Assembly (NCBI GenBank): GCA_028284935.1
Contig: JANQQQ010000017.1
Span: 1 to 64,000, forward strand
DNA: 64,000 nucleotides
DNA from: Croceivirga sp.
GTDB taxonomy: Bacteria > Bacteroidota > Bacteroidia > Flavobacteriales > Flavobacteriaceae
Direction of reading: 5' to 3'
Shown here one piece after another: positions 1-64,000 of the stretch. The notes below the pieces were generated by a model that saw only the letters and a program-made list of their open reading frames with translations, was not told the DNA's origin and ran no database searches. Each line of letters opens with the position of its first letter. Position 1 is the stretch's first letter. A program made the position numbers and the translations under genes.

Positions 1-49
1 CAACAAACGCTAATAATAGCGTTAAGATTCCATTTAGTTTTGTTCTCAT
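1..49 (-). CDS. SusC/RagA-family TonB-dependent receptor, N-terminal fragment
   Basis: Only 16 codons lie in the window, on the minus strand, starting at the ATG complementary to 47-49. They read MRTKLNGILTLLLAFV. This closely resembles the signal peptide that begins many flavobacterial SusC/RagA outer-membrane receptors: a charged start, then a Leu-rich core usually followed by a QISFAQ-type cleavage site. The family imports oligosaccharides or other large ligands through the outer membrane with TonB energy, usually with a SusD lipoprotein encoded next door. The rest of the gene lies outside the window, so the assignment rests on the leader peptide alone. Confidence 0.6.
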   Translation of the reverse strand, partial: MRTKLNGILTLLLAFV

Positions 50-112
50 TTTAAAATTATTTGAATTAGCTAACCGCTAAAATCATAATTTCATGTTAAC
101 AATCCAAATTAA

Positions 113-229
113 TTACGCTAAAATTTCTCTACCCCGATGAATATTAACCATATCCCATATTTCCCTGTTTACTTTGGCTTTGCCATAATAAGATGCGCTC
201 CTTTTAGAGAATATATTAAAGTTCAACAT
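113..229 (-). CDS. possible 38-aa small protein upstream of the SusC-type gene
   Basis: An ATG at 229 opens a 38-codon frame on the minus strand that ends at 113, 63 bases before the SusC-type start and on the same strand. The product would be basic at its start and rich in Tyr, Asn and Arg, with a central SASYYGKAKVNREIW stretch. There is no signal peptide or membrane segment, and I do not recognise it. It could be a leader peptide, a small independent protein, or a chance frame in an AT-rich spacer. Confidence 0.22.
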   Translation of the reverse strand: MLNFNIFSKRSASYYGKAKVNREIWDMVNIHRGREILA

Positions 230-936
230 TTTAAAAAGGTGTTAAAGGAATGATTCTTCCAACGGAAATTGGTGTTAAAAATTTAAGACTTATGAATAAA
301 GTACTTCTGATAATTTAGGTAATGTGTTATTCTGTATTGCACAGTCCGTATGAGGGAAGGTTTTTTACTCCCAAAAGTCCGATTTCCATCAAAACTGGAT
401 AAGGTTCCAGAGGTAATTGCCTATCAGTTTTGAATCGGTTTTAAAACCTAACGAACAAAAGTACTGGACTGGAGGTTGGAAATCCTTAAACCCATATCCT
501 ATTTGTAAGGAACTTTTTGCCTTGATAAAACGATATATCCGGATATTCCATGTAAAGGGCATACCTTAATATATATGTATTACTTAAAATTCCAAGAAAG
601 GAAGTCGGTAAAAATATAAAAGTGGAATACTCCCACATGCATGATGGATCCATAGGCTTATTTTCTTTCCGATAACTTCAAACTAGAACCTCAAAAAAGA
701 TGGGATGGTTTGGTGAAAATGATGGGAAAGTCAATTTAAAGAAATCTAAAAGAGGGAGATTCAACTTATCAAAAACGGGAAAATTTGATGGGAAGTTTCA
801 TTTATGGGAATCATATGTCGGCGGTTTCCTACTTTCGTTTAACTGGGAGGCGCTTTACCCATACTTGTTTTGGTTGATATTTAACTAAAGGAATTTTGTG
901 CTTGGAGAACACCTTTTAAAAATAACTTTTTTAGCA
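230..936. other. about 700-bp spacer without a convincing gene
   Basis: The stretch is AT-rich and has no frame with recognisable protein features. The longest plus-strand frame (700-888, 62 codons) has a Gly/Lys/Phe-rich composition and no recognisable motif. A 45-codon open stretch near 412-570 is also featureless. I see no tRNA, transposase remnant or clear inverted repeat. It may hold decayed coding sequence or regulatory sequence for the SusC-type gene. Confidence 0.5.
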
Positions 937-967
937 TTTGAATTATTCTAGAATATCACTACATTTG
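937..967 (+). promoter_or_regulatory. Bacteroidota sigma-A promoter of the rpsL operon
   Basis: TTTG at 937-940 is followed after exactly 19 bases by TACATTTG at 960-967. This matches the Bacteroidota consensus (-33 TTTG, -7 TAnnTTTG) at every defined position and in spacing. Transcription should start a few bases downstream, around 971-974, giving a leader of about 35 bases before rpsL. This is the cleanest promoter in the window. Confidence 0.85.
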
Positions 968-970
968 CAG

Positions 971-991
971 CCCTCAAAATGAGGGTTTTTT
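971..991 (+). promoter_or_regulatory. 5'-terminal hairpin of the rpsL transcript
   Basis: CCCTC at 971-975 pairs with GAGGG at 981-985 around a 5-base loop, and a T-run follows (986-991). It looks like a small intrinsic terminator but sits at the predicted transcription start, so it would fold at the extreme 5' end of the mRNA. A stabilising 5' hairpin is likelier than termination. A similar -7 box plus CCC/GGG hairpin precedes rplC at 4341-4368. Confidence 0.5.
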
Positions 992-1008
992 ATTTAATAA
1001 GGATTTAA

Positions 1009-1383
1009 ATGCCAACAATTTCACAATTAGTAAGAAAAGGAAGGAGCACAATTACCAAGAAGAGTAAATCGGCTGCTTTGGATTCTTGTCCTCAAAGGCG
1101 TGGAGTTTGTACACGTGTTTACACCACTACCCCTAAAAAGCCAAATTCGGCCATGCGTAAAGTGGCTAGGGTAAGGTTGACCAATGGGAAAGAAGTAAAT
1201 GCGTACATTCCAGGAGAAGGACACAACCTCCAAGAGCACTCGATAGTATTGGTAAGAGGTGGAAGGGTGAAGGATTTACCAGGTGTACGTTATCATATTG
1301 TACGCGGAGCTTTGGATACTGCGGGTGTTGCAGGAAGAACACAACGCCGTTCAAAGTATGGTGCAAAACGCCCTAAAAAGTAA
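1009..1383 (+). CDS. rpsL: 30S ribosomal protein S12
   Basis: S12 (124 aa) lies at the decoding centre of the small subunit and helps control tRNA-selection accuracy. The protein begins [11 protein letters not shown], carries the TPKKPNSA loop near residues 41-48 and the KDLPGVRYH loop, and ends in a basic KYGAKRPKK tail. The lysines at the classical streptomycin positions are intact, so no resistance substitution is visible. It is first in the str operon, 41 bases after the -7 box, with rpsG 21 bases downstream. rpoC is not the upstream neighbour here. Confidence 0.98.
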
Positions 1384-1404
1384 TTCAACTTTTAGAAGGA
1401 AGTC

Positions 1405-1881
1405 ATGAGAAAAAGACAAGCGAAAAAAAGACCATTGTTGCCAGACCCAAGGTTCAATGACCAACTGGTAACGAGGTTCGTGAATATGATGATGTGGGAC
1501 GGAAAGAAATCCGTCGCCTTTAAAGTTTTCTACGATGCCATTGACATTGTGGATCAAAAGAAGACCGATGATGAAAAAACTGCCCTGGAGCTTTGGAAAG
1601 ATGCCCTTTCCAATGTAATGCCCCATGTTGAGGTGCGTAGTCGCAGGGTAGGTGGAGCTACTTTCCAAATCCCAATGCAGATTCGTCCGGATCGTAAGAT
1701 TTCAACTGCCATGAAGTGGTTGATCAATTATTCCCGTCGACGAAATGAAAAATCGATGGCGCAAAAATTAGCTGCGGAGATTTTGGCAGCGGCCAAAGAA
1801 GAAGGCGCAGCGGTTAAGAAACGAGTAGATACACATAAAATGGCGGAGGCCAATAAAGCATTCTCCCACTTCAGATTTTAA
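1405..1881 (+). CDS. rpsG: 30S ribosomal protein S7
   Basis: S7 (158 aa) nucleates assembly of the 30S head by binding the 3' domain of 16S rRNA and lies near the E-site tRNA. The protein has the basic MRKRQAKKR start, the conserved core with [14 protein letters not shown] near residues 77-90, and the [15 protein letters not shown]-terminus typical of bacterial S7. It follows rpsL in the str operon, and fusA starts 6 bases after its stop. Confidence 0.98.
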
Positions 1882-1887
1882 TTCACA

Positions 1888-4026
1888 ATGGCAGGAAGAG
1901 ATTTAAAATATACAAGGAATATTGGTATTGCCGCCCACATTGATGCCGGTAAGACCACAACTACGGAACGTATTCTTTTTTATACTGGGGTAAGTCATAA
2001 GATTGGTGAAGTACATGATGGTGCGGCAACGATGGACTGGATGGAGCAGGAGCAGGAGCGTGGTATTACCATTACTTCGGCCGCTACAACTTGTACCTGG
2101 CAGTTTCCAACAGAGAATGGTCAACCTACTGCTGATGCCAAAGGATACCACTTTAATATCATTGATACTCCCGGACACGTTGACTTTACGGTTGAAGTAA
2201 ACCGTTCGTTACGCGTTTTGGATGGATTGGTATTCCTATTCAGTGCGGTTGACGGTGTTGAACCTCAATCCGAAACCAACTGGAGGTTGGCGGATAATTA
2301 CAAAGTGCCACGAATTGGTTTTGTTAATAAAATGGACCGTCAAGGTTCCAACTTTTTGAATGTGTGCAAGCAGGTTCGGGAAATGTTGGGTTCCAATGCG
2401 GTGCCCATTGTGCTGCCCATTGGGGAGGAAGCTGATTTTAAAGGTATTGTTGACCTTGCCAAGAACAGGGCCATAGTATGGCACGATGAGAACTTTGGCT
2501 CTACCTTCGATGTCATTGATATCCCTGCTGAAATGCAAGAAGAGGTACACGAGCACCGTGCGGCCTTGATTGAAGCAGTTGCAGAATATGATGAAGAGTT
2601 GATGGAAAAATTCTTTGAAGACGAGAATTCCATCACGGAAGAAGAAGTTCATGCTGCTCTTAGAGCTGCAGTAATGGATAGGGCCATTATTCCAATGATT
2701 TGTGGCTCTTCCTTCAAAAATAAAGGGGTTCAGTTTTTGCTGGACGCGGTTTGCCGTTACTTACCTTCTCCTTTAGATAAGGATGATATTATCGGTACGG
2801 ATCCTGATACAGGAAATGAGATTACAAGAAAACCAGATCCAAAAGAGCCATTTTCTGCGTTGGCCTTTAAAATTGCCACAGATCCTTTTGTAGGTCGTTT
2901 GGCGTTCTTTAGGGCCTACTCAGGCCGTTTGGATGCGGGTTCTTATATTTTAAATAACCGCTCAGGAAAAAAAGAACGAATCTCCCGTATTTACCAAATG
3001 CACTCCAACAAGCAAAATGCTATTGAATATATAGAGGCTGGGGACATAGGTGCGGCAGTTGGATTTAAGGATATTAAAACGGGCGATACCATGTCTTCCG
3101 AAAAGCACCCGATCGTGCTTGAAAGTATGGACTTCCCTGATCCCGTGATTGGTATTGCTGTGGAGCCAAAGACCAAGGCGGATGTCGATAAGTTGGGGAT
3201 GTCATTGGCGAAGTTGGCTGAAGAGGACCCTACGTTCCAAGTAAAAACTGACGAAGCCTCTGGCCAAACCATTATTTCCGGTATGGGGGAGCTTCATTTA
3301 GATATTATCGTGGACCGATTGAGACGGGAATTCAAGGTTGAGGTGAACCAAGGTCAGCCCCAAGTGGAGTACAAGGAAGCACTTACAGCGAAAGCCGATC
3401 ACCGAGAGGTGTATAAGAAACAAACGGGTGGTCGTGGTAAGTTCGCGGATATTGTGTTCACCATGGAACCTGCCAGTGAAGGCGAAGATGCAAAGGCAGG
3501 ATTGGAATTCGTCAATGAGATTAAAGGGGGTAACATTCCCAAAGAATATATTCCATCTGTGGAAAAAGGATTCAAAGAGGCTATGAAAAATGGTCCATTG
3601 GCCGGATTCGAGATGGACAGCATGAAAATTACTTTGAAGGATGGTTCGTTCCACCCAGTGGATTCCGATTCATTGTCTTTTGAGCTTGCTGCGAAATTGG
3701 GCTATAAAGAAGCTGCCAGAGCGGCAAGGGCCGTATTAATGGAACCTATTATGAAATTGGAGGTATTGACTCCAGAGGAGAACATGGGTGATATCGTTGG
3801 GGATTTGAACCGAAGAAGGGGTCAGGTTAACAACATGGATGATAGAGCCGGTTCCAAAGTAATCAAAGCCGAAGTACCGCTTTCCGAAATGTTCGGATAT
3901 GTAACGGCATTAAGAACGCTAAGTTCTGGTCGCGCAACGTCCACTATGGAATTTTCACATTATGCCGAAACCCCTTCCAATATTGCGGAAGAAGTGATTA
4001 AGGCAACCAAAGGTGTAACTGCATAA
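1888..4026 (+). CDS. fusA: translation elongation factor G
   Basis: EF-G (712 aa) is the GTPase that drives translocation of tRNAs and mRNA and, with RRF, ribosome recycling. The GTP-binding domain shows AHIDAGKTT near residue 16, the effector threonine segment [19 protein letters not shown] and NKMD. Domain IV carries the GGRGKFADI segment and the C-terminal fold ends in [10 protein letters not shown]. The length is normal. tuf, which often follows fusA in other phyla, is missing, and rpsJ follows after 11 bases. Confidence 0.98.
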
Positions 4027-4037
4027 TTTTTCAGAAG

Positions 4038-4343
4038 ATGAGTCAAAAAATTAGAATAAAATTAAAGTCTTACGACCACAATTTGGTGGACAAGTCTGCT
4101 GAAAAAATTGTGAAGACGGTCAAGACAACCGGGGCGGTGGTAACGGGACCAATTCCTTTGCCAACGCATAAAAAAATCTTTACGGTTTTGCGTTCACCGC
4201 ACGTGAACAAAAAATCGAGAGAACAATTTCAATTGAGTTCGTACAAGCGTTTGCTTGATATTTACAGCTCTTCTTCCAAAACAATTGACGCTTTGATGAA
4301 ATTAGAGCTGCCAAGTGGTGTGGAAGTTGAAATAAAAGTGTAA
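4038..4343 (+). CDS. rpsJ: 30S ribosomal protein S10
   Basis: S10 (101 aa) is a head protein of the 30S subunit and, with NusB, a transcription antitermination factor. [15 protein letters not shown] at the start, the [27 protein letters not shown] segment with its ribosome-binding loop, and the [10 protein letters not shown] end are all canonical. It is the last gene before a 162-base leader, so it probably ends the str transcription unit. Its stop codon overlaps a -7-like box at 4341-4348. Confidence 0.98.
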
Positions 4344-4348
4344 ATTTG
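4341..4348 (+). promoter_or_regulatory. -7 box of a probable rplC (S10/spc) operon promoter
   Basis: TAAATTTG fits the Bacteroidota -7 consensus TAnnTTTG and overlaps the rpsJ stop codon. No TTTG lies 19-21 bases upstream, so the -33 part is weak. It is immediately followed by a CCCTT/AAGGG hairpin (4353-4357 with 4364-4368), the arrangement also seen after the rpsL promoter. That parallel is the main support. Confidence 0.5.
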
Positions 4349-4352
4349 CACG

Positions 4353-4471
4353 CCCTTTTGAGGAAGGGTTTACATGTCCGGAGCCGCGAGCAAAGGAAAA
4401 ACGGGAGAAAAGAATAAAAATCTGGGTCACAGAGTATGTTCTTTGACCCAATTTTTTTGCCAAGAAATTGG
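4353..4471 (+). promoter_or_regulatory. structured rplC leader with terminator and possible antiterminator
   Basis: After the -7 box the leader holds a short 5' hairpin (4353-4368), a G/A-rich stretch, then TGGGTCA (4423-4429) pairing with TGACCCA (4444-4450). A T-run (4452-4458) follows, so this is an intrinsic-terminator shape only 48 bases before rplC. CCAATTT (4448-4454), which includes the terminator 3' arm, can instead pair with AAATTGG (4465-4471). Two mutually exclusive folds are the hallmark of attenuation. No new promoter follows, so the 20-odd downstream genes would depend on read-through. Autogenous control by L4 or another ribosomal protein is a guess. Confidence 0.55.
4423..4458 (+). 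terminator. rho-independent terminator or attenuator between rpsJ and rplC
   Basis: TGGGTCA and TGACCCA form a 7-bp stem. An extra AGAG/CTTT pairing inside it leaves a 6-base loop, and ATTTTTTT follows the stem. It could end str-operon transcripts, act as a regulated attenuator for the rplC operon, or do both. Confidence 0.65.
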
Positions 4472-4505
4472 TGGTATTAAACTAAAAATGAACAAAAAAT
4501 AACAT

Positions 4506-5123
4506 ATGTCTGGGTTAATTGGAAAAAAAATCGGCATGACCAGCATCTTTGACGAAAAAGGGAAAAACATTCCCTGTACCGTTATTCAAGCTGGGCCATG
4601 CGTGGTTACCCAAGTCAGAACCGAAGAGGTAGACGGGTACAGGGCCCTTCAGCTTGGTTTCGATGACAAGGCAGAAAAACGTGCAGGTAAGGCAGAGCAA
4701 GGCCATTTCAAAAAGGCAGGCACGTCGCCCAAGAAAAAAGTCGTTGAGTTCCGGGATTTTGAAGGAGAATACAAATTGGGTGATACCATTGGTGTGGACC
4801 TATTTGTAGAAGGGGAATTTGTTGATGTTGTTGGAACTTCCAAAGGAAAAGGTTTTCAAGGAGTTGTAAAAAGGCACGGTTTTGCTGGCGTAGGACAGGC
4901 CACACACGGACAGCACAATAGATTGCGTGCTCCCGGTTCCATTGGAGCTGCTTCTACACCTTCCAAAGTTGTTAAGGGCATGAAAATGGCCGGTAGAATG
5001 GGCGGAGAACGGGTTACCGTTCAAAACCTTCGCGTATTAAAGGTTGTTCCAGAGAAGAACCTTATTGTGGTTAAAGGAGCAGTTCCCGGGCATAAAAACG
5101 CTTACGTAACCGTAGAAAAATAG
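4506..5123 (+). CDS. rplC: 50S ribosomal protein L3
   Basis: L3 (205 aa) is an early 23S rRNA assembly protein whose loop reaches the peptidyl-transferase centre. The start [18 protein letters not shown] and the central [14 protein letters not shown] and [16 protein letters not shown] segments are diagnostic; the latter holds the conserved glutamine that is methylated in some bacteria. It opens the S10/spc gene run after the structured leader, and rplD begins 4 bases after its stop. Confidence 0.98.
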
Positions 5124-5127
5124 GGGT

Positions 5128-5757
5128 ATGAAAGTAGCAGTATTAGACATAAAAGGTAAGGACACAGGCAGAAAAGTAGAACTTTCTGACGATGTGTTTG
5201 GAATTGAGCCTAACAATCATGCCATTTATTTGGATGTGAAGCAGTATTTGGCGCACCAACGTCAAGGTACCCATAAGGCAAAAGAAAGGGCTGAGATTGT
5301 TGGTAGTACCCGCAAGATTAAAAAACAGAAAGGTACTGGAACCGCAAGAGCGGGTAGTATCAAATCCCCTGTTTTTAGGGGTGGTGGTCGAATCTTTGGT
5401 CCAAGACCTAGAAACTATGGCCAAAAACTCAACAAAAATGTCAAGCGACTGGCCCGTAAATCGGCGTTCAGCTTAAAATCCAAAGAAAAGGCCTTGATTG
5501 TGGTGGAAGACTTTAATTTTGAATCCCCAAAAACCAAGGATTATATCACATTCCTAGGGTCTTTGGGTATTGCCGATAAGAGGTCCTTGGTGGTTTTGGG
5601 CGAAAACAATGATAATGTGTTCTTGTCCTCTAGAAATCTGAAACAATCTGAGGTAGTGACCAATGACCAGTTGAGTACCTACAAAATCATGAACGCCAAA
5701 AGTGTTGTGCTTATGGAAGGTGCCGTGGAAGGAATACAATCTAATCTAACAAAATAA
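5128..5757 (+). CDS. rplD: 50S ribosomal protein L4
   Basis: L4 (209 aa) lines the peptide exit tunnel and in Escherichia coli also represses its own operon through the S10 leader. The extended loop with the KIKKQKGTGTARAGS segment, followed by the SPVFRGGGRIFGPRPRNY stretch, is typical. Its gene is second in the run that follows the candidate attenuator. That makes L4 the first suspect as regulator, although no conserved binding structure was identified. Confidence 0.97.
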   Translation: MKVAVLDIKGKDTGRKVELSDDVFGIEPNNHAIYLDVKQYLAHQRQGTHKAKERAEIVGSTRKIKKQKGTGTARAGSIKSPVFRGGGRIFGPRPRNYGQKLNKNVKRLARKSAFSLKSKEKALIVVEDFNFESPKTKDYITFLGSLGIADKRSLVVLGENNDNVFLSSRNLKQSEVVTNDQLSTYKIMNAKSVVLMEGAVEGIQSNLTK

Positions 5758-5764
5758 CGATAGG

Positions 5765-6055
5765 ATGAGTGTGTTGATTAGACCTATAATAACCGAAAAG
5801 ATGACCGCTGATAGCGAGTTGTTCAACAGATACGGTTTCTATGTTGACCCCAAGGCCAACAAATTAGAAATTAAGGAAGCTGTGGAAAGCACTTATGGTG
5901 TTTCCGTAGAAAAAGTAAGAACCATGAATTATGGTCCAAATCGAAAAACTCGATATACAAAGACCGGTATTCAGCATGGCAAGACCAATGTTTTAAAGAA
6001 AGCAATAGTGGATGTTGCCGAGGGAGATATTATTGATTTTTACAGCAATATATAA
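5765..6055 (+). CDS. rplW: 50S ribosomal protein L23
   Basis: L23 (96 aa) sits at the tunnel exit and docks trigger factor and SRP. The sequence has the conserved RPIITEKMT start and the YGVSVEKVRTMNYGPNRK segment before a short C-terminal strand. The length is usual for Bacteroidota. It lies between rplD and rplB with gaps under 10 bases. Confidence 0.96.
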   Translation: MSVLIRPIITEKMTADSELFNRYGFYVDPKANKLEIKEAVESTYGVSVEKVRTMNYGPNRKTRYTKTGIQHGKTNVLKKAIVDVAEGDIIDFYSNI

Positions 6056-6064
6056 TAGAGGGTA

Positions 6065-6889
6065 ATGGCAGTTAGGAAATTAAAACCCATCACTCCTGGT
6101 CAGCGTTTTAGAGTAGTAAACGGATTTGACGCGATTACTACTGATAAGCCGGAGAAGAGCTTGCTCGCTCCGTTAAAAAAGACAGGAGGTAGAAACAGTC
6201 AAGGAAAAATGACCATGCGCCATAGGGGTGGGGGTCATAAAAGAAGGTATCGTGTGATTGACTTCAAGCGTGACAAGTTTGATATGAACGCTGAGGTTAA
6301 ATCCATTCAATACGATCCCAATAGAACGGCTTTCATCGCCCTTTTGGAATACAAGGATGGCGAAAAAAGATATATCATCGCCCCTAATGGATTGCAGGTG
6401 GGCCAGAAAGTAGTTTCTGGTGAAAAAGCTGCTCCAGAGATTGGCAATGCGATGAAGTTGAGTGAAATCCCGTTAGGGACCATTATTTCTTGTATTGAGC
6501 TTCGACCGGGCCAAGGTGCCAACATAGCACGTAGTGCCGGTACTTTTGCCCAATTGATGGCAAAAGACGGAAAGTTTGTCACTGTTAAAATGCCTAGTGG
6601 TGAAACACGGATGATTTTGGCTACATGCATGGCTACGATTGGTGCTGTTTCCAACTCTGACCATCAACTTTTGGTTTCTGGTAAGGCGGGTAGAAGCAGA
6701 TGGTTGGGTAGAAGACCACGAACAAGACCAGTAGTAATGAACCCTGTGGATCACCCAATGGGTGGTGGTGAAGGAAGGGCTTCTGGAGGTCACCCAAGAT
6801 CAAGAAACGGTATTCCAGCCAAAGGATACAGAACCCGTTCCTTGACAAAAGACAGCAACAGATATATTGTAGAACGAAGAAAGAAATAA
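6065..6889 (+). CDS. rplB: 50S ribosomal protein L2
   Basis: L2 (274 aa) is needed for subunit joining and for building the peptidyl-transferase centre. Hallmarks are [19 protein letters not shown] near residue 42 and the C-terminal block [19 protein letters not shown], which includes the catalytically important histidine. The length is normal. rpsS begins 6 bases after the stop. Confidence 0.98.
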
Positions 6890-6895
6890 TAAAAC

Positions 6896-7174
6896 ATGGC
6901 ACGTTCACTTAAAAAAGGACCATACGTTCACCATAGTTTAGAGAAAAAAGTTCAGGCTAATATTGAGTCGGGCAAAAAGTCGGTAATCAAGACTTGGTCC
7001 AGAGCTTCAATGATAACACCGGATTTTGTGGGCCAGACCATCGCAGTACATAACGGACGTCAATTTGTTCCTGTATATGTTACTGAAAACATGGTGGGGC
7101 ACAAATTAGGAGAATTTTCACCTACCCGTTCCTTTAGGGGCCATGCGGGTGCTAAGAATAAAGGTAAAAAATAA
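6896..7174 (+). CDS. rpsS: 30S ribosomal protein S19
   Basis: S19 (92 aa) binds S13 in the 30S head and contacts the 50S subunit. [18 protein letters not shown] at the start and [23 protein letters not shown] with [11 protein letters not shown] further on are canonical. rplV follows after 6 bases. Confidence 0.98.
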
Positions 7175-7180
7175 AAGGAG

Positions 7181-7600
7181 ATGGGAGTTCGAAAAAGACA
7201 GATGGCAGAACGTATTAAGGCAGACAAAAAGGATTTGGCTTTTGCCAAATTGAACAATTGCCCTACTTCTCCAAGGAAAATGCGATTGGTGGCTGATTTA
7301 ATACGCGGTAAGCAAATTGAAATGGCTTTGGCCATTCTTCGATTCAATCCAAAAGAAGCTTCCAGAAGGTTGGAAAAACTTTTGTTATCGGCCATTGCCA
7401 ACTGGGAAGCCAAAAATGAAGATGCCAGTATTGAAGATGCTGATTTGTATATCAAGGAAATTCGCGTGGATGGCGGAACAATGTTGAAAAGACTTCGTCC
7501 GGCTCCACAGGGAAGGGCACATAGAATTAGAAAGCGTTCCAACCATGTTACCTTGGTTTTGGGTGCGCACAATAATGTAACAACAGAAACAACGGCTTAA
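7181..7600 (+). CDS. rplV: 50S ribosomal protein L22
   Basis: L22 (139 aa) sends a long hairpin along the exit tunnel, where macrolides bind. [20 protein letters not shown] near residues 21-40 and the tip segment [27 protein letters not shown] identify it. The roughly 20-residue N-terminal extension ([18 protein letters not shown]) is common in flavobacteria and supports the first ATG, 6 bases after rpsS. Confidence 0.97.
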
Positions 7601-7603
7601 TAT

Positions 7604-8320
7604 ATGGGACAGAAGACCAATCCGATAGGAAATCGTTTAGGAATCATCCGGGGATGGGAATCCAACTGGTACGGTGGAAACGATTACGGTGATAAGTTGG
7701 CGGAGGATGACAAAATTAGAAAGTACATCCACGCGCGTTTGGCGAAAGCCAGTGTTTCCAGGGTTATTATTGAAAGAACCCTAAAATTGATAACCATTAC
7801 CATCACCACCGCTAGGCCGGGTATCATTATTGGTAAGGGAGGTCAGGAAGTGGACAGATTGAAAGAAGAGTTGAAAAAAATCACCAATAAGGAGGTTCAA
7901 ATCAACATTCATGAAATAAAAAGACCAGAATTGGATGCCAATTTGGTCGCTGCGAGTATCGCAAGACAGATTGAAAGTAGGATTTCATATCGTAGGGCCA
8001 TAAAAATGGCAATTGCTGCGGCGATTCGTATGAATGCAGAAGGCATTAAGGTGCAAATTTCCGGTCGTTTGAACGGTGCTGAAATGGCTCGTTCAGAGAC
8101 GTATAAAGATGGTAGAATTCCACTGTCCACTTTTAGGGCCGATGTGGATTATGCCTTGGAAGAAGCCCATACCACTTATGGTCGCTTGGGTATCAAGGTA
8201 TGGATCATGAAGGGAGAAGTCTATGGTAAGCGTGAGCTTTCCCCACTAGTTGGACTTTCAAAAGGAGGTTCCAAAGGGGGCAAGCAAGATGGGGGCAAGA
8301 GACAACGAAGAAGAAAGTAA
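7604..8320 (+). CDS. rpsC: 30S ribosomal protein S3
   Basis: S3 (238 aa) forms part of the mRNA entry channel and its helicase surface. The KH-domain segment [18 protein letters not shown] near residue 66 and the C-terminal half with [21 protein letters not shown] are canonical. The C-terminus carries a Gly/Lys-rich basic tail. The gene begins 3 bases after the rplV stop, and rplP follows after 22 bases. Confidence 0.98.
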
Positions 8321-8342
8321 TTGAGTTTAAAGCGCAGGTAAG

Positions 8343-8762
8343 ATGTTACAGCCGAAAAGAACAAAATTTAGAAAGGCCCAGAAGGGTAGGATGAAGGGTA
8401 ATTCTCAGCGAGGTCACCAACTTTCCAATGGAATGTTCGGTATCAAATCCTTGGATTCCCATTTTATTACTTCCCGCCAGATTGAAGCGGCCCGTATTGC
8501 TGCTACACGTTATATGAAAAGGCAAGGGCAGTTATGGATTAAAATTTTCCCGGACAAACCTATTACAAAGAAACCTTTGGAAGTACGTATGGGTAAAGGT
8601 AAGGGTGCTCCGGAATATTGGGTTGCCGTGGTAAAACCAGGCCGAATAATGTTCGAGGTTGCCGGTGTACCGCACGATATTGCCAAAGAGGCGCTGCGTT
8701 TGGCTGCACAGAAGCTACCTGTGAAAACAAAATTTATAGTGGCCAGGGATTACGCTGGATAA
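8343..8762 (+). CDS. rplP: 50S ribosomal protein L16
   Basis: L16 (139 aa) is a late-assembling protein near the A-site tRNA elbow and the peptidyl-transferase centre. [19 protein letters not shown] at the start, the [19 protein letters not shown] segment and [19 protein letters not shown] are diagnostic. The gene sits in the canonical rpsC-rplP-rpmC order. Confidence 0.98.
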
Positions 8763-8770
8763 ACTGATAC

Positions 8771-8965
8771 ATGATGAAACAAGCAGAAATTAAAGAATTA
8801 TCGGTTGAAGAGCTTCAGCAAAAATTGGCTGAATTGAAGAAAGAACATGCTGATTTGAAAATGGCCCATGCAGTGACGCCTTTGGAAAATCCTATGCAGA
8901 TAAGAAAGACCAGAAGAACGGTCGCCAGATTGGCAACAGAGTTAACTAAAAGGGAACAGCAATAA
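8771..8965 (+). CDS. rpmC: 50S ribosomal protein L29
   Basis: L29 (64 aa) is a two-helix protein next to L23 at the exit tunnel. [23 protein letters not shown] and the [16 protein letters not shown] segment are typical. Two ATG codons are adjacent (8771 and 8774) and either could be used; the choice changes one residue. Confidence 0.95.
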
Positions 8966-8978
8966 CGGATTGTGCCTT

Positions 8979-9245
8979 ATGGAAGAGACAACAGTAAGAA
9001 ATTTAAGAAAGGAAAGAATAGGGGTCGTTACCAGTAACAAAATGGAGAAATCCATTGTTGTTTCAGAGGTAAAGCGAGTGAAACACCCTATGTACGGTAA
9101 ATTCGTTTTGAAGACCAAGAAGTATGTTGCCCACGATGAGAAGAACGATTGTAATGAAGGCGATACCGTACGAATTATGGAAACAAGACCTTTGAGCAAG
9201 ACCAAATGCTGGAGGTTGGTAGAAATCATTGAAAGAGCTAAATAA
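8979..9245 (+). CDS. rpsQ: 30S ribosomal protein S17
   Basis: S17 (88 aa from this start) is a primary 16S rRNA-binding OB-fold protein. [19 protein letters not shown] and [21 protein letters not shown] identify it. The frame could open three codons earlier at a TTG (8970), but the ATG at 8979 gives the usual short N-terminus and follows rpmC after 13 bases. Confidence 0.96.
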
Positions 9246-9247
9246 TC

Positions 9248-9616
9248 ATGGTACAGCAGGAATCAAGATTAAAAGTTGCGGATAATACTGGTGCCAAAGA
9301 GGTACTAACCATCCGCGTACTGGGGGGAACAAAAAGAAGGTATGCCTCTTTGGGCGATAAAATCGTGGTGACCGTAAAGGAAGCTGCGCCCAATGGGACC
9401 ATTAAAAAGGGTGCAGTTTCCACTGCAGTGGTCGTTCGAACCAAGAAAGAGGTTCGCAGACCGGATGGGTCCTATATTAGATTTGATGACAACGCTTGTG
9501 TGTTATTGAATCCGACAGGCGAGATGAGAGGTACCCGAGTGTTTGGTCCTGTAGCTAGGGAGTTGCGCGATAAGCAACATATGAAGATTGTTTCATTGGC
9601 CCCTGAGGTACTTTAA
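9248..9616 (+). CDS. rplN: 50S ribosomal protein L14
   Basis: L14 (122 aa) lies at the subunit interface and helps form intersubunit bridges with 16S r[22 protein letters not shown], the basic [19 protein letters not shown] stretch and the [13 protein letters not shown] segment near the C-terminus are canonical. It begins 2 bases after rpsQ. Confidence 0.98.
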
Positions 9617-9628
9617 ATAGACATTGAG

Positions 9629-9934
9629 ATGAAGTTGAAGATAAAAACAGGAGATACCGTTACCGTAATCGCAGGAGACCACAAAGGTTCTGAGGGAAAG
9701 GTGATGCGCGTTGATCGTGAAAACAACAAAGCCATTGTAGAAGGGGTGAATGTGGTAAAAAAGCATGAGAAGCCAAGTGCTCAAAATCCTCAAGGTGGTA
9801 TTGTAGAGAAGGAGGCACCTATTCACATTTCCAACCTTTCCCTAATGGAAAATGGGGAGGCTGTGCGTGTGGGCTACGCCATGAAGGATGACAAGAAAGT
9901 AAGAGTTTCCAAAAAAACAGGAGAAATAGTCTAG
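9629..9934 (+). CDS. rplX: 50S ribosomal protein L24
   Basis: L24 (101 aa) is an assembly initiator with a KOW motif: [20 protein letters not shown] near residues 5-25 fits that motif. [20 protein letters not shown] and the [14 protein letters not shown] block complete the family pattern. The length is typical. rplE begins 2 bases after the stop. Confidence 0.97.
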
Positions 9935-9936
9935 TC

Positions 9937-10488
9937 ATGAGCTATATACCAAGACTAAAACAGGAATATAGGGAGCGTGTGATAAAGGCCCTATCCGAAG
10001 AATTCGGGTACAAGAATGTTATGCAAGTTCCCAAGTTGCAAAAAATTGTAGTAAGCCGTGGTGTTGGTGCCGCTGTTGCTGACAAAAAACTAATTGACCA
10101 TGCGGTGGACGAATTGACCATGATTACAGGTCAAAAAGCCATTGCCACCATATCAAAAAAGGACGTTGCCTCCTTTAAGCTCCGTAAAGGAATGCCCATA
10201 GGTGCCAAAGTAACCTTGCGAGGCGAACGTATGTATGAGTTTTTGGATAGATTAATTACTTCCGCCCTTCCAAGGGTTCGAGACTTTCAAGGTGTTAGGG
10301 CCACTGGTTTTGACGGCCGTGGAAACTATAATTTAGGGGTTACGGAGCAAATTATTTTTCCGGAAATAAATATTGATAAAATCAACCGCATCAACGGAAT
10401 GGATATCACATTTGTGACTTCTGCTGATACGGATAAGGAAGCAAAATCATTGTTGAGCGAATTGGGATTACCCTTTAAAAAGAATTAA
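9937..10488 (+). CDS. rplE: 50S ribosomal protein L5
   Basis: L5 (183 aa) belongs to the 5S rRNA complex in the central protuberance. The [14 protein letters not shown] segment, the [23 protein letters not shown] region and [16 protein letters not shown] near residue 130 are diagnostic. rpsN begins one base after its stop. Confidence 0.98.
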
Positions 10489-10489
10489 G

Positions 10490-10759
10490 ATGGCCAAAGA
10501 ATCAATGAAAGCCCGTGAGCGAAAAAGGGCAAAAATGGTAGCCAAATATGCAGAGAAAAGGAAGGCTTTAAAGGAAGCCGGAGATTATGAAGCATTGCAA
10601 AAACTTCCTAAGAACGCTTCTCCTGTGCGTATGCGCAATAGATGTAAGCTGACGGGAAGACCAAGAGGTTACATGAGAACCTTCGGTATCTCAAGGGTGA
10701 CCTTTCGTGAAATGGCCAACAAGGGATTAATTCCTGGGGTTACAAAAGCAAGCTGGTAA
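10490..10759 (+). CDS. rpsN: 30S ribosomal protein S14, zinc-free type
   Basis: S14 (89 aa) is a late-assembling 30S head protein. The long form with [17 protein letters not shown] and the [23 protein letters not shown] block is present. Only one of the zinc-ribbon cysteines remains, so this is the C-minus, zinc-independent type. No second rpsN copy is in the window. Confidence 0.97.
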
Positions 10760-10775
10760 TAGTAAAGAAGAGAAG

Positions 10776-11174
10776 ATGCTAACAGATCCAATTTCAGATT
10801 ATCTGACAAGAATTAGAAATGCCAGTCGTGCAGGTCACAGGGTAGTGAACATTCCTGGCTCCAACTTGAAAAAGGAAATGACCAAAATCCTTTTTGACCA
10901 AGGCTTCATTTTGAGCTATAAGTTTGAGGATGAAGGTCCCCAGGGTAATATCAAGATTGCATTGAAGTATGATAAGTTCACCAAGGAACCCGTCATCAAA
11001 AAATTGCAACGTGTAAGTAAGCCTGGTCTTAGAAAGTATGTGAATGCTGGAGAATTGCCAAGGGTGTTGAACGGTTTGGGAGTAGCCATTGTTTCCACTT
11101 CCCATGGTGTAATGACAAGTAAACAGGCCGGTAAGGAGAATGTAGGTGGCGAAGTATTGTGCTACGTATATTAA
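10776..11174 (+). CDS. rpsH: 30S ribosomal protein S8
   Basis: S8 (132 aa) binds the central domain of 16S rRNA and in Escherichia coli represses the spc operon. DPISDYLTRIRNASRAGH at the start and the VSTSHGVMTSKQAGKENVGGEVLCYVY C-terminal motif (STSxGxMT) are canonical. It follows rpsN after 16 bases. Confidence 0.98.
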   Translation: MLTDPISDYLTRIRNASRAGHRVVNIPGSNLKKEMTKILFDQGFILSYKFEDEGPQGNIKIALKYDKFTKEPVIKKLQRVSKPGLRKYVNAGELPRVLNGLGVAIVSTSHGVMTSKQAGKENVGGEVLCYVY

Positions 11175-11192
11175 AAAGAAAACGAACAAGAG

Positions 11193-11735
11193 ATGTCTAG
11201 AATAGGTAATAATCCAATCTCGATCCCAGAAGGAGTGACTGTTGAAGTTAATGAGAACGCGGTTACGGTAAAAGGAAAACTTGGGGAGTTGACCCAAGAA
11301 TTCGATGGTATCGAAATGAAAATGGAGGAGGGTAACTTGACAGTGTCAAGACAATCGGAATCAAAAGACCACAAGGCAAAGCATGGTTTATACCGCGCTT
11401 TGGTGAACAATATGGTTGAAGGTGTTTCAAAAGGCTTTACCAAAGAGTTGGAATTGGTAGGGGTAGGATACCGTGCTAGCAACCAAGGACAAAAATTGGA
11501 CTTAGCCTTAGGTTTTTCGCACAATATCGTTATGGATATTGCTCCTGAAGTTAAGATTGAGACCGTTTCCGAAAAAGGAAAGAATCCTATCGTGAAATTA
11601 ACTTCCCATGACAAGCAATTGGTAGGAGCGGTAGCGGCGAAAATACGTTCGTTCAGAAAACCAGAGCCTTACAAAGGAAAAGGTATCAAGTTTGTTGGAG
11701 AACAAATTAGAAGAAAAGCAGGTAAATCAGCGTAA
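11193..11735 (+). CDS. rplF: 50S ribosomal protein L6
   Basis: L6 (180 aa) has two similar domains and sits near the sarcin-ricin loop. [19 protein letters not shown], the [22 protein letters not shown] segment and the [23 protein letters not shown] end are diagnostic. The length is typical. Confidence 0.98.
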
Positions 11736-11746
11736 TAGATAGAAAA

Positions 11747-12100
11747 ATGGGATTATCAAAGTCTGATAGGAAATTACGTATACGACGAAGGATCAGAAAG
11801 GTATCTTTTGGTACCGAAGCACGTCCACGTTTGTCCGTATTCCGTAGTAATAAAGAAATTTACGCCCAATTGATCGATGATAATGCAGGAAAGACAATTG
11901 CTGCAGCTTCATCCAGGGATAAAGGTATGGATGCAAAGGGCACCAAAACAGAAGTTGCTACCGCGGTAGGAAAGGCTATTGCAGAAAAGGCCAAAAAAGC
12001 GGGTGTGGAGGTAGTAGCCTTCGATCGAGGAGGAAACCTATATCACGGAAGGGTGAAAGCATTGGCTGAAGGAGCAAGAGAAGCAGGACTTAAATTCTAA
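11747..12100 (+). CDS. rplR: 50S ribosomal protein L18
   Basis: L18 (117 aa) delivers 5S rRNA to the 50S central protuberance together with L5. [35 protein letters not shown] at the start and [26 protein letters not shown] at the end are canonical. rpsE begins 6 bases after the stop. Confidence 0.98.
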
Positions 12101-12105
12101 ATCAT

Positions 12106-12630
12106 ATGTATCAGAAGTATAAAAACGTAGAAACGGTAAAGCCAGGAGGTTTAGAATTGAAAGACCGTCTTGTAGGTGTCCAAAGGGTAACCAAGGTGAC
12201 CAAGGGTGGCCGTGCTTTTGGGTTCTCTGCCATTGTTGTCGTTGGGGATGAAAATGGTGTTGTAGGTCATGGTTTGGGTAAATCCAAAGAAGTGGCTACG
12301 GCAATTGCCAAGGCTATTGAAGATGCCAAGAAAAACTTGATTAGGATACCATTGAACAAGGGAACCCTACCTCACGAACAAAAAGGAAAGTACGGTGGAG
12401 CAAAGGTATTCATTAAGCCAGCATCCCAGGGTACTGGAGTTATCGCAGGTGGAGCGGTAAGGGCGGTATTGGAATCAGTGGGAGTACATGATGTACTATC
12501 AAAATCTCAGGGCTCTTCAAACCCACACAATGTGGTGAAAGCTACCTTCGATGCATTATTGCAATTACGTGATGTCAATGCTGTTGCTAAGCAGCGTGGA
12601 ATTAGCGTAGAAAAAGTTTTTAAAGGATAA
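12106..12630 (+). CDS. rpsE: 30S ribosomal protein S5
   Basis: S5 (174 aa) shapes the mRNA entry channel and decoding fidelity. The RNA-binding domain with [23 protein letters not shown] and [17 protein letters not shown], followed by the second domain ending near VEKVFKG, is canonical. It lies between rplR and rpmD. Confidence 0.98.
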
Positions 12631-12633
12631 GTC

Positions 12634-12813
12634 ATGGCGAAGATTAAAGTGAAGCAAGTTAAAAGTGCCATTAAAAGGCCACAAAATCAAAAGAGGACAT
12701 TATCCGCTTTGGGCCTTAGAAGGTTAGGTCAGGTGGTGGAGCATGAAGATACGCCGAACATCCTGGGAATGATCAATAAAGTAAAACACTTGGTTTCCAC
12801 TGAGGAGGCATAA
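12634..12813 (+). CDS. rpmD: 50S ribosomal protein L30
   Basis: This 59-aa gene begins 3 bases after the rpsE stop and ends 12 bases before rplO. The product reads KIKVKQVKSAIKRP and then LGLRRLGQVVEHEDTP, which is the L30 RNA-binding pattern, and the GMINKVKHLV segment follows. L30 binds 23S rRNA near the 5S site. Gene order and length both agree with L30. Confidence 0.97.
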   Translation: MAKIKVKQVKSAIKRPQNQKRTLSALGLRRLGQVVEHEDTPNILGMINKVKHLVSTEEA

Positions 12814-12825
12814 AAAGGGTACAAC

Positions 12826-13278
12826 ATGGATTTGAGCAATTTAAAACCAGCAGAGGGTTCAACCCAGAGACAAGGCAAACGCTTAGGTAGAGGACAAGGT
12901 TCCGGTAAAGGTGGAACCGCTGCACGTGGACATAAAGGAGCCAAGTCCAGATCTGGATACTCAAAGAAAATCGGTTTCGAAGGAGGTCAAATGCCTTTGC
13001 AACGACGAGTACCCAAATTTGGATTCAAGAATTTCAACCGCAAGGAATATCAGCCTATTAACTTGGATAAATTACAAGCCTTGGTGGACAATAAGGTGGT
13101 GAAGGGGGAAGTGACCCTGGATACTTTGGTGGACAACAGATTGGCCGGTAAAAACGATTTGGTAAAGATTTTGGGTAATGGAGAGTTAAAGGCCAAACTT
13201 AAGGTGTCTGCCCATAAATTTAGTGCTTCGGCAAAAGCTGCTATTGAGGCTGCAGGTGGTGAAGCGGTAAGTTTATAA
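12826..13278 (+). CDS. rplO: 50S ribosomal protein L15
   Basis: L15 (150 aa) is an assembly protein that extends through 23S rRNA. The Gly/Arg-rich start with KRLGRGQGSGKGGTAARGHKG and FEGGQMPLQRRVPKFGFKN, then the LVKILGNGELKAKLKVSAHKFS domain, is canonical. secY follows after 9 bases. Confidence 0.98.
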   Translation: MDLSNLKPAEGSTQRQGKRLGRGQGSGKGGTAARGHKGAKSRSGYSKKIGFEGGQMPLQRRVPKFGFKNFNRKEYQPINLDKLQALVDNKVVKGEVTLDTLVDNRLAGKNDLVKILGNGELKAKLKVSAHKFSASAKAAIEAAGGEAVSL

Positions 13279-13287
13279 GATTTTAGT

Positions 13288-14631
13288 ATGAAGAAGTTTA
13301 TTGAGACCATATCGAATATTTGGAAGATTGAGGAGTTGAGACAGCGTATCTTGATAACCCTTGGTTTGCTCTTGGTATATCGTTTTGGTGCCCAAGTTGT
13401 TCTTCCTGGTATTGATACCACCCAGTTGGCAGAATTGACCTCAAGTACCGAACAGGGTATTTTGGGTATTTTGAATGCCTTTACAGGAGGTGCCTTTGCC
13501 AATGCTTCGGTATTTGCATTGGGTATTATGCCCTACATCTCTGCATCCATTGTGGTGCAATTGATGAGTATTGCCATTCCTTATCTACAAAAATTGGATA
13601 AGGAAGGTGAAAGTGGGCGCAAGACCAAAAATCAGATTACGCGTTGGTTGACCATTGCTATTTGTATAGTTCAGGCTCCAGCGTATCTCTACGGTTTGGG
13701 CGCTTTGGGGGTACCTGATAGTGCCTTTATCCTTGGTAAAGGGTTGGACTTTATCGGACCCGCAGTAGTCATACTAGTGACTGGTTGTGTTTTTGCCATG
13801 TGGTTGGGCGAGAAGATTACTGATAAGGGGATTGGTAACGGAATCTCCTTATTGATTATGATTGGAATCATTGCCACCATGCCACAGTCTTTCGTTCAAG
13901 AGTTTATCTCAAGAACTACCAATAATACCGGGGGTTTGATGTTCATTTTGATTGAAGTGATCATTTGGTTCCTGGTCATTCTGGCCAGTGTATTGTTGGT
14001 CATGGCCATACGTCAGATTCCGGTGCAATACGCAAGACGTAGTGCATCCGGTGGATATGAAAAGAACGTGATGGGTTCACGGCAATACATTCCATTAAAA
14101 TTGAATGCTTCAGGAGTAATGCCAATCATTTTTGCCCAAGCCATTATGTTTGTTCCAGGCTTGGTTGGAAGTACATTGAATGATACGGCATTTGGGCAGT
14201 GGATGGAAGTAAACTTTGCAGATATTTTTGGATTGTGGTACAATGTACTGTTTGCAGTATTGATCATTATTTTCACTTATTTCTATACGGCGATTACGGT
14301 ACCTACCAATAAGATGGCGGATGACCTGAAACGAAGTGGGGGATTTATTCCTGGTATCCGTCCAGGGAAGGAAACCGCAGATTTTTTAGATAAGATCATG
14401 TCCTTGATTACATTTCCCGGCTCGGTATTCTTGGCCTTATTGGCTGTGTTGCCCGCGGTAGTTGTAAAGCTGATGGATGTGCAGGCAGGATGGGCATTGT
14501 TTTATGGAGGAACATCATTATTAATTATGGTCGGTGTGGCCATTGATACCGTACAACAGGTGAATTCTTACTTGTTGAACAGACATTATGATGGTTTGAT
14601 GAAAACCGGAAAAAATAGAAAAGTAGCATAA
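13288..14631 (+). CDS. secY: protein translocase subunit SecY
   Basis: SecY (447 aa) forms the protein-conducting channel of the inner membrane with SecE and SecG. About ten hydrophobic segments are visible, the first near residues 19-37. The plug-side segment [28 protein letters not shown] and the cytosolic loop IPVQYARR are typical. The adk and map genes that often follow secY are absent; infA starts one base after the stop. Confidence 0.98.
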
Positions 14632-14632
14632 G

Positions 14633-14848
14633 ATGGCAAAACAACCGGCCATAGAACAAGATGGTAGTATAATCGAGGCATTGTCCAACGCTATGTTTCG
14701 TGTAGAATTGGAAAATGGGCATATTGTAACCGCCCATATTTCTGGAAAGATGCGTATGCACTACATCAAATTATTACCAGGAGATAAGGTAAAATTGGAG
14801 ATGAGTCCGTACGATTTGACAAAAGCAAGAATTACGTACAGATATTAA
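14633..14848 (+). CDS. infA: translation initiation factor IF-1
   Basis: IF-1 (71 aa) is an OB-fold factor that blocks the ribosomal A site during initiation. [29 protein letters not shown] and the [19 protein letters not shown] segment match the family. The tight spacing to secY (one base) suggests translational coupling. Confidence 0.97.
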
Positions 14849-14860
14849 GAAACTTTAGAA

Positions 14861-14977
14861 ATGAAAGTTAGGGCATCAATTAAGAAAAGAAGTGCAGACT
14901 GCAAGATTGTTCGCAGAAAGGGCAGGCTGTATGTAATCAACAAAAAGAATCCTAGATTTAAACAAAGACAAGGGTAA
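14861..14977 (+). CDS. rpmJ: 50S ribosomal protein L36, zinc-free type
   Basis: This 38-aa gene lies 12 bases after infA and 2 bases before rps[22 protein letters not shown] and the FKQRQG end match L36. Of the usual three cysteines and one histidine that hold zinc, only Cys14 remains, so the protein should be zinc-independent. Zinc-rich and zinc-free L36 forms often occur as paralogues; only this one is in the window. Confidence 0.96.
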
Positions 14978-14979
14978 TT

Positions 14980-15354
14980 ATGGCAAGAATTGCAGGTGTT
15001 GATATACCAAAACAAAAAAGGGGTGCAATCGCACTTACCTATATCTACGGTATCGGTAAAAGCCGTGCTCAGGAGATATTGGGAAAAGCCGGTGTTGATG
15101 AAGACATTAAGGTTTCGGATTGGAACGATGACCAAATCGGTAAAATCCGTGAAGCAGTAGGCGATTACACCATAGAAGGGGAATTACGGTCTGAGACCCA
15201 ATTGAATATCAAACGTTTGATGGATATTGGATGCTTCCGTGGAATTCGTCATAGGTCAGGATTACCGCTTAGAGGTCAGCGGACCAAGAATAACTCTAGG
15301 ACCAGAAAAGGAAAACGTAAAACTGTTGCCAACAAGAAAAAGGCAACCAAATAA
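14980..15354 (+). CDS. rpsM: 30S ribosomal protein S13
   Basis: S13 (124 aa) pairs with S19 in the 30S head and contacts the P-site t[28 protein letters not shown] at the start and the [29 protein letters not shown] end are canonical. It opens the alpha-type block. The spacer to rpsK is unusually long (97 bases) and repetitive. Confidence 0.98.
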
Positions 15355-15358
15355 TAAT

Positions 15359-15450
15359 TAGTCATTAGTAGTTAGCTGTTAGATGAATCTGCTTGAAATA
15401 GAAATGTTTAGGATTCTAACAACTATAAACTGACAACTGCAAACTAAAAG
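15359..15450. repeat. two facing heptamer-period arrays between rpsM and rpsK
   Basis: Bases 15359-15386 split into TAGTCAT, TAGTAGT, TAGCTGT and TAGATGA. Bases 15416-15450 split into CTAACAA, CTATAAA, CTGACAA, CTGCAAA and CTAAAAG. Both have an exact 7-base period, and the second is roughly the reverse complement of the first (TTAG against CTAA). The facing ends can pair, GAATC (15385-15389) with GATTC (15412-15416). The spacing is exact although the units have diverged, so this is not chance low complexity. The array lies inside an essential operon, 1 base before rpsK. Confidence 0.75.
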
Positions 15451-15451
15451 A

Positions 15452-15844
15452 ATGGCAAAAGCAAGTACTAAAACTGCAAAAAAACGAAAGGTCGTTATTG
15501 ATGCAACGGGCGAAGCCCATATCACCGCTTCTTTCAATAACATTATCATTTCTTTGACTAACAAAAAAGGTGATGTCATCTCTTGGTCATCTGCTGGAAA
15601 AATGGGTTTCCGCGGATCTAAGAAAAATACGCCTTATGCCGCACAGGTAGCTGCTGAGGAGTGCTCTAAAGTGGCACACGAGGCAGGTCTTAGAAAGGTA
15701 AAAGTATTCGTAAAAGGGCCAGGTAATGGACGGGAGTCCGCAATCAGGACCATTCACAATTCTGGAATTGAAGTCACTGAAATTGTAGATGTTACCCCGC
15801 TACCGCACAACGGCTGTAGACCTCCAAAAAGAAGAAGAGTTTAA
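15452..15844 (+). CDS. rpsK: 30S ribosomal protein S11
   Basis: S11 (130 aa) lies on the 30S platform near the Shine-Dalgarno duplex site. [46 protein letters not shown] and the [18 protein letters not shown] tail are canonical. It starts directly after the heptamer-repeat spacer. Confidence 0.98.
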
Positions 15845-15852
15845 TTAATTAC

Positions 15853-15882
15853 AATCCTGAAAAGGATTTTCACCTGAAGGTG
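15853..15882 (+). promoter_or_regulatory. tandem hairpins in the rpsK-rpsD spacer
   Basis: AATCC (15853-15857) pairs with GGATT (15864-15868), and CACC (15871-15874) pairs with GGTG (15879-15882) over a TGAA tetraloop. The two small stem-loops stand side by side about 60 bases before rpsD. S4 is an autogenous repressor in other bacteria, so a binding site here is conceivable, but the stems are short. Confidence 0.35.
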
Positions 15883-15941
15883 CATCAAGATTATCGAAGG
15901 ATAAGCCTTAATTCATAATCGCACATTCACAAATTTAGAAA

Positions 15942-16547
15942 ATGGCAAGATATACAGGACCAAAAACAAAAATCGCCAGAAAATTTGGCGAAGCAATTTT
16001 CGGGGACGATAAGTCATTCGAGAAGAAGAACTACCCTCCGGGCATGCACGGAAATAACCGTCGCCGAGGAAAAAAATCGGAATATGCGATACAGCTTGCA
16101 GAAAAGCAAAAAGCAAAATACACCTATGGTATTTTGGAACGTCAGTTTAGGAACTTATTTGGCGAGGCCAAAAGACGTGAAGGAGTAACGGGTGAGGTGC
16201 TTTTGCAGCTATGTGAATCCCGCTTGGATAACGTAGTTTATCGCATGGGAATTGCTCCTTCCAGAAGGGGGGCCAGACAGTTGGTTTCGCACAGGCATAT
16301 TACCGTTAATGGTAACGTCGTCAACATTCCTTCTTACTCCTTACGCGCTGGAGACGTAATAGGGGTAAGGGAAAAATCAAAGTCGGTTCAGGCAATCAAT
16401 GATTCATTGACTAACAATAGTAGCGTTTATGAATGGATTACTTGGAATAGCGATAAGAAAGAAGGGACATTCGTAACCGTTCCTGAAAGACTACAGATTC
16501 CTGAAAATATCAAGGAACAATTAATCGTCGAGTTATACTCAAAATAA
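15942..16547 (+). CDS. rpsD: 30S ribosomal protein S4
   Basis: S4 (201 aa) is a primary 16S rRNA binder that initiates 30S assembly. [16 protein letters not shown], the [18 protein letters not shown] segment and the S4 domain with [31 protein letters not shown] are diagnostic. The N-terminal zinc cysteines are absent (zinc-free type). Confidence 0.98.
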
Positions 16548-16565
16548 AACCACATTCATCCAATT

Positions 16566-17558
16566 ATGGCATTACTTAATTTTCAGAAGCCCGATAAAGT
16601 AATAATGATCGATTCCACCGATTTCGAGGGGAAATTTGAATTCCGTCCCTTGGAACCAGGTTATGGATTGACGGTAGGTAACGCACTACGTAGGGTACTG
16701 CTTTCCTCATTGGAAGGTTTTGCAATTACTTCGGTTAGGATAGATGGGGTAGATCATGAATTCTCCGTTATCCCTGGGGTGGTAGAGGATGTTACCGAAA
16801 TGATATTGAATTTGAAACAAGTACGTTTCAAAAGGCAAATAGATGATGTTGAGAGTGAAACCGTTTCCATTTCCGTAAGTGGAAAGGAACAATTGACTGC
16901 TGGTGATTTTCAAAAATTCATTTCTGGATACCAAGTGTTAAACCCAGACTTGGTCATCTGTAATATGGACGCCAAGGTTTCCATTAATATGGAAGTCATT
17001 ATTGAAAAAGGAAGGGGTTATGTGCCTGCTGAGGAAAACAAAAAATCCAATGCGCCTTTAGGTACTATTGCTGTTGACTCTGTTTTTACGCCTATCAAAA
17101 ACGTAAAATACAGCATTGAGAACTACAGGGTAGAACAAAAAACTGACTATGAGAAACTGGTTTTCGAAATTGTTAGTGACGGTTCCATCCACCCAAAAGA
17201 TGCCTTGACTGAAGCGGCAAAAGTTTTAATCCACCACTTTATGCTGTTCTCTGACGAACGCATCACCCTTGAGGCCGATGAAATCGCCCAAACGGAAACC
17301 TACGATGAGGAGTCATTGCACATGCGTCAATTGCTGAAGACCAAATTGGTGGATATGGACCTATCCGTACGGGCGCTCAACTGTTTGAAAGCGGCAGAGG
17401 TCGACACGTTGGGAGACTTGGTGGCCTTCAACAAAAACGATTTAATGAAGTTTAGAAACTTTGGGAAAAAATCTTTGACGGAATTGGAAGAGTTGGTTAT
17501 CAACAAAGGACTTCAGTTTGGCATGGATTTGACCAAGTACAAATTGGATAAAGACTAA
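16566..17558 (+). CDS. rpoA: DNA-directed RNA polymerase subunit alpha
   Basis: The alpha subunit (330 aa) dimerises to start RNA polymerase assembly, and its C-terminal domain touches upstream DNA and activators. The N-terminal domain has [25 protein letters not shown] near residue 27. The C-terminal domain has [20 protein letters not shown] and [16 protein letters not shown]. The length is normal. rplQ follows after a 70-base structured spacer. Confidence 0.98.
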
Positions 17559-17568
17559 TAATCATATT

Positions 17569-17610
17569 TTGCTCTCCCAAAGGCCAAAGGCAATCGGGAT
17601 TTGGTAGCAA
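17569..17610 (+). promoter_or_regulatory. stem-loop in the rplQ leader
   Basis: TTGCT (17569-17573) pairs with AGCAA (17606-17610). Inside, CCAAA (17577-17581) pairs with TTTGG (17600-17604), leaving a G/A-rich apical loop. The element ends 18 bases before rplQ and has no T-run, so it is not a terminator. It is a candidate feedback site for L17 or a processing site between rpoA and rplQ. Confidence 0.4.
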
Positions 17611-17628
17611 GATGATAACAATAGCAAA

Positions 17629-18138
17629 ATGAGACACGGAAAAAAATTCAATCACTTAGGAAGAACAGCAGCCCATAGGAAGGCCATGTTGGCAAATATG
17701 GCCTGTTCCTTGATTGAACATAAAAGAATCAATACAACAGTTGCCAAGGCAAAGGCGCTAAAGCAGTTTGTTGAGCCTTTGATTACCAAAGCCAAGGCGG
17801 AGAATAATCAAACTACCGAAGCCGGGATGCACAATCGTCGTATCGTATTCAAAAATCTGAGGAACAAATACGCGATTACTGAACTGTTTTCTACAGTGGC
17901 AGAAAAAGTGGGAGACCGACCTGGGGGATATACCAGAATCATTAAGCTTGGCAATCGTTTAGGGGATAATGCTGATATGGCTTTGATTGAACTAGTGGAT
18001 TTCAATGAAACTTACAATGCTGGTAAGCCCAAAAAGAAGTCTACAAGAAGAAGTAGAAGAGGAAAAGGCAAATCTGCTGGAGCGGTTGCTCCGGTGGCTG
18101 AAATTGCGGAAACACTGGCAGATGATTCAGAGGAATAA
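17629..18138 (+). CDS. rplQ: 50S ribosomal protein L17
   Basis: L17 (169 aa) sits near the exit tunnel. [24 protein letters not shown] is diagnostic. The protein is longer than the roughly 120-aa core because of a C-terminal extension rich in Lys/Arg/Ser and then Ala/Val/Glu, as is common in Bacteroidota. It ends the ribosomal run, and a strong terminator follows. Confidence 0.98.
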
Positions 18139-18173
18139 ACAAATGTTAATTATTCATTGAAAAATAGAAAAAA

Positions 18174-18200
18174 GGATACGTAAAGACGTATCCTTTTTTT
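18174..18200 (+). terminator. terminator of the ribosomal superoperon
   Basis: GGATACGT (18174-18181) pairs perfectly with ACGTATCC (18186-18193) across a 4-base loop, and T7 follows. A short A-run precedes the stem. It separates rplQ from carA. Confidence 0.92.
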
Positions 18201-18231
18201 ATGTTCTTTTGTGAAATTTGATTCGTAAAGT

Positions 18232-19344
18232 ATGAAATATCAAAAACGGAAAAAGGCACTGGTGCTCTTGGAAGATGGTACCATTTTTTATGGAAAGGCG
18301 GTAGGTGATAAAGAGGGAACCGCATTTGGGGAGGTTTGTTTTAATACGGGTATGACCGGATATCAGGAAATTTTTACCGACCCTTCATACTATGGCCAAA
18401 TTATGGTCGCTACAAACGCCCATATCGGAAATTACGGTACAAATTCCAATGAAGTGGAATCTGATTCCATCAAGATTGCTGGGCTAGTTGTAAAGAATTT
18501 TAGTTACGAATATTCCAGACCTGCAGCAGATAAAAGCCTTTTGGAATTTTTGGATGATAATAACCTTGTGGCTATTTCTGATGTGGATACGCGGGCATTG
18601 GTGAGTTACATTAGGGATAATGGAGCGATGAACGCCGTAATTTCCACACGAGTGGATGAATTGGATGCCTTAAAAAAGGAACTTAAAAAAGTTCCCAGTA
18701 TGAAGGGATTGGAACTAGCCTCGAAAGTTTCCACCAAGGAACCCTATTATTTTGGGGAGGAGGATGCCAAATTCAAGATTTCGGCTTTGGATATTGGAAT
18801 CAAAAAGAACATTCTAAGGAACTTAGCCAAGCGAGGGGCCTACATCAAAGTGTTTCCGTATAATGCCACAAAAGAAGAAATGGCACAGTTTGAACCGGAT
18901 GGTTATTTCATCTCAAATGGCCCAGGAGACCCCGAACCCCTTTCGGAATCCATAGAAACAACAAAACAGATATTAAAAACCAACAAGCCGTTGTTCGGTA
19001 TTTGTTTGGGACATCAAGTTTTGGCTTTGGCCAATGGGGTATCCACCTATAAAATGCACCATGGACATCGAGGTATCAACCATCCCATACTGAATCTTAT
19101 GACCGGTAAGGGTGAAATTACTTCCCAAAATCATGGTTTTGCCGTGAATCGAGAAGAAACCGAAGCCAATCAGGATTTAGAAATTACCCACACCCATTTG
19201 AACGACGGAACGGTGGCCGGAATCAAAATGAAATACAAAAATGTATTTTCGGTGCAATACCATCCAGAGGCCAGTCCAGGACCTCACGATGCAGAATATC
19301 TTTTTGATCAATTTTTTGATGCCATAAGGGCTAGCCAAAACTAA
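18232..19344 (+). CDS. carA: carbamoyl-phosphate synthase small chain
   Basis: CarA (370 aa) is the glutaminase subunit that feeds ammonia to CarB to make carbamoyl phosphate for pyrimidines and arginine. The N-terminal domain has LEDGTIFYGKAVGDKEG and NTGMTGYQEIFTDPSYYGQI. The class I amidotransferase domain has SNGPGDPE, the nucleophile motif FGICLGHQVLALA and the His/Glu motif QYHPEASPGPHD. carB is not adjacent. The gene has its own transcription unit after the ribosomal terminator. Confidence 0.96.
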   Translation: MKYQKRKKALVLLEDGTIFYGKAVGDKEGTAFGEVCFNTGMTGYQEIFTDPSYYGQIMVATNAHIGNYGTNSNEVESDSIKIAGLVVKNFSYEYSRPAADKSLLEFLDDNNLVAISDVDTRALVSYIRDNGAMNAVISTRVDELDALKKELKKVPSMKGLELASKVSTKEPYYFGEEDAKFKISALDIGIKKNILRNLAKRGAYIKVFPYNATKEEMAQFEPDGYFISNGPGDPEPLSESIETTKQILKTNKPLFGICLGHQVLALANGVSTYKMHHGHRGINHPILNLMTGKGEITSQNHGFAVNREETEANQDLEITHTHLNDGTVAGIKMKYKNVFSVQYHPEASPGPHDAEYLFDQFFDAIRASQN

Positions 19345-19382
19345 AACCTTGTAGTTTGCTTTCTATGCTTATCATCATGATT

Positions 19383-19407
19383 TTATGACGTTTGTCATAC
19401 GTCATAA
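19383..19407. promoter_or_regulatory. overlapping palindromes upstream of eno
   Basis: TATGAC (19384-19389) and GTCATA (19394-19399) form a perfect 16-bp palindrome. TTATGACG (19383-19390) and CGTCATAA (19400-19407) form a second, wider inverted repeat that shares the left arm. Three half-sites in alternating orientation suggest a dimeric regulator. The site lies 56 bases upstream of the eno ATG. Confidence 0.5.
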
Positions 19408-19456
19408 AGACATGGCTTTTGTATTTTCGTGCCAACAAATTTCAACTTTTAAATAG

Positions 19457-20752
<1,296 letters not shown>

Positions 20753-20777
20753 GGAACTGTAATTTTCAATATTGGAG

Positions 20778-20806
20778 GCCCCTGAATTCTTTCAGGGGCT
20801 TTTTTA
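20778..20806 (+). terminator. eno terminator
   Basis: GCCCCTGAA (20778-20786) pairs perfectly with TTCAGGGGC (20791-20799) over a 4-base loop, and a T-run follows. Confidence 0.92.
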
Positions 20807-20834
20807 CTTCTTTAAGGAGTGTTATTTTTAAATT

Positions 20835-21686
20835 ATGGGCCTTAAAAAAGCGATTAATGCTATTTTTCAATTTCTAAGAGGCCTTTTCTTTGGGGCCATT
20901 GTTATTGCCTCCTTTTTCTTTTGTGTACTCGCATTGCATGTATTCACAAAACAAGAAAAATCATCTAAATCAGAAATGATAAGCTCTGAAGATGTTACCT
21001 TAATTGTTGATACCACCGCTCAGGGAATCGATAAATATTATGTAAGCCATCAGTCCTGGATGGATTTTGATAGAAAACAACATAGACTTCCATTTAAAGT
21101 TGACTTCAACAATGTGTTGTTATCTAAAAAGAACAGGAATAAGCTCGAAATACCTTTTAGAGGAGATCATCTACATTTTTGGGGTACTTTTTATAACAAC
21201 CTTGCCAATCATGATCGCCCTTTGGTGGAGGGGTTGGCACAGACTTTCTACGAGTATCAAAAAGGTAAGAATATGGGCAGACGGGAATTTGCAGAACTTA
21301 TGATCACTGCTATTCAAGATATTCCTTATTCCTTGATTCTTTCCGATAAATGTGGTATGGAAGATGCAAAATCCTGTGTTGGTAACGTTAAAATGGGCCT
21401 ATATGCTCCAGCGGAGTTTATAGCCTATCTTGATGGTGACTGTGACACCAGGACAGTGCTGCTTTTTACCTTATTATCCCGATTCCAATATGATGTGGCC
21501 ATTTTAAATAGTACGGAGTACAGGCATTCGATTCTTGGGCTTCAAATCAATTCAACGGGAAAGTATAAAAGCTATAAGAGAAGAAAATACTATTTTGTTG
21601 AAACAACATCAAGACAAAATCCGATTGGTTACTTACATCCGGACTATTCCGAATTAGATCATTGGGATGTTGTACTGACAAATTAG
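20835..21686 (+). CDS. membrane-anchored transglutaminase-like protein
   Basis: The 283-aa protein has one N-terminal hydrophobic segment (about residues 11-37) that anchors an extracytoplasmic domain. The segment ITAIQDIPYSL (about 158-168), then LDGDCDTRTVLLFTLL with Cys203, YRHSILG with His231 and YYFVETTS with Glu256 recall the transglutaminase-like cysteine-protease fold (Cys-His-Asp order, the acid here being Glu). Whether it is catalytic is unknown. It begins 29 bases after the eno terminator and is followed after 15 bases by a DUF350-like membrane protein, so the two probably form an operon. Confidence 0.6.
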   Translation: MGLKKAINAIFQFLRGLFFGAIVIASFFFCVLALHVFTKQEKSSKSEMISSEDVTLIVDTTAQGIDKYYVSHQSWMDFDRKQHRLPFKVDFNNVLLSKKNRNKLEIPFRGDHLHFWGTFYNNLANHDRPLVEGLAQTFYEYQKGKNMGRREFAELMITAIQDIPYSLILSDKCGMEDAKSCVGNVKMGLYAPAEFIAYLDGDCDTRTVLLFTLLSRFQYDVAILNSTEYRHSILGLQINSTGKYKSYKRRKYYFVETTSRQNPIGYLHPDYSELDHWDVVLTN

Positions 21687-21701
21687 TTTACACTCAAAAT
21701 T

Positions 21702-22214
21702 ATGGAACTATTCTATCTGGCAATAAGCCAAGTAATTATTTCAGTGGTTCTTTCGATACTGGTGTTCTTTATCTCCTATAAGATGCTCATTAAAGTATTT
21801 GATTTGGAAGAACAGCGATTCGACAATGAAAATCTAGCATTAAGTATTTTCTTTTCGGGTATAATTTTAAGTACGGGTTATCTGTTGGGAGGTATTATAT
21901 CCACGATCTTCAATTCGGTAAGCTTAATTAAGATACATGCTGATGGAAATCACTTTCTCAATGTGTTCAAATATTCCGTAACAGCGCTAATCTTAGGTTT
22001 TTTAGCCGCTTCGATGATTCAGTTGGGATCGTTTTTGCTTGTAAAAACATTGACCAAACACTTAAAAGAAGTAGAACAATTAAAACGTAATAATCTGGCG
22101 GTGGCCATTTTATTGGTCAGTATCCTCATGGCCATAACCTTCATTGTTAAGGATGGGCTCATATTTTTAATAGAACAGTTTTTGCCCCAACCAGAGGTGA
22201 TTGAGTTCAATTAA
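21702..22214 (+). CDS. DUF350-like inner-membrane protein
   Basis: This 170-aa protein has about five hydrophobic segments arranged as two similar halves. Each half has an Asn plus small-residue pattern before a long membrane helix: DNENLALSIFFSGIILSTGYLLGG near residue 40, and NNLAVAILLVSILMAITF near residue 130. This is the layout of DUF350 (YjfL-type) proteins, whose function is unknown. It is probably co-transcribed with the upstream transglutaminase-like gene. Confidence 0.6.
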   Translation: MELFYLAISQVIISVVLSILVFFISYKMLIKVFDLEEQRFDNENLALSIFFSGIILSTGYLLGGIISTIFNSVSLIKIHADGNHFLNVFKYSVTALILGFLAASMIQLGSFLLVKTLTKHLKEVEQLKRNNLAVAILLVSILMAITFIVKDGLIFLIEQFLPQPEVIEFN

Positions 22215-22292
22215 GGATGAATTGTGCGGTGGTGCCTATTATCAAAGGAATAACATATTTAAGGCGAAACGATAACAATAATTTAGCATTAC

Positions 22293-22328
22293 AAAAGCCT
22301 TTCTTCTTATGGAAAGGCTTTTTTTTGC
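22293..22328 (+). terminator. terminator after the DUF350-like gene
   Basis: AAAAGCCTTTC (22293-22303) pairs perfectly with GAAAGGCTTTT (22312-22322) across an 8-base loop, and the T-run continues to 22326. The A-run on the left would also allow termination of minus-strand transcripts. Confidence 0.88.
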
Positions 22329-22383
22329 GCCCGTTATAGTGTAACTTAACACGGAACAAGGCAAATCCAAGTATTGACTTTTT

Positions 22384-23922
22384 ATGAAAAATTTCCTTTT
22401 TGCGGCCGCTGAAAATGATGCAATCCCCCACTGCAAAGCTGGAGGTATGGGAGATGTTGTGAGGGACGTTCCCAGACAGATTTCCGAACGTGGGGACCAA
22501 ACACATGTGGTTGTGCCTTCCTATGGACGGTTGCATCAAAATGGAACATTTAAGACCACCCTCAAGTTCGGTCTGCGGGGTACTGATTACTCCGCTGAAC
22601 TCTATGAGGTAGATGGTAAGAAAAAGTTTGATAATATACTGCACTATGTCATTCATCATCCTGAAATAGAAGCGGGTAGTATAGCCCATATCTATCATGA
22701 TGATCCCGAGGAGCCTTTCTTTACGGATTTTGTTAAATACGTCATTTTTTGTACAGCAGTAGCCGAAGCCGTAAAACAAGGAGCATTTGGTGAATTGGAC
22801 GTGGTTCACCTGCACGATTGGCATTCCAGCCTAATATTGTTTTTACGGGAATACCATCCAGCATACAAAAGTCTTGCAAAAATCCAGTTTGTTTACAGTA
22901 TTCACAACTTGGCTATCCAAGGTATACGTCCCTTTGCTGATAACTATGCCTCCATTCAAAACTGGTTCCCAGAGGTGGCCATAGATTATCAAAGGCTAAT
23001 GGACTATCGCTATCGGGATTGCATCAATCTTATGGCCGTTGGCATTCGATTAGCGGATGCTGTTCACACGGTTTCCCCATCCTATAAAAAAGATGTGATG
23101 CTTCCCAGTTCACCTCCTGAGTTTATTGGAGGGGAAGGTCTGGAGGATGATTTAAAGGAGGCCAATAAGGAAGGAAGACTTTTCGGAATCCTTAACGGGT
23201 GCAATTACAAGGGTATTAATGCGGAGGCCAAGGGAGAGATTTACAGGAATACGGTCAAAGCCTTGTTTCGTTGGTTACAGGATGAGGACAAGAAGTATAA
23301 AGCGGACTTCCTTGCGCACACCGGCGAGAAAATAATGAAATATGTGGGTAGTAATAGACCAAAATTCATTGTTTCAAGTGTCGCTCGTCTAACAGAACAG
23401 AAGTTCTATTTTTTTAAGAGATCTCCGGAAGCATTTGTCGAAATCTTGAAAAAACTGGAAAAGGTCCAGGGTATTTTCATGCTCCTAGGTACCGGTGCTC
23501 CGGAGTATGAAGAACTCTTCAGAAGAATTAGCTACGAGAATAAAAATTTCATCTTCACCAACGGACAATCAGAGAGTTTAATAGACTCGATGTATCTGGA
23601 ATCCGATCTTTATTTTATGCCCAGTCTTTTTGAACCCTGTGGTATCAGTCAAATGCTATCCATGCGTAATGGCAATCCTTGTCTTGTGCACCACACCGGT
23701 GGTCTTATTGATACGGTGGAACATTTAAAAACTGGTTTTGCTTTTGATGGAAAAACCTATGACGAAAAGATTAAAAACATGCTAAAGGCGTTTGATGTAG
23801 CTTTGGATATTTTTCAGAATGATAAACCCACTTGGAAAAAAATGCAAACTGCTGCCAAACGCAAGCGTTTTACTTGGAAAAAATCGGTGGACAAGTACTA
23901 CGAACAACTCTATAAGTTGTAA
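22384..23922 (+). CDS. glgA: glycogen synthase (GT5 family)
   Basis: The 512-aa protein fits the ADP-glucose-dependent starch/glycogen synthases that extend alpha-1,4-glucan. The N-terminal domain has HCKAGGMGDVVRDVP, the family form of the KxGG nucleotide-binding loop, and later DVVHLHDWHSS. The C-terminal domain has SSVARLTEQKFYFFKRSPEAF and the acceptor motif LFEPCGISQML near residue 418, then the HHTGGLIDTV loop. The start at 22384 puts MKNFLFAAAEND at the first strand. glgC and glgB are not nearby. Confidence 0.9.
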   Translation: MKNFLFAAAENDAIPHCKAGGMGDVVRDVPRQISERGDQTHVVVPSYGRLHQNGTFKTTLKFGLRGTDYSAELYEVDGKKKFDNILHYVIHHPEIEAGSIAHIYHDDPEEPFFTDFVKYVIFCTAVAEAVKQGAFGELDVVHLHDWHSSLILFLREYHPAYKSLAKIQFVYSIHNLAIQGIRPFADNYASIQNWFPEVAIDYQRLMDYRYRDCINLMAVGIRLADAVHTVSPSYKKDVMLPSSPPEFIGGEGLEDDLKEANKEGRLFGILNGCNYKGINAEAKGEIYRNTVKALFRWLQDEDKKYKADFLAHTGEKIMKYVGSNRPKFIVSSVARLTEQKFYFFKRSPEAFVEILKKLEKVQGIFMLLGTGAPEYEELFRRISYENKNFIFTNGQSESLIDSMYLESDLYFMPSLFEPCGISQMLSMRNGNPCLVHHTGGLIDTVEHLKTGFAFDGKTYDEKIKNMLKAFDVALDIFQNDKPTWKKMQTAAKRKRFTWKKSVDKYYEQLYKL

Positions 23923-23957
23923 TATTTTTTAACTTCTTCCATTTCTGTTAAGAATAG

Positions 23958-23977
23958 TTCAAATTAGGTGGTTTGAA
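23958..23977. promoter_or_regulatory. inverted repeat upstream of gltA
   Basis: TTCAAA (23958-23963) and TTTGAA (23972-23977) are separated by 8 bases, about 64 bases before the citrate synthase ATG. The spacing suits a dimeric regulator, but arms of A/T-rich sequence this short can arise by chance. Confidence 0.25.
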
Positions 23978-24040
23978 TTGTTAAACCCTTGTCTTTTTCG
24001 TAAATTTATGGGCTTTTCAACTACAATTAAACACACATAA

Positions 24041-25324
24041 ATGTCAAGAACCGCAACAATAGAATTTGAAGGGAAAAAATTTGAATTTCCTGTTATTAAG
24101 GGAACAGAAAATGAATTGGCCATCGATATAAAAACCTTACGTGGCACCACAGGGATGGTCACTATTGACCCTGGATATAAGAACACAGGTTCCTGTGAAA
24201 GTGCCATCACCTTTTTGGATGGGGAGAAAGGAATCTTAAGGTATCGGGGATATTCTATTGAGGAGCTGGCGGAAAGGGCTGATTTTTTGGAAGTTGCTTA
24301 CTTACTCATTTTTGGGGAACTGCCAAATAAGGAGCAATTGGAGAAGTTCTACGACGATATTACCGAAGAATCACAGGTTGATGAAGAGATGAAAAAGATT
24401 TTGGATGGTTTTCCAAAATCGGCCCACCCTATGGGCGTACTTTCTTCGTTGACCAGTGCCTTGGTAGCGTTCAACCCTTCAACGGTGGATGTTTCCTCCG
24501 AGGAAGCCATGTACAATTCCATTGTACGTATTTTGGGTAAGTTTCCAGTCCTGGTTGCATGGACCATGCGAAAGAAAATGGGCCTACCCCTGGATTATGG
24601 GGATGATAGTCTCGGCTATGTGGAGAACATCCATAAAATGATGTTCAAGAAACCAACTAAGGAATATGTCAAGGATCCTATTGTCATAGATGCTTTGGAT
24701 AAACTCCTAATACTTCATGCCGATCATGAACAAAATTGTTCTACTTCCACAGTTAGGATAACGGGCTCTTCACATGCGGGACTTTTTGTTTCCCTGGCGG
24801 CTGGTGTTTCCGCTTTGTGGGGACCTTTGCACGGTGGTGCCAACCAAGCCGTCTTGGAAATGCTGGAAGCTATTAAAGCTGATGGCGGGGATACAAAGAA
24901 GTACATGGCCAAGGCCAAAGATAAAAATGACCCTTTTAGACTAATGGGCTTTGGGCATCGGGTTTATAAAAACTTTGATCCTCGTGCCAAGATCATTAAG
25001 AAGGCGGCTGATGAGGTATTGGGAAATCTTGGAATCGATGATCCCATTTTGGATATTGCCAAAGGACTGGAAAAGGAAGCCTTGGAGGATCAATACTTTG
25101 TGGATAGAAAGTTATATCCCAATGTGGATTTCTACTCAGGCATCATTTATAGGGCCATGGGTATTCCAGTAGATATGTTTACCGTAATGTTTGCCCTGGG
25201 AAGATTACCCGGATGGATTGCACAGTGGCGTGAGATGCGTTTGCGCAAAGAACCTATTGGACGACCTCGACAAATATATATTGGAGAGAACCACAGACCA
25301 TTTAAGGATTTATCAGATCGATAA
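24041..25324 (+). CDS. gltA: citrate synthase
   Basis: Citrate synthase (427 aa) condenses acetyl-CoA and oxaloacetate at the entry of the TCA cycle. LHADHEQNCSTSTVR, the GPLHGGANQAVLEML loop with the first active-site His, FGHRVYKNFDPRA with the second, and DFYSGIIYRAMGIP with the catalytic Asp are present. The size and N-terminal extension fit the hexameric, NADH-sensitive type II enzymes; the type is inferred from length only. A terminator lies 25 bases after the stop. Confidence 0.96.
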   Translation: MSRTATIEFEGKKFEFPVIKGTENELAIDIKTLRGTTGMVTIDPGYKNTGSCESAITFLDGEKGILRYRGYSIEELAERADFLEVAYLLIFGELPNKEQLEKFYDDITEESQVDEEMKKILDGFPKSAHPMGVLSSLTSALVAFNPSTVDVSSEEAMYNSIVRILGKFPVLVAWTMRKKMGLPLDYGDDSLGYVENIHKMMFKKPTKEYVKDPIVIDALDKLLILHADHEQNCSTSTVRITGSSHAGLFVSLAAGVSALWGPLHGGANQAVLEMLEAIKADGGDTKKYMAKAKDKNDPFRLMGFGHRVYKNFDPRAKIIKKAADEVLGNLGIDDPILDIAKGLEKEALEDQYFVDRKLYPNVDFYSGIIYRAMGIPVDMFTVMFALGRLPGWIAQWREMRLRKEPIGRPRQIYIGENHRPFKDLSDR

Positions 25325-25349
25325 AATAAATCGTATTCTTTTGAATAAG

Positions 25350-25383
25350 GTCCATTTTCAACTGGGTTGGGAATGGACTTTTT
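25350..25383 (+). terminator. gltA terminator overlapping the next promoter
   Basis: Bases 25350-25362 pair with 25366-25378 (13 positions including two T:G wobbles) around a 3-base loop, and TTTTT follows. The last T is also the first base of the TATATTTG box (25383-25390) of the next gene, so termination and initiation signals abut. Confidence 0.85.
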
Positions 25384-25390
25384 ATATTTG
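25383..25390 (+). promoter_or_regulatory. -7 box of the ADI/DDAH-like gene
   Basis: TATATTTG matches TAnnTTTG, 16 bases before the ATG at 25407. The -33 position would fall inside the terminator stem and is not TTTG, so the promoter is either weak or helped by an activator. Confidence 0.5.
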
Positions 25391-25406
25391 CGAAAAATCC
25401 TTCTAG

Positions 25407-26321
25407 ATGTTGCATTTGAACGTAATTGACGAAACCGCTCCCTTAAAGGCAGTGGTTTTAGGAACAGCTGAAAGTTGTGGCCCAACGCCTAAACCGGAGG
25501 AAGCCTATGACCCTAAATCATTGGAGCATATTCTTGCCGGCACCTATCCAATGGAGAAGGATATGGTTGCTGAAATGAGTGCCTTCGCAGCAGTTTTTGA
25601 AAAATATGGGGTGAACGTATTTCGTCCTTCCGTTATCGAAGATTGCAATCAGATTTTCTCTCGGGATATTGCATTTGTTATAGAGGACAAGTTGTTTCAT
25701 TCCAATATTTTACCGGATAGGGAGCGGGAATTTGAGGCCATTCATAATGTTTTGAAACAAATTGACCCTAACAAAATTATCAGGCCACCTGAAGAGGTTC
25801 ATGTTGAAGGGGGCGATGTGATGCCATGGCATGATTATATTTTTGTAGGTACCTATACGGCAGAGGATTATCCACACTATATAACAGCTCGCACCAATAA
25901 GGAGGCCGTGGAGTTTTTAAGGTCAGAATTCCCGAACAAAAAGGTAAAGGCCTTTGAACTTAGAAAATCGAATACCAATGCCAAGGAAAATGCCTTGCAC
26001 CTCGACTGTTGTTTTCAGCCCGTTGGTAGGGACAAGGCCATTATTCATAAAAATGGATTTTTGGTGGAAGAGGAATACCAATGGTTGGTAGATTTTTTTG
26101 GAAAAGAAAACGTTTTTGAAATTACGGCTGATGAGATGTACCAAATGTTCAGCAATGTATTTTCCATTTCACCAGAGGTGGTAGTCTCCGAACAAAGCTT
26201 TACTCGGCTGAACAACTGGTTGCGCGACCAAGGATTTATAGTAGAAGAAATCCCATATGCTGAAATTGCCAAGCAAGAGGGACTTCTTCGGTGCAGTACC
26301 TTACCGTTAATTCGGGAGTAG
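25407..26321 (+). CDS. arginine deiminase/DDAH-like amidinohydrolase
   Basis: The 304-aa protein belongs to the guanidino-group-modifying (pentein) superfamily. These enzymes attack arginine-like substrates with a Cys through a covalent amidino intermediate. Seen here are FSRDIAFVIEDKLFHSN, HVEGGDVM with an acidic substrate-binding residue, ALHLDCCFQPVGRD with the catalytic His, and LLRCSTLPLIRE with the nucleophile Cys296 near the C-terminus. Substrate (arginine, methylarginine, citrulline or another) is not decided by these motifs. A second superfamily member, CtlX, lies 2 kb downstream. The stop is 2 bases from that of the convergent hydrolase. Confidence 0.8.
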   Translation: MLHLNVIDETAPLKAVVLGTAESCGPTPKPEEAYDPKSLEHILAGTYPMEKDMVAEMSAFAAVFEKYGVNVFRPSVIEDCNQIFSRDIAFVIEDKLFHSNILPDREREFEAIHNVLKQIDPNKIIRPPEEVHVEGGDVMPWHDYIFVGTYTAEDYPHYITARTNKEAVEFLRSEFPNKKVKAFELRKSNTNAKENALHLDCCFQPVGRDKAIIHKNGFLVEEEYQWLVDFFGKENVFEITADEMYQMFSNVFSISPEVVVSEQSFTRLNNWLRDQGFIVEEIPYAEIAKQEGLLRCSTLPLIRE

Positions 26322-26323
26322 GT

Positions 26324-27457
26324 TTACATAAATAAAGCTTTTAATACATCCAGTTGTAAATTTTCGGCCTTCCTACGGATAGGAGAGTCCATCATCGTAT
26401 TGAAATTGGTGGCCATGAAAACAAACGAATCCAATTCGGGCAGATAAAGCAACACGCATCCTGCACCTACCCCGCCTCCAGAATGTCCAAGCGCGTAGGT
26501 GACATCCAAATCATAATATTGGATTCCTAGTCCATACCGTTTTTCACCTTCTTCATTGAGTACAAATTCCTGCATCAGCTCAAGGGTTTTGGGCTTCAAT
26601 AGTTTCCCTGATACCAACCCTTTTAAAAAAAGAACGGCGTCTTTGGTTGAAGCGACCATGCCATCATCGCCTTTCATTGAAGATACATTGGCACGCTGTA
26701 AGGTGGACACATTGACGGGAATGCCCTCAAGCAGAACATCCCAATAGGCATCGGCAATGTTCAAATCCGTATTAAGGTTATCTTTCGAGAGGTATACTGT
26801 AGAATTCAATTTGAGCTTCTTGAAAATCGTTTTTTCCATATGCGCCACATGGTCCCCGGTTATTTTGTCCGCAATCAATGAAAGTACCTCATAGTTGGTA
26901 TTGCGGTAGGCGTATTTGCTTCCTGGTTCAAAATCAATTGGTTTTCCTTTAATATGGGATAACATTTCAGTAACACTCCATACTTTTTTTGGATCGTGGA
27001 TAATTTTTGAGACCAAAATGGGGTCCGTGCTGTACTCTGGTAATCCAGAAGTATGGTTGAGGAGCATTTTAATCGTAATTTTTTTTGTTCCTTCGGTAGA
27101 AACCAACCAGTCATCATCCAAATAGTTTACGATGGGGTCACTTAATTTAAGCCTTCCCTTTTCATACAGTTGTAAGATGAGTACGGCCATATAAGTCTTA
27201 CTAACGCTCTGTAGGTAAAAAAGGTGCTCTGGCGTTAGGGGTACATTATTTTCCAGATTGGACATTCCTGCTGCATATGACCAGAAACCGGTCTCTTGGT
27301 TATAGACGGTTAGTGCCATGCCGGGGAAACCCATATCCACATATTTTTTAAAAACGGCCTTTACGGCCTCTTGTTTTTCCAAAGGGAAGTTGGAGTTTTG
27401 CGCCAGCGAAGGGAGGACCACCAGCATCATTGCGATTGTAATAACAGTTCTTTTCAT
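26324..27457 (-). CDS. exported serine hydrolase, beta-lactamase/class C-like
   Basis: The 377-aa protein has a signal peptide (MKRTVITIAMMLVVLPSLAQ) and the serine beta-lactamase/DD-peptidase fold. The SxxK motif is S84-V-S-K87, the YxN motif is Y184-R-N186, and a C-terminal GHSGGGVG segment holds the HxG element. Such proteins are usually esterases or peptidases of unknown substrate; antibiotic resistance should not be inferred. It is monocistronic and convergent with the ADI/DDAH-like gene. Confidence 0.82.
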   Translation of the reverse strand: MKRTVITIAMMLVVLPSLAQNSNFPLEKQEAVKAVFKKYVDMGFPGMALTVYNQETGFWSYAAGMSNLENNVPLTPEHLFYLQSVSKTYMAVLILQLYEKGRLKLSDPIVNYLDDDWLVSTEGTKKITIKMLLNHTSGLPEYSTDPILVSKIIHDPKKVWSVTEMLSHIKGKPIDFEPGSKYAYRNTNYEVLSLIADKITGDHVAHMEKTIFKKLKLNSTVYLSKDNLNTDLNIADAYWDVLLEGIPVNVSTLQRANVSSMKGDDGMVASTKDAVLFLKGLVSGKLLKPKTLELMQEFVLNEEGEKRYGLGIQYYDLDVTYALGHSGGGVGAGCVLLYLPELDSFVFMATNFNTMMDSPIRRKAENLQLDVLKALFM

Positions 27458-27569
27458 GATTGATAATTTTCCCCAAAGATGTTTTAGGAAGAAGTTAAAA
27501 GCACGCTTGATTAATACCTAAAATGACGAAGTGTATTGTTTTTGGGGATAAAATGTTTGCTTTTACACT

Positions 27570-28394
27570 TTATGACCTATAAGCTGTAGCACTGAACCAC
27601 CTTTTAAATTCTGGAGCAATAGTTCTGCTGATGATCTGATTATTTTCAAAGGGAGCCCCTTTTTTAAAATCAACGATAAGTTTTCCATTGATTTCCTTTT
27701 TATACCCTTTGATCCAGTCCCGATGGACGATATATTTTCTATTCAATCTAAAGAAGAGCTCTTCGGGTAGTTTTGGGCTTATTTTATTTAGGGAACTATC
27801 AATGATAAAACGCCGCTGGTCCTTGGTTAGTAAGTACGAGGTCTTGTCGTCTATGTAAAATCCAATGATGCTTTCAAAGTGGACATTGTGGATGGTGTTA
27901 CCCATCATTACCTCAAACCCTGTGGATCTTAGATTTTTATCGCTTTCACGTAAGCTTTTTACCGTATACCATTGACTGTGAAAGTAATACCCAATATAGA
28001 TGCCATTGACCACCAGTACCCAAATAAAAAAAATGAACAGATTGTAGGTATAGAATTTTAATGGCAAAGGGCCATCCCCAAAAAGGGCATTGACCAATTC
28101 GGTAATGAAAATAAGGTATACCTGTATAACGAGGTTAGTCAAGAATATCTGTACAAATATGCGTTTTGCCATCGCATTTTCATAGGGCATTTTCCTGTCC
28201 AACCAAACGATGACCATACGCCCCAACCACCACGCAATATACCCTTGAGCCAAATCGATAAAGTAGGTGGTATAGGTGTACCAGTCCCATCGAATACGGG
28301 AGTAGGTAAGGTGATAGTTAATGGTATTGATGACTGGCATCAATAGCAAAAACAGAAGCAAATCATTGTATTTGCCCAGGTATTTACGGTACAT
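27570..28394 (-). CDS. membrane-bound LytTR transcriptional regulator
   Basis: The 274-aa protein carries four hydrophobic segments in its first 150 residues and a LytTR DNA-binding domain in its last 110. That domain shows IIGFYIDDKTSYLLTKDQRRFIIDSSLNKI and FFRLNRKYIVHRDWIKGY. LytTR proteins bind DNA through beta strands, and this layout suggests direct sensing at the membrane without a receiver domain. Its start region is divergent from ctlX (82 bases), so ctlX is a plausible target. Confidence 0.82.
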   Translation of the reverse strand: MYRKYLGKYNDLLLFLLLMPVINTINYHLTYSRIRWDWYTYTTYFIDLAQGYIAWWLGRMVIVWLDRKMPYENAMAKRIFVQIFLTNLVIQVYLIFITELVNALFGDGPLPLKFYTYNLFIFFIWVLVVNGIYIGYYFHSQWYTVKSLRESDKNLRSTGFEVMMGNTIHNVHFESIIGFYIDDKTSYLLTKDQRRFIIDSSLNKISPKLPEELFFRLNRKYIVHRDWIKGYKKEINGKLIVDFKKGAPFENNQIISRTIAPEFKRWFSATAYRS

Positions 28395-28449
28395 ATGGTA
28401 TAAAGATACCGATGCCTTTTTTTTGTTACAAAATGAAATGCGGATTTGC

Positions 28450-28457
28450 TACTTTTG
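28450..28457 (+). promoter_or_regulatory. -7 box of ctlX
   Basis: TACTTTTG fits TAnnTTTG, 18 bases before the ATG at 28476. The nearest TTTG upstream (28422-28425) is 24 bases away rather than 19-21, so the -33 element is uncertain. Confidence 0.45.
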
Positions 28458-28475
28458 GTTGATTTTTTTAAGCCA

Positions 28476-29405
28476 ATGCAAATTACCAACACCATACTCA
28501 TGATCCGCCCCGTGGCGTTTAGAAAGAACGAGCAAACAGCCGTAAACAATTATTTTCAGGAAGACATTTCCATTGCGAATTCTGAAATCAACGCCAAGGC
28601 ACAAAAAGAATTCGATCAATTTGTGGCAACACTTCGCCATTACGGTGTCACTGTCATTGTAGTTGACGATAATAAGGATAATGATACCCCAGACTCCATT
28701 TTTCCGAATAATTGGGTATCCTTTCACCATACGGGTAGCGTAGCGGTATATCCTATGTTTGCCGAGAACCGAAGGAAGGAGCGAAGGGAGGATATTTTTG
28801 ACATTCTTGAAAGCCATGGTTTCCTAATTAATACCGTTGTAGACTATACGGCTGCCGAACAGGAAGGGGTCTTTTTGGAAGGTACCGGGAGTATCTTAAA
28901 AGATAGGGTCAACCAAAAGGCCTATTGCGCACTTTCGGAACGTGCCCATGAGGAATTGTTCATAGAGTTTTGTGAGGATTTCGATTGTTTTCCCGTAATT
29001 TTTACGGCCAACCAGACGGTCAATGGCGAACGAAAGCCCATTTACCACACCAATGTGATGATGGCCATGGCAGAGACTTTTGTGGTCATTTGTCTGGACG
29101 CCATTGACGACAAAAAGGAACGGAAGAACGTGGTGGAGCACTTGAGGAAAGATGGCAAGGAGATTATTGCTATCACAGAGGCCCAAATGCATGCGTTTGC
29201 CGGCAACATGCTTCAGGTGTATGGAAAAGACGACCAACGCTTTATGGTCATGAGTTCACAGGCATTTCAAAGCTTGCGGGAAGACCAAATTGCTGCAATA
29301 GAAGAACATTGCGCTATTGTGCACAGTCCTTTGGACACCATTGAAACCTGTGGTGGAGGATCGGCCCGTTGTATGATGGCAGAGGTATTTTTGCCTAAAG
29401 TGTAA
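28476..29405 (+). CDS. ctlX: CtlX-like citrulline hydrolase of the amidinotransferase superfamily
   Basis: The protein (309 aa from the ATG at 28476) fits the CtlX branch of the guanidino-group-modifying enzymes. MIRPVAFRKNEQTAVNNYFQ, DSIFPNNWVSFHHTGSVAVYPM, PIYHTNVMMAM with the catalytic His, and TCGGGSARCMMAEVFLP with the C-terminal Cys are characteristic. CtlX acts in citrulline/arginine catabolism. The frame is open for ten codons upstream from a TTG, but the -7 box lies inside that extension, so the ATG is preferred. The next minus-strand gene ends at the adjacent base. Confidence 0.85.
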   Translation: MQITNTILMIRPVAFRKNEQTAVNNYFQEDISIANSEINAKAQKEFDQFVATLRHYGVTVIVVDDNKDNDTPDSIFPNNWVSFHHTGSVAVYPMFAENRRKERREDIFDILESHGFLINTVVDYTAAEQEGVFLEGTGSILKDRVNQKAYCALSERAHEELFIEFCEDFDCFPVIFTANQTVNGERKPIYHTNVMMAMAETFVVICLDAIDDKKERKNVVEHLRKDGKEIIAITEAQMHAFAGNMLQVYGKDDQRFMVMSSQAFQSLREDQIAAIEEHCAIVHSPLDTIETCGGGSARCMMAEVFLPKV

Positions 29406-30908
29406 TCATTCTTCGCTTACCGTAAACTCCCGAATGGCCTGATTGGGTTCCATGATGGTATAGCCTTTCCAAAATTCGGGGTCGTAAGTGGGCATATAGG
29501 TGGCTTTAACACTCTTGTCTTCCTTGTATGCCTCAAATTGACTTTGATCGATGAGGGTGTTCTCAAAAACCACCAGTTCCCATTTATTGGTGTTGGTCAT
29601 TCTAAAATCAATGTTCAATCGAAGTTCATTTTGTTTACGACGGCCCTTTACATTTTTGTTCTTTTCAATGACATCCAAGGGCCGGTCCAATCGAAACCAA
29701 CGCCCAAAATTAAAATCAGCAAACTTGAGGTCGTATTTGCCGTTGGACAATTGGGTGAATTGCATACTGCCCTTATAAAGGGTTTCCCTATAAAAAATAC
29801 CAAGCAATCTAAAGTTTTTGAGGTTCTTTAAATTTTCAAAATCAATGCGCATAACGGCATAATCCTCAATGTTTACATAAACTCGACCTTTAAAGTCGGC
29901 ACCGCCTTTTGGACTAAAGTCGATGACATAGACTCCCGCATTTTCAATATCAGTATACCCCACTAATTCAAATTCGTACTTTCTGGTTTTTTCAATGAGG
30001 TCCAGTTTGCTGTCTTCTTGGTAAAAGACTTCCTGCAAAAGTTCATCAAAAATGTGTTTCTGTCCATCCACTACTCCCGAAATGGTATCCCGTTGTATTT
30101 CCTTTTCCAATACCTCAGCATTTTTGGCTGTGGCCTCATCCGCTTCCATTTCCTCCATCACTTCTTCTACTTGAACCTTTTGGCTAAAAATCCCAGATTT
30201 AATTTTAAGGTATGAATCTGGTTTTATGTTCTTTTTGAACATGGTCTCCATGCGTTTGCCCAAATCTTCAAAGGAACCAATATCTTTTTTGTCGTAGAGT
30301 TCTGCAGCTTTAAGCACGTTTACCTTGTATGCTGTGTTTGTTTTATAAAAATCCCCTAAGGCTTCGGTATAGTGGTAGGAATTCCGGGGAATGGCCATTG
30401 CTATACTGTCAATCAATTCCTTATTCAATTCTTCTATGGAGGATTTTTCAAACCCAAAGTCCACCTTTTGAATATTTCCAAATACGGATTGCCTTAGGAA
30501 ATAGCGTTGTTTCAAGGGGGCGCTGTTTCTATTTTGCGGCAAGTGTTCTTTCATTCGCGCTATAATCTCGTCTACATCCAATTCCTCATCAAATACATAT
30601 ACACCACTCAATTCAATGGCTTTGGGTTTCATGATTATAATGGAATCCTGCAGTTGCCCTAAGGAAAAACCAACCTTTTCGTACCCCATGGAAGAAACAT
30701 AAACAGAATCCAGCAATTGTGTACGCTGTTCCAGCGTAAAAGAGAACTTTCCTTCTTCATTCGTAATGACCCCTTGGTTTTTCCCATATTGAATAGTGGC
30801 ATAGGGAATGCCCTTTTTGGTCTTAGCATCCAACAGTTGGGACGAATAGGTCTGAGCTATAATTTGACCACTCAAAAGCACAAATAGCGATAAAAGTTTA
30901 AATTTCAT
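29406..30908 (-). CDS. exported CarboxypepD_reg-like domain protein
   Basis: The 500-aa protein starts with a signal peptide (MKFKLLSLFVLLSGQIIAQ). It continues with a carboxypeptidase-regulatory-like beta-sandwich (about residues 20-100), with the pattern KKGIPYATIQYGKNQGVITNEEGKFSF. The remaining 400 residues are a periplasmic region with many acidic and aromatic residues and a coiled-coil-like stretch near VEEVMEEMEADEATAKNAEV. Such proteins are common in Bacteroidota and mostly uncharacterised. A start seven codons earlier is possible, but the chosen Met gives a clean signal peptide. Confidence 0.7.
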   Translation of the reverse strand: MKFKLLSLFVLLSGQIIAQTYSSQLLDAKTKKGIPYATIQYGKNQGVITNEEGKFSFTLEQRTQLLDSVYVSSMGYEKVGFSLGQLQDSIIIMKPKAIELSGVYVFDEELDVDEIIARMKEHLPQNRNSAPLKQRYFLRQSVFGNIQKVDFGFEKSSIEELNKELIDSIAMAIPRNSYHYTEALGDFYKTNTAYKVNVLKAAELYDKKDIGSFEDLGKRMETMFKKNIKPDSYLKIKSGIFSQKVQVEEVMEEMEADEATAKNAEVLEKEIQRDTISGVVDGQKHIFDELLQEVFYQEDSKLDLIEKTRKYEFELVGYTDIENAGVYVIDFSPKGGADFKGRVYVNIEDYAVMRIDFENLKNLKNFRLLGIFYRETLYKGSMQFTQLSNGKYDLKFADFNFGRWFRLDRPLDVIEKNKNVKGRRKQNELRLNIDFRMTNTNKWELVVFENTLIDQSQFEAYKEDKSVKATYMPTYDPEFWKGYTIMEPNQAIREFTVSEE

Positions 30909-31005
30909 GTATTTCAATTGAAGGCTCACCTGTAAAGACTCCTTTTAGTAACAAATGGTTGCTTGGTTGACGAATAATTCCATTTTTTGTTTCATCAAAA
31001 AGGTG

Positions 31006-32427
31006 TCAATGGGAAATATTCCGAATCATACCCCCGAATATGAAATAGTGAAAGGGTAAAACACTATACCAATACAGACGCCCTTTAAGGCCTTTAGGCC
31101 TAAAAGTGGCTATCTGGTGCAGTACTTTTTGGTCGTCAATTTTAAATTCCAACCAAGCTTCGCCTGGGAGTCGCATTTCAGCAAAAAGCAACAGACGTTT
31201 TCCTTTTTTATCCGCTAAGAGTACCCTCCAAAAGTCCAGTGCGTCCCCAGGGAAAATTTTATTGGGATGGGTACGTCCACGGCGTAGCCCAGGTCCACCA
31301 TTGAGCTTATCCAAAAAACCCCGTATTTTCCAAAGCCAGCTGCCATAGTACCAGCCGGTTTCCCCACCAATGCGCCAGATATTTTCCAATGTTTTCTCTT
31401 CGTTGGTGATGGTCACTTTTTGTACATCCCTTAGCACGCCATATTTTGGCACTTGGATATATTTTTCCAAATCCTCCTGTACCTGACCGCTGGCAATACT
31501 GTCTTTCCAACTGCTGATAACCAGATTTTGTTCTATCTTTTTAAAGGCCATGGCAATGGCCTCCTTGTAGGAATGTGTTTCAATGCCTAATAATTGCTGG
31601 AGGTGATTGTTGCGGGCCACTACCTCCATTTTCATACTGTCCACTAGATTGATGGCCAATTTATAGGAGGTTGAGGTGACGAAATATAACCAGTAGGAGG
31701 ATAACTTCGGGGTCATTACGGGAACGGTAAAAATCCAGTTTTTAAACCCCCTAACACTAGCATACTGGTGCAACATTTCCTTGTAGGTCAAAATATCAGG
31801 ACCGCCAATATCAAAGGATTCATTATAGGTTTTTTTATGGCCTAGGACTCCAGTCAGAAATTTGACGACATCTCGAATGGCGACTGGTTGACTTTTGGTC
31901 AATACCCATTTTGGGGTAATCATTACGGGTAGCTTCTCGCAGAGGTCACGGATGATTTCAAATGAAGAGCTACCGGAACCCACTATAATACCGGCACGTA
32001 GCACAGTAAGGTTAAAGTGGCCTTGATAAAGAATTTCCTCTACATTTTTTCGGGAAGACAGATGTTTGGACAGTTTTTCTTCATTGACAATACCACTAAG
32101 GTAAATCACCTGTTCACAAGAAGTTTGCGATAGGTGTTGGTTAAAATTTGTGGCTGCCTTTGCCTCTTTTTCATCAAAATCGGTAGTTGATCCTGTCATG
32201 GAGTGGATGAGATAATAGGCAGCATTGATGTCCTGAGGGATGATTCCTGGTCGGAATTCGTTTAGAAAGTCCACTTCAATGATTTCCACTTTTTTTCTGG
32301 TCTTTGCATCAATGGACAAACGATTTTCATCGCGAACCGCGCATACAATGTGATGGCCTAACTCCAAAAGTCTGGGAAGCAGGCGCATCCCAATATAGCC
32401 ATTGGCTCCGGTGAGTAGGATTTTCAT
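31006..32427 (-). CDS. SDR-family NAD(P)-binding protein with C-terminal DUF2867-like domain
   Basis: The 473-aa protein begins with an atypical short-chain dehydrogenase/NmrA-like Rossmann domain: MKILLTGANGYIGMRLLPRL and FYLIHSMTG-like AYYLIHSMTG follow the usual order. Its last 150 residues (ENIWRIGGETGWYYGSWLWKIRG onward, then FWRVLLADKKGKRLLLFAEMRLPGEAWLEF) match the layout of DUF2867 proteins. The substrate is unknown. Its start overlaps the upstream gene by four bases, so the two are translationally coupled. Confidence 0.8.
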   Translation of the reverse strand: MKILLTGANGYIGMRLLPRLLELGHHIVCAVRDENRLSIDAKTRKKVEIIEVDFLNEFRPGIIPQDINAAYYLIHSMTGSTTDFDEKEAKAATNFNQHLSQTSCEQVIYLSGIVNEEKLSKHLSSRKNVEEILYQGHFNLTVLRAGIIVGSGSSSFEIIRDLCEKLPVMITPKWVLTKSQPVAIRDVVKFLTGVLGHKKTYNESFDIGGPDILTYKEMLHQYASVRGFKNWIFTVPVMTPKLSSYWLYFVTSTSYKLAINLVDSMKMEVVARNNHLQQLLGIETHSYKEAIAMAFKKIEQNLVISSWKDSIASGQVQEDLEKYIQVPKYGVLRDVQKVTITNEEKTLENIWRIGGETGWYYGSWLWKIRGFLDKLNGGPGLRRGRTHPNKIFPGDALDFWRVLLADKKGKRLLLFAEMRLPGEAWLEFKIDDQKVLHQIATFRPKGLKGRLYWYSVLPFHYFIFGGMIRNISH

Positions 32428-32849
32428 AAATCCTCAATGTTGGTTGGGGCGTTATCCGCCTTGTAATCCAGTATTTTTTTAAAGAATTTTTGGATGGCCT
32501 TGGTATCCGATTTCACCTTGATAAAATAATTATCCCGATAAATTGAATATATGGCAAAGTCCCCTTTATAAATAATCAATTTATAGTAGGGAATGACTAG
32601 GGCATACGATTCCAGTAGAGAACGAAAACCAACGATAATTCCTTTAGGGCGCATTTCAATGTTGCAGCAATCAGCATTGTTGTCCAAAATCAATAGGTTG
32701 CGAATTTCAACACTTGTTTCGGTAATTTCAAGTTTCGGGCTACCAATGCCTCCCATTGTAAAACGCTCCTTTAGGGTGAAGGGTTTGCCTACTTCGGCGT
32801 CGATTTTTCTTGTAATGTCTGAGTTGGAATACGAAACATTCAATAGCAT
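32424..32849 (-). CDS. hypothetical protein coupled to the SDR/DUF2867 gene
   Basis: A 141-aa soluble protein with no signal peptide or membrane helix. It has alternating beta-type segments (RMRPKGIIVGFRSLLESYALVIPYYKLIIYKGDFAIYSI-like strands around residues 66-105) and a helical C-terminus with ADTKAIQKFFKK-like character. This suggests a PH-like or small alpha/beta fold, but I do not recognise the family. It overlaps the downstream gene by ATGA. Confidence 0.7.
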   Translation of the reverse strand: MLLNVSYSNSDITRKIDAEVGKPFTLKERFTMGGIGSPKLEITETSVEIRNLLILDNNADCCNIEMRPKGIIVGFRSLLESYALVIPYYKLIIYKGDFAIYSIYRDNYFIKVKSDTKAIQKFFKKILDYKADNAPTNIEDL

Positions 32850-32913
32850 TTTTAAAATTACTGATTCGATTCCCGTTCCTTCTTAAAACTTCGCTAAAAC
32901 CCTATAAAAAATG

Positions 32914-32921
32914 TAGTTTTG
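32914..32921 (+). promoter_or_regulatory. -7 box of argS
   Basis: TAGTTTTG fits TAnnTTTG and lies 21 bases before the ATG at 32943. Its position inside the open upstream extension of the argS frame argues for a start at 32931 or 32943 rather than the TTG at 32919. Confidence 0.5.
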
Positions 32922-32942
32922 CAGGCTGAAATGGCATTTGCA

Positions 32943-34724
32943 ATGGAGCTACAACACATTTTGGAACAAAAGGTAAAGGAAGCAGTACAAACGATTTTTG
33001 AAGTTGACCTTCCTTCGGTGGAGTTTCAACCTACCCGAAAAGATTTTGAAGGGGATATCACCGTAGTGGTTTTTCCCATGCTGCGATGGGTTAAAGGAAA
33101 TCCTGTTCAAATAGGTACTCAGATTGGTGAATACTTACAGGAAAATGTTCCTGAAATATCCAAATTCAATGTGGTCAAAGGGTTTTTGAATCTAGCGGTT
33201 GCGGATGGCTTTTATTTGAATTTCTTCAACACCATTTTGAATATGGAACATTTTGGCTATCAATCTCCAAATACCAAGGATGCGATAATGGTGGAGTATT
33301 CCTCCCCAAATACCAATAAACCCTTGCATTTGGGACATATCCGGAATAATTTGCTAGGATATTCCGTTGCTGAAATTCTAAAAGCAGCAGGTCATAAGGT
33401 GTACAAAACCCAAATTATCAATGACCGTGGTATCCATATCTGTAAAAGTATGCTGGCCTGGCAGAGGTTCGGAAATGGGGAAACTCCTGAATCTTCTGGA
33501 TTGAAAAGTGACCATTTGGTAGGAAAGTATTACGTTGAATTTGACAAAGCCTATAAGGCAGAAATTACCCAATTGGTTTCCGAAGGAAAAGAAAAGGCAA
33601 TTGCAGAAAAGGAAGCCCCAATTTTGGTCAATGCCCAAGAAATGTTACGTAGGTGGGAATCGGGTGATGACGAAGTAGTAACCTTATGGAAAAAAATGAA
33701 TGGTTGGGTGTATGAAGGATTTGATATCACTTACAAGAATTTGGGAGTGGATTTTGATACATTGTATTACGAGAGTGATACCTATCTCCTTGGCCGGGAT
33801 GTGGTCAAAGCAGGTCTTGAAAAGGGGGTGTTCTTTAAAAAAGAGGATGGTAGTGTCTGGATTGACCTCACCGATGAGGGTCTGGATGAAAAAATTGTGC
33901 TACGCTCGGACGGGACTGCAGTATACATGACCCAGGATATCGGTACGGCCATTCAACGCGTGACCGATTTCCCGGACATTAATGGGATGGTATACACCGT
34001 AGGGAATGAACAGGATTATCATTTTAAGGTACTTTTTTTGATTTTGAGGAAACTGGGCTTTTCATGGGCCGAAAAGCTATATCATCTAAGTTACGGTATG
34101 GTGGATTTGCCTTCCGGCAAGATGAAAAGTAGGGAAGGGACCGTAGTTGACGCGGATGACCTTATCCAAAACATGGAAGATACCGCCGCAGAAATCTCTC
34201 AAGAATTGGGGAAATTGGATGGATATTCCGATGATGAAAAAAAGAAACTCTATCGAACCATCGGTTTAGGAGCCCTAAAATACTATATCCTAAAAGTAGA
34301 TCCCAAAAAGCGGATTTTGTTCAATCCTGAAGAATCGGTGGATTTTCAAGGAAATACTGGGCCATTTATTCAGTATACCTATGCCAGGATACAATCCATT
34401 TTAAGAAAGGCCAATCTGAGCGAGATTCCTTCTGCCCTAGACCCTAAATTGGATGTGCACCCAAAGGAAAAGGAACTATTGAAACAGTTACAACTATTTC
34501 CTGGGAAAGTACAGGAGGCTGCCGACAATTATAGTCCGGCATTAATTGCCAATTATACCTATGATCTGGTCAAGGAATTCAATTCGTTTTACCAGCAGGT
34601 CTCCATTCTAGGGGAAACTGATAAAGCAAAACGTCAATTTAGGATTCTCCTATCCAAAAAGGTTGGGGAGGTGATTCGCGATGCATTTCGCCTGTTGGGG
34701 GTTGATGTTCCCCAGCGCATGTAA
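32943..34724 (+). CDS. argS: arginyl-tRNA synthetase
   Basis: ArgRS (593 aa) charges tRNA-Arg. The class I signature appears as NKPLHLGHIRNN near residue 126 and the KMSK-equivalent as SGKMKSREGT. The anticodon-binding helical domain ends in AFRLLGVDVPQRM. The ATG at 32943 gives MELQHILEQKVKEAV, the N-terminus usual in flavobacterial ArgRS, and lies downstream of the -7 box. The gene is divergent from the SDR pair. Confidence 0.95.
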   Translation: MELQHILEQKVKEAVQTIFEVDLPSVEFQPTRKDFEGDITVVVFPMLRWVKGNPVQIGTQIGEYLQENVPEISKFNVVKGFLNLAVADGFYLNFFNTILNMEHFGYQSPNTKDAIMVEYSSPNTNKPLHLGHIRNNLLGYSVAEILKAAGHKVYKTQIINDRGIHICKSMLAWQRFGNGETPESSGLKSDHLVGKYYVEFDKAYKAEITQLVSEGKEKAIAEKEAPILVNAQEMLRRWESGDDEVVTLWKKMNGWVYEGFDITYKNLGVDFDTLYYESDTYLLGRDVVKAGLEKGVFFKKEDGSVWIDLTDEGLDEKIVLRSDGTAVYMTQDIGTAIQRVTDFPDINGMVYTVGNEQDYHFKVLFLILRKLGFSWAEKLYHLSYGMVDLPSGKMKSREGTVVDADDLIQNMEDTAAEISQELGKLDGYSDDEKKKLYRTIGLGALKYYILKVDPKKRILFNPEESVDFQGNTGPFIQYTYARIQSILRKANLSEIPSALDPKLDVHPKEKELLKQLQLFPGKVQEAADNYSPALIANYTYDLVKEFNSFYQQVSILGETDKAKRQFRILLSKKVGEVIRDAFRLLGVDVPQRM

Positions 34725-34789
34725 TACTTAAATTAGTATCATGATTGAACAATGGCACAAATCATCTATATTGTAAGTGCCATTCGATC

Positions 34790-36988
34790 ATGACCATGCA
34801 GACGCAAAAAACCAAGCTTAAAAAATTCGGCACTTTCGGTGGGGTGTTTACGCCAACACTCCTGACCATTCTTGGAGTGATCATGTACTTGCGAATGGGC
34901 TGGGTGGTAGGCAATGCTGGTCTGCTTGGCGCATGGATAATTATCCTTGTTTCATTTTTGATCACGCTGTGTACGGCACTTTCCATGTCTGCCATTACCA
35001 CCAATATCCGTATTGGGGCCGGTGGTGCCTACGCCATTATATCACAGGCCCTGGGCTTGGAGGTAGGGGGAAGCCTTGGGATTCCCCGATATATTTCACA
35101 AGGTTTGGCGGTGACCATGTATATTTTCGGTTTTCGGGAGGGATGGCTGGGTATATTTCCCAACCATGACCCCTTTCTGGTGGACATCATCGTCTTCTCT
35201 ATACTTATTTGCATTGCCTATATCAGTGCGGATTTGGCCATTAAGACCCAATATTTTATAATGGGGGTCATTGTCCTATCCCTGATTTCCATAGTAATGG
35301 CCGCCTATCACGGTTCCATGACCATTCCAACAGAGAATGCCATTCGCTGGGGTACATTTAGGGGCTCCATTGAGAATGGTTTTGGTGGAAGTAGTTTTTG
35401 GATGGTATTCGCCGTGTTTTTTCCGGCGGCTACGGGAATCATGGCTGGAGCCAATATGTCCGGTGAGCTTAGAGATCCCAAAAAAAGCATACCGTTGGGA
35501 ACCCTTTGGGCCATCGGGGTAAGTTTTGTGATTTATATGGTGCTGGCCTTTTGGATTGCTCGTTCGGCCTCCGAGGATGAGTTGGTATCCAATTATAACG
35601 TGATCATTGATAAGTCTTACTTTGGACCCCTGGTGATTGCCGGTGTTCTTGGAGCGACCTTTTCCTCCGCCCTAGCTTCAATCGTTGGTTCCTCGCGCAT
35701 CCTTTTTGCTATGGGGGAACATAAGGTGTTGCCCTATGCCAATTTTCTTTCGGGTCAAAGCGCCAATGGCCAGCCAAGAAATGCCATGGTGGTTACGGGA
35801 ATTATGATTTTTGCGACGATGTTATTGCGGGATTTAAATGCCATAGCCCCATTGGTCACCCTCTTTTTCTTGATTACCTATGCCATGATCAATATTGTGG
35901 TCATCATTGAACAACAACTGGGATTAATAAGTTATCGACCCATCTTTAAGGTGCATAAGTGGATTCCATGGGTGGGACTATTTTCCTCCATCATGGCCAT
36001 GTTTATTATTAATCCCACCATTAGTTTGGTTTCTTTGGTCATTGTTTTTGTGGTGTATTGGTTTTTGTCCAAGCAAAATTTGGAGACCCCATTTGAGGAT
36101 GTGCGCTCTGGATTATTTGTGTCATTCGCGGAATGGGCGGCCAAGCATACCTGGGGAATGAAAAAAATGCAGCAACGGGCATGGAAACCCAACTTAATGG
36201 TTCCCATTCGGGATATAAGCGGGGCGAAGGGAAACTTTCAGTTTTTACGAAATATTGCCGCCCCCAAGGGCTCGATCAAACTATTGGGTATAGCACCTTT
36301 TTCCGGTAGCGAATCCTTCACTACTGAACTAATATCGCTTTCGGAAGCCTTTCGCAATAAAGGAGTGTTTTCTTCATGGACGGTCATTCATACCGATGAA
36401 TTTGCCAAAGGGGTGAACTACGGAAACCAAGCCCTTAAAGGTGCTTTCTTTAGACCCAATATTGTATTTCTGAATCTGCAGCAACATGATGATTTTGAAA
36501 CGGAAATCAAACCGGTAATTCAAGAAAGCGTACGGTTGGAGATTGGGGTATTACTGTTTTCTGCCCATCCAACAGCACTTTTGGGACAACGAAATCTTAT
36601 CAATGTATGGGTGAGTGATAGAAGGGGCAACTGGGAATTGGGTTGGGATATAGGAAGTTTGGATTTGTCCACGTTGATTGCGTATAAACTAAAAAAGAAT
36701 TGGGAGGCACGGATTCGATTGATCATGGTCATCAGTCAAGCTGATGAAGAGGAAAACGCGAAAAAGTTTCTCAATTCTTTGGTGAATTTGGCCAGACTCC
36801 CTGAAACATTGATTGAGGTTCATTTGGGGGATTTTAGGGAATTCACGCGGAAAGCGCCTTCAGCGGATCTCAATATTTTTGGAATGGATGCGGAATTCAA
36901 ACATGATTTCATCATGGAAATGACCAAAAAGACTAATAGCTCATGTCTGTTTGTCAAAGATTCCGGGCATGAGAGTATTTTAGCTTAG
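34790..36988 (+). CDS. SLC12-like cation-chloride/amino-acid permease
   Basis: The 732-aa protein has about twelve membrane helices in its first 430 residues and a soluble C-terminal region of about 280 residues. FGTFGGVFTPTLLTILGVIMYLRMGWVVGNAG and the segment FFPAATGIMAGANMSGELRDPKKSIPLGT match the cation-chloride cotransporter branch of the APC superfamily. Known relatives couple chloride to Na+ or K+; ion preference cannot be read here. The frame stays open upstream from a TTG at 34745, but the ATG at 34790 gives the family-like start. It ends at a strong terminator. Confidence 0.8.
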   Translation: MTMQTQKTKLKKFGTFGGVFTPTLLTILGVIMYLRMGWVVGNAGLLGAWIIILVSFLITLCTALSMSAITTNIRIGAGGAYAIISQALGLEVGGSLGIPRYISQGLAVTMYIFGFREGWLGIFPNHDPFLVDIIVFSILICIAYISADLAIKTQYFIMGVIVLSLISIVMAAYHGSMTIPTENAIRWGTFRGSIENGFGGSSFWMVFAVFFPAATGIMAGANMSGELRDPKKSIPLGTLWAIGVSFVIYMVLAFWIARSASEDELVSNYNVIIDKSYFGPLVIAGVLGATFSSALASIVGSSRILFAMGEHKVLPYANFLSGQSANGQPRNAMVVTGIMIFATMLLRDLNAIAPLVTLFFLITYAMINIVVIIEQQLGLISYRPIFKVHKWIPWVGLFSSIMAMFIINPTISLVSLVIVFVVYWFLSKQNLETPFEDVRSGLFVSFAEWAAKHTWGMKKMQQRAWKPNLMVPIRDISGAKGNFQFLRNIAAPKGSIKLLGIAPFSGSESFTTELISLSEAFRNKGVFSSWTVIHTDEFAKGVNYGNQALKGAFFRPNIVFLNLQQHDDFETEIKPVIQESVRLEIGVLLFSAHPTALLGQRNLINVWVSDRRGNWELGWDIGSLDLSTLIAYKLKKNWEARIRLIMVISQADEEENAKKFLNSLVNLARLPETLIEVHLGDFREFTRKAPSADLNIFGMDAEFKHDFIMEMTKKTNSSCLFVKDSGHESILA

Positions 36989-37001
36989 ACGGGAAGGTAT
37001 C

Positions 37002-37034
37002 AAAAAAGCCCCTGCTTAAGAAACAGGGGCTTTT
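37002..37034. terminator. bidirectional terminator between the permease and rhodopsin genes
   Basis: GCCCCTG (37008-37014) pairs with CAGGGGC (37024-37030). Six A lie before the stem and four T after it, so it can serve both convergent genes. Confidence 0.85.
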
Positions 37035-37055
37035 CAAGTAACCAACTAAAAATAA

Positions 37056-37808
37056 CTACGAATCTGACGTAGAAGATTGTGAGGCAACGGCAGCTCCATA
37101 AACAACCAAACCGAAACCAATTTTATTGATGGCGTCACCAATATTATAAATAACGTCCATATTCAACCCTTCAAAGATTCCATCGTACCAACCCGTGGTT
37201 CCTGCCATGTATCCAATGGGATAAATGGCCCAACCTACCAGCACGAACCAACAGAGCGTTTTGTGGGCTTTTAGTACAGAACCTCCAGCAGATTCCGCCA
37301 ATTTTTTGGCATTACCAAACCATATTTCATAAACAATGTAGAAGTAGGCTATACCGGAAATAAGACCCCAAAGTGCAGGTCCTGAACCCGTTGTGTAGAC
37401 CGCTTCCCCGAAATATCCTGTAACTAACATAACGACCGAAGCAAAAATTAATTTCCACATCAATGACTTTTGGGCACCCGCTACCTTAAGGATGAGATAG
37501 AATTCCACACACATTAAAGGCACAGTAAGTGTCCAGTCCACATATCTAAAGAATGTAGGGGATTCTCCCACACCAGCCCAATAGTCGCGCATGTACCAAT
37601 AGTGTACGGCAGCAATAAAGGTAATCAATCCTGAAACCAGAATAGAGGTTTTCCACTTTCTATCAAAGCTGTTCATGGACAAAAAGAAGAAAGCAGAGGC
37701 GGCCATCATCGCCATGCACCCTACGAAAAAGGTGAATCCAACGTAGTCATCGTTGGCAATCTTGCTAACATCGGCTAACAAGGGTAAGCTTAACAATAAA
37801 GATTTCAT
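37056..37808 (-). CDS. proteorhodopsin, green-absorbing proton-pump type
   Basis: A 250-aa seven-helix microbial rhodopsin. The retinal Schiff-base lysine is K229 (NIGDAINKIGFG). Helix C reads RYVDWTLTVPLMCVEFYLI: D91 (acceptor), T95 and E102 (donor) form the Asp-Thr-Glu set of outward proton pumps, not the Asn-Asp-Gln set of sodium pumps. H69 is the acceptor-linked histidine. The spectral-tuning site is Met99, the flavobacterial version of the green-absorbing form. The first ~15 residues look like a signal peptide. The protein should generate proton-motive force in light with retinal supplied by the divergent blh gene. Confidence 0.96.
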   Translation of the reverse strand: MKSLLLSLPLLADVSKIANDDYVGFTFFVGCMAMMAASAFFFLSMNSFDRKWKTSILVSGLITFIAAVHYWYMRDYWAGVGESPTFFRYVDWTLTVPLMCVEFYLILKVAGAQKSLMWKLIFASVVMLVTGYFGEAVYTTGSGPALWGLISGIAYFYIVYEIWFGNAKKLAESAGGSVLKAHKTLCWFVLVGWAIYPIGYMAGTTGWYDGIFEGLNMDVIYNIGDAINKIGFGLVVYGAAVASQSSTSDS

Positions 37809-37838
37809 ATATATAAGAGTTAATTAATTTTGTTAAAC

Positions 37839-37846
37839 CAAATGTA
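37839..37846 (-). promoter_or_regulatory. -7 box of the rhodopsin gene
   Basis: On the minus strand this reads TACATTTG, a perfect TAnnTTTG match, 31 bases before the ATG at 37808. No TTTG lies at the -33 position. The whole 118-base rhodopsin-blh spacer is extremely A/T-rich. Confidence 0.55.
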
Positions 37847-37926
37847 AAAAAAGTTAAACAATAAAATGATAAAAAATGTTTAAAATTTTTACTATATATT
37901 TAAACAAAAGTTGAAAAACTAAGAAT

Positions 37927-38796
37927 TTGAAAAATAGTATTATTGTTTTGACCTTTTTTGGATTATGGCTCTCCACGCAATTGGGGGCTACAGCTCAAGA
38001 TTATCTGGCCTATACCTTGATTCTAACGTTCGGGGTATTGCATGGCGCAAATGACATTACTCTAATAACCTCATTAACAAAAAGAAAGGATTCCAATGGG
38101 AAGTTGTTGTTTATCTATTTGGGGGCCATTGTTTTAGTAACCTTTTTATTTGTGGTATCCAAAGGAATTGCCTTAATATTCTTTATTTTGATTAGTGCAT
38201 ATCACTTCGGTGAACAACATTTCAGCCATCATTTAACCAAGGAGAGCCGCATCTCCCGCCCCCTTTTCATAACATATGGCGCTACAATATTGTTTATGAT
38301 ATTCTTTATAAAATTAAACGAAGTGTTAAATGTGATCAAGGACGTTTCTGGTTGGATGCTTGACGAAAGTTTTATTGTCGGTGCTCTTATTGTCGTTTCA
38401 ATTGGGACGGTGGTATGCTGTTTTAGGCTTATTAAAGATGGGATATTAAAGATTAATCCCATTAAGGAACTGTTTTATCTGATTGTGTTGGGAATAACTT
38501 TTGCCAATGCTTCATTGGTATGGGGATTTGCGATTTATTTTATCTTTTGGCACAGTTTGCCTTCAATGAGGGACCAATTGAATTTTCTCTACGGTCGAGC
38601 CAATCGAAGCAATTTTGTGAGCTATCTGAAAACCTCTTCCTTGTATTGGCTGATATCTATTTTGGGTTTGGGTGTCCTATACTGGTTGTTGAGGGATAGT
38701 GTGGATTATTTCATTACTGTGATTTTATATGTGCTTGCAGCTATAACCTTTCCCCATGTGTTGGTGATGTCCAAAGTGGAGGCCATTAAAAAGTAA
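37927..38796 (+). CDS. blh: beta-carotene 15,15'-dioxygenase, Brp/Blh family
   Basis: Blh (289 aa) cleaves beta-carotene into two retinals, the chromophore of rhodopsin. About eight membrane helices and the conserved histidines are visible: H39 (VLHGANDI), H93, H98, H101 and H102 (AYHFGEQHFSHH), H209 (IFWHSLPSMRD) and H277 (FPHVLVM). No ATG precedes this region in frame, so the start is a TTG at 37927, giving MKNSIIVLTFFGLW. It is divergent from the rhodopsin gene, and its last 11 bases overlap the end of the convergent receptor gene. No carotenoid-synthesis genes are in the window. Confidence 0.93.
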   Translation: MKNSIIVLTFFGLWLSTQLGATAQDYLAYTLILTFGVLHGANDITLITSLTKRKDSNGKLLFIYLGAIVLVTFLFVVSKGIALIFFILISAYHFGEQHFSHHLTKESRISRPLFITYGATILFMIFFIKLNEVLNVIKDVSGWMLDESFIVGALIVVSIGTVVCCFRLIKDGILKINPIKELFYLIVLGITFANASLVWGFAIYFIFWHSLPSMRDQLNFLYGRANRSNFVSYLKTSSLYWLISILGLGVLYWLLRDSVDYFITVILYVLAAITFPHVLVMSKVEAIKK

Positions 38797-41356
38797 CTCT
38801 GAAATTGAAATTAGGCGTGAGTCCTAGAGAAGTATTGTCCACTCGCTCAATCTCATTTTCATCGGAAACACGGAAGTACCTATTTAATATATTGGTCCGG
38901 TCGGTAAGATTTAACAAGGAAACGCCGGCTTTGGCCTTTACCCTTGGACTCAAGCTGAATCCATAGGTCGCTGATGCGTCCATTCTAAAATATTCGGGCA
39001 AACGACTGCTATTGGGAGCTTTAAAATTGATTCGGGCTGGAAAGAACGTCGTGTCCAGCGAACTGTCTTCCACGGGTTCTGTATAAGGCCTTCCCGTCCT
39101 GTAATTTAGGCCCATACCCAATTTAAGATTTCCAATCGTGTAGGTCCCTGCAAGGGTAAGGGTGTGTCGCACATCCAAATTGTTGGGAAAAACTGATGGT
39201 ACTATGCTATCATAGGTATAATAGTTTTTATTGTACGTATAGCTCATCCAAGCACTATAGTTTTCTCCCTGTTGATTGATCAAGAATTCCACACCTTTTA
39301 CTTCGTAACTTCCTATTAAATCATTCCTTCCCAAATCCCCGTTGAATTGGTTTTCGTTTTGAAAACCTTGCGTTCTGGTACTCACGCCATCCACATTTTT
39401 GTAAAACGCCTCGATACCTAAATAGAATTGATTTTTAGCATAATTGACTCCAATAGAACCTTGTTTGCTTTTGGTCAGGGGTAATTCTTCTTCATTGGAT
39501 AGGGTCCAACGCCTTTTTTCTACCCCTAGAAAGTTCTGTTCCAAATCAATAACCTGATTGGTACTTTGACTCTTAAATTCCCCAAGAATCTGTCCCCTTA
39601 AGTAATTGGCCAACCTAAAATTAAGATTGATTCTAGGTTCAAAAAGCCACTGTGAAAAAGTATCAATGTTTTCAATATAATTGGCCCTCAGCCCTCCATG
39701 TGCAATAAAACTATCGTCCAAAGCCCTATATTGAATCTCGGTAAAGGGAGCTTGGATTCTGATGACACTTTTTTCATTAAGGTTAAAATTAGGTTCGGTT
39801 ACCCTTGCCTCGTTGATTATCCCGGTTTCTATGTACTGATATCCATTGATCCAATTTAGCGAATTGGACAATTTATATGAAGAGGTAATTTTGGCTTGGC
39901 GCTCCTCCACCGTATTTTCCTGAAATAACCGCTGTACCTGATTGGGAAAAAAACTTTGGGCGTCCAAATCATATTTGGAAAAATAGATATTGGCATGGGT
40001 AGAAAAACGATTGGTCCAATCCGCATACCATTGCAAACCTGCCGAAAGATTGGTTTGGTCCAAAAAGCTTCTGGATGTTTCGTTCGTGTCCGTATCGCTT
40101 TCCAAAAAATCAAGATCGTTGTCAATGGCAATAAAGCTTAGACGCACTCTGTGATAGTCGTTGATATCGTAAAGCACTTTCCCAGAGAAATCATAGAAAA
40201 AAAAGGTCTCGTCCTGTTCCAGATTTTCGTTTATCCTCTGGTTTTGTTCATTTCTAATTTCGGTGTCCTGAAAAGCCCTATCCGTAAAACTGCCATAAAC
40301 GGGAGTATCCAAAAAATCGGTAGTCGATCGTCTTGCGGAAAACTGAAACGCCAATTTCTCATTCACCGGAAGCTGTCCAAAAACATCCCCACTGATGAAA
40401 TTAAAGCCAGCGCCACCAAAGAATTGCTCTTCAATAGTGTTCTTGGTCTCCATACTGATGACCCCACTTACCCCATCTCCGTATTGGGCCGGAGTACCAT
40501 TTTTATAGATGGACACTTTTTCAGTTAGATAAGGATTAAAGGCGGAAATCAATCCAAAAAAGTGACCGGATTGATACATTTTAATCCCATTCCATAAGAT
40601 AAGATTCTGGTCGTTGGTCCCCCCACGTATATTAATGTCCGAAACCGTCTCATCAATACTTTTGATACCGGGAAGCGCCTGTACCCCAAAAAGTACATCG
40701 GGTTCCGCCAGTCCTGGTAAAAGGCCTAGCTCTCCCGTGTTCAAGGTGATGCTCCCATCGGTTTCCCTAATGATTCCCTTGGTCAAGAACTCATAAACCA
40801 CTACCTCGTTCAGCGCTTCCCGACGTTCCGCCAAAAGGATTTTTGGACATTCATCTTCCAAAATCAAATCGGAAACGGGCACTATTTTAGTAGTATATCC
40901 AAGATAACGAATCTGTAAGGAAGCCGTTCGTTCCACGTTTTCTAATTTAAAATTGCCTTCTACGTCAGTTATCAGGGCTTTTTCAGTTCCTAAAACTTCA
41001 ACAGTGGCCCCAGGGACAGTATTCTTGGCAAAATTGTCCAGTACCCGGGCACAAATAGCTACAAATTTGGATCTACTCAAGGCATAGTACCTTTCGTTGA
41101 GCTGTTTGATTTCGATTCCGGTCTGTTGGGCAAGACTATTTAGGATTTCCTGAAGCTGATTGGAGGAAGGAACTTCAATCTCAATACCTTTGATATCGGT
41201 ATCCACATAGGAGAACTTGACCTCAAACCTTCGTTCCAATTGTGAAATGAAAGTGGGAAGCTCAAGCGTTGGTTTGTCTTGAGCCATAAGGTGATTGGAT
41301 AGTGCAATGAGCACCATCATCAGTATACTACAAACGCTACGGAGTGTTCCCTGCAT
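38786..41356 (-). CDS. TonB-dependent outer-membrane receptor with STN signalling domain
   Basis: The 856-aa protein has a signal peptide (about 1-25), an STN domain (about 27-95, with FEVKFSYVDTDIKGIEIEV), a CarboxypepD_reg-like domain (about 100-160), then a plug (about 205-305, with INIRGGTNDQNLILWNGIKM) and a beta-barrel ending in FNFRVTF. An STN domain couples ligand binding to a FecR-type anti-sigma factor, and fecR lies directly upstream, overlapping by 20 bases. The ligand is unknown; there is no susD partner. Confidence 0.92.
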   Translation of the reverse strand: MQGTLRSVCSILMMVLIALSNHLMAQDKPTLELPTFISQLERRFEVKFSYVDTDIKGIEIEVPSSNQLQEILNSLAQQTGIEIKQLNERYYALSRSKFVAICARVLDNFAKNTVPGATVEVLGTEKALITDVEGNFKLENVERTASLQIRYLGYTTKIVPVSDLILEDECPKILLAERREALNEVVVYEFLTKGIIRETDGSITLNTGELGLLPGLAEPDVLFGVQALPGIKSIDETVSDINIRGGTNDQNLILWNGIKMYQSGHFFGLISAFNPYLTEKVSIYKNGTPAQYGDGVSGVISMETKNTIEEQFFGGAGFNFISGDVFGQLPVNEKLAFQFSARRSTTDFLDTPVYGSFTDRAFQDTEIRNEQNQRINENLEQDETFFFYDFSGKVLYDINDYHRVRLSFIAIDNDLDFLESDTDTNETSRSFLDQTNLSAGLQWYADWTNRFSTHANIYFSKYDLDAQSFFPNQVQRLFQENTVEERQAKITSSYKLSNSLNWINGYQYIETGIINEARVTEPNFNLNEKSVIRIQAPFTEIQYRALDDSFIAHGGLRANYIENIDTFSQWLFEPRINLNFRLANYLRGQILGEFKSQSTNQVIDLEQNFLGVEKRRWTLSNEEELPLTKSKQGSIGVNYAKNQFYLGIEAFYKNVDGVSTRTQGFQNENQFNGDLGRNDLIGSYEVKGVEFLINQQGENYSAWMSYTYNKNYYTYDSIVPSVFPNNLDVRHTLTLAGTYTIGNLKLGMGLNYRTGRPYTEPVEDSSLDTTFFPARINFKAPNSSRLPEYFRMDASATYGFSLSPRVKAKAGVSLLNLTDRTNILNRYFRVSDENEIERVDNTSLGLTPNFNFRVTF

Positions 41357-42248
41357 AGAAGAGTACGTTGTCCGTCCCCAATTTATAACGAATTTGGGAA
41401 GGAGTACTAATACTTTCTAACGCTAGATTTATATCGGTGTTGTTAAAAGTACCGGTAAAAAGTTGTTCGGTATCGATATTTTGGATATTAACCTCCATAT
41501 TGAATTGACGCTCAAATTCAGCCAAAACATATTTAAGGGGTATGCTTTTAAAGGAACTTTCGTTCTGTGTCCAAGAGGGTACAGGGGCGACAATGCCTTT
41601 CGTTTGTGTGATTTCCCCATTAATGACTATAAAGGAATTCCCAGCGGGTAGTTTCTTTGTGGTACCATTGTACATGACACTCACCAAACCTTCATAACAG
41701 GTTACCTCAAAAAAACCCTTTCTGCTCTCCACATTGAACTGGGTGCCGAGAACAGTAACTTTACCGGCGGCTGTGGAAACCGTAAATCGCTTCCCTTTGG
41801 CCACTTTAAAATAGGCTTCCCCATCCAGTACCAAATTACGGTTGTCCTCCCAATTTGTTTCATTGAAGGAAAGCTCAGAACCGGCATTCAATAGAACTTC
41901 GGAAGCATCCGGGAGTATAATTTCTGTTTGTTGGGCAAATTCAGTGCTATAGCGTTCATCCAAGGAGTTCAAGTAAAAATAGGAACCAGCAAGAAGCACA
42001 GCAATAACAGCGGCTATGCGCAAGAAGGACTTGAAGGGATGTAAAGGAAGCACCTTGGGTTCTTTCTCCATGTTAGCATTCCTAAAGGAGGTCCATGCCT
42101 GATCCACATCAAATTCAGGAGCCTTCATTCCCTTTGATGTATCAACGATTCTCTGATATGAAGCATATTCGGCCGACTTCTTAAACTCGGCCAACTCTTC
42201 TTCCGAGAGTTCATTGTTCAACCATTTTGCCAAGTAATTTTCTTGCAT
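41337..42248 (-). CDS. FecR-family anti-sigma factor
   Basis: The 303-aa protein has a short cytosolic start (MQENYLAKWLNNELSEEEL) that would hold the ECF sigma factor, one membrane helix (about residues 75-93) and a periplasmic FecR domain. The domain shows LPDASEVLLNAGSELSFNE, LDGEAYFKVAKGKRFTVSTAAGKVTVLGTQFNV, and a C-terminal STN-contacting segment (PLKYVLAEFERQFNMEVNI). It follows the sigma gene after a 123-base spacer that carries its own promoter-like element, so it may be transcribed separately from it. Confidence 0.93.
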   Translation of the reverse strand: MQENYLAKWLNNELSEEELAEFKKSAEYASYQRIVDTSKGMKAPEFDVDQAWTSFRNANMEKEPKVLPLHPFKSFLRIAAVIAVLLAGSYFYLNSLDERYSTEFAQQTEIILPDASEVLLNAGSELSFNETNWEDNRNLVLDGEAYFKVAKGKRFTVSTAAGKVTVLGTQFNVESRKGFFEVTCYEGLVSVMYNGTTKKLPAGNSFIVINGEITQTKGIVAPVPSWTQNESSFKSIPLKYVLAEFERQFNMEVNIQNIDTEQLFTGTFNNTDINLALESISTPSQIRYKLGTDNVLFYAGNTP

Positions 42249-42261
42249 GATTTCTATGCTT

Positions 42262-42298
42262 TACGGTCTTATAACAATTAAGTTTAAAAAAACCCTAC
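42262..42298 (-). promoter_or_regulatory. candidate ECF-sigma promoter of the fecR-receptor operon
   Basis: Read on the minus strand from 42298, the element starts GTAGGGTTTTTTT and ends TTGTTATAAGACCGTA, 13 bases before the fecR ATG. It aligns without gaps to 42927-42963 in front of the Asp-rich lipoprotein, with 28 of 37 identical positions. It differs from the TTTG/TAnnTTTG consensus. A -35 GTAGGGT and a -10 with CGTA are inferred, not proven. Confidence 0.65.
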
Positions 42299-42310
42299 TT
42301 TATTTTAAGA

Positions 42311-42370
42311 TCAAGAATCAAATCCCTAAACTTCAAGTCTAGATTTGAAATTTGTGATTTGGAATTTATG
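42311..42370. repeat. facing heptamer-period arrays in the sigma-fecR spacer
   Basis: 42311-42338 splits into TCAAGAA, TCAAATC, CCTAAAC and TTCAAGT. 42343-42370 splits into ATTTGAA, ATTTGTG, ATTTGGA and ATTTATG. Both have an exact 7-base period, and the second set resembles the reverse complement of the first. TCAAATC (42318-42324) and GATTTGA (42342-42348) are a perfect 7-bp inverted pair. The layout matches the rpsM-rpsK spacer in principle but with different units. Confidence 0.65.
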
Positions 42371-42371
42371 G

Positions 42372-42872
42372 TCATATTCCATCAATCTGCTCCCTCAAGG
42401 TTTTCAATGCCAAATGCATCCGTTTTTCAATGGCCTTTACACTTACACCTTCCATCTCTGCAATCTCGCTATATTTTTTTCCATCGATTCTATTTAACAA
42501 AAAAGTGGTTCGTTGATTTTCGGGAAGTGCGTCAAGGGCATCGTCCAATTTTTTTTGAAACTGTTTTTCCTCCAAAACATACTCGGGCGATTCCTGATTG
42601 ATTGAATTGGAATGTTGATCAGCATATTTCAATCGCACTTTTTCAGCCTTGATCACGTTAAGATAAAGATTGTTTGCCACGGTGTACAAATAGGACCTCG
42701 CTTTTTCCGGGGCTACTTTTGCACAATTCTCCCAGAGCTTTACAAAGGCCTCCTGCACGGCATCATTTGCTTTTTCCTCATTGCCAAACTTATAATAGAT
42801 ATAGTTAAAAACCGTTTTAGAATTGTCCTTAAATATGGAACTGAAGATGTGTTCTTCGCAAACGTTGCCCAT
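42372..42872 (-). CDS. ECF-type RNA polymerase sigma factor (FecI-like)
   Basis: The 166-aa protein has region 2 (FNYIYYKFGNEEKANDAVQEAFVKLWENC, about residues 22-50) and region 4 (LPENQRTTFLLNRIDGKKYSEIAEMEGVSVKAIEKRMHLALKTLRE, about 115-160). It lacks regions 1 and 3, as ECF sigma factors do. With the downstream fecR and STN receptor it forms a cell-surface signalling triad. It should be held by FecR until the receptor binds its ligand. A TATCTTTG box (42896-42903, minus strand) suggests housekeeping transcription of the sigma gene. Confidence 0.93.
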   Translation of the reverse strand: MGNVCEEHIFSSIFKDNSKTVFNYIYYKFGNEEKANDAVQEAFVKLWENCAKVAPEKARSYLYTVANNLYLNVIKAEKVRLKYADQHSNSINQESPEYVLEEKQFQKKLDDALDALPENQRTTFLLNRIDGKKYSEIAEMEGVSVKAIEKRMHLALKTLREQIDGI

Positions 42873-42895
42873 GCATTGGTTTTTACAAGGTTTCC

Positions 42896-42903
42896 CAAAG
42901 ATA
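42896..42903 (-). promoter_or_regulatory. -7 box of the ECF sigma gene
   Basis: The minus strand reads TATCTTTG, a full TAnnTTTG match, 23 bases before the ATG at 42872. No -33 TTTG is at the right distance. Confidence 0.45.
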
Positions 42904-42926
42904 TTTTAAAAAATGTGAAAATTGAG

Positions 42927-42963
42927 GTAGGGTATTTTTACAAATGGTTGTTTTATGATCGTA
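42927..42963 (+). promoter_or_regulatory. candidate ECF-sigma promoter of the Asp-rich lipoprotein
   Basis: The element starts GTAGGGTATTTTT, contains TTGTT, and ends GATCGTA, 26 bases before the ATG at 42990. It matches the fecR-proximal element in 28 of 37 positions, with the first seven bases and the TTGTT and CGTA blocks conserved in place. It lies between the divergent sigma gene and the lipoprotein and points toward the lipoprotein. Confidence 0.65.
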
Positions 42964-42989
42964 CTAACAACAAAATAATCCAAATCGTT

Positions 42990-44828
42990 ATGAAAAAGTT
43001 GATAACTAATGTAATGTATGCAGGCTTTGTTGCCGTAGCCTTACTATTTAATTCGTGTCAGGAAGAGTTTGAAGAAGTGGGTAGTGATGCCCAAGAAACG
43101 CTTCAAACGGATTCTGCCACTGCTGAGTTAATCGTTAATACGGCCTCCAATGATGGTTCTTTTGATAACATTGTTGACGAAGCAAGTTGCATTGCCGTTC
43201 AATTCCCTTATACCGTAGAGGTTGCTGGGATTCAGATTACCATTGATAGTATTGAAGACTTAGAATTGATTGAGGAAATTTTTGACGAGTTTGATGATGA
43301 TGAAGATGTTCTTGAAATTATTTTCCCTATTACCATTACCCTTGCCGATTTTACTGAAGTAGTTATCGAAAGCAAGGAAGCGCTTCGCGAATTGGCTGCT
43401 GAATGTCGTGAAGGTGGGGATGATGATGACATAGAATGTATCGATTTTGTATATCCCATTACTTTGTTCACATTTGATATTGATGGACAACAAGCTGGAA
43501 GTCTGACCATCAACAGTGATCGAGAGTTGCGTAGGTTCTTCAAAGATCGTGAGGAAGGTGAATTGATCAGTATTGAGTACCCTGTGACCATGAAAAAATT
43601 TGACGGAACGGAGATTCAGGTAAACAGCAATGCTGAATTGGCAAGGGTTTTGGAAGCTGCCGAAGATGAGTGTGATGAGGATGATGACGATGATTACAAT
43701 GATGATGACTTTGACGAGGAGCGTTTTGAGGAATTTTTGACGGAATGTCCTTGGAAAGTATATGATATCCGACGTTTTGGAATGGCACAAACCGATCAGT
43801 ATAGGGATTTTGTACTCGACTTTGACGATGATGGTGAAGTTGAATTAATAGGCCCTATGGGCAATAGCACAACAGGTCAGTGGTCATTTGAATTTACTGA
43901 AAATGGTCCAACGGTGGAAATGGACTTTGGAATGATGACCGATTTCAATCTTGTGTGGGTTGTATATGAGATTGGCGAGGGCAAAATTAAGTTCTACTCT
44001 GATAACGATAATAAAATCATTTTAAAAAGACGTTGCGAAGATGGTGATGATGATGACGACGATGACAATGATGACGGAGATGACGACGGAGACGATGGCG
44101 ATGATAATGGCATTATCAGTATTGAGACCTTGATGAACACCCTTATGGAGTGTGAGTGGATCATCCGTGACTTAGAGTTACAAGGAGAGGATATTGATAG
44201 ATTGTTGGGCTATGAGTTCATCTTTAGCGAAGACGGAGTAGTTACTTTAGGTGATGGCATTACCACCTTTGAAGGAACCTGGGAAGTGGGTGCGAATGCC
44301 GATGGAATAAGAAGCCTTACCATTGAGATCATGATGGAAACTGCCGTAAACTTTGAGTGGCCAGTGGTTGATATTGACGGAGAGAGTGTTGTAAAAACAT
44401 CCCGTATAGTATTGAAGGATGAAGCTGTCGACTATGAAATGGTACTACAAAAATCCTGTGAGGATAGTGAGGATGGTGATGTTGGTGAGATTAGAAACAC
44501 TTTGCTAGGAGGTCTATGGAACATTACCCTTTATGATGATGAAGGGGAAGACGAGACCGAGGATTTTGCAGGAATGGACTTCAGTTTCTCCAATTTTAAT
44601 CAAGTGGAAGTTTCCATTAATGATGACCCTCAGGTCGCCGGTGTTTGGAGGGCCCTTAGGGACACAGGAGGAAACCTTCAGGTATATATCAACTTGGGTG
44701 ATGATGAACCATTTGATGAATTGACCGAGGCTTGGTATCTCATGGAGTTATCCGCCGACAGAATAGAATTGGTTTACGAAGACGAAGACGTAAACTTTAA
44801 AACATTAGTGTTCGAGAAGAAACAGTAA
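42990..44828 (+). CDS. large Asp-rich repeat lipoprotein, candidate ECF-sigma target
   Basis: A 612-aa acidic lipoprotein with a signal peptide and lipobox Cys23 (LLFNSC). Residues about 67-228 hold four similar units of 40-45 aa, each with a FPITI-like strand, a polar turn and an ESKEALRELAAEC-like helix. Residues about 250-350, 380-490 and 498-612 hold three 100-115-aa beta-rich units of the W..YEF.F..DG..TGTW type, separated by Asp runs (231-240, 352-373). The Asp linkers suggest divalent cation binding, which is inference. I recognise no named family. The frame is open further upstream, but the Met at 42990 gives the lipoprotein signal. The gene is divergent from the ECF sigma gene. Confidence 0.85.
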   Translation: MKKLITNVMYAGFVAVALLFNSCQEEFEEVGSDAQETLQTDSATAELIVNTASNDGSFDNIVDEASCIAVQFPYTVEVAGIQITIDSIEDLELIEEIFDEFDDDEDVLEIIFPITITLADFTEVVIESKEALRELAAECREGGDDDDIECIDFVYPITLFTFDIDGQQAGSLTINSDRELRRFFKDREEGELISIEYPVTMKKFDGTEIQVNSNAELARVLEAAEDECDEDDDDDYNDDDFDEERFEEFLTECPWKVYDIRRFGMAQTDQYRDFVLDFDDDGEVELIGPMGNSTTGQWSFEFTENGPTVEMDFGMMTDFNLVWVVYEIGEGKIKFYSDNDNKIILKRRCEDGDDDDDDDNDDGDDDGDDGDDNGIISIETLMNTLMECEWIIRDLELQGEDIDRLLGYEFIFSEDGVVTLGDGITTFEGTWEVGANADGIRSLTIEIMMETAVNFEWPVVDIDGESVVKTSRIVLKDEAVDYEMVLQKSCEDSEDGDVGEIRNTLLGGLWNITLYDDEGEDETEDFAGMDFSFSNFNQVEVSINDDPQVAGVWRALRDTGGNLQVYINLGDDEPFDELTEAWYLMELSADRIELVYEDEDVNFKTLVFEKKQ

Positions 44829-44852
44829 ACGTTTTGCTCCAGATCTTAATTG

Positions 44853-44887
44853 AAAAGGACAGTTTGCTCCAAAGCTGTCCTTTTTTT
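44853..44887 (+). terminator. terminator of the Asp-rich lipoprotein gene
   Basis: AAAAGGACAG (44853-44862) pairs with CTGTCCTTTT (44875-44884) across a 12-base loop, and the T-run continues to 44887. Confidence 0.85.
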
Positions 44888-44961
44888 AACGTCCCAATCG
44901 TCCATTTATGATTTTTCCTTTTGCTGGCAAAGAAAAATTGTGAAACTAAAAATAAAAGAAA

Positions 44962-45447
<486 letters not shown>

Positions 45448-45473
45448 GTCATCCTTTAGGTTACCTAATAGGC

Positions 45474-45504
45474 AAAAGCGATCCAATAACGGGTCGCTTT
45501 TTTT
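45474..45504 (+). terminator. terminator of the small Asp-rich lipoprotein gene
   Basis: AAAGCGATCC (45475-45484) pairs with GGGTCGCTTT (45491-45500), with one T:G wobble, over a 6-base loop. T-run to 45504. Confidence 0.85.
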
Positions 45505-45540
45505 GATTTCACAGAAAACTTAGATAAGATAGGTATTTCT

Positions 45541-45548
45541 TAAATTTG
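45541..45548 (+). promoter_or_regulatory. -7 box of ffh
   Basis: TAAATTTG matches TAnnTTTG, 24 bases before the ffh ATG. The upstream TTTG (45502-45505) is too far away to be the -33 element. Confidence 0.5.
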
Positions 45549-45572
45549 CTTTCTTCAAAATGATGAACCTAG

Positions 45573-46901
45573 ATGTTTGATAATTTAAGCGAAAAACTCG
45601 ATAAGGCCCTACATAATTTAAAAGGTCGCGGCAAGATTACCGAAATCAATGTCGCAGAAACCGTCAAAGAAGTGCGAAGGGCACTTTTGGATGCTGACGT
45701 CAACTTCAAAATTGCCAAAGAGTTTACCAATAAGGTCAGGGAAAAAGCGCTTGGTCAAAACGTATTGACCACACTGCAGCCAGGCCAATTAATGGTTAAG
45801 ATTGTAAAGGATGAACTCACCGAATTGATGGGGGGTGACGCTGAGGAAATTGATTTGGGTGGAAACCCAACCATAGTTCTTATGTCAGGTCTTCAAGGTT
45901 CAGGTAAGACCACATTTTCAGGAAAATTGGCCAACTTCCTAAAAAAGAAGAAAAGTAAAAAACCTTTATTGGTAGCTTGTGATGTCTACCGACCTGCTGC
46001 AATCGACCAACTGCATATTGTAGGTGAGCAAATTGGTGCTGAGGTATATTCAGACCGGGAGAACAAAAATCCGGTGGCCATTGCACAAGATGGTATCAAA
46101 AAGGCCAAGGAACTGGGATGCAATGTGGTCATTATCGATACTGCCGGTCGTTTAGCTGTGGACCAGGAGATGATGGATGAAATCTCAAACATCCATAAAG
46201 CCGTGCAGCCCCAGGAGACCTTGTTCGTGGTGGATGCCATGACGGGACAGGATGCTGTAAATACCGCAAAAGCTTTTAATGACATTCTCAATTTTGATGG
46301 TGTCATCTTGACCAAATTGGATGGTGATACCCGTGGTGGGGCTGCTATTTCCATTAAATCGGTCGTTGATAAGCCCATTAAGTTCATCGGAACTGGTGAA
46401 AAGATGGAGGCTATTGACGTATTCCATCCCTCAAGAATGGCGGATCGTATCCTTGGAATGGGGGATGTGGTATCCCTCGTGGAACGGGCCCAAGAACAAT
46501 TTGATGAAGAACAGGCCCGAAAAATCCAAAAGAAGATTGCTAAAAATAAATTTGGGTTTGATGATTTCCTAAGCCAAATTCAGCAAATCAAGAAGATGGG
46601 GAATATGAAGGATTTGATGGGGATGATTCCAGGAATGGGGAAAGCACTAAAGGGCATTGACATTGATGATGATGCCTTTAAGCATATTGAGGCCATGATT
46701 CATTCCATGACTCCGGATGAACGTGCAAATCCATCAAAATTAAATTCAAGCCGAAAGAAACGAATTGCCGCAGGTAGCGGTCGATCCATTCAAGATGTCA
46801 ATCAATTGTTGAAACAGTTTGACCAAATGAGCAAGATGATGAAAATGATGCAAGGGGGCCGTGGTAAACAAATGATGCAGATGATGCAAAATATGCGGTG
46901 A
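45573..46901 (+). CDS. ffh: signal recognition particle protein Ffh
   Basis: Ffh (442 aa) binds 4.5S RNA and signal sequences and hands ribosomes to FtsY. The N domain starts MFDNLSEKLDKALHNLKG. The GTPase domain shows GLQGSGKTTFSGKLA, DVYRPAAIDQL, DTAGRLAVDQ and TKLDGDTRGGAA. The Met-rich M domain (about residues 325-442) ends MMKMMQGGRGKQMMQMMQNMR. The length is normal. folD follows after 27 bases. Confidence 0.98.
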   Translation: MFDNLSEKLDKALHNLKGRGKITEINVAETVKEVRRALLDADVNFKIAKEFTNKVREKALGQNVLTTLQPGQLMVKIVKDELTELMGGDAEEIDLGGNPTIVLMSGLQGSGKTTFSGKLANFLKKKKSKKPLLVACDVYRPAAIDQLHIVGEQIGAEVYSDRENKNPVAIAQDGIKKAKELGCNVVIIDTAGRLAVDQEMMDEISNIHKAVQPQETLFVVDAMTGQDAVNTAKAFNDILNFDGVILTKLDGDTRGGAAISIKSVVDKPIKFIGTGEKMEAIDVFHPSRMADRILGMGDVVSLVERAQEQFDEEQARKIQKKIAKNKFGFDDFLSQIQQIKKMGNMKDLMGMIPGMGKALKGIDIDDDAFKHIEAMIHSMTPDERANPSKLNSSRKKRIAAGSGRSIQDVNQLLKQFDQMSKMMKMMQGGRGKQMMQMMQNMR

Positions 46902-46928
46902 TTTAGTAAGCAGTTAATAGAACAACCT

Positions 46929-47807
46929 ATGGAAATACTCGATGGGAGGAAAATTTCGAATCAGATTAAAGAGGAAATCGCTGTCGAGGTATCCCAAATA
47001 AAACAAAACGGGGGAAAAGTACCGCATTTGGCGGCAGTTTTGGTAGGCAATGATGGAGCTAGTCTTACCTATGTGGGCAGTAAGGTCCGGTCTTGTAAGA
47101 AAATTGGTTTTGAGTCTACCCTGATCCATCTTCCTGAGGATACCTCTGAAGAGGCGTTGTTGGACCAGGTTAGGACGTTGAACGAGAATCCTGACATTGA
47201 TGGATACATTGTACAATTGCCCCTTCCCAAGCACATCAATGAAGAAAAGGTGCTGATGGCCGTACATCCGGATAAGGATGTTGACGGATTTCACCCTACC
47301 AATTTTGGAAAAATGGCGCTTGACATGGAAACTTTTATCCCAGCTACGCCATTTGGAATTATGGAGCTGCTCAAAAGATATAACGTAGATACCGAAGGCA
47401 AGCATACCGTGGTAATTGGACGTAGTCATATTGTAGGAAGACCCATCAGCATTTTAATGAGCCAAAAAGGTAAGGCAGCCAATGCTACGGTTACTGTCAC
47501 CCATAGTCGAACGAAGGACTTAAAGGAATTTACACAAAAAGCAGATATCATTGTCTCTGCTTTGGGTTCTCCGGATTTCCTAAAGGCAGATATGGTCAAG
47601 GATGGCGTTGTCATTATTGATGTGGGCATCACCCGAGTTCCTGATGAAACCAGGGAGAAAGGGTACTATATTACGGGAGATGTTGATTTTGATGAGGTGG
47701 CACCAAAAGCATCCTACATAACACCGGTTCCCGGGGGGGTCGGCCCCATGACCATTGCTATGTTATTGAAAAACACGCTCTTGGCAAGGGAACGACATCA
47801 GGCTTAG
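46929..47807 (+). CDS. folD: bifunctional methylenetetrahydrofolate dehydrogenase/cyclohydrolase
   Basis: FolD (292 aa) converts 5,10-methylene-THF to 10-formyl-THF through methenyl-THF. The active-site [14 protein letters not shown] segment with the catalytic Lys, the [32 protein letters not shown] block and the NADP-binding [14 protein letters not shown] segment are canonical. [12 protein letters not shown] near the C-terminus is the family signature. It is probably co-transcribed with ffh. Confidence 0.97.
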
Positions 47808-47825
47808 CGTATTTTTCCTTTGAAA

Positions 47826-47848
47826 TTATGCTATATTTAGTAGCATAA
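47826..47848. promoter_or_regulatory. palindrome containing a -7-like box before the hybrid sensor kinase
   Basis: TTATGCTA (47826-47833) and TAGCATAA (47841-47848) are perfect 8-bp inverted arms around 7 bases. The segment TATATTTA (47832-47839) resembles a -7 box. There is no T-run, so it is not a terminator. An operator that controls the kinase gene, whose TTG start lies 9 bases downstream, is likelier. Confidence 0.45.
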
Positions 47849-47857
47849 TCCATTAGC

Positions 47858-50800
47858 TTGATAATCAGATTATTATTATTCTCAATTTGTTTGGCAATCT
47901 GTGGGGTTTCATTTTCACAGGTATACGAAACTTCGCGCTATGCCGATCATAATGGGCTTCCTTCAAGGATTGTTCATGATGTTATTCAAGATAAGGAAGG
48001 GTTTATTTGGGTTGGGGGCAATAATGGCCTGTTTAGATTTGATGGAAAGCATTTTGAAGCGTATAAAGCCAATCTAAAGGATACCCTAGGGCTTCGGAAC
48101 AATCGTATCAATACCCTTTTGCAGTCTTCTGATGGTAAAATCTGGCTAGGAACCCCCATGGGATTGCATACTATGGAAGCAGGGGAAATTAGTTATGTGG
48201 AACTCATAGAGGACCCTGAAGAATCCCATCTTTACATCCTTTCCATTTTTGAGGATCGACAACATCGAATTTGGGTCGGTACCTACAACGGGGTGTTCTT
48301 GATTGAGCCTGGTAATTCACCTATCCATTTTTTAAAAGATGGCCAAGCCGAAAACCTCTCCAATGAGGCGATTTGGAACATTACACAGGACAATCAGGAC
48401 CTCATATGGGTTTCCACCAATAATGGGCCTTATGTCATGGAAACCTCCAAATATGAGTTTATTCCCATTACGCTTGAATATGATCAAGATTTGTCCATTA
48501 CCGACTATAGTTTTTTTCAGAATTGGCACTTGAATGACTCCATAATGTTATTGGGTACCTCTAAGGGTCTTTTAAAGGGAAAACGCCTGGGGCAGGATAA
48601 GTTGGTCATTGAACACCTAAAAGATGTCCAAGGTGAACGAATTGCAGAATACTACATCGATAAGTTTTTGATGGCAAGGGACGGTTCCATTTATCTGGCC
48701 ACATGGAAAAATGGGTTCAAAAAGATAATAAGCCGGCAGGACTCCCATGAGGAGGTGCAAATGATTTCCAGAAATGGATGGCAGGACATGTCCGGTGAGG
48801 TAAAGGCCGTATTTGAGGATAGACAGGGCAATATTTGGGTGGCCAACACCAACGGCCTATATAAAGTAAGTAAACCTGATAGTGAGGTGCTTACGTTTCC
48901 ACCTAGGTATGATAATGATTGCTTACCGGATTTTTATGGGGTCTATGGGATTGTTCAGGATAAGAAAGGGTATTTCTGGATTACTACCCCTACGGCATTG
49001 TATCGATTTTCAGCACATGATCTGTATTCAGGGAGCTGCCCGAAAGAATATTTGCATTTTTCTGATGAAGATATGTTCAGGGCACGGGATCTTTTTATTG
49101 ATTCCAAGAATCGTTTATGGATTGGATCTACTAATGGCCTCTTCGTTACGCAACTGGATACAGAACAAAATCCAAGCAAATTCCTTAAGTATACCACAGC
49201 AAATGGCCTGCCCCATAATTGGTGCTATGAAATGGAGCAGATAGATGATAACAATTATTGGCTGGCCAACTATGCGGGATTTGTGAAGCTTTCCTTGGAG
49301 GATGGTGATTTACGGAACCCAAGGTTTTCCGTTTATGTTCATGAAGGTGACTTCCCAGAGAGTTTGGCAAACAATCAGGTGTATGATGTTGAAATGGATG
49401 CCGATGGCCATGTTTGGATTGGGACCTTCAGCGGGGTCAGTCGTTTGGTCAATGAATTTGGTGATGGGCTTTTTGAAAATTACACCAGTGCTTTTGGCGA
49501 TGTTGAGAGCTTAAGTAATAATTCTATAAAGGAAGTTTTTTTGGACAGTAAGGACAATCTTTGGATAGCTACCCAAAGGGGATTGAACCGTTACGACCCA
49601 GCGAACAATGCCTTTGAACAATTTGGGCATGCCGAAGGGCTTCCATCTGAGTATGTTTTGGGCTTGGCTGAGGATTCCAAAGGCTTTCTCTGGATCTGCA
49701 CGACCAATGGCGTTCTGAAGACCAGTTATGATGAAGTCGAAGGGAAATTGGTGGCAATGAAACATTATACCTCTAAAAATGGCCTGGTCGATAATATCCC
49801 CTATAGAAATTCAATTTTTGTTGATGGTAGGGATAATGTGGTCATTGGCAGTAGGGATGGGATCAGTATAGTTAAATCTGATTGGGAAGAGAACGGCAAT
49901 CGGCCAAGCTTCAACATGGCAATAACGGCACTTGAAAGTATCGATAATTCAAATAAGGGCTTCCAATCCGTAATTTGTAGGGTCAAAAATAATGCGTTGC
50001 TCCTCCCTCATAATGAAAACTCAATTCGGATAGCCTACGCCTCCCTGGATTTTTTGAAACCTGAATTCAATAATTACAGACATAAGGTCTTACCGAACAA
50101 TGATACTTGGATTGAAACAGGAAATGAAAACACCCTTACATTCTACAATTTGCCGGTTGGGGAATATGAATTTGTATTGGATGGTGCGAGTAGTTTTGGC
50201 CAATGGTCCAATAACCCAATAAGGCTTCATATTACCATCGCCCCACCGCTGTGGAAAACAAATTGGGCTTTGTTGGGGTATAGCCTCTTTTTAGGAGGAA
50301 TTGTTTGGGTGATGTACCGAATACGGATGAAGAAAAAAGAACAGGAATGGAGACGGAAAACCGCTATGGAAACGGCAATAGTCAATCAAAGGGAACAATT
50401 ACGTAATGAGAATGCGGCAGACTTCCATGATGAGTTGGGCTCCATGGTCACCAAGATATCCATGTTTTTGACCATGGCCGAACGAAATGTGGAAGAGGGC
50501 AAGGACCCAACGCATTTTTTCCAAAAAATTCGGAACAATGTTAAGGGACTTTCTACTGGGTTTAGGGATTTGCTTTGGGTCATTGACCCGCAAAAGGACA
50601 GTCTGGCACATACATTTTTGAGGTTAAAGGAGTTTGGTGAAGACTTTTTTGAACAGAGTACCATTGATTTCAAAACCAGTGAGTTCCAAGAGGTTTTCGA
50701 GGACCGCATGTTAAGTCCAAAAACAAAGAAACAGATGGTTATGATATTCAAAGAGGCTATGACCAATGCCATCAAATATTCGGATGGGACCCAGGCCCAG

Positions 50801-51025
50801 CTGATTTTGGAAACCAATGGTGCCTTTTCCAAAATGGAGTTTAGGGATAATGGTTCTGGATTTGAGGTTTCCATAAAATCCAAGGGTCGGGGCTTGAAGA
50901 ACATGGAGGCAAGAGCTAAAAAAATTGATGCGACCATTGTAATTCATTCATCATCACGGGGTACTTCCATACTATTGGATAGAATACCCCATATGGGTGA
51001 TGTATTTTCTGATAAGCATCGATAA
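47858..51025 (+). CDS. two-component sensor kinase with Reg_prop/Y_Y_Y extracellular part
   Basis: The 1055-aa protein has a signal peptide, then about 14 Reg_prop beta-propeller repeats (residues about 25-660, pattern GLPSRIVHDVIQDKEGFIWVGG...GLFRFDG). A Y_Y_Y beta-sandwich (about 730-790) and one membrane helix (about 805-823) follow. The kinase part has ADFHDELGS with phospho-acceptor His857 (NarX-type), and an HATPase domain with FKEAMTNAIKYS, FRDNGSGF and GRGLKNMEARAKKI. Such sensors often answer polysaccharide fragments, but some control other processes. The start is a TTG, since the only in-frame upstream ATG meets a stop. The response regulator follows after 9 bases. Confidence 0.9.
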   Translation: MIIRLLLFSICLAICGVSFSQVYETSRYADHNGLPSRIVHDVIQDKEGFIWVGGNNGLFRFDGKHFEAYKANLKDTLGLRNNRINTLLQSSDGKIWLGTPMGLHTMEAGEISYVELIEDPEESHLYILSIFEDRQHRIWVGTYNGVFLIEPGNSPIHFLKDGQAENLSNEAIWNITQDNQDLIWVSTNNGPYVMETSKYEFIPITLEYDQDLSITDYSFFQNWHLNDSIMLLGTSKGLLKGKRLGQDKLVIEHLKDVQGERIAEYYIDKFLMARDGSIYLATWKNGFKKIISRQDSHEEVQMISRNGWQDMSGEVKAVFEDRQGNIWVANTNGLYKVSKPDSEVLTFPPRYDNDCLPDFYGVYGIVQDKKGYFWITTPTALYRFSAHDLYSGSCPKEYLHFSDEDMFRARDLFIDSKNRLWIGSTNGLFVTQLDTEQNPSKFLKYTTANGLPHNWCYEMEQIDDNNYWLANYAGFVKLSLEDGDLRNPRFSVYVHEGDFPESLANNQVYDVEMDADGHVWIGTFSGVSRLVNEFGDGLFENYTSAFGDVESLSNNSIKEVFLDSKDNLWIATQRGLNRYDPANNAFEQFGHAEGLPSEYVLGLAEDSKGFLWICTTNGVLKTSYDEVEGKLVAMKHYTSKNGLVDNIPYRNSIFVDGRDNVVIGSRDGISIVKSDWEENGNRPSFNMAITALESIDNSNKGFQSVICRVKNNALLLPHNENSIRIAYASLDFLKPEFNNYRHKVLPNNDTWIETGNENTLTFYNLPVGEYEFVLDGASSFGQWSNNPIRLHITIAPPLWKTNWALLGYSLFLGGIVWVMYRIRMKKKEQEWRRKTAMETAIVNQREQLRNENAADFHDELGSMVTKISMFLTMAERNVEEGKDPTHFFQKIRNNVKGLSTGFRDLLWVIDPQKDSLAHTFLRLKEFGEDFFEQSTIDFKTSEFQEVFEDRMLSPKTKKQMVMIFKEAMTNAIKYSDGTQAQLILETNGAFSKMEFRDNGSGFEVSIKSKGRGLKNMEARAKKIDATIVIHSSSRGTSILLDRIPHMGDVFSDKHR

Positions 51026-51034
51026 CTTGTAGGC

Positions 51035-51661
51035 ATGCAGACCCAAAACATTCATATTGCCATTGTTGAGGACGATAATGAAATCAGGCAGACCCTGAAC
51101 CTTATTATCGATGGTTCTGCTGGTTTTTCATGCAAGTATGCATTTCCTGATGGAGAGTCGGCCTTGGCTTCCATTGGTAATCTTCCTTTGGATATCGTAT
51201 TGATGGACATTGACCTTCCGGGAAAATCTGGAATAACGGTAACCAGGCAGATAAAACGGGAAAATCCCGAGTTGGATATTATCATGCTTACTGTTCAGAG
51301 TGATGATGGCTCCATCTTTGAATCCCTTTGTGCGGGAGCTTCGGGTTATTTGCTCAAGGATACCAGTCCTGCCGAATTGTTGGTTCATATCCGTGAAGTG
51401 TATAATGGTGGTGCCCCTATGAGCAGCAGTATTGCGCGACGAATCATCAATTCATTTCGAGTCATAGATAATCCACTGTCCGATCGTGAAACCGAGATTT
51501 TGAAAATGTTGTCCAAGGGCCTTAACTATAAGGAAATTGCCAAAGAGGTTTTTCTAAGTCCGCATACGGTAAAGACCCATATCAAAAACATCTATTCCAA
51601 GCTGCATGTGGGCAATAGGGCAGAAGCCATCTACAAGGCCCTAAAACAAAAACTTATCTGA
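51035..51661 (+). CDS. NarL/FixJ-family response regulator
   Basis: The 208-aa protein has a receiver domain (about residues 6-122) with the acidic pair VEDDNE and the phospho-acceptor Asp in IVLMDIDLPGKSG. It also has a LuxR-type helix-turn-helix (about 145-205) with LSDRETEILKMLSKGLNYKEIAKEVFLSPHTVKTHIKNI. It is the cognate partner of the preceding NarX-type kinase and the probable DNA-binding output. Its targets are not known; the palindrome at 47826-47848 is one candidate for autoregulation. Confidence 0.93.
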   Translation: MQTQNIHIAIVEDDNEIRQTLNLIIDGSAGFSCKYAFPDGESALASIGNLPLDIVLMDIDLPGKSGITVTRQIKRENPELDIIMLTVQSDDGSIFESLCAGASGYLLKDTSPAELLVHIREVYNGGAPMSSSIARRIINSFRVIDNPLSDRETEILKMLSKGLNYKEIAKEVFLSPHTVKTHIKNIYSKLHVGNRAEAIYKALKQKLI

Positions 51662-51750
51662 GGGACCTTTTTGAAATACCCCTTATGGGCGATTGACCCA
51701 AGTTATTCAAAAACAGACATTTGGGAGGTAAATCATTAAATCATCCAAAA

Positions 51751-52908
51751 ATGGGAACATTAAAAACTATCGGTTTTTCGCTTTTGACCATCTTCTGCGT
51801 TGGCATAGTACAGGTTCAGGGGCAAAAAAAACTGTTCAAGAAAGTTAAGAACAAAGTAGAGGACAAGGTTGTTGATGTCGTAGAGGAAGTTAACGTAGAT
51901 GAAAGCAAACAGACGGAAAGTGGCGAACGAACCAGCACAAGGAAGAAGGATTATATTGTGGACAAAGGGTTTATCAATCGCTCGGACTTGCTATTCCATG
52001 ATGATTTCAATGGGGAGCTGGCAACGGAATTTCCCTCAAAATGGACCCATATTAAAGGTTCCATACAGAACAATGGTTTTTTGGAAGCCGGGCAATCGGA
52101 TGGTGTGATCGAGTGGATTTCAAACTATGCGACCATCAAGCCCACGATACAGGGCGACGATTATTTAGGGGATTCCTTTAAAATTGAGATTCAGGTGCAT
52201 TTTAATCTGGAGGGAGGAAATCAATTTTATAATATTAACCTAAGGAATTCCAACGATATTTATAAACATCATGATATACGAATCGCGAATTCCTTGATTG
52301 GCAATGGCAATGATAATCTATCACGTATGCCTGGGCAGCCACCAAGGGGCTGGCACACCATTCAGGTCTCTTTTAACAAGGGCAACCTAAAGGCTTTTTT
52401 TGATGGGGTACAATTGGTCAACAATCCTGATATTGGAAAATATGGGTTTACCCATGTGGAGATTTACGCTTCTTCCCCGGGTTCCTCCCGTCCGGGTCAA
52501 ACAAAATCCATGATCAACCATTTCTCCATTGCCAAGGCAGGTTTGCCGCTCTATGAGCGTTTGGTGACCAAAGGACGAATCGTTGTCCAGGATATTTATT
52601 TTGATACTAACAGATTTGTAATCAAACCTGAGTCCTATCCTGCATTGGACAAGGTAGAAGCCATGCTCAAAGAACATGTGGACACTGAGGTGACCATTGA
52701 GGGCCATACGGATGCGAATGGATCAGAGGAATCCAATCTTATTCTTTCAGAAAATCGGGCCAATGCCGTAAGGGATTATTTGGCGTCAAAGGGGATTAAA
52801 CGTTCCAGGCTTTCCACCGTAGGGTATGGTGAAGAAAAGCCAATTGATCCCAGCAACAATGAAAAGGCTTGGGCCACCAACCGCAGGGTAGAATTTGTAT
52901 TGCGATAA
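51751..52908 (+). CDS. exported protein with C-terminal OmpA-like peptidoglycan-binding domain
   Basis: The 385-aa protein has a signal peptide (about residues 1-25, MGTLKTIGFSLLTIFCVGIV). A Lys/Val/Glu-rich linker follows (VKNKVEDKVVDVVEEVNVDE). The middle part is a concanavalin/LamG-like beta-rich segment (LLFHDDFNGEL...WTHIKG...GWHTIQVSFNKGNLKAFFDG). The OmpA-family domain (about 280-385) shows FDTNRFVIKPES, EGHTDANGSEESN and LSENRANAVRDYL. The frame is open ten codons further upstream from a TTG, but this ATG starts the signal peptide. Confidence 0.82.
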   Translation: MGTLKTIGFSLLTIFCVGIVQVQGQKKLFKKVKNKVEDKVVDVVEEVNVDESKQTESGERTSTRKKDYIVDKGFINRSDLLFHDDFNGELATEFPSKWTHIKGSIQNNGFLEAGQSDGVIEWISNYATIKPTIQGDDYLGDSFKIEIQVHFNLEGGNQFYNINLRNSNDIYKHHDIRIANSLIGNGNDNLSRMPGQPPRGWHTIQVSFNKGNLKAFFDGVQLVNNPDIGKYGFTHVEIYASSPGSSRPGQTKSMINHFSIAKAGLPLYERLVTKGRIVVQDIYFDTNRFVIKPESYPALDKVEAMLKEHVDTEVTIEGHTDANGSEESNLILSENRANAVRDYLASKGIKRSRLSTVGYGEEKPIDPSNNEKAWATNRRVEFVLR

Positions 52909-52937
52909 TGTTCATGGTCCAAGCAAAATTTGAGATC

Positions 52938-53387
52938 ATGACGAAAATAGCTTTGATCGCATGCCTAATAATGGGGACGGGTCTGTTGCCCACCCAACTT
53001 TTGGGTCAAACCAGTCAATATCCGTCCCAGGAACGGGTACAAGGGTTGTTGGATGCATTGGAGTATTGCAAGCAGGAATTAACGAAAACTCAAGCAGATA
53101 TCAAGAATATGGAAGACAATCCATCCGATTATTTCCTCGCGGACTACAAAGAAGCCCAAAGACTGATTGAAAGAATCAAGATGTGCATGGCTTCCAGACG
53201 TGCTGAGTTGGATAGCATCCGCAAGGAGTACCCTGGATGGTTCAATTCTCCAAACGCTGTACTACCCTATGACCGGCATCAAGGAATTACCCCAAGAAGC
53301 CTAGAGCGGCAGTTAAAGGAACTGGAACGCAAAATTAGCCAGGTTCTTAACCAATTCGAAAGCCTCCCAAAACCAAAAGGCCCGTAA
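52938..53387 (+). CDS. small exported coiled-coil protein
   Basis: The 149-aa protein has a signal peptide (MTKIALIACLIMGTGLLPTQ) and a helical remainder with heptad character (RVQGLLDALEYCKQELTKTQADIKNM and LERQLKELERKISQVLNQFE). It carries few cysteines and no transmembrane helix. It follows the OmpA-like gene after 29 bases and may be in the same unit. The ATG at 52938 is favoured over an ATG at 52908 that overlaps the previous stop. Family unknown. Confidence 0.7.
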   Translation: MTKIALIACLIMGTGLLPTQLLGQTSQYPSQERVQGLLDALEYCKQELTKTQADIKNMEDNPSDYFLADYKEAQRLIERIKMCMASRRAELDSIRKEYPGWFNSPNAVLPYDRHQGITPRSLERQLKELERKISQVLNQFESLPKPKGP

Positions 53388-53419
53388 ATAGTTGTATCTT
53401 AAATTTCAAAATCAATCCA

Positions 53420-53836
53420 ATGAAAAATATAGTACTACTGGCCTTAAGTTCCATTTTCTTGCTAGGTGTTTCATGCAAGAAAAAACAAAAGGCAGCTGAA
53501 AATTCCGAAAACGATTCCGAAGTCATGATTTCCGACAGCAAGAAAAATGAATCTTCTGATGCCGTTAAGTTTGAGAAAGTAAAGGACTGCGATGATTTTA
53601 TTAATCAGTACGAAGAATGGTCAGAAGAATATGTGGCATTCCTAACCAAGTATAAGGATAATCCAATGAAAGCGGTTACTTCACCCGAGTATGCCCAAAT
53701 GATGCAAAAGGCTTCTTCTTGGTCGCAACAATGGCTGTCACTTTCCGTATCCTGCGCACAAAATTCCAGTTATGAGAAACGGGTAACGGAAATATCGGAT
53801 AGAATGGATGAGAAAATGGAGGAATTGGGATTTTAA
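53420..53836 (+). CDS. small lipoprotein of unknown function
   Basis: The 138-aa protein has a lipoprotein signal (LSSIFLLGVSC, Cys19), then a Lys/Asn/Ser/Glu-rich linker. A conserved-looking domain of about 85 residues follows with CDDFINQYEEWSEEYVAFLTKYKDNP and CAQNSSYEKRVTEISDRMDEKMEEL; two cysteines could form a disulphide. It lies 32 bases after the coiled-coil gene and ends at a terminator. Confidence 0.8.
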   Translation: MKNIVLLALSSIFLLGVSCKKKQKAAENSENDSEVMISDSKKNESSDAVKFEKVKDCDDFINQYEEWSEEYVAFLTKYKDNPMKAVTSPEYAQMMQKASSWSQQWLSLSVSCAQNSSYEKRVTEISDRMDEKMEELGF

Positions 53837-53864
53837 TAATCGTTCCCTTTCGTTGTAGTGTTGG

Positions 53865-53892
53865 AAAACCTTGGTGTAGGCCGAGGTTTTTT
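53865..53892. terminator. terminator shared by the two facing small-lipoprotein genes
   Basis: AAAACCTTGG (53865-53874) pairs with CCGAGGTTTT (53881-53890), with one T:G wobble, over a 6-base loop. The T-run overlaps the last codon of the minus-strand gene that ends at 53891. Confidence 0.8.
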
Positions 53893-54043
53893 AGTTTTTT
53901 GTGTTCGGTTCCTGCCGTTCCAATAGCATCTCTTCCTCATCAGTCGGGGTAATGACGTCCAAATCCTCTCCTTCATCATTGGTGCAGCCCGTTACGGCCA
54001 TAATGGTAAATACAACGGTAAGCAATAGTAAAATTGTTTTCAT
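53891..54043 (-). CDS. 50-aa small lipoprotein
   Basis: An ATG at 54043 opens a 50-codon frame on the minus strand. The product has a lipoprotein signal (MKTILLLLTVVFTIMAVTGC) with Cys20 and a 30-residue acidic tail ending in EEEMLLERQEPNTKN. The signal peptide is textbook, so this is probably a real gene. It is convergent with the 138-aa lipoprotein and divergent from the esterase gene. Function unknown. Confidence 0.72.
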   Translation of the reverse strand: MKTILLLLTVVFTIMAVTGCTNDEGEDLDVITPTDEEEMLLERQEPNTKN

Positions 54044-54184
54044 CTTAACGTAAAACTTGGGATTCATCCTATAAGAACGTTTCTTTATGGCCCATGGTAT
54101 TGAAAATCAATGAAATTCGATAAAATGTCATTTTAAAAGCCTGGCACAGCAATATTGATTAACTTATAGGACAAATCAACCACC

Positions 54185-55912
54185 ATGAGATACCTTAATT
54201 TTCCACTGTTCCTATGTGTTTTGTGCCTGTTTTCCTGTGAAAAGTCCGAAAAAAGGGCCTCGGTTTCAGTTTCTTTTGCAGCATCAGCCAGCGGACAATC
54301 CAAGGACGGCAGGTTGCTTTTAATGCTATCCACCAATGATGAAAGAGAACCAAGGTTTCAAATCAATGCAGGCCTGAATACACAGCTAATTTTTGGAATG
54401 GATGTAGAGGGAATGCAACCTGGGCAACCAATCGTCTTTGATGAAACGATTTTCGGCTTTCCCTATGAAAGTTTGACCGATATCCCGGCAGGGGATTACA
54501 ATGTGCAAGCACTGCTACATACCTATGAAACATTCAATTTGAGCACGGGCCATACTGTAAAATTACCAATGGACAATGGCGAGGGACAGCAATGGAACCG
54601 TTCTCCCGGAAATCTATACAGCACTCCCTTTAAAATATCGGTGGGGGAGAAGGGCATCAAAAACATTGAGGTGGTTATGGATCAGGTGATACCACCAATC
54701 TCAGCCCCTGAGGATACCGAATGGATTAAACACATTACGATAAAATCGGAAAAGCTGTCTAAATTTTGGGGGAGGGATATGTACCTAGGAGCGCATATTC
54801 TATTGCCGAAGGGTTTTGAGGAACATCCTGAGGCAAAATATCCCTTGATGATTTTCCATGGGCATTTTCCAAGTAATTTTGGGGGCTTCAGAACTACTCC
54901 GCCCGACCCAAATTTGGAACCCGATTATTCCACCCGTTTTAATGTAGAGGGATACAACATCATCCAGCAGCAAGAGGCCTACGATTTTTACAAACGTTGG
55001 AACGAGCCGGATTTTCCACGTTTTTTGATTATCGAGATTCAACATCCCACTCCATATTATGATGATTCCTATGCGGTAAATTCTGCCAGTCAAGGTCCTT
55101 ATGGTGATGCCATAACCTACGAATTGATTCCACATATCGAAAAGCAGTTTCGAGGTATAGGGGAGGGTTGGTCACGTTTTTTGTATGGCGGGTCAACAGG
55201 CGGCTGGGAAGCATTGGCCGTTCAGGTCAAATACCCTGAGGATTATAACGGTTGCTTTGCTGCTTGTCCAGACCCAATTGATTTCAGGGCGTATTGCCTA
55301 ACCAATATTTATGAAGATGAAAATGCGTACTATTACAAGAGTGAACATAAACCCTTTGAGGTTCCGGGACATCGAGACTACCTTGGGCATACGGATATTT
55401 CCGTCAAAAATTATAACCATTTGGAATTGGTTTTAGGGACAAAATCCCGCTCTGGGCAACAATGGGATATTTGGGAAGCGACCTATTCCCCACAAGGGCA
55501 GGATGGTTACCCTCAACGGTTATGGGATAAAATGAGTGGAGAGATCAATCCCGAAGTGGCAGAGTATTGGAAGGAAAATTATGATTTAAGGTACATTTTG
55601 GAACGCGATTGGAACCAACTGGGGGAAAAACTCAAAGGGAAAATCCATATTTATTGTGGGGATATGGACAACTATTATCTCAATAATGCTGTTTACTTAA
55701 TGGAGGATTTTCTGGAAAACACGACCGATCCCTATTATGACGGGGAAGTAGATTATGGCGACCGTGCGGAACATTGTTGGAACGGAGATCAAGAAAACCC
55801 CAACCATATCAGCAGACTACGTTACAATAGCATGTATGTACCCAAAATCATGGCAAGAATAGAAAAATCGGCCCCGAAAGGTGCCGACCTTACAAGTTGG
55901 AGATATCGATAG
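54185..55912 (+). CDS. lipoprotein esterase of the alpha/beta-hydrolase fold
   Basis: The 575-aa protein has a lipoprotein signal (LCVLCLFSC, Cys18), a beta-rich N-terminal region (about residues 30-160) and a putative-esterase domain with PLMIFHGHFPSNFGG and the nucleophile motif YGGSTGGWE (Ser337). The catalytic His is probably in DRAEHCWNGD near residue 525. It resembles the esterase D/carbohydrate-esterase family rather than lipases; the substrate is unknown. The next gene begins 4 bases after the stop. Confidence 0.8.
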   Translation: MRYLNFPLFLCVLCLFSCEKSEKRASVSVSFAASASGQSKDGRLLLMLSTNDEREPRFQINAGLNTQLIFGMDVEGMQPGQPIVFDETIFGFPYESLTDIPAGDYNVQALLHTYETFNLSTGHTVKLPMDNGEGQQWNRSPGNLYSTPFKISVGEKGIKNIEVVMDQVIPPISAPEDTEWIKHITIKSEKLSKFWGRDMYLGAHILLPKGFEEHPEAKYPLMIFHGHFPSNFGGFRTTPPDPNLEPDYSTRFNVEGYNIIQQQEAYDFYKRWNEPDFPRFLIIEIQHPTPYYDDSYAVNSASQGPYGDAITYELIPHIEKQFRGIGEGWSRFLYGGSTGGWEALAVQVKYPEDYNGCFAACPDPIDFRAYCLTNIYEDENAYYYKSEHKPFEVPGHRDYLGHTDISVKNYNHLELVLGTKSRSGQQWDIWEATYSPQGQDGYPQRLWDKMSGEINPEVAEYWKENYDLRYILERDWNQLGEKLKGKIHIYCGDMDNYYLNNAVYLMEDFLENTTDPYYDGEVDYGDRAEHCWNGDQENPNHISRLRYNSMYVPKIMARIEKSAPKGADLTSWRYR

Positions 55913-55916
55913 GACT

Positions 55917-56549
55917 ATGGGAGCAACCAGAAAAATAGCTTGGTTCGTTTTTGCCTTTCTGGCGGTTGGGGTCAGCCTGTATCCTGCTTTATACATCTAC
56001 TATGGACTTCAGGGAATTGATGTTGCCTTGCGACTATCAAAAAGTGAGGAGCTTTTGAGTAATTCCCTTTGGAATATTGGTTTTTATGGCCATGTCACTT
56101 TTGGTGGTATCGCCCTTCTCGTGGGTTGGTCACAGTTCAGTAAAAAGTTGAGGAGAAAACGGTTACAATTGCACCGTAACCTAGGAAAAATTTATGTTTT
56201 CGCTGCTTTCATTAGTGGTGTTTGTGGTGTGGGCATTGGCTTTTTTGCCACCGGGGGGTGGATATCGTCCCTAGGGTTTATCCTTTTAGGATTGATTTGG
56301 CTGTACACCACGTTTATGGCGTATCAAGCCATTAGAAAGAAAGACATTAACCTCCATGAAGGAATGATGATTTACAGCTATGCGGCATGCTTTGCGGCGG
56401 TAACACTTCGTTTGTGGCTTCCTTTACTTCAACTGACCATTGGCGAGTTCCTTATCGCCTATAAAATTGTGGCCTGGTTGTGCTGGGTACCTAATTTGAT
56501 TTTTGCAGGTATTCTGGTCAGAAAAAAAAGACTTCTCCTAATCGATTGA
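55917..56549 (+). CDS. DUF2306-like membrane protein
   Basis: The 210-aa protein has about six hydrophobic segments. It shows the family-like LWNIGFYGHVTFGGIALLVGWSQF and LQLHRNLGKIYVFAAFISGVCG stretches, and conserved histidines in INLHEGMMIYSYAACFAAVTLRLW. The His residues suggest a heme- or metal-binding site, but the function is unknown. The start at 55917, 4 bases after the esterase stop, implies translational coupling. Confidence 0.75.
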   Translation: MGATRKIAWFVFAFLAVGVSLYPALYIYYGLQGIDVALRLSKSEELLSNSLWNIGFYGHVTFGGIALLVGWSQFSKKLRRKRLQLHRNLGKIYVFAAFISGVCGVGIGFFATGGWISSLGFILLGLIWLYTTFMAYQAIRKKDINLHEGMMIYSYAACFAAVTLRLWLPLLQLTIGEFLIAYKIVAWLCWVPNLIFAGILVRKKRLLLID

Positions 56550-56645
56550 ACAGTAAATTTTTAGTTAAAGTGGAATCATCTTCATAGCCTTTTTCTATCA
56601 GTTGTTTCCTATAAATGAAAACAATGAAAGTTAATAGTTCGAGTC

Positions 56646-56798
56646 ATGAAAAATGTATTCAAAAAATGGGGTGCTTGCAAAAAGGGCGGGAGAATGTCAA
56701 CGGCACTACAAGTAATGAACGAGAGTCGTTATTTGGTGTATTGCCTTTTGTTTACCCTAATGGCCTATTTAGGGTTTATCTGGCTACTGTCCCGATAA
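56646..56798 (+). CDS. possible 50-aa single-helix membrane protein
   Basis: An ATG at 56646 opens a 50-codon frame. The product has a basic start (MKNVFKKWGACKKGGRMSTA) and a hydrophobic C-terminal half (YLVYCLLFTLMAYLGFIWLL) that would make one membrane helix, then Ser-Arg-stop. It ends 14 bases before the convergent VOC gene. The composition is protein-like and the gap would otherwise be empty, but no family is recognised. Confidence 0.45.
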   Translation: MKNVFKKWGACKKGGRMSTALQVMNESRYLVYCLLFTLMAYLGFIWLLSR

Positions 56799-56811
56799 TG
56801 GAAGGGCAAAT

Positions 56812-57234
56812 TTACTTGGCGAACAACTGTTCCATATCTTTAAATGCCTTAAACTCTAACGCATTTCCGGCGGGATCCAAGAAGAACATGGTAGCTTGTT
56901 CCCCAACCTCCCCTTTAAATCGAATATGGGGTTCGATTACAAATTCAACACCCTTTGACCGTAACTTTTCGGAAAAGGTTTGAAAGATATCCCAGGAGAG
57001 TACAACCCCATAGTGAGGTACTGGAACATTTTTTCCATCCACTGGATTGGTGTGCAACCGTTCTTCAGATTTAGGCTTGTAGTGGATAACCACTTGATGT
57101 CCAAAAAGGTTAAAGTCGACCCAATGGTCACTGCTACGCCCTTCTTCACATCCCAAAACCTCCCTATAAAAGGTTCGGCATTCAGCTAGATTGTGGACCG
57201 GAATGGCAACATGAAAAGGGGCGATTGTATTCAT
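56812..57234 (-). CDS. VOC-superfamily metalloenzyme (glyoxalase/bleomycin-resistance fold)
   Basis: The 140-aa protein follows the VOC pattern of two beta-alpha-beta-beta-beta modules. [27 protein letters not shown] begins the first module and [18 protein letters not shown] the second; [16 protein letters not shown] ends it. Candidate metal ligands are His8, His74-type residues and Glu132-type residues. The length suits a small dimeric dioxygenase or lyase; the reaction is not inferable. Its gene is monocistronic. Confidence 0.8.
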
Positions 57235-57516
57235 TATTGTTCAATTTAAGCTTTAAAAGTACCCTATTCATAGCTTGCCCGCAATAAAAGATCCCACATA
57301 TTGATTTTTGTAATCATGCCTATTTGATTTATGATTAAAAAGTAGGTGTTTAGGGCATTTACCCTTTTGCCCTTTGGGTGAAACAAATGGTAAACGAAAA
57401 TAGAGCAACGGGTTTCAGAAAAATTCGATTTGCTATCACGAAGGAATAAACCTTAAATTGGCATAACATCCAAGCGACATGATAATCGCTATATTTCGGA
57501 ACTAAAGCTTGCAGAA

Positions 57517-58488
57517 ATGAGATATCGAAGATTTGGAAGAACAGATTGGAACATAAGTGAAGTGGGGTATGGTATGTGGGGCATGGCAGGATGGACGGAG
57601 AGCAGTGATAGACAATCAGCCAAAAGTTTGGACCTTGCTGTTGAAAATGGAGTTACTTTTTTTGATACTGCCTGGGGGTACGGTGAGGGTCACAGTGAAA
57701 AACTGTTGGGACAATTGGTTAAAAGACACCCTAACAAAAAACTATATACAGCAAGTAAGATTCCTCCAAAAAATTTTAAGTGGCCTGCCAAGGCGTCATA
57801 TGCATTTGAAGATTCTTATCCGACCTTGCATATTATGGAATACACGGAGAAAACATTAAAAAATCTTGATGTTGAGCAGATTGATTTAATGCAGTTTCAT
57901 ACTTGGGATGATATCTGGAGTTCCAATGAAGAATGGCAACGCGCAGTGGAAGATTTAAAGGCTTCAGGAAAAATTGCTGCCATGGGAATTAGTATGAACA
58001 GGTGGGAACCTGAAAACGGTATTAAAGCACTCGAAACGGGGATGATCGATACGGTTCAGGTCATCTACAATATTTTTGATCAAGCTCCTGAAGATGTCCT
58101 TTTTCCCCAATGCGAAAACTTGGATATCGGAATCATAGCGAGGGTTCCCTTTGATGAAGGAACCCTTACTGGTACTTTAAATAAAGAGACCACTTTTGCT
58201 AAAGAAGACTGGCGATCCACTTATTTTGTTCCTGAAAATCTTAATTCAAGTGTGGAACATGCAGATGCCCTGCGACCACTAATTCCTGATGGGATGACCA
58301 TGGCAGAAATGGCACTTCGCTTTATTTTGATGAACAACAATATTGATACCGTAATTCCAGGCATGCGAAAAGAGCGAAATGTGCTCGCCAATGTTGCTAC
58401 GAGCGACGGTAGAGGTCTTTCGAATACACTACATGCAGCATTGAGAAAGCATCGCTGGGATAGGCAACCAACGTCTTGGTCACAATAG
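57517..58488 (+). CDS. aldo/keto reductase
   Basis: The 323-aa protein is an NADPH-linked aldo/keto reductase. The catalytic tetrad reads D50 (FFDTAWGYG), Y55, K81 (TASKI) and H128 (QFHTW). IDLMQFHTWDD and AMGISMNRW lie on the expected strands. The substrate is unknown. It has a TATATTTC box (57490-57497) close to the -7 consensus and is convergent with the alpha/beta hydrolase (11 bases between stops). Confidence 0.87.
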   Translation: MRYRRFGRTDWNISEVGYGMWGMAGWTESSDRQSAKSLDLAVENGVTFFDTAWGYGEGHSEKLLGQLVKRHPNKKLYTASKIPPKNFKWPAKASYAFEDSYPTLHIMEYTEKTLKNLDVEQIDLMQFHTWDDIWSSNEEWQRAVEDLKASGKIAAMGISMNRWEPENGIKALETGMIDTVQVIYNIFDQAPEDVLFPQCENLDIGIIARVPFDEGTLTGTLNKETTFAKEDWRSTYFVPENLNSSVEHADALRPLIPDGMTMAEMALRFILMNNNIDTVIPGMRKERNVLANVATSDGRGLSNTLHAALRKHRWDRQPTSWSQ

Positions 58489-58499
58489 GGGTAGTAATT

Positions 58500-59339
58500 T
58501 TAAGAAGTCAAAAAAGCAATAATCTGTTCATTGACTTGCTCTTGATGCATGGAATGTCCAAGTCCTTCCGTCAATACCAGTTCGCTCCCTTTCCAATGTT
58601 CATGAACCTTTACGGATTCGGTATAGGCCACCTGTTTGTCCAGCTTATCGTGAAAGAGCAATCCTTTTTTTGTGTTATTGGTCACAAATCGAGCACTTGA
58701 AAATTCATGAAAATGAAAATTGAACCAAATTTTTAATCGCTTGTCCATAGCTTTCCAAACACGGTTGTTGAACTTTAAAATGCTCTGAAAATGGTGCATA
58801 AAGCCCTCAAACTCGCAAGGAGAACCTACAGTGACAATTTTTTCTACCGAGGATTCGGGATTCACAAAATGATCGTAAAGAATGGTCATACCACCCATGG
58901 AATGTGCAACAACCAATTTGGGTTCAAATTTTCCCAACATATGCCTTAGACTATGCGCATAAAGTGGCACGTGAAGCATTTCCCCAGTGGAATTACCATG
59001 TGCTGGTGCGTCAAAAGCAAGAATGTCAAAATCCTGTTCCCGTAGTTTTTTAATTAGGTTTCGCCACCGATGCGTGTTACTTTCCCAGCCATGCAATAAC
59101 AAAACGCGCTCTTTTTTTCCCGGCCATCGATAGGTTTGAATGTGTTGCTCCATTACTTCTTCGACAGTGAACTTTGCACGATCCAAAAAATCCTTTTGAT
59201 CGGGCAACACCCGACCTTTTCGGATGGTACAAAAAATATCGAATGCGATTTTGGCTGCTTTTTGCGAATTGAATATGGCGACGAGATTGAGCCATTGGCC
59301 ATAAAAAAGGGGAACTAAGGCAGCGATACGTTTTTTCAT
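58500..59339 (-). CDS. alpha/beta hydrolase
   Basis: The 279-aa protein has the hydrolase-fold order: LLHGWESNTHRW (oxyanion His83), FDAPAHGNSTGE, the nucleophile motif VVAHSMGGM (Ser147) and a C-terminal GLGHSMH with His262. A hydrophobic N-terminus (about 5-25) may be a membrane anchor or tail. The substrate is unknown. It is divergent from the HxlR regulator, with candidate operators in the 98-base spacer, so regulation by that protein is likely. Confidence 0.83.
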   Translation of the reverse strand: MKKRIAALVPLFYGQWLNLVAIFNSQKAAKIAFDIFCTIRKGRVLPDQKDFLDRAKFTVEEVMEQHIQTYRWPGKKERVLLLHGWESNTHRWRNLIKKLREQDFDILAFDAPAHGNSTGEMLHVPLYAHSLRHMLGKFEPKLVVAHSMGGMTILYDHFVNPESSVEKIVTVGSPCEFEGFMHHFQSILKFNNRVWKAMDKRLKIWFNFHFHEFSSARFVTNNTKKGLLFHDKLDKQVAYTESVKVHEHWKGSELVLTEGLGHSMHQEQVNEQIIAFLTS

Positions 59340-59343
59340 TTTG

Positions 59344-59358
59344 GTTACTTTTTGTAAC
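59344..59358. promoter_or_regulatory. GTTAC inverted repeat next to the hydrolase start
   Basis: GTTAC (59344-59348) and GTAAC (59354-59358) flank TTTTT. The site is 5 bases from the hydrolase ATG on its upstream side. GTTAC half-sites recur at 59411 and 59432, so this may be one of several contacts of the HxlR regulator. Confidence 0.45.
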
Positions 59359-59404
59359 TTACTCTATAATTGATACTAAAAATACAGATTCCTTTACGAA
59401 GAAC

Positions 59405-59421
59405 AAAGAGGTTACCTCTTT
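59405..59421. promoter_or_regulatory. 17-bp perfect palindrome before the HxlR gene
   Basis: AAAGAGGT (59405-59412) and ACCTCTTT (59414-59421) are perfect 8-bp arms around a single T. The palindrome lies 16 bases upstream of the HxlR ATG. HxlR proteins bind as dimers to palindromes near their own genes, so an autoregulatory site is likely. The palindrome also spans the divergent promoter region of the hydrolase. Confidence 0.6.
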
Positions 59422-59437
59422 ATAATTAGGTGTTACA

Positions 59438-59860
59438 ATGGAAACTACTGTTGAAAATCAGCGAGATAGAACATCAAAAAAATTGGAGAAAATGTTTGGG
59501 CATATTGATTACAGGCATCCCCCTGAGCTGTGCCCTGTTCGTGATGTGATGTCCACTGCCTCCGATCAGTGGAGTACCTTGATTTTACTTTGGTTAGGGT
59601 ATTTTCCTGTTTTGCGCTTCAATAAATTGAAAAAGTATGTTTATGGCATTTCCAACAAAGTATTGAGTCAACGCCTTAAGGTTTTGGAGGCGGATGGTTA
59701 TATTGAAAGAAAGGCCTATCCTGAGGTTCCCATTCGGGTCGAATACAATTTATCTGAATTCGGGCAATCCTATGTGGAACGATTGTTGGAACTTACCGAA
59801 TGGATGCAAAAAAATAGCCCTAAGGTTCTAGCCAATCGCGAAAAGTACGGATTGGACTAA
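59438..59860 (+). CDS. HxlR-family transcriptional regulator
   Basis: The 140-aa protein has the HxlR winged-helix core. LCPVRDVMSTASDQWSTLILLWLGYFPVLRFNKLKKYVYGISNKVLSQRLKVLEADGYIERKAY holds the conserved Cys32, the recognition helix and the wing. HxlR proteins act as dimeric sensors of aldehydes, thiols or redox stress in characterised cases. It is divergent from the alpha/beta hydrolase, with palindromic sites between. Its stop overlaps the convergent gene by four bases. Confidence 0.9.
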   Translation: METTVENQRDRTSKKLEKMFGHIDYRHPPELCPVRDVMSTASDQWSTLILLWLGYFPVLRFNKLKKYVYGISNKVLSQRLKVLEADGYIERKAYPEVPIRVEYNLSEFGQSYVERLLELTEWMQKNSPKVLANREKYGLD

Positions 59861-60831
59861 GATTCAGATTTTGGTTGAATGGCATTCCAAATATCCAAAT
59901 ACATTTTCCATTGCCCTTCTTCTTTTTTCCAAATGACCACATATTTTCCTTGCCATTCCCCAATAGTTCCATCAGGTCGTTGAGTCTTACCTTCATAATG
60001 GCCATAGTCATGGGCATAGTTGCCAAAGAACTTTATTTCCATAGGTGTGATTTTATGATGGATGGTTTTGTAACCATTGTTCCGTGGTGTCCAGTAGTTT
60101 TTTAATTCATCTCCAGATAGGATTTTTAGGTTGTTGGGGAAGATTCTGGCGTCCTTGGTATAGCCCGCCATAATCTCTTCAATATTACCATCCATCACAG
60201 CCTTTGAAAATGTGTTTGCGGCCGCAACAATTGCTTCCTTTTCTGGAGTATTGGGCTTTGAGGTCGACTTTTTTGTGCAATCAATCTTCCACGTGGGATA
60301 GACGATGGTCTCATCGGAATTGACCCATTGGCCACTCCATTTAAAACCTTTTTCAGTTATTTCACTAAAGATGATTTTATAAAAACCTTCCGTACCATTG
60401 GGTGCTTTTTGCGGCCTGTAGAGAATAATGTTGCCATCCTCCTTTTTATTTCCTTCCCATGCGGGAAGAACAGGGGTAGGCCCTCGATTACTGTAATAAT
60501 GCACATACCAACGCGTACTGTCGGGGATAAATTGACGAATACTACCCGAATGATTGCCGTCTGCTTTAAGGGTTTCGTCCTGAATGGCCGTTCCGTTCAT
60601 GATATACTTAAACCGCCAAAGCATGTCTTGCGGTTTGGCCCACGTTTGGTCCGGATTTCGGGCCTGAGAGACACAATTACATTCGCCGATTAATGGCGCA
60701 AAGTCCAATACTTCCTTAGGGGCTTCAGGGTTGGGAAGACCAAAAGGATGCTCCATAGAGGGTTCAAAATCATATTGAGAGAGAGCAAGTATAGGAAAAA
60801 GGGCAAAGAAGAAAAGTTGCTTTGTTTTCAT
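59857..60831 (-). CDS. exported protein with C-terminal NTF2/SnoaL-like domain
   Basis: The 324-aa protein has a signal peptide (MKTKQLFFFALFPILALSQ). A first part (about 25-210) resembles a lipocalin-like beta barrel (MLWRFKYIMNGTAIQDETLK, GRWYVHYYSNRGPTPVLPAWEG-like strands). The C-terminal NTF2-like domain (about 215-324) shows AAANTFSKAVMDGNIEEIMAGYTKDARIFPNN and GEWQGKYVVIWKKEEGQWKMYLDIWN. The usual role is ligand binding or a small hydrolase-like activity; substrate unknown. The frame is open upstream, but the signal peptide fixes this start. Confidence 0.8.
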   Translation of the reverse strand: MKTKQLFFFALFPILALSQYDFEPSMEHPFGLPNPEAPKEVLDFAPLIGECNCVSQARNPDQTWAKPQDMLWRFKYIMNGTAIQDETLKADGNHSGSIRQFIPDSTRWYVHYYSNRGPTPVLPAWEGNKKEDGNIILYRPQKAPNGTEGFYKIIFSEITEKGFKWSGQWVNSDETIVYPTWKIDCTKKSTSKPNTPEKEAIVAAANTFSKAVMDGNIEEIMAGYTKDARIFPNNLKILSGDELKNYWTPRNNGYKTIHHKITPMEIKFFGNYAHDYGHYEGKTQRPDGTIGEWQGKYVVIWKKEEGQWKMYLDIWNAIQPKSES

Positions 60832-60903
60832 ATTGGTGGTTTTGTCAGAAATTATGGAAAACAAGACAAGGCCAAGTACTACTTGGGAATAAATTAACAA
60901 CCG

Positions 60904-61449
60904 CTACTCCCAACCGATCATCAAGTACTTCAATTTCGCTTCATTGGGAATTTGAACCGCATCGATATTGTTCGTGCTGTACCTTAAACTTGAAGGTAAT
61001 TCGGATTTATCGATGGTAAAGTACATTGGGCTTCCCTTTGGGAAAACGACCACGCTGTTTAAGGTGGTCACTACTTTTTTGATTTCGTACTGACTTTGGA
61101 TGTCCTTAAATGTACTTTTTAATCCAATGCCCCTTTCCGTTTCAAACCGAGGATCTTCAATAGTAATGTTTTCTATGGTGGGGATGCTATCTGCCGTTGG
61201 GGTTAAGGTGAGTAAATGCTTCCCACCTTTTTCATACACTTTAATTTTCCGTTGTCTACTTATTCGGGAACTTAAGGTATCCTTAACAAGGGAGTCCCCT
61301 TCATAGATGAGCTCTAAATCCCTCACCAAACTGATTTTGTCCAGCTTACCTATTTTCTCCTTTGAAATTAGGAAGGTGGTGTCCTTTTCCGCACAGCCAT
61401 AGGAGAGTCCCAAAATACAAATCCCAACAAGCAAAACTATTCTTTTCAT
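60904..61449 (-). CDS. lipoprotein with heptamer-repeat leader
   Basis: The 181-aa lipoprotein has a signal with lipobox LSYGC (Cys19). A beta-rich domain with charged segments follows (VRDLELIYEGDSLVKDTLSSRIS and IKSTFKDIQSQYEIKKVVTTLNSVVVFPKG-like stretches). I do not recognise the family. The start MKRIVLLVG (61449) sits 4 bases from the heptamer array (61454-61516). An in-frame upstream ATG at 61467 lies inside the array and would add six residues. Confidence 0.75.
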   Translation of the reverse strand: MKRIVLLVGICILGLSYGCAEKDTTFLISKEKIGKLDKISLVRDLELIYEGDSLVKDTLSSRISRQRKIKVYEKGGKHLLTLTPTADSIPTIENITIEDPRFETERGIGLKSTFKDIQSQYEIKKVVTTLNSVVVFPKGSPMYFTIDKSELPSSLRYSTNNIDAVQIPNEAKLKYLMIGWE

Positions 61450-61453
61450 CTTT

Positions 61454-61516
61454 CTAACATCTAACATCTAACATCTAACATCTAACATCTAACATCCAAC
61501 ATCTAACATCTAACAT
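61454..61516. repeat. nine-copy heptamer tandem repeat in a lipoprotein leader
   Basis: CTAACAT is repeated nine times in a row (61454-61516); only the seventh unit varies (CCAACAT at 61496-61502). On the gene strand the unit is ATGTTAG, so each copy offers an ATG. The ATG in the copy at 61467 is in frame with the lipoprotein. The ATGs at 61460 and 61474 quickly meet stops. A 7-base unit is not a multiple of three, so any copy change shifts these frames and the leader length. Confidence 0.9.
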
Positions 61517-61546
61517 CTCTGGCGCTTAGCGGTGCCAAAGGGAACG

Positions 61547-63061
61547 TCAACGAATTACTTTTTTCAAAACCCCCAAGACGCCACGTATAAAAGTGGCACT
61601 GGTCAATACCTTAACCACAGGGTTCATGCGAGTGCTTCGTCTACCGGAGGTTCTTGTGGAAGTGGCTTTTCGCTTGGTTTCGCGTTCTTTTTCCTGTGCA
61701 GCCTCGGCCTTTGCAATTTTTTCATTAAGGATTTCGTACGCACTTTCGCGGTCGATTTCCTCATTGTATTTTTTTATAAGTTTGGATTGGGCAATGGCTT
61801 CCCTTAATTCCTTTTCCGTCAACACGTCCATCCGACTCATGGGTGCACGAAGCATTGTGGCAGCGAGGGGAGTGGGTCTGCCCTTCTCATCCAAAGCGGA
61901 AATCAATGCTTCCCCAATACCTAATGACGTCAAAATTTCCTCAGTCTTGTAGAATTCTGAATCAGGATAGTTCTGTGCTGTCAGCTTAATGGCCTTTCTG
62001 TCCTTTGCGGTAAACGCGCGAAGGGCATGCTGTACCTTTAGTCCCAACTGGGCTAAAACATCGTCAGGAACATCCGTGGGATTTTGGGTCACAAAATAGA
62101 GCCCAATGCCTTTGGAACGAATGAGTTTCACAATACTTTCTATTTGGTCCAGTAAGGCCTTGGAAGCATTTTCAAAAATCAAATGTGCCTCATCAATGAA
62201 TAAAATCAGCTCAGGGCGGTCGCTATCTCCTTGTTCCGGAAAAGTACCATAGATTTCGGCCAAAAGACTGAGCATAAAGGTTGAGAAGAGCTTGGGCTTA
62301 TCTTGGATATCGGTCAACCGTATGATGTTGATATATCCTCGGCCATTTTCGTCAATTCTGGTTAGATCATCCACTTCAAAAGACTTCTCCCCAAAAAATA
62401 AATCTGCCCCTTGTTGCTCTAGTTCAATAATTTTTCTGAGAATAGTGCCCGTTGAACTTGTGGAAATTCGGCCATATTCCGCCTGAAATTCCTTTTTGCC
62501 TTCCCCAGTGGCATATTGCAACACTTTTTTGAAGTCATTGAGGTCCAATAAGGGTAATTTATGGTCATCGCAATACTTAAATACCACCGCCACAATTCCT
62601 TCTTGGGTTACCGTTAGGTCCAGAATTCGAGATAATAGCACTGGGCCAAATTCCGATACGGTAGCGCGTAACCGCACCCCATCCTGCTCTGAAAGGGAAA
62701 GGATTTCCACAGGAAACCCTTTTGGATCAAAGGGCAAACCTATGGCAGCATGCCGTTCATCAATCTTGGGATGGCCTGGACTTGGTTGGGCAATACCACT
62801 CAAGTCGCCTTTAAGATCCATTAAAAGCACAGGAATTCCTTTATCCGAAAGGTTTTCGGCAATTACTTGGAGGGTTTTTGTTTTCCCGGTACCCGTGGCA
62901 CCTGCAATAAGCCCATGGCGGTTCAAGGTTTTGAGCGGAACTTTGATAAAGGCTTCTTTTACCGTTTCTCCATCCACCATTCCGGCACCCATGGTAATAT
63001 AGTCCCCTTTCATGGCGTAGCCCTTTTCAATATGGGCAAAGAATTTTTCTTTTTGGTCCAT
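61547..63061 (-). CDS. HerA/DUF853-family ATPase
   Basis: The 504-aa protein is a HerA-type P-loop ATPase. Walker A is GATGTGKTK (about residues 54-62), followed by LLMDLKGDLSGIAQ. Walker B is LILFIDEAHLIF, and GLYFVTQNPTDVPDDVLAQLG plus ALRAFTAKD complete the DUF853-type pattern. A basic Ser/Thr/Arg-rich linker precedes the C-terminus. HerA relatives translocate DNA, but DUF853 proteins are poorly characterised; function is inferred from the fold. The start MDQKEKFFAH is preferred over an ATG ten codons upstream. Confidence 0.85.
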   Translation of the reverse strand: MDQKEKFFAHIEKGYAMKGDYITMGAGMVDGETVKEAFIKVPLKTLNRHGLIAGATGTGKTKTLQVIAENLSDKGIPVLLMDLKGDLSGIAQPSPGHPKIDERHAAIGLPFDPKGFPVEILSLSEQDGVRLRATVSEFGPVLLSRILDLTVTQEGIVAVVFKYCDDHKLPLLDLNDFKKVLQYATGEGKKEFQAEYGRISTSSTGTILRKIIELEQQGADLFFGEKSFEVDDLTRIDENGRGYINIIRLTDIQDKPKLFSTFMLSLLAEIYGTFPEQGDSDRPELILFIDEAHLIFENASKALLDQIESIVKLIRSKGIGLYFVTQNPTDVPDDVLAQLGLKVQHALRAFTAKDRKAIKLTAQNYPDSEFYKTEEILTSLGIGEALISALDEKGRPTPLAATMLRAPMSRMDVLTEKELREAIAQSKLIKKYNEEIDRESAYEILNEKIAKAEAAQEKERETKRKATSTRTSGRRSTRMNPVVKVLTSATFIRGVLGVLKKVIR

Positions 63062-63141
63062 CCCAACTAGTTTGCGATAAAAATAGGGCAATTTGGAAGA
63101 AGACGAAAGAAGTTGGATATTGGAAAAAATACTTTGATGTT

Positions 63142-63594
63142 ATGGGAAAATTGAATCATTTAATAATGGCCATAGTGACGTTTATAGGAGTCACGGGGCT
63201 ATCGGCCCAAGAAAGCACAGAAATCATATTCCACAAACCGGAAAATCCCGCAAGGGCTTCAGCACCGTTTAGTGAGGCCGTGGAAGCTGGGAATTTGTTT
63301 TTCTTGGCAGGGCAGATTGGTATGGACCGTTCCGTGGGTAAACTGGCCGAGGGGGGAATACAAGGAGAGACAGAACAGACCATCAAGAACATTCAAGGGG
63401 TATTGAAGTATCACGGACTATCGTTGGAAAACGTGGTCAAGTGCACCGTTATTTTGAGTGATATTGATGATTTTCGCGCTTTCAATGAAGTGTACGTAAG
63501 GTACTTTACCAAAAAACCCGCTCGTACTACCTATGCAGCTGCTGGATTGGCCGCTGGGGCCAAAATTGAAATTGATGTTATTGCCGTGAAGTAA
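63142..63594 (+). CDS. exported RidA-family protein
   Basis: The 150-aa protein has a signal peptide (MGKLNHLIMAIVTFIGVTGLSAQ) and a full RidA (YjgF/YER057c/UK114) domain. GNLFFLAGQIGMD, KNIQGVLKYHGLSLENVVKCTVILSDIDDF and the PARTTYAAAGLAAGAKIEIDVIAV block are present, with Arg128 in the imine-deaminase position and Glu143. RidA is normally cytosolic and hydrolyses reactive enamine/imine intermediates; export of this copy is unusual. It is divergent from the HerA-like gene (80 bases between starts). Confidence 0.85.
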   Translation: MGKLNHLIMAIVTFIGVTGLSAQESTEIIFHKPENPARASAPFSEAVEAGNLFFLAGQIGMDRSVGKLAEGGIQGETEQTIKNIQGVLKYHGLSLENVVKCTVILSDIDDFRAFNEVYVRYFTKKPARTTYAAAGLAAGAKIEIDVIAVK

Positions 63595-63636
63595 GATTCT
63601 GGCCTTATAAAAATCCCACAATCCAAGAATCGAGAC

Positions 63637-63644
63637 TATCTTTG
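63637..63644 (+). promoter_or_regulatory. -7 box directly before queE
   Basis: TATCTTTG fits TAnnTTTG and ends only 4 bases before the ATG at 63649. Transcription would start at or next to that ATG, implying a leaderless mRNA or use of the second ATG (63667). Confidence 0.5.
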
Positions 63645-63648
63645 CAGT

Positions 63649-64000
63649 ATGGAGGTTAAGGATACCATGGATTTGGTGGACAAAGGATTATTTCTTCCTT
63701 TGATGGAGGAATTTTACACCATTCAAGGTGAGGGGTATCATAAGGGCACAGCGGCCTATTTTATTAGGGTGGGTGGTTGTGATGTAGGTTGTCATTGGTG
63801 CGATGTCAAAGAAAGTTGGGATGCTGAAAAACATCCGCCTACGGACATTGTTCATATCATTGAAAATGCAACCAAATATTCAGATACCATTGTAGTAACG
63901 GGGGGAGAACCTTTGACTTGGGATATGCAACCGCTCACAGAGGGCCTCAAATCAAGAAATCTAAAAACCCATATTGAAACTTCAGGGGCATATCCGCTGA
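63649..64000 (+). CDS. queE: 7-carboxy-7-deazaguanine synthase, 3' part outside the window
   Basis: QueE is the radical-SAM enzyme that contracts the ring of 6-carboxytetrahydropterin on the way to queuosine. LPLMEEFYTIQGEGYHKGTAA, the cluster motif C44-x3-C48-x2-C51 (GGCDVGCHWCDVKESW) and the VVTGGEPLTWDM segment are characteristic of the flavobacterial form. The 117 codons in view show no defect. The first ATG may be at the transcription start; the in-frame ATG at 63667 (MDLVDKG) is an alternative. Confidence 0.92.
   Translation, partial: MEVKDTMDLVDKGLFLPLMEEFYTIQGEGYHKGTAAYFIRVGGCDVGCHWCDVKESWDAEKHPPTDIVHIIENATKYSDTIVVTGGEPLTWDMQPLTEGLKSRNLKTHIETSGAYPL

Follow-up and report, generated by a model that had tools for sequence, protein, structure and literature searches.

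A predicted FecI-like sigma factor element shared by a fecR-receptor unit, a divergent acidic lipoprotein gene, an sRNA candidate and the gene of a small membrane protein in Flavobacteriaceae

Comparison of a 64,000-nucleotide stretch of a Croceivirga genome (hereafter, the window) with related genomes points to a cell-surface signalling system of the FecIRA type, in which a single ECF sigma factor very probably reads four units: a fecR-receptor unit, a divergently oriented lipoprotein gene, a small RNA (sRNA) and a gene for a 55-aa membrane protein. Co-regulation of these units by the sigma factor of one clade (clade A) is well supported by the conservation and distribution of a shared promoter-like element. 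Mapping of ECF sigma regulons in Flavobacteriaceae has been sparse, and here comparison alone led to a precisely delimited putative promoter, a predicted four-unit regulon, and an sRNA candidate outside the Rfam gathering level, along with two protein families that have no match over the Pfam or NCBIfam cut-offs.

The genes of the locus are arranged around the sigma factor gene, which lies on the minus strand (166 aa, 42372-42872) and whose product matches the TIGR02985 family at 126.5 bits against a cut-off of 126.4. The gene adjoining it on the same strand encodes a FecR-type regulator of 303 aa (41337-42248), composed of an N-terminal part, a single hydrophobic segment (recognised by eye), and FecR and FecR_C domains (PF04773 and PF16344 in a profile search). 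The TonB-dependent receptor gene follows, also on the minus strand (856 aa, 38786-41356), and its product carries CarbopepD_reg_2 and Plug domains behind an N-terminal region that we name STN-like, by resemblance and by a match of residues 33-88 to FecR_C that stays below threshold (21.5 bits, cut-off 24.4); no Pfam STN model matched the receptor. A similar N-terminus was seen by eye in 12 compared receptors spanning clades A to C, and the suggestion that the clade B receptor lacks the signalling region was rejected on the same inspection of N-termini, which showed that these receptors retain a similar region and lack the CarbopepD_reg part instead. The receptor family as a whole is present in 207 of 299 family genomes at E<=1e-80. 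On the plus strand, divergent from the sigma gene, lies the gene of an acidic lipoprotein of 612 aa (42990-44828), with a lipobox cysteine (C23) beginning the sequence CQEEFEE, a DGSxDNIxD motif, four repeats, an Asp-rich segment CDEDDDDDYNDDD and three lipocalin-like domains. The identities of these four genes had been proposed in an earlier note on this DNA, made from the sequence without searches, and the searches bore them out.

A 37-base element precedes fecR at 42262-42298 on the minus strand (core GTAGGGT-N14-TTGTTATA at 42298-42270, conserved A37 at 42262), and another precedes the lipoprotein gene at 42927-42963 on the plus strand (core GTAGGGT-N14-TTGTTTTA at 42927-42955, conserved A37 at 42963). 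The ungapped match between them at 28 of 37 positions (42298-42262, minus, against 42927-42963, plus) is exactly as the earlier note had claimed. Dinucleotide shuffles of both upstream regions produced at best 26 matches, with 0 of 1,000 reaching 28, and the next-best places in the window scored 22 for the fecR element and 23 for the lipoprotein element; compared with its own opposite strand in the window, the fecR element scored 24. A pattern of the shared positions, allowing up to three mismatches, was found at these two places only in the 4.23-Mb genome. When this genome was searched on its own, the motif in loose form (up to two mismatches) gave 44 matches, compared with 70 for the reversed pattern, and so showed no enrichment; only the exact form stood out, with four matches against zero, one of the four within a coding frame; the weight of the argument therefore rests on cross-genome comparison. 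A search with GTAGGGT-N26-CGTA, a reduced form of the kind that had been put forward for searching, likewise showed no enrichment (36 matches with up to one mismatch, against 85 for the reversed pattern). The remaining three fecR genes of the genome had no motif in the stretches fetched around them (about 1.5 kb on each side, shorter for L127), and the element was accordingly rejected as a motif of every FecR system in the genome. Elsewhere in the genome, sites at G000:C13:402170 and G000:C36:240214 (L274 and L275) combine TTAGGGTTTTGGTCA-like and TTAGGATTTTTGGTCA-like sequences, respectively, with TTGTTATA at the same spacing; the former stands upstream of a lipoprotein gene that diverges from a different sigma-like gene, and is perhaps the promoter of a related sigma factor.

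Across the Flavobacteriaceae, the core of the element reads GTAGGGT-N14-TTGTTnTA. We scanned 250 bases upstream of each gene with the pattern NNAGG[GA]-N15-[TC]TGTT, counting distinct sequences only, and found it before fecR in 112/124 regions (about 49 bases from the start) and before the lipoprotein gene in 123/129 (about 60 bases from the start). Control upstream regions yielded 0/122 for the receptor gene, 1/116 for ffh and 0/114 for folD, the rhodopsin neighbours of the receptor gene gave 0/27 each, and the sigma gene itself had the pattern in 5/129 regions, in every case at least 179 nt away. While the pattern fixes the spacing, it leaves G1, T2 and T7 free, and these three letters are invariant in the matching clade A sequences (87/87 before fecR and 96/96 before the lipoprotein gene). 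Of the boxes that the earlier note regarded as kept in place, relatives retain GTAGGGT, the T-run and TTGTT, but CGTA was rejected as a conserved box, occupying positions 34-37 in just 17 of 235 elements; judged by conservation, the -10-like part is TTGTTnTA rather than CGTA. The A at position 37, conserved in clade A in 81/87 elements before fecR and 95/96 before the lipoprotein gene, may possibly be the transcription start (+1). One could suppose that the likeness of the two elements in the window stems from a recent local duplication or from the A/T-rich composition of promoters and has no function, as both elements are T-rich and lie within one short intergenic region. We regard this as extremely improbable, given that no shuffle matched the observed similarity, that the spacer is variable while both boxes are nearly invariant over many genera, and that the same element stands before unrelated genes elsewhere in the genome (see below). 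Position 27 differs between the two sites, being A in 76/87 elements before fecR and T in 85/96 before the lipoprotein gene, which is perhaps a conserved difference in promoter strength.

Downstream of the 612-aa lipoprotein gene, an inverted repeat (AAAAGGACAG/CTGTCCTTTT) with a T-run, read directly in the sequence at 44853-44884 on the plus strand, is a likely terminator and parts this gene from one of 161 aa. It was not among the sites returned by the terminator scan, which has a loop limit of 8 bases; the loop here has 12. The 161-aa gene (window 44962-45447), which also follows the large lipoprotein gene in a number of relatives, encodes an Asp-rich lipoprotein with weak META/Lipocalin_4 similarity and sits without an element behind the likely terminator. 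Considered as a further unit of the regulon, it was rejected and left out because the pattern occurred in 1/34 of its upstream regions.

The locus is old in the family. With the lipoprotein as query, relatives were detected in 204 of the 299 family genomes, and in a first set of 60 loci, picked among the matches listed and comprising mostly the best and some divergent ones, the sigma gene was divergent from the lipoprotein gene in all 60. The fecR and receptor genes follow the sigma gene in 59/60, including one locus (L043) in which fecR sits behind a 3.2-kb insertion; in the remaining locus (L059), an insertion places them at a distance of about 7.4 kb, such that their loss there and in L180 was only apparent. 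A second set of 80 loci drew on Croceivirga, Croceitalea, Allomuricauda, Flagellimonas, Maribacter, Arenibacter, Robiginitalea, Muriicola, Eudoraea, Zeaxanthinibacter, Cellulophaga, Yeosuana and others. The two sets share strains, and identical upstream sequences were dropped before counting. The divergent pair was present in 79/80 loci of the second set (the single miss being a contig end) and fecR in 74/80, the six loci without it being four short contigs or contig ends (L129, L145, L195 and L206), the insertion strain (L180) and L172. The last of these, from a Robiginitalea MAG, has the sigma gene and the lipoprotein gene with its element, and no fecR or orthologous receptor gene within the fetched 16 kb. 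Eight paralogous loci (L085, L087, L088 and L090-L094) have the same four-gene layout with no ffh alongside; they carry a TCAGGA variant of the element at 7/8 fecR sites and 7/8 lipoprotein sites, and several have a shorter lipoprotein.

Several observations tie the element to the sigma factor encoded beside it. The first six letters of the element vary with the clade of the adjacent sigma factor: clade A has GTAGGG, clade B mostly GTAGGA and the paralogous clade C TCAGGA, all at one spacing, which the search pattern fixed. Among 107 loci with distinct sigma sequences and an element detected at both sites, the two sites agree in these letters in 104. The GTAGGG and TCAGGA groups each map to a single clade of the sigma tree with support 100/99, in a tree thinned from 107 to 77 rows, with unsettled bootstrap and a long-branch warning that includes clade C rows. 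In the two lineages with insertions of about 3.2 kb and 7.4 kb between the sigma gene and fecR, the latter keeps its own element. The sigma gene has a housekeeping -7 box (TAnnTTTG) before it instead, read as TATCTTTG at 42896-42903 on the minus strand of the window: this box occurred upstream of the sigma gene in 104/129 distinct regions, against a shuffled expectation of 8, and upstream of fecR and the lipoprotein gene in 3/124 (expectation 10) and 13/129 (expectation 17), respectively. The predicted role of the element, as the mark of units that the adjacent FecI-like sigma factor reads, is strongly supported by its conservation before fecR and the lipoprotein gene but not before neighbouring genes, by clade co-variation, by the insertions and by the housekeeping box. 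The earlier note had placed the element before exactly the two units that this sigma factor would control; the link to the sigma factor stood, but the restriction to two units gave way with the sRNA candidate and the 55-aa gene described below.

The element might alternatively be read by one or more different ECF sigma factors, with the adjacent sigma gene there for another reason. Flavobacterial genomes contain several such factors, and the portions of PMC9723704 available to us suggest partially overlapping regulons for the seven of Flavobacterium psychrophilum; the same portions report a single ECF-type motif from a start-site study and leave open how the seven ECF factors share it. Another sigma factor with common specificity could exist, yet the variants of the element track the clade of the adjacent sigma factor, the additional element-bearing units are almost confined to genomes with a clade A sigma factor, and no element was present in the stretches fetched around this genome's other fecR genes. 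We consider a different reader improbable, and favour the adjacent factor.

Genomes with a clade A sigma factor were defined by a score of at least 253 bits (the next score being 218), which selected 47 of 299. The exact motif GTAGGGT-N14-TTGTTnTA matched 108 times in 32 such genomes, both known sites included, against three matches for the reversed motif. One recurrent match, GTAGGGTTCC-N-GCCCGTTCAGTTGTTATA (13 of the 108), was set aside as conserved coding sequence: its copy in our genome, the only one inspected, lies at G000:C13:130545 inside a 272-aa reading frame, presumably that of a DapD-like protein. Further motif sites occur in single genomes, for example at L242, L256 and L259.

Another recurrent context of the element has the layout of an sRNA gene, in which the element is followed by AAATTGCTATGAAAAAG, a variable part that frequently contains a hairpin, a block TTCATGTGTTTAGGTTGGTTTT, and a strong hairpin with a T-run. 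The copy in our genome lies outside the window, with the element at G000:C3:45009-45037 on the minus strand (L095); the predicted RNA of this copy has a folding z of -2.85, and its terminator was recovered by the scan. We built a covariance model from only the 3' half, leaving the promoter out, and at 50 bits or more (next score 45.6) it found the candidate in 41 of 299 genomes, namely 41/47 with a clade A sigma factor and 0/252 others (Fisher p 2e-44, a value that overstates independence because the co-occurrence follows phylogeny). When the 19 genomes from which the model was made were removed, the candidate remained in 22/28 genomes with a clade A sigma factor and 0/252 others, and the element stood upstream of it in all 22 of these non-source genomes when any of T, C and G was allowed at position 22 (with four cases called by eye), and in 16/22 when it was restricted to T or C. 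Given the absence of the sRNA at 50 bits outside clade A genomes, the clade B and clade C systems would work without this RNA. An Rfam search of nine sRNA and small-gene loci gave zero matches at the gathering score, and a permissive search of four loci returned isrJ alone, on L311, at 32.5 bits against a threshold of 37 (E 0.0079). Predicted duplex energies of the sRNA with the starts of the lipoprotein, fecR, receptor and ffh genes were no better than those of shuffles. With the leader of the sigma gene, there was a weak excess (mean z -0.76, 11/25 below -1), and the sigma gene was dropped as a target on counts of core 7-mers, which gave 19/105 for the sigma gene but also 19/97 for the unrelated folD control. 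In 11 of 20 compared sRNA loci, a gene that we take to be guaA-like starts no more than about 1.2 kb downstream of the element.

The fourth unit encodes a protein of 55 aa with one hydrophobic segment (MDVMKEILNKGPLGLLSFWSRSMVLLLFSAIVSTLLTMLVVLLIYGNEISIQFGY), located outside the window at G000:C35:141389-141553 on the minus strand and preceded by an element with one mismatch (element and gene together, G000:C35:141389-141637, minus strand, L103 and L292). A profile made from 11 of these proteins, themselves found through the motif, detected the protein in 40 of 299 genomes, comprising 38/47 with a clade A sigma factor and 2/252 others; excluding the 11 seed genomes, it was found in 27/36 with a clade A sigma factor. 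With T, C or G accepted at position 22, the element lies upstream of the gene in 34/38 of the clade A cases and 23/27 without the seeds, against 2/760 shuffles, failing the pattern in 4/38, and it was present in 0/2 of the genomes that have the protein without a clade A sigma factor. Under the stricter pattern (T or C), it was found in 25/29 of the 55-aa loci first collected and 14/18 non-seed loci. The leader of the gene contains ACATCC in 29/38 cases and the start region contains GGATGT in 36/38, and the start codon may therefore be folded away. Two of the 55-aa proteins, searched against Pfam and NCBIfam, had no match over the cut-offs.

The lipoprotein of the window had no Pfam or NCBIfam match at E values up to 1, and no SusD family appeared in the Pfam matches of 25 of its relatives. 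Behind the lipobox cysteine, counted over 130 distinct proteins, position +2 is Q in 119, +3 is E or D in 105, +4 is E in 125, +5 is F in 80 and +6 is E in 95. The sequence at this place in the window, CQEEFEE, is close to the SDDFE deduced as a lipoprotein export signal of Flavobacterium johnsoniae in the part of PMC5080379 consulted, and the lipoprotein is therefore likely to be surface-exposed. In 55 aligned sequences, the DGSxDNIxD motif is invariant, as are C228, E230, D231, D232, D238 and D240 of the Asp-rich linker. Structure prediction (mean pLDDT 80.5, pTM 0.44) gave four short strand-strand-helix repeats, modelled at moderate confidence, and three lipocalin-like domains C-terminal to the linker, the low pTM making the arrangement of the domains uncertain. 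Foldseek found no structural match for the model as a whole chain, the likeness to small lipocalin-like proteins being domain-wise only: the lipocalin-like barrel matched 4qrl (E 0.0094, TM by target 0.60) and 4zgf (E 0.0049, TM by target 0.49), both with probability 1.00, and a sequence profile also matched 4zgf (E 0.0011). In a class-wide search of 295 genomes, the N-terminal half was found in eight genomes of the family and two others, one of them weakly, and 24 more genomes matched the last domain only. We infer that the lipoprotein may capture or present the ligand of the receptor at the surface, an idea compatible with its surface-export-type N-terminus and lipocalin-like domains.

These features can be assembled into a predicted signalling pathway. 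The sigma factor would be made at a basal level from a housekeeping promoter, as suggested by the conserved TAnnTTTG box, and FecR, by analogy with its family, would hold or process it at the inner membrane. The STN-like N-terminal region of the receptor would, as in other members of the family, signal to FecR; once the receptor is engaged, free sigma factor would recognise GTAGGGT-N14-TTGTTnTA and raise the output of the fecR-receptor unit, the divergent surface lipoprotein, an sRNA of about 105-175 nt ending in an intrinsic terminator, and the 55-aa single-pass membrane protein. The sRNA might then rebalance other envelope mRNAs, and the small protein might act in the inner membrane.

Because the predicted regulon includes both an sRNA and a small membrane protein, envelope homeostasis is a serious rival to plain nutrient uptake. 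Under the same regulatory link, the lipoprotein could be a surface-exposed sensor or shield rather than a ligand-capturing partner, and the system an envelope-homeostasis response built on a FecIR chassis, in which the sRNA would reduce the levels of other outer-membrane proteins and the small protein would sit in the inner membrane. The Asp-rich, strictly conserved N-terminal part of the lipoprotein and its fixed locus resemble core physiology and not a variable uptake locus, and the combination of receptor, sRNA and small membrane protein resembles stress regulons such as that of sigma-E with its sRNAs; however, the receptor has a transporter-like plug domain, and the duplex tests of the sRNA gave no target above controls. 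We hold this reading to be possible, if somewhat doubtful, and retain ligand capture or presentation as the proposed role of the lipoprotein. More speculatively, the locus may belong to a core regulon of marine Flavobacteriaceae, an outer-membrane remodelling circuit that is more than a nutrient-uptake switch, in which the one sigma factor would link the TonB receptor and a new class of Asp-rich, repeat-built lipoprotein, as surface sensor, to a new sRNA and a new 55-aa protein; the small gene would be under a second control, at translation, since ACATCC in its leader can pair with GGATGT at the start codon.

We compared the proposed system with known ones. TbpA/TbpB likewise pairs a TonB receptor with a surface lipoprotein that has small beta-barrel domains, and TbpB chains ranked first by Foldseek E-value; homology to TbpB was rejected, as a TM-score of about 0.1 to 0.13 gives no structural membership in TbpB and the model does not show the bilobed handle-plus-barrel fold along its entire chain. 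TbpB was not among the sequence matches to solved structures. The sigma-E-dependent sRNAs of enterobacteria, RybB and MicA, resemble the sRNA candidate in having an ECF sigma promoter, a conserved single-stranded block and an intrinsic terminator, but the candidate has no gathering-level Rfam match. As in the E. coli FecI-FecR-FecA system, as far as the consulted part of PMC9249621 describes it, there is an ECF sigma factor, a FecR-type regulator, a TonB receptor with an N-terminal signalling or signalling-like region, and a sigma gene made, or here probably made, by the housekeeping sigma factor. In E. coli, however, fecIR forms one unit under the housekeeping sigma factor that is not autoregulated, and FecI reads the fecA promoter (same part of PMC9249621), whereas the promoter boundary here falls between the sigma gene and fecR, the lipoprotein gene, the sRNA candidate and the 55-aa gene carry the element, and there is no known substrate in place of ferric citrate. 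In the HasI-HasS-HasR system, the regulator gene hasS responds to HasI according to that part of PMC9249621, similar to what we propose for fecR; Has differs in receptor, ligand (heme) and gene layout, and no lipoprotein, sRNA or small-protein unit figures in its description there.

The PUS loci of F. johnsoniae include genes for FecR-like regulators and ECF sigma factors (excerpts of PMC8115612), and the locus shares with these SusC/SusD-type, ECF-sigma-linked loci of Bacteroidota the association of a sigma factor and a FecR-like regulator with outer-membrane uptake genes. Unlike in those loci, the lipoprotein has no SusD family match and the receptor no SusC model match, and the lipoprotein gene is single and divergent with a promoter of its own; a SusC/SusD pair was thus rejected by the Pfam and NCBIfam searches of both proteins. 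Among titles and abstract openings of the open-licence literature, we found no paper that names the lipoprotein, the sRNA candidate or the 55-aa protein. A receptor family common in Flavobacteriaceae gains a candidate surface partner, which raises the question of what marine bacteria sense with this receptor and points to a possible, undescribed route by which marine flavobacteria sense something outside the cell. On its other side, the receptor gene is adjoined by genes that we name rhodopsin-like and blh-like by resemblance only (window 37056-38796), and this neighbourhood is retained in a number of relatives.
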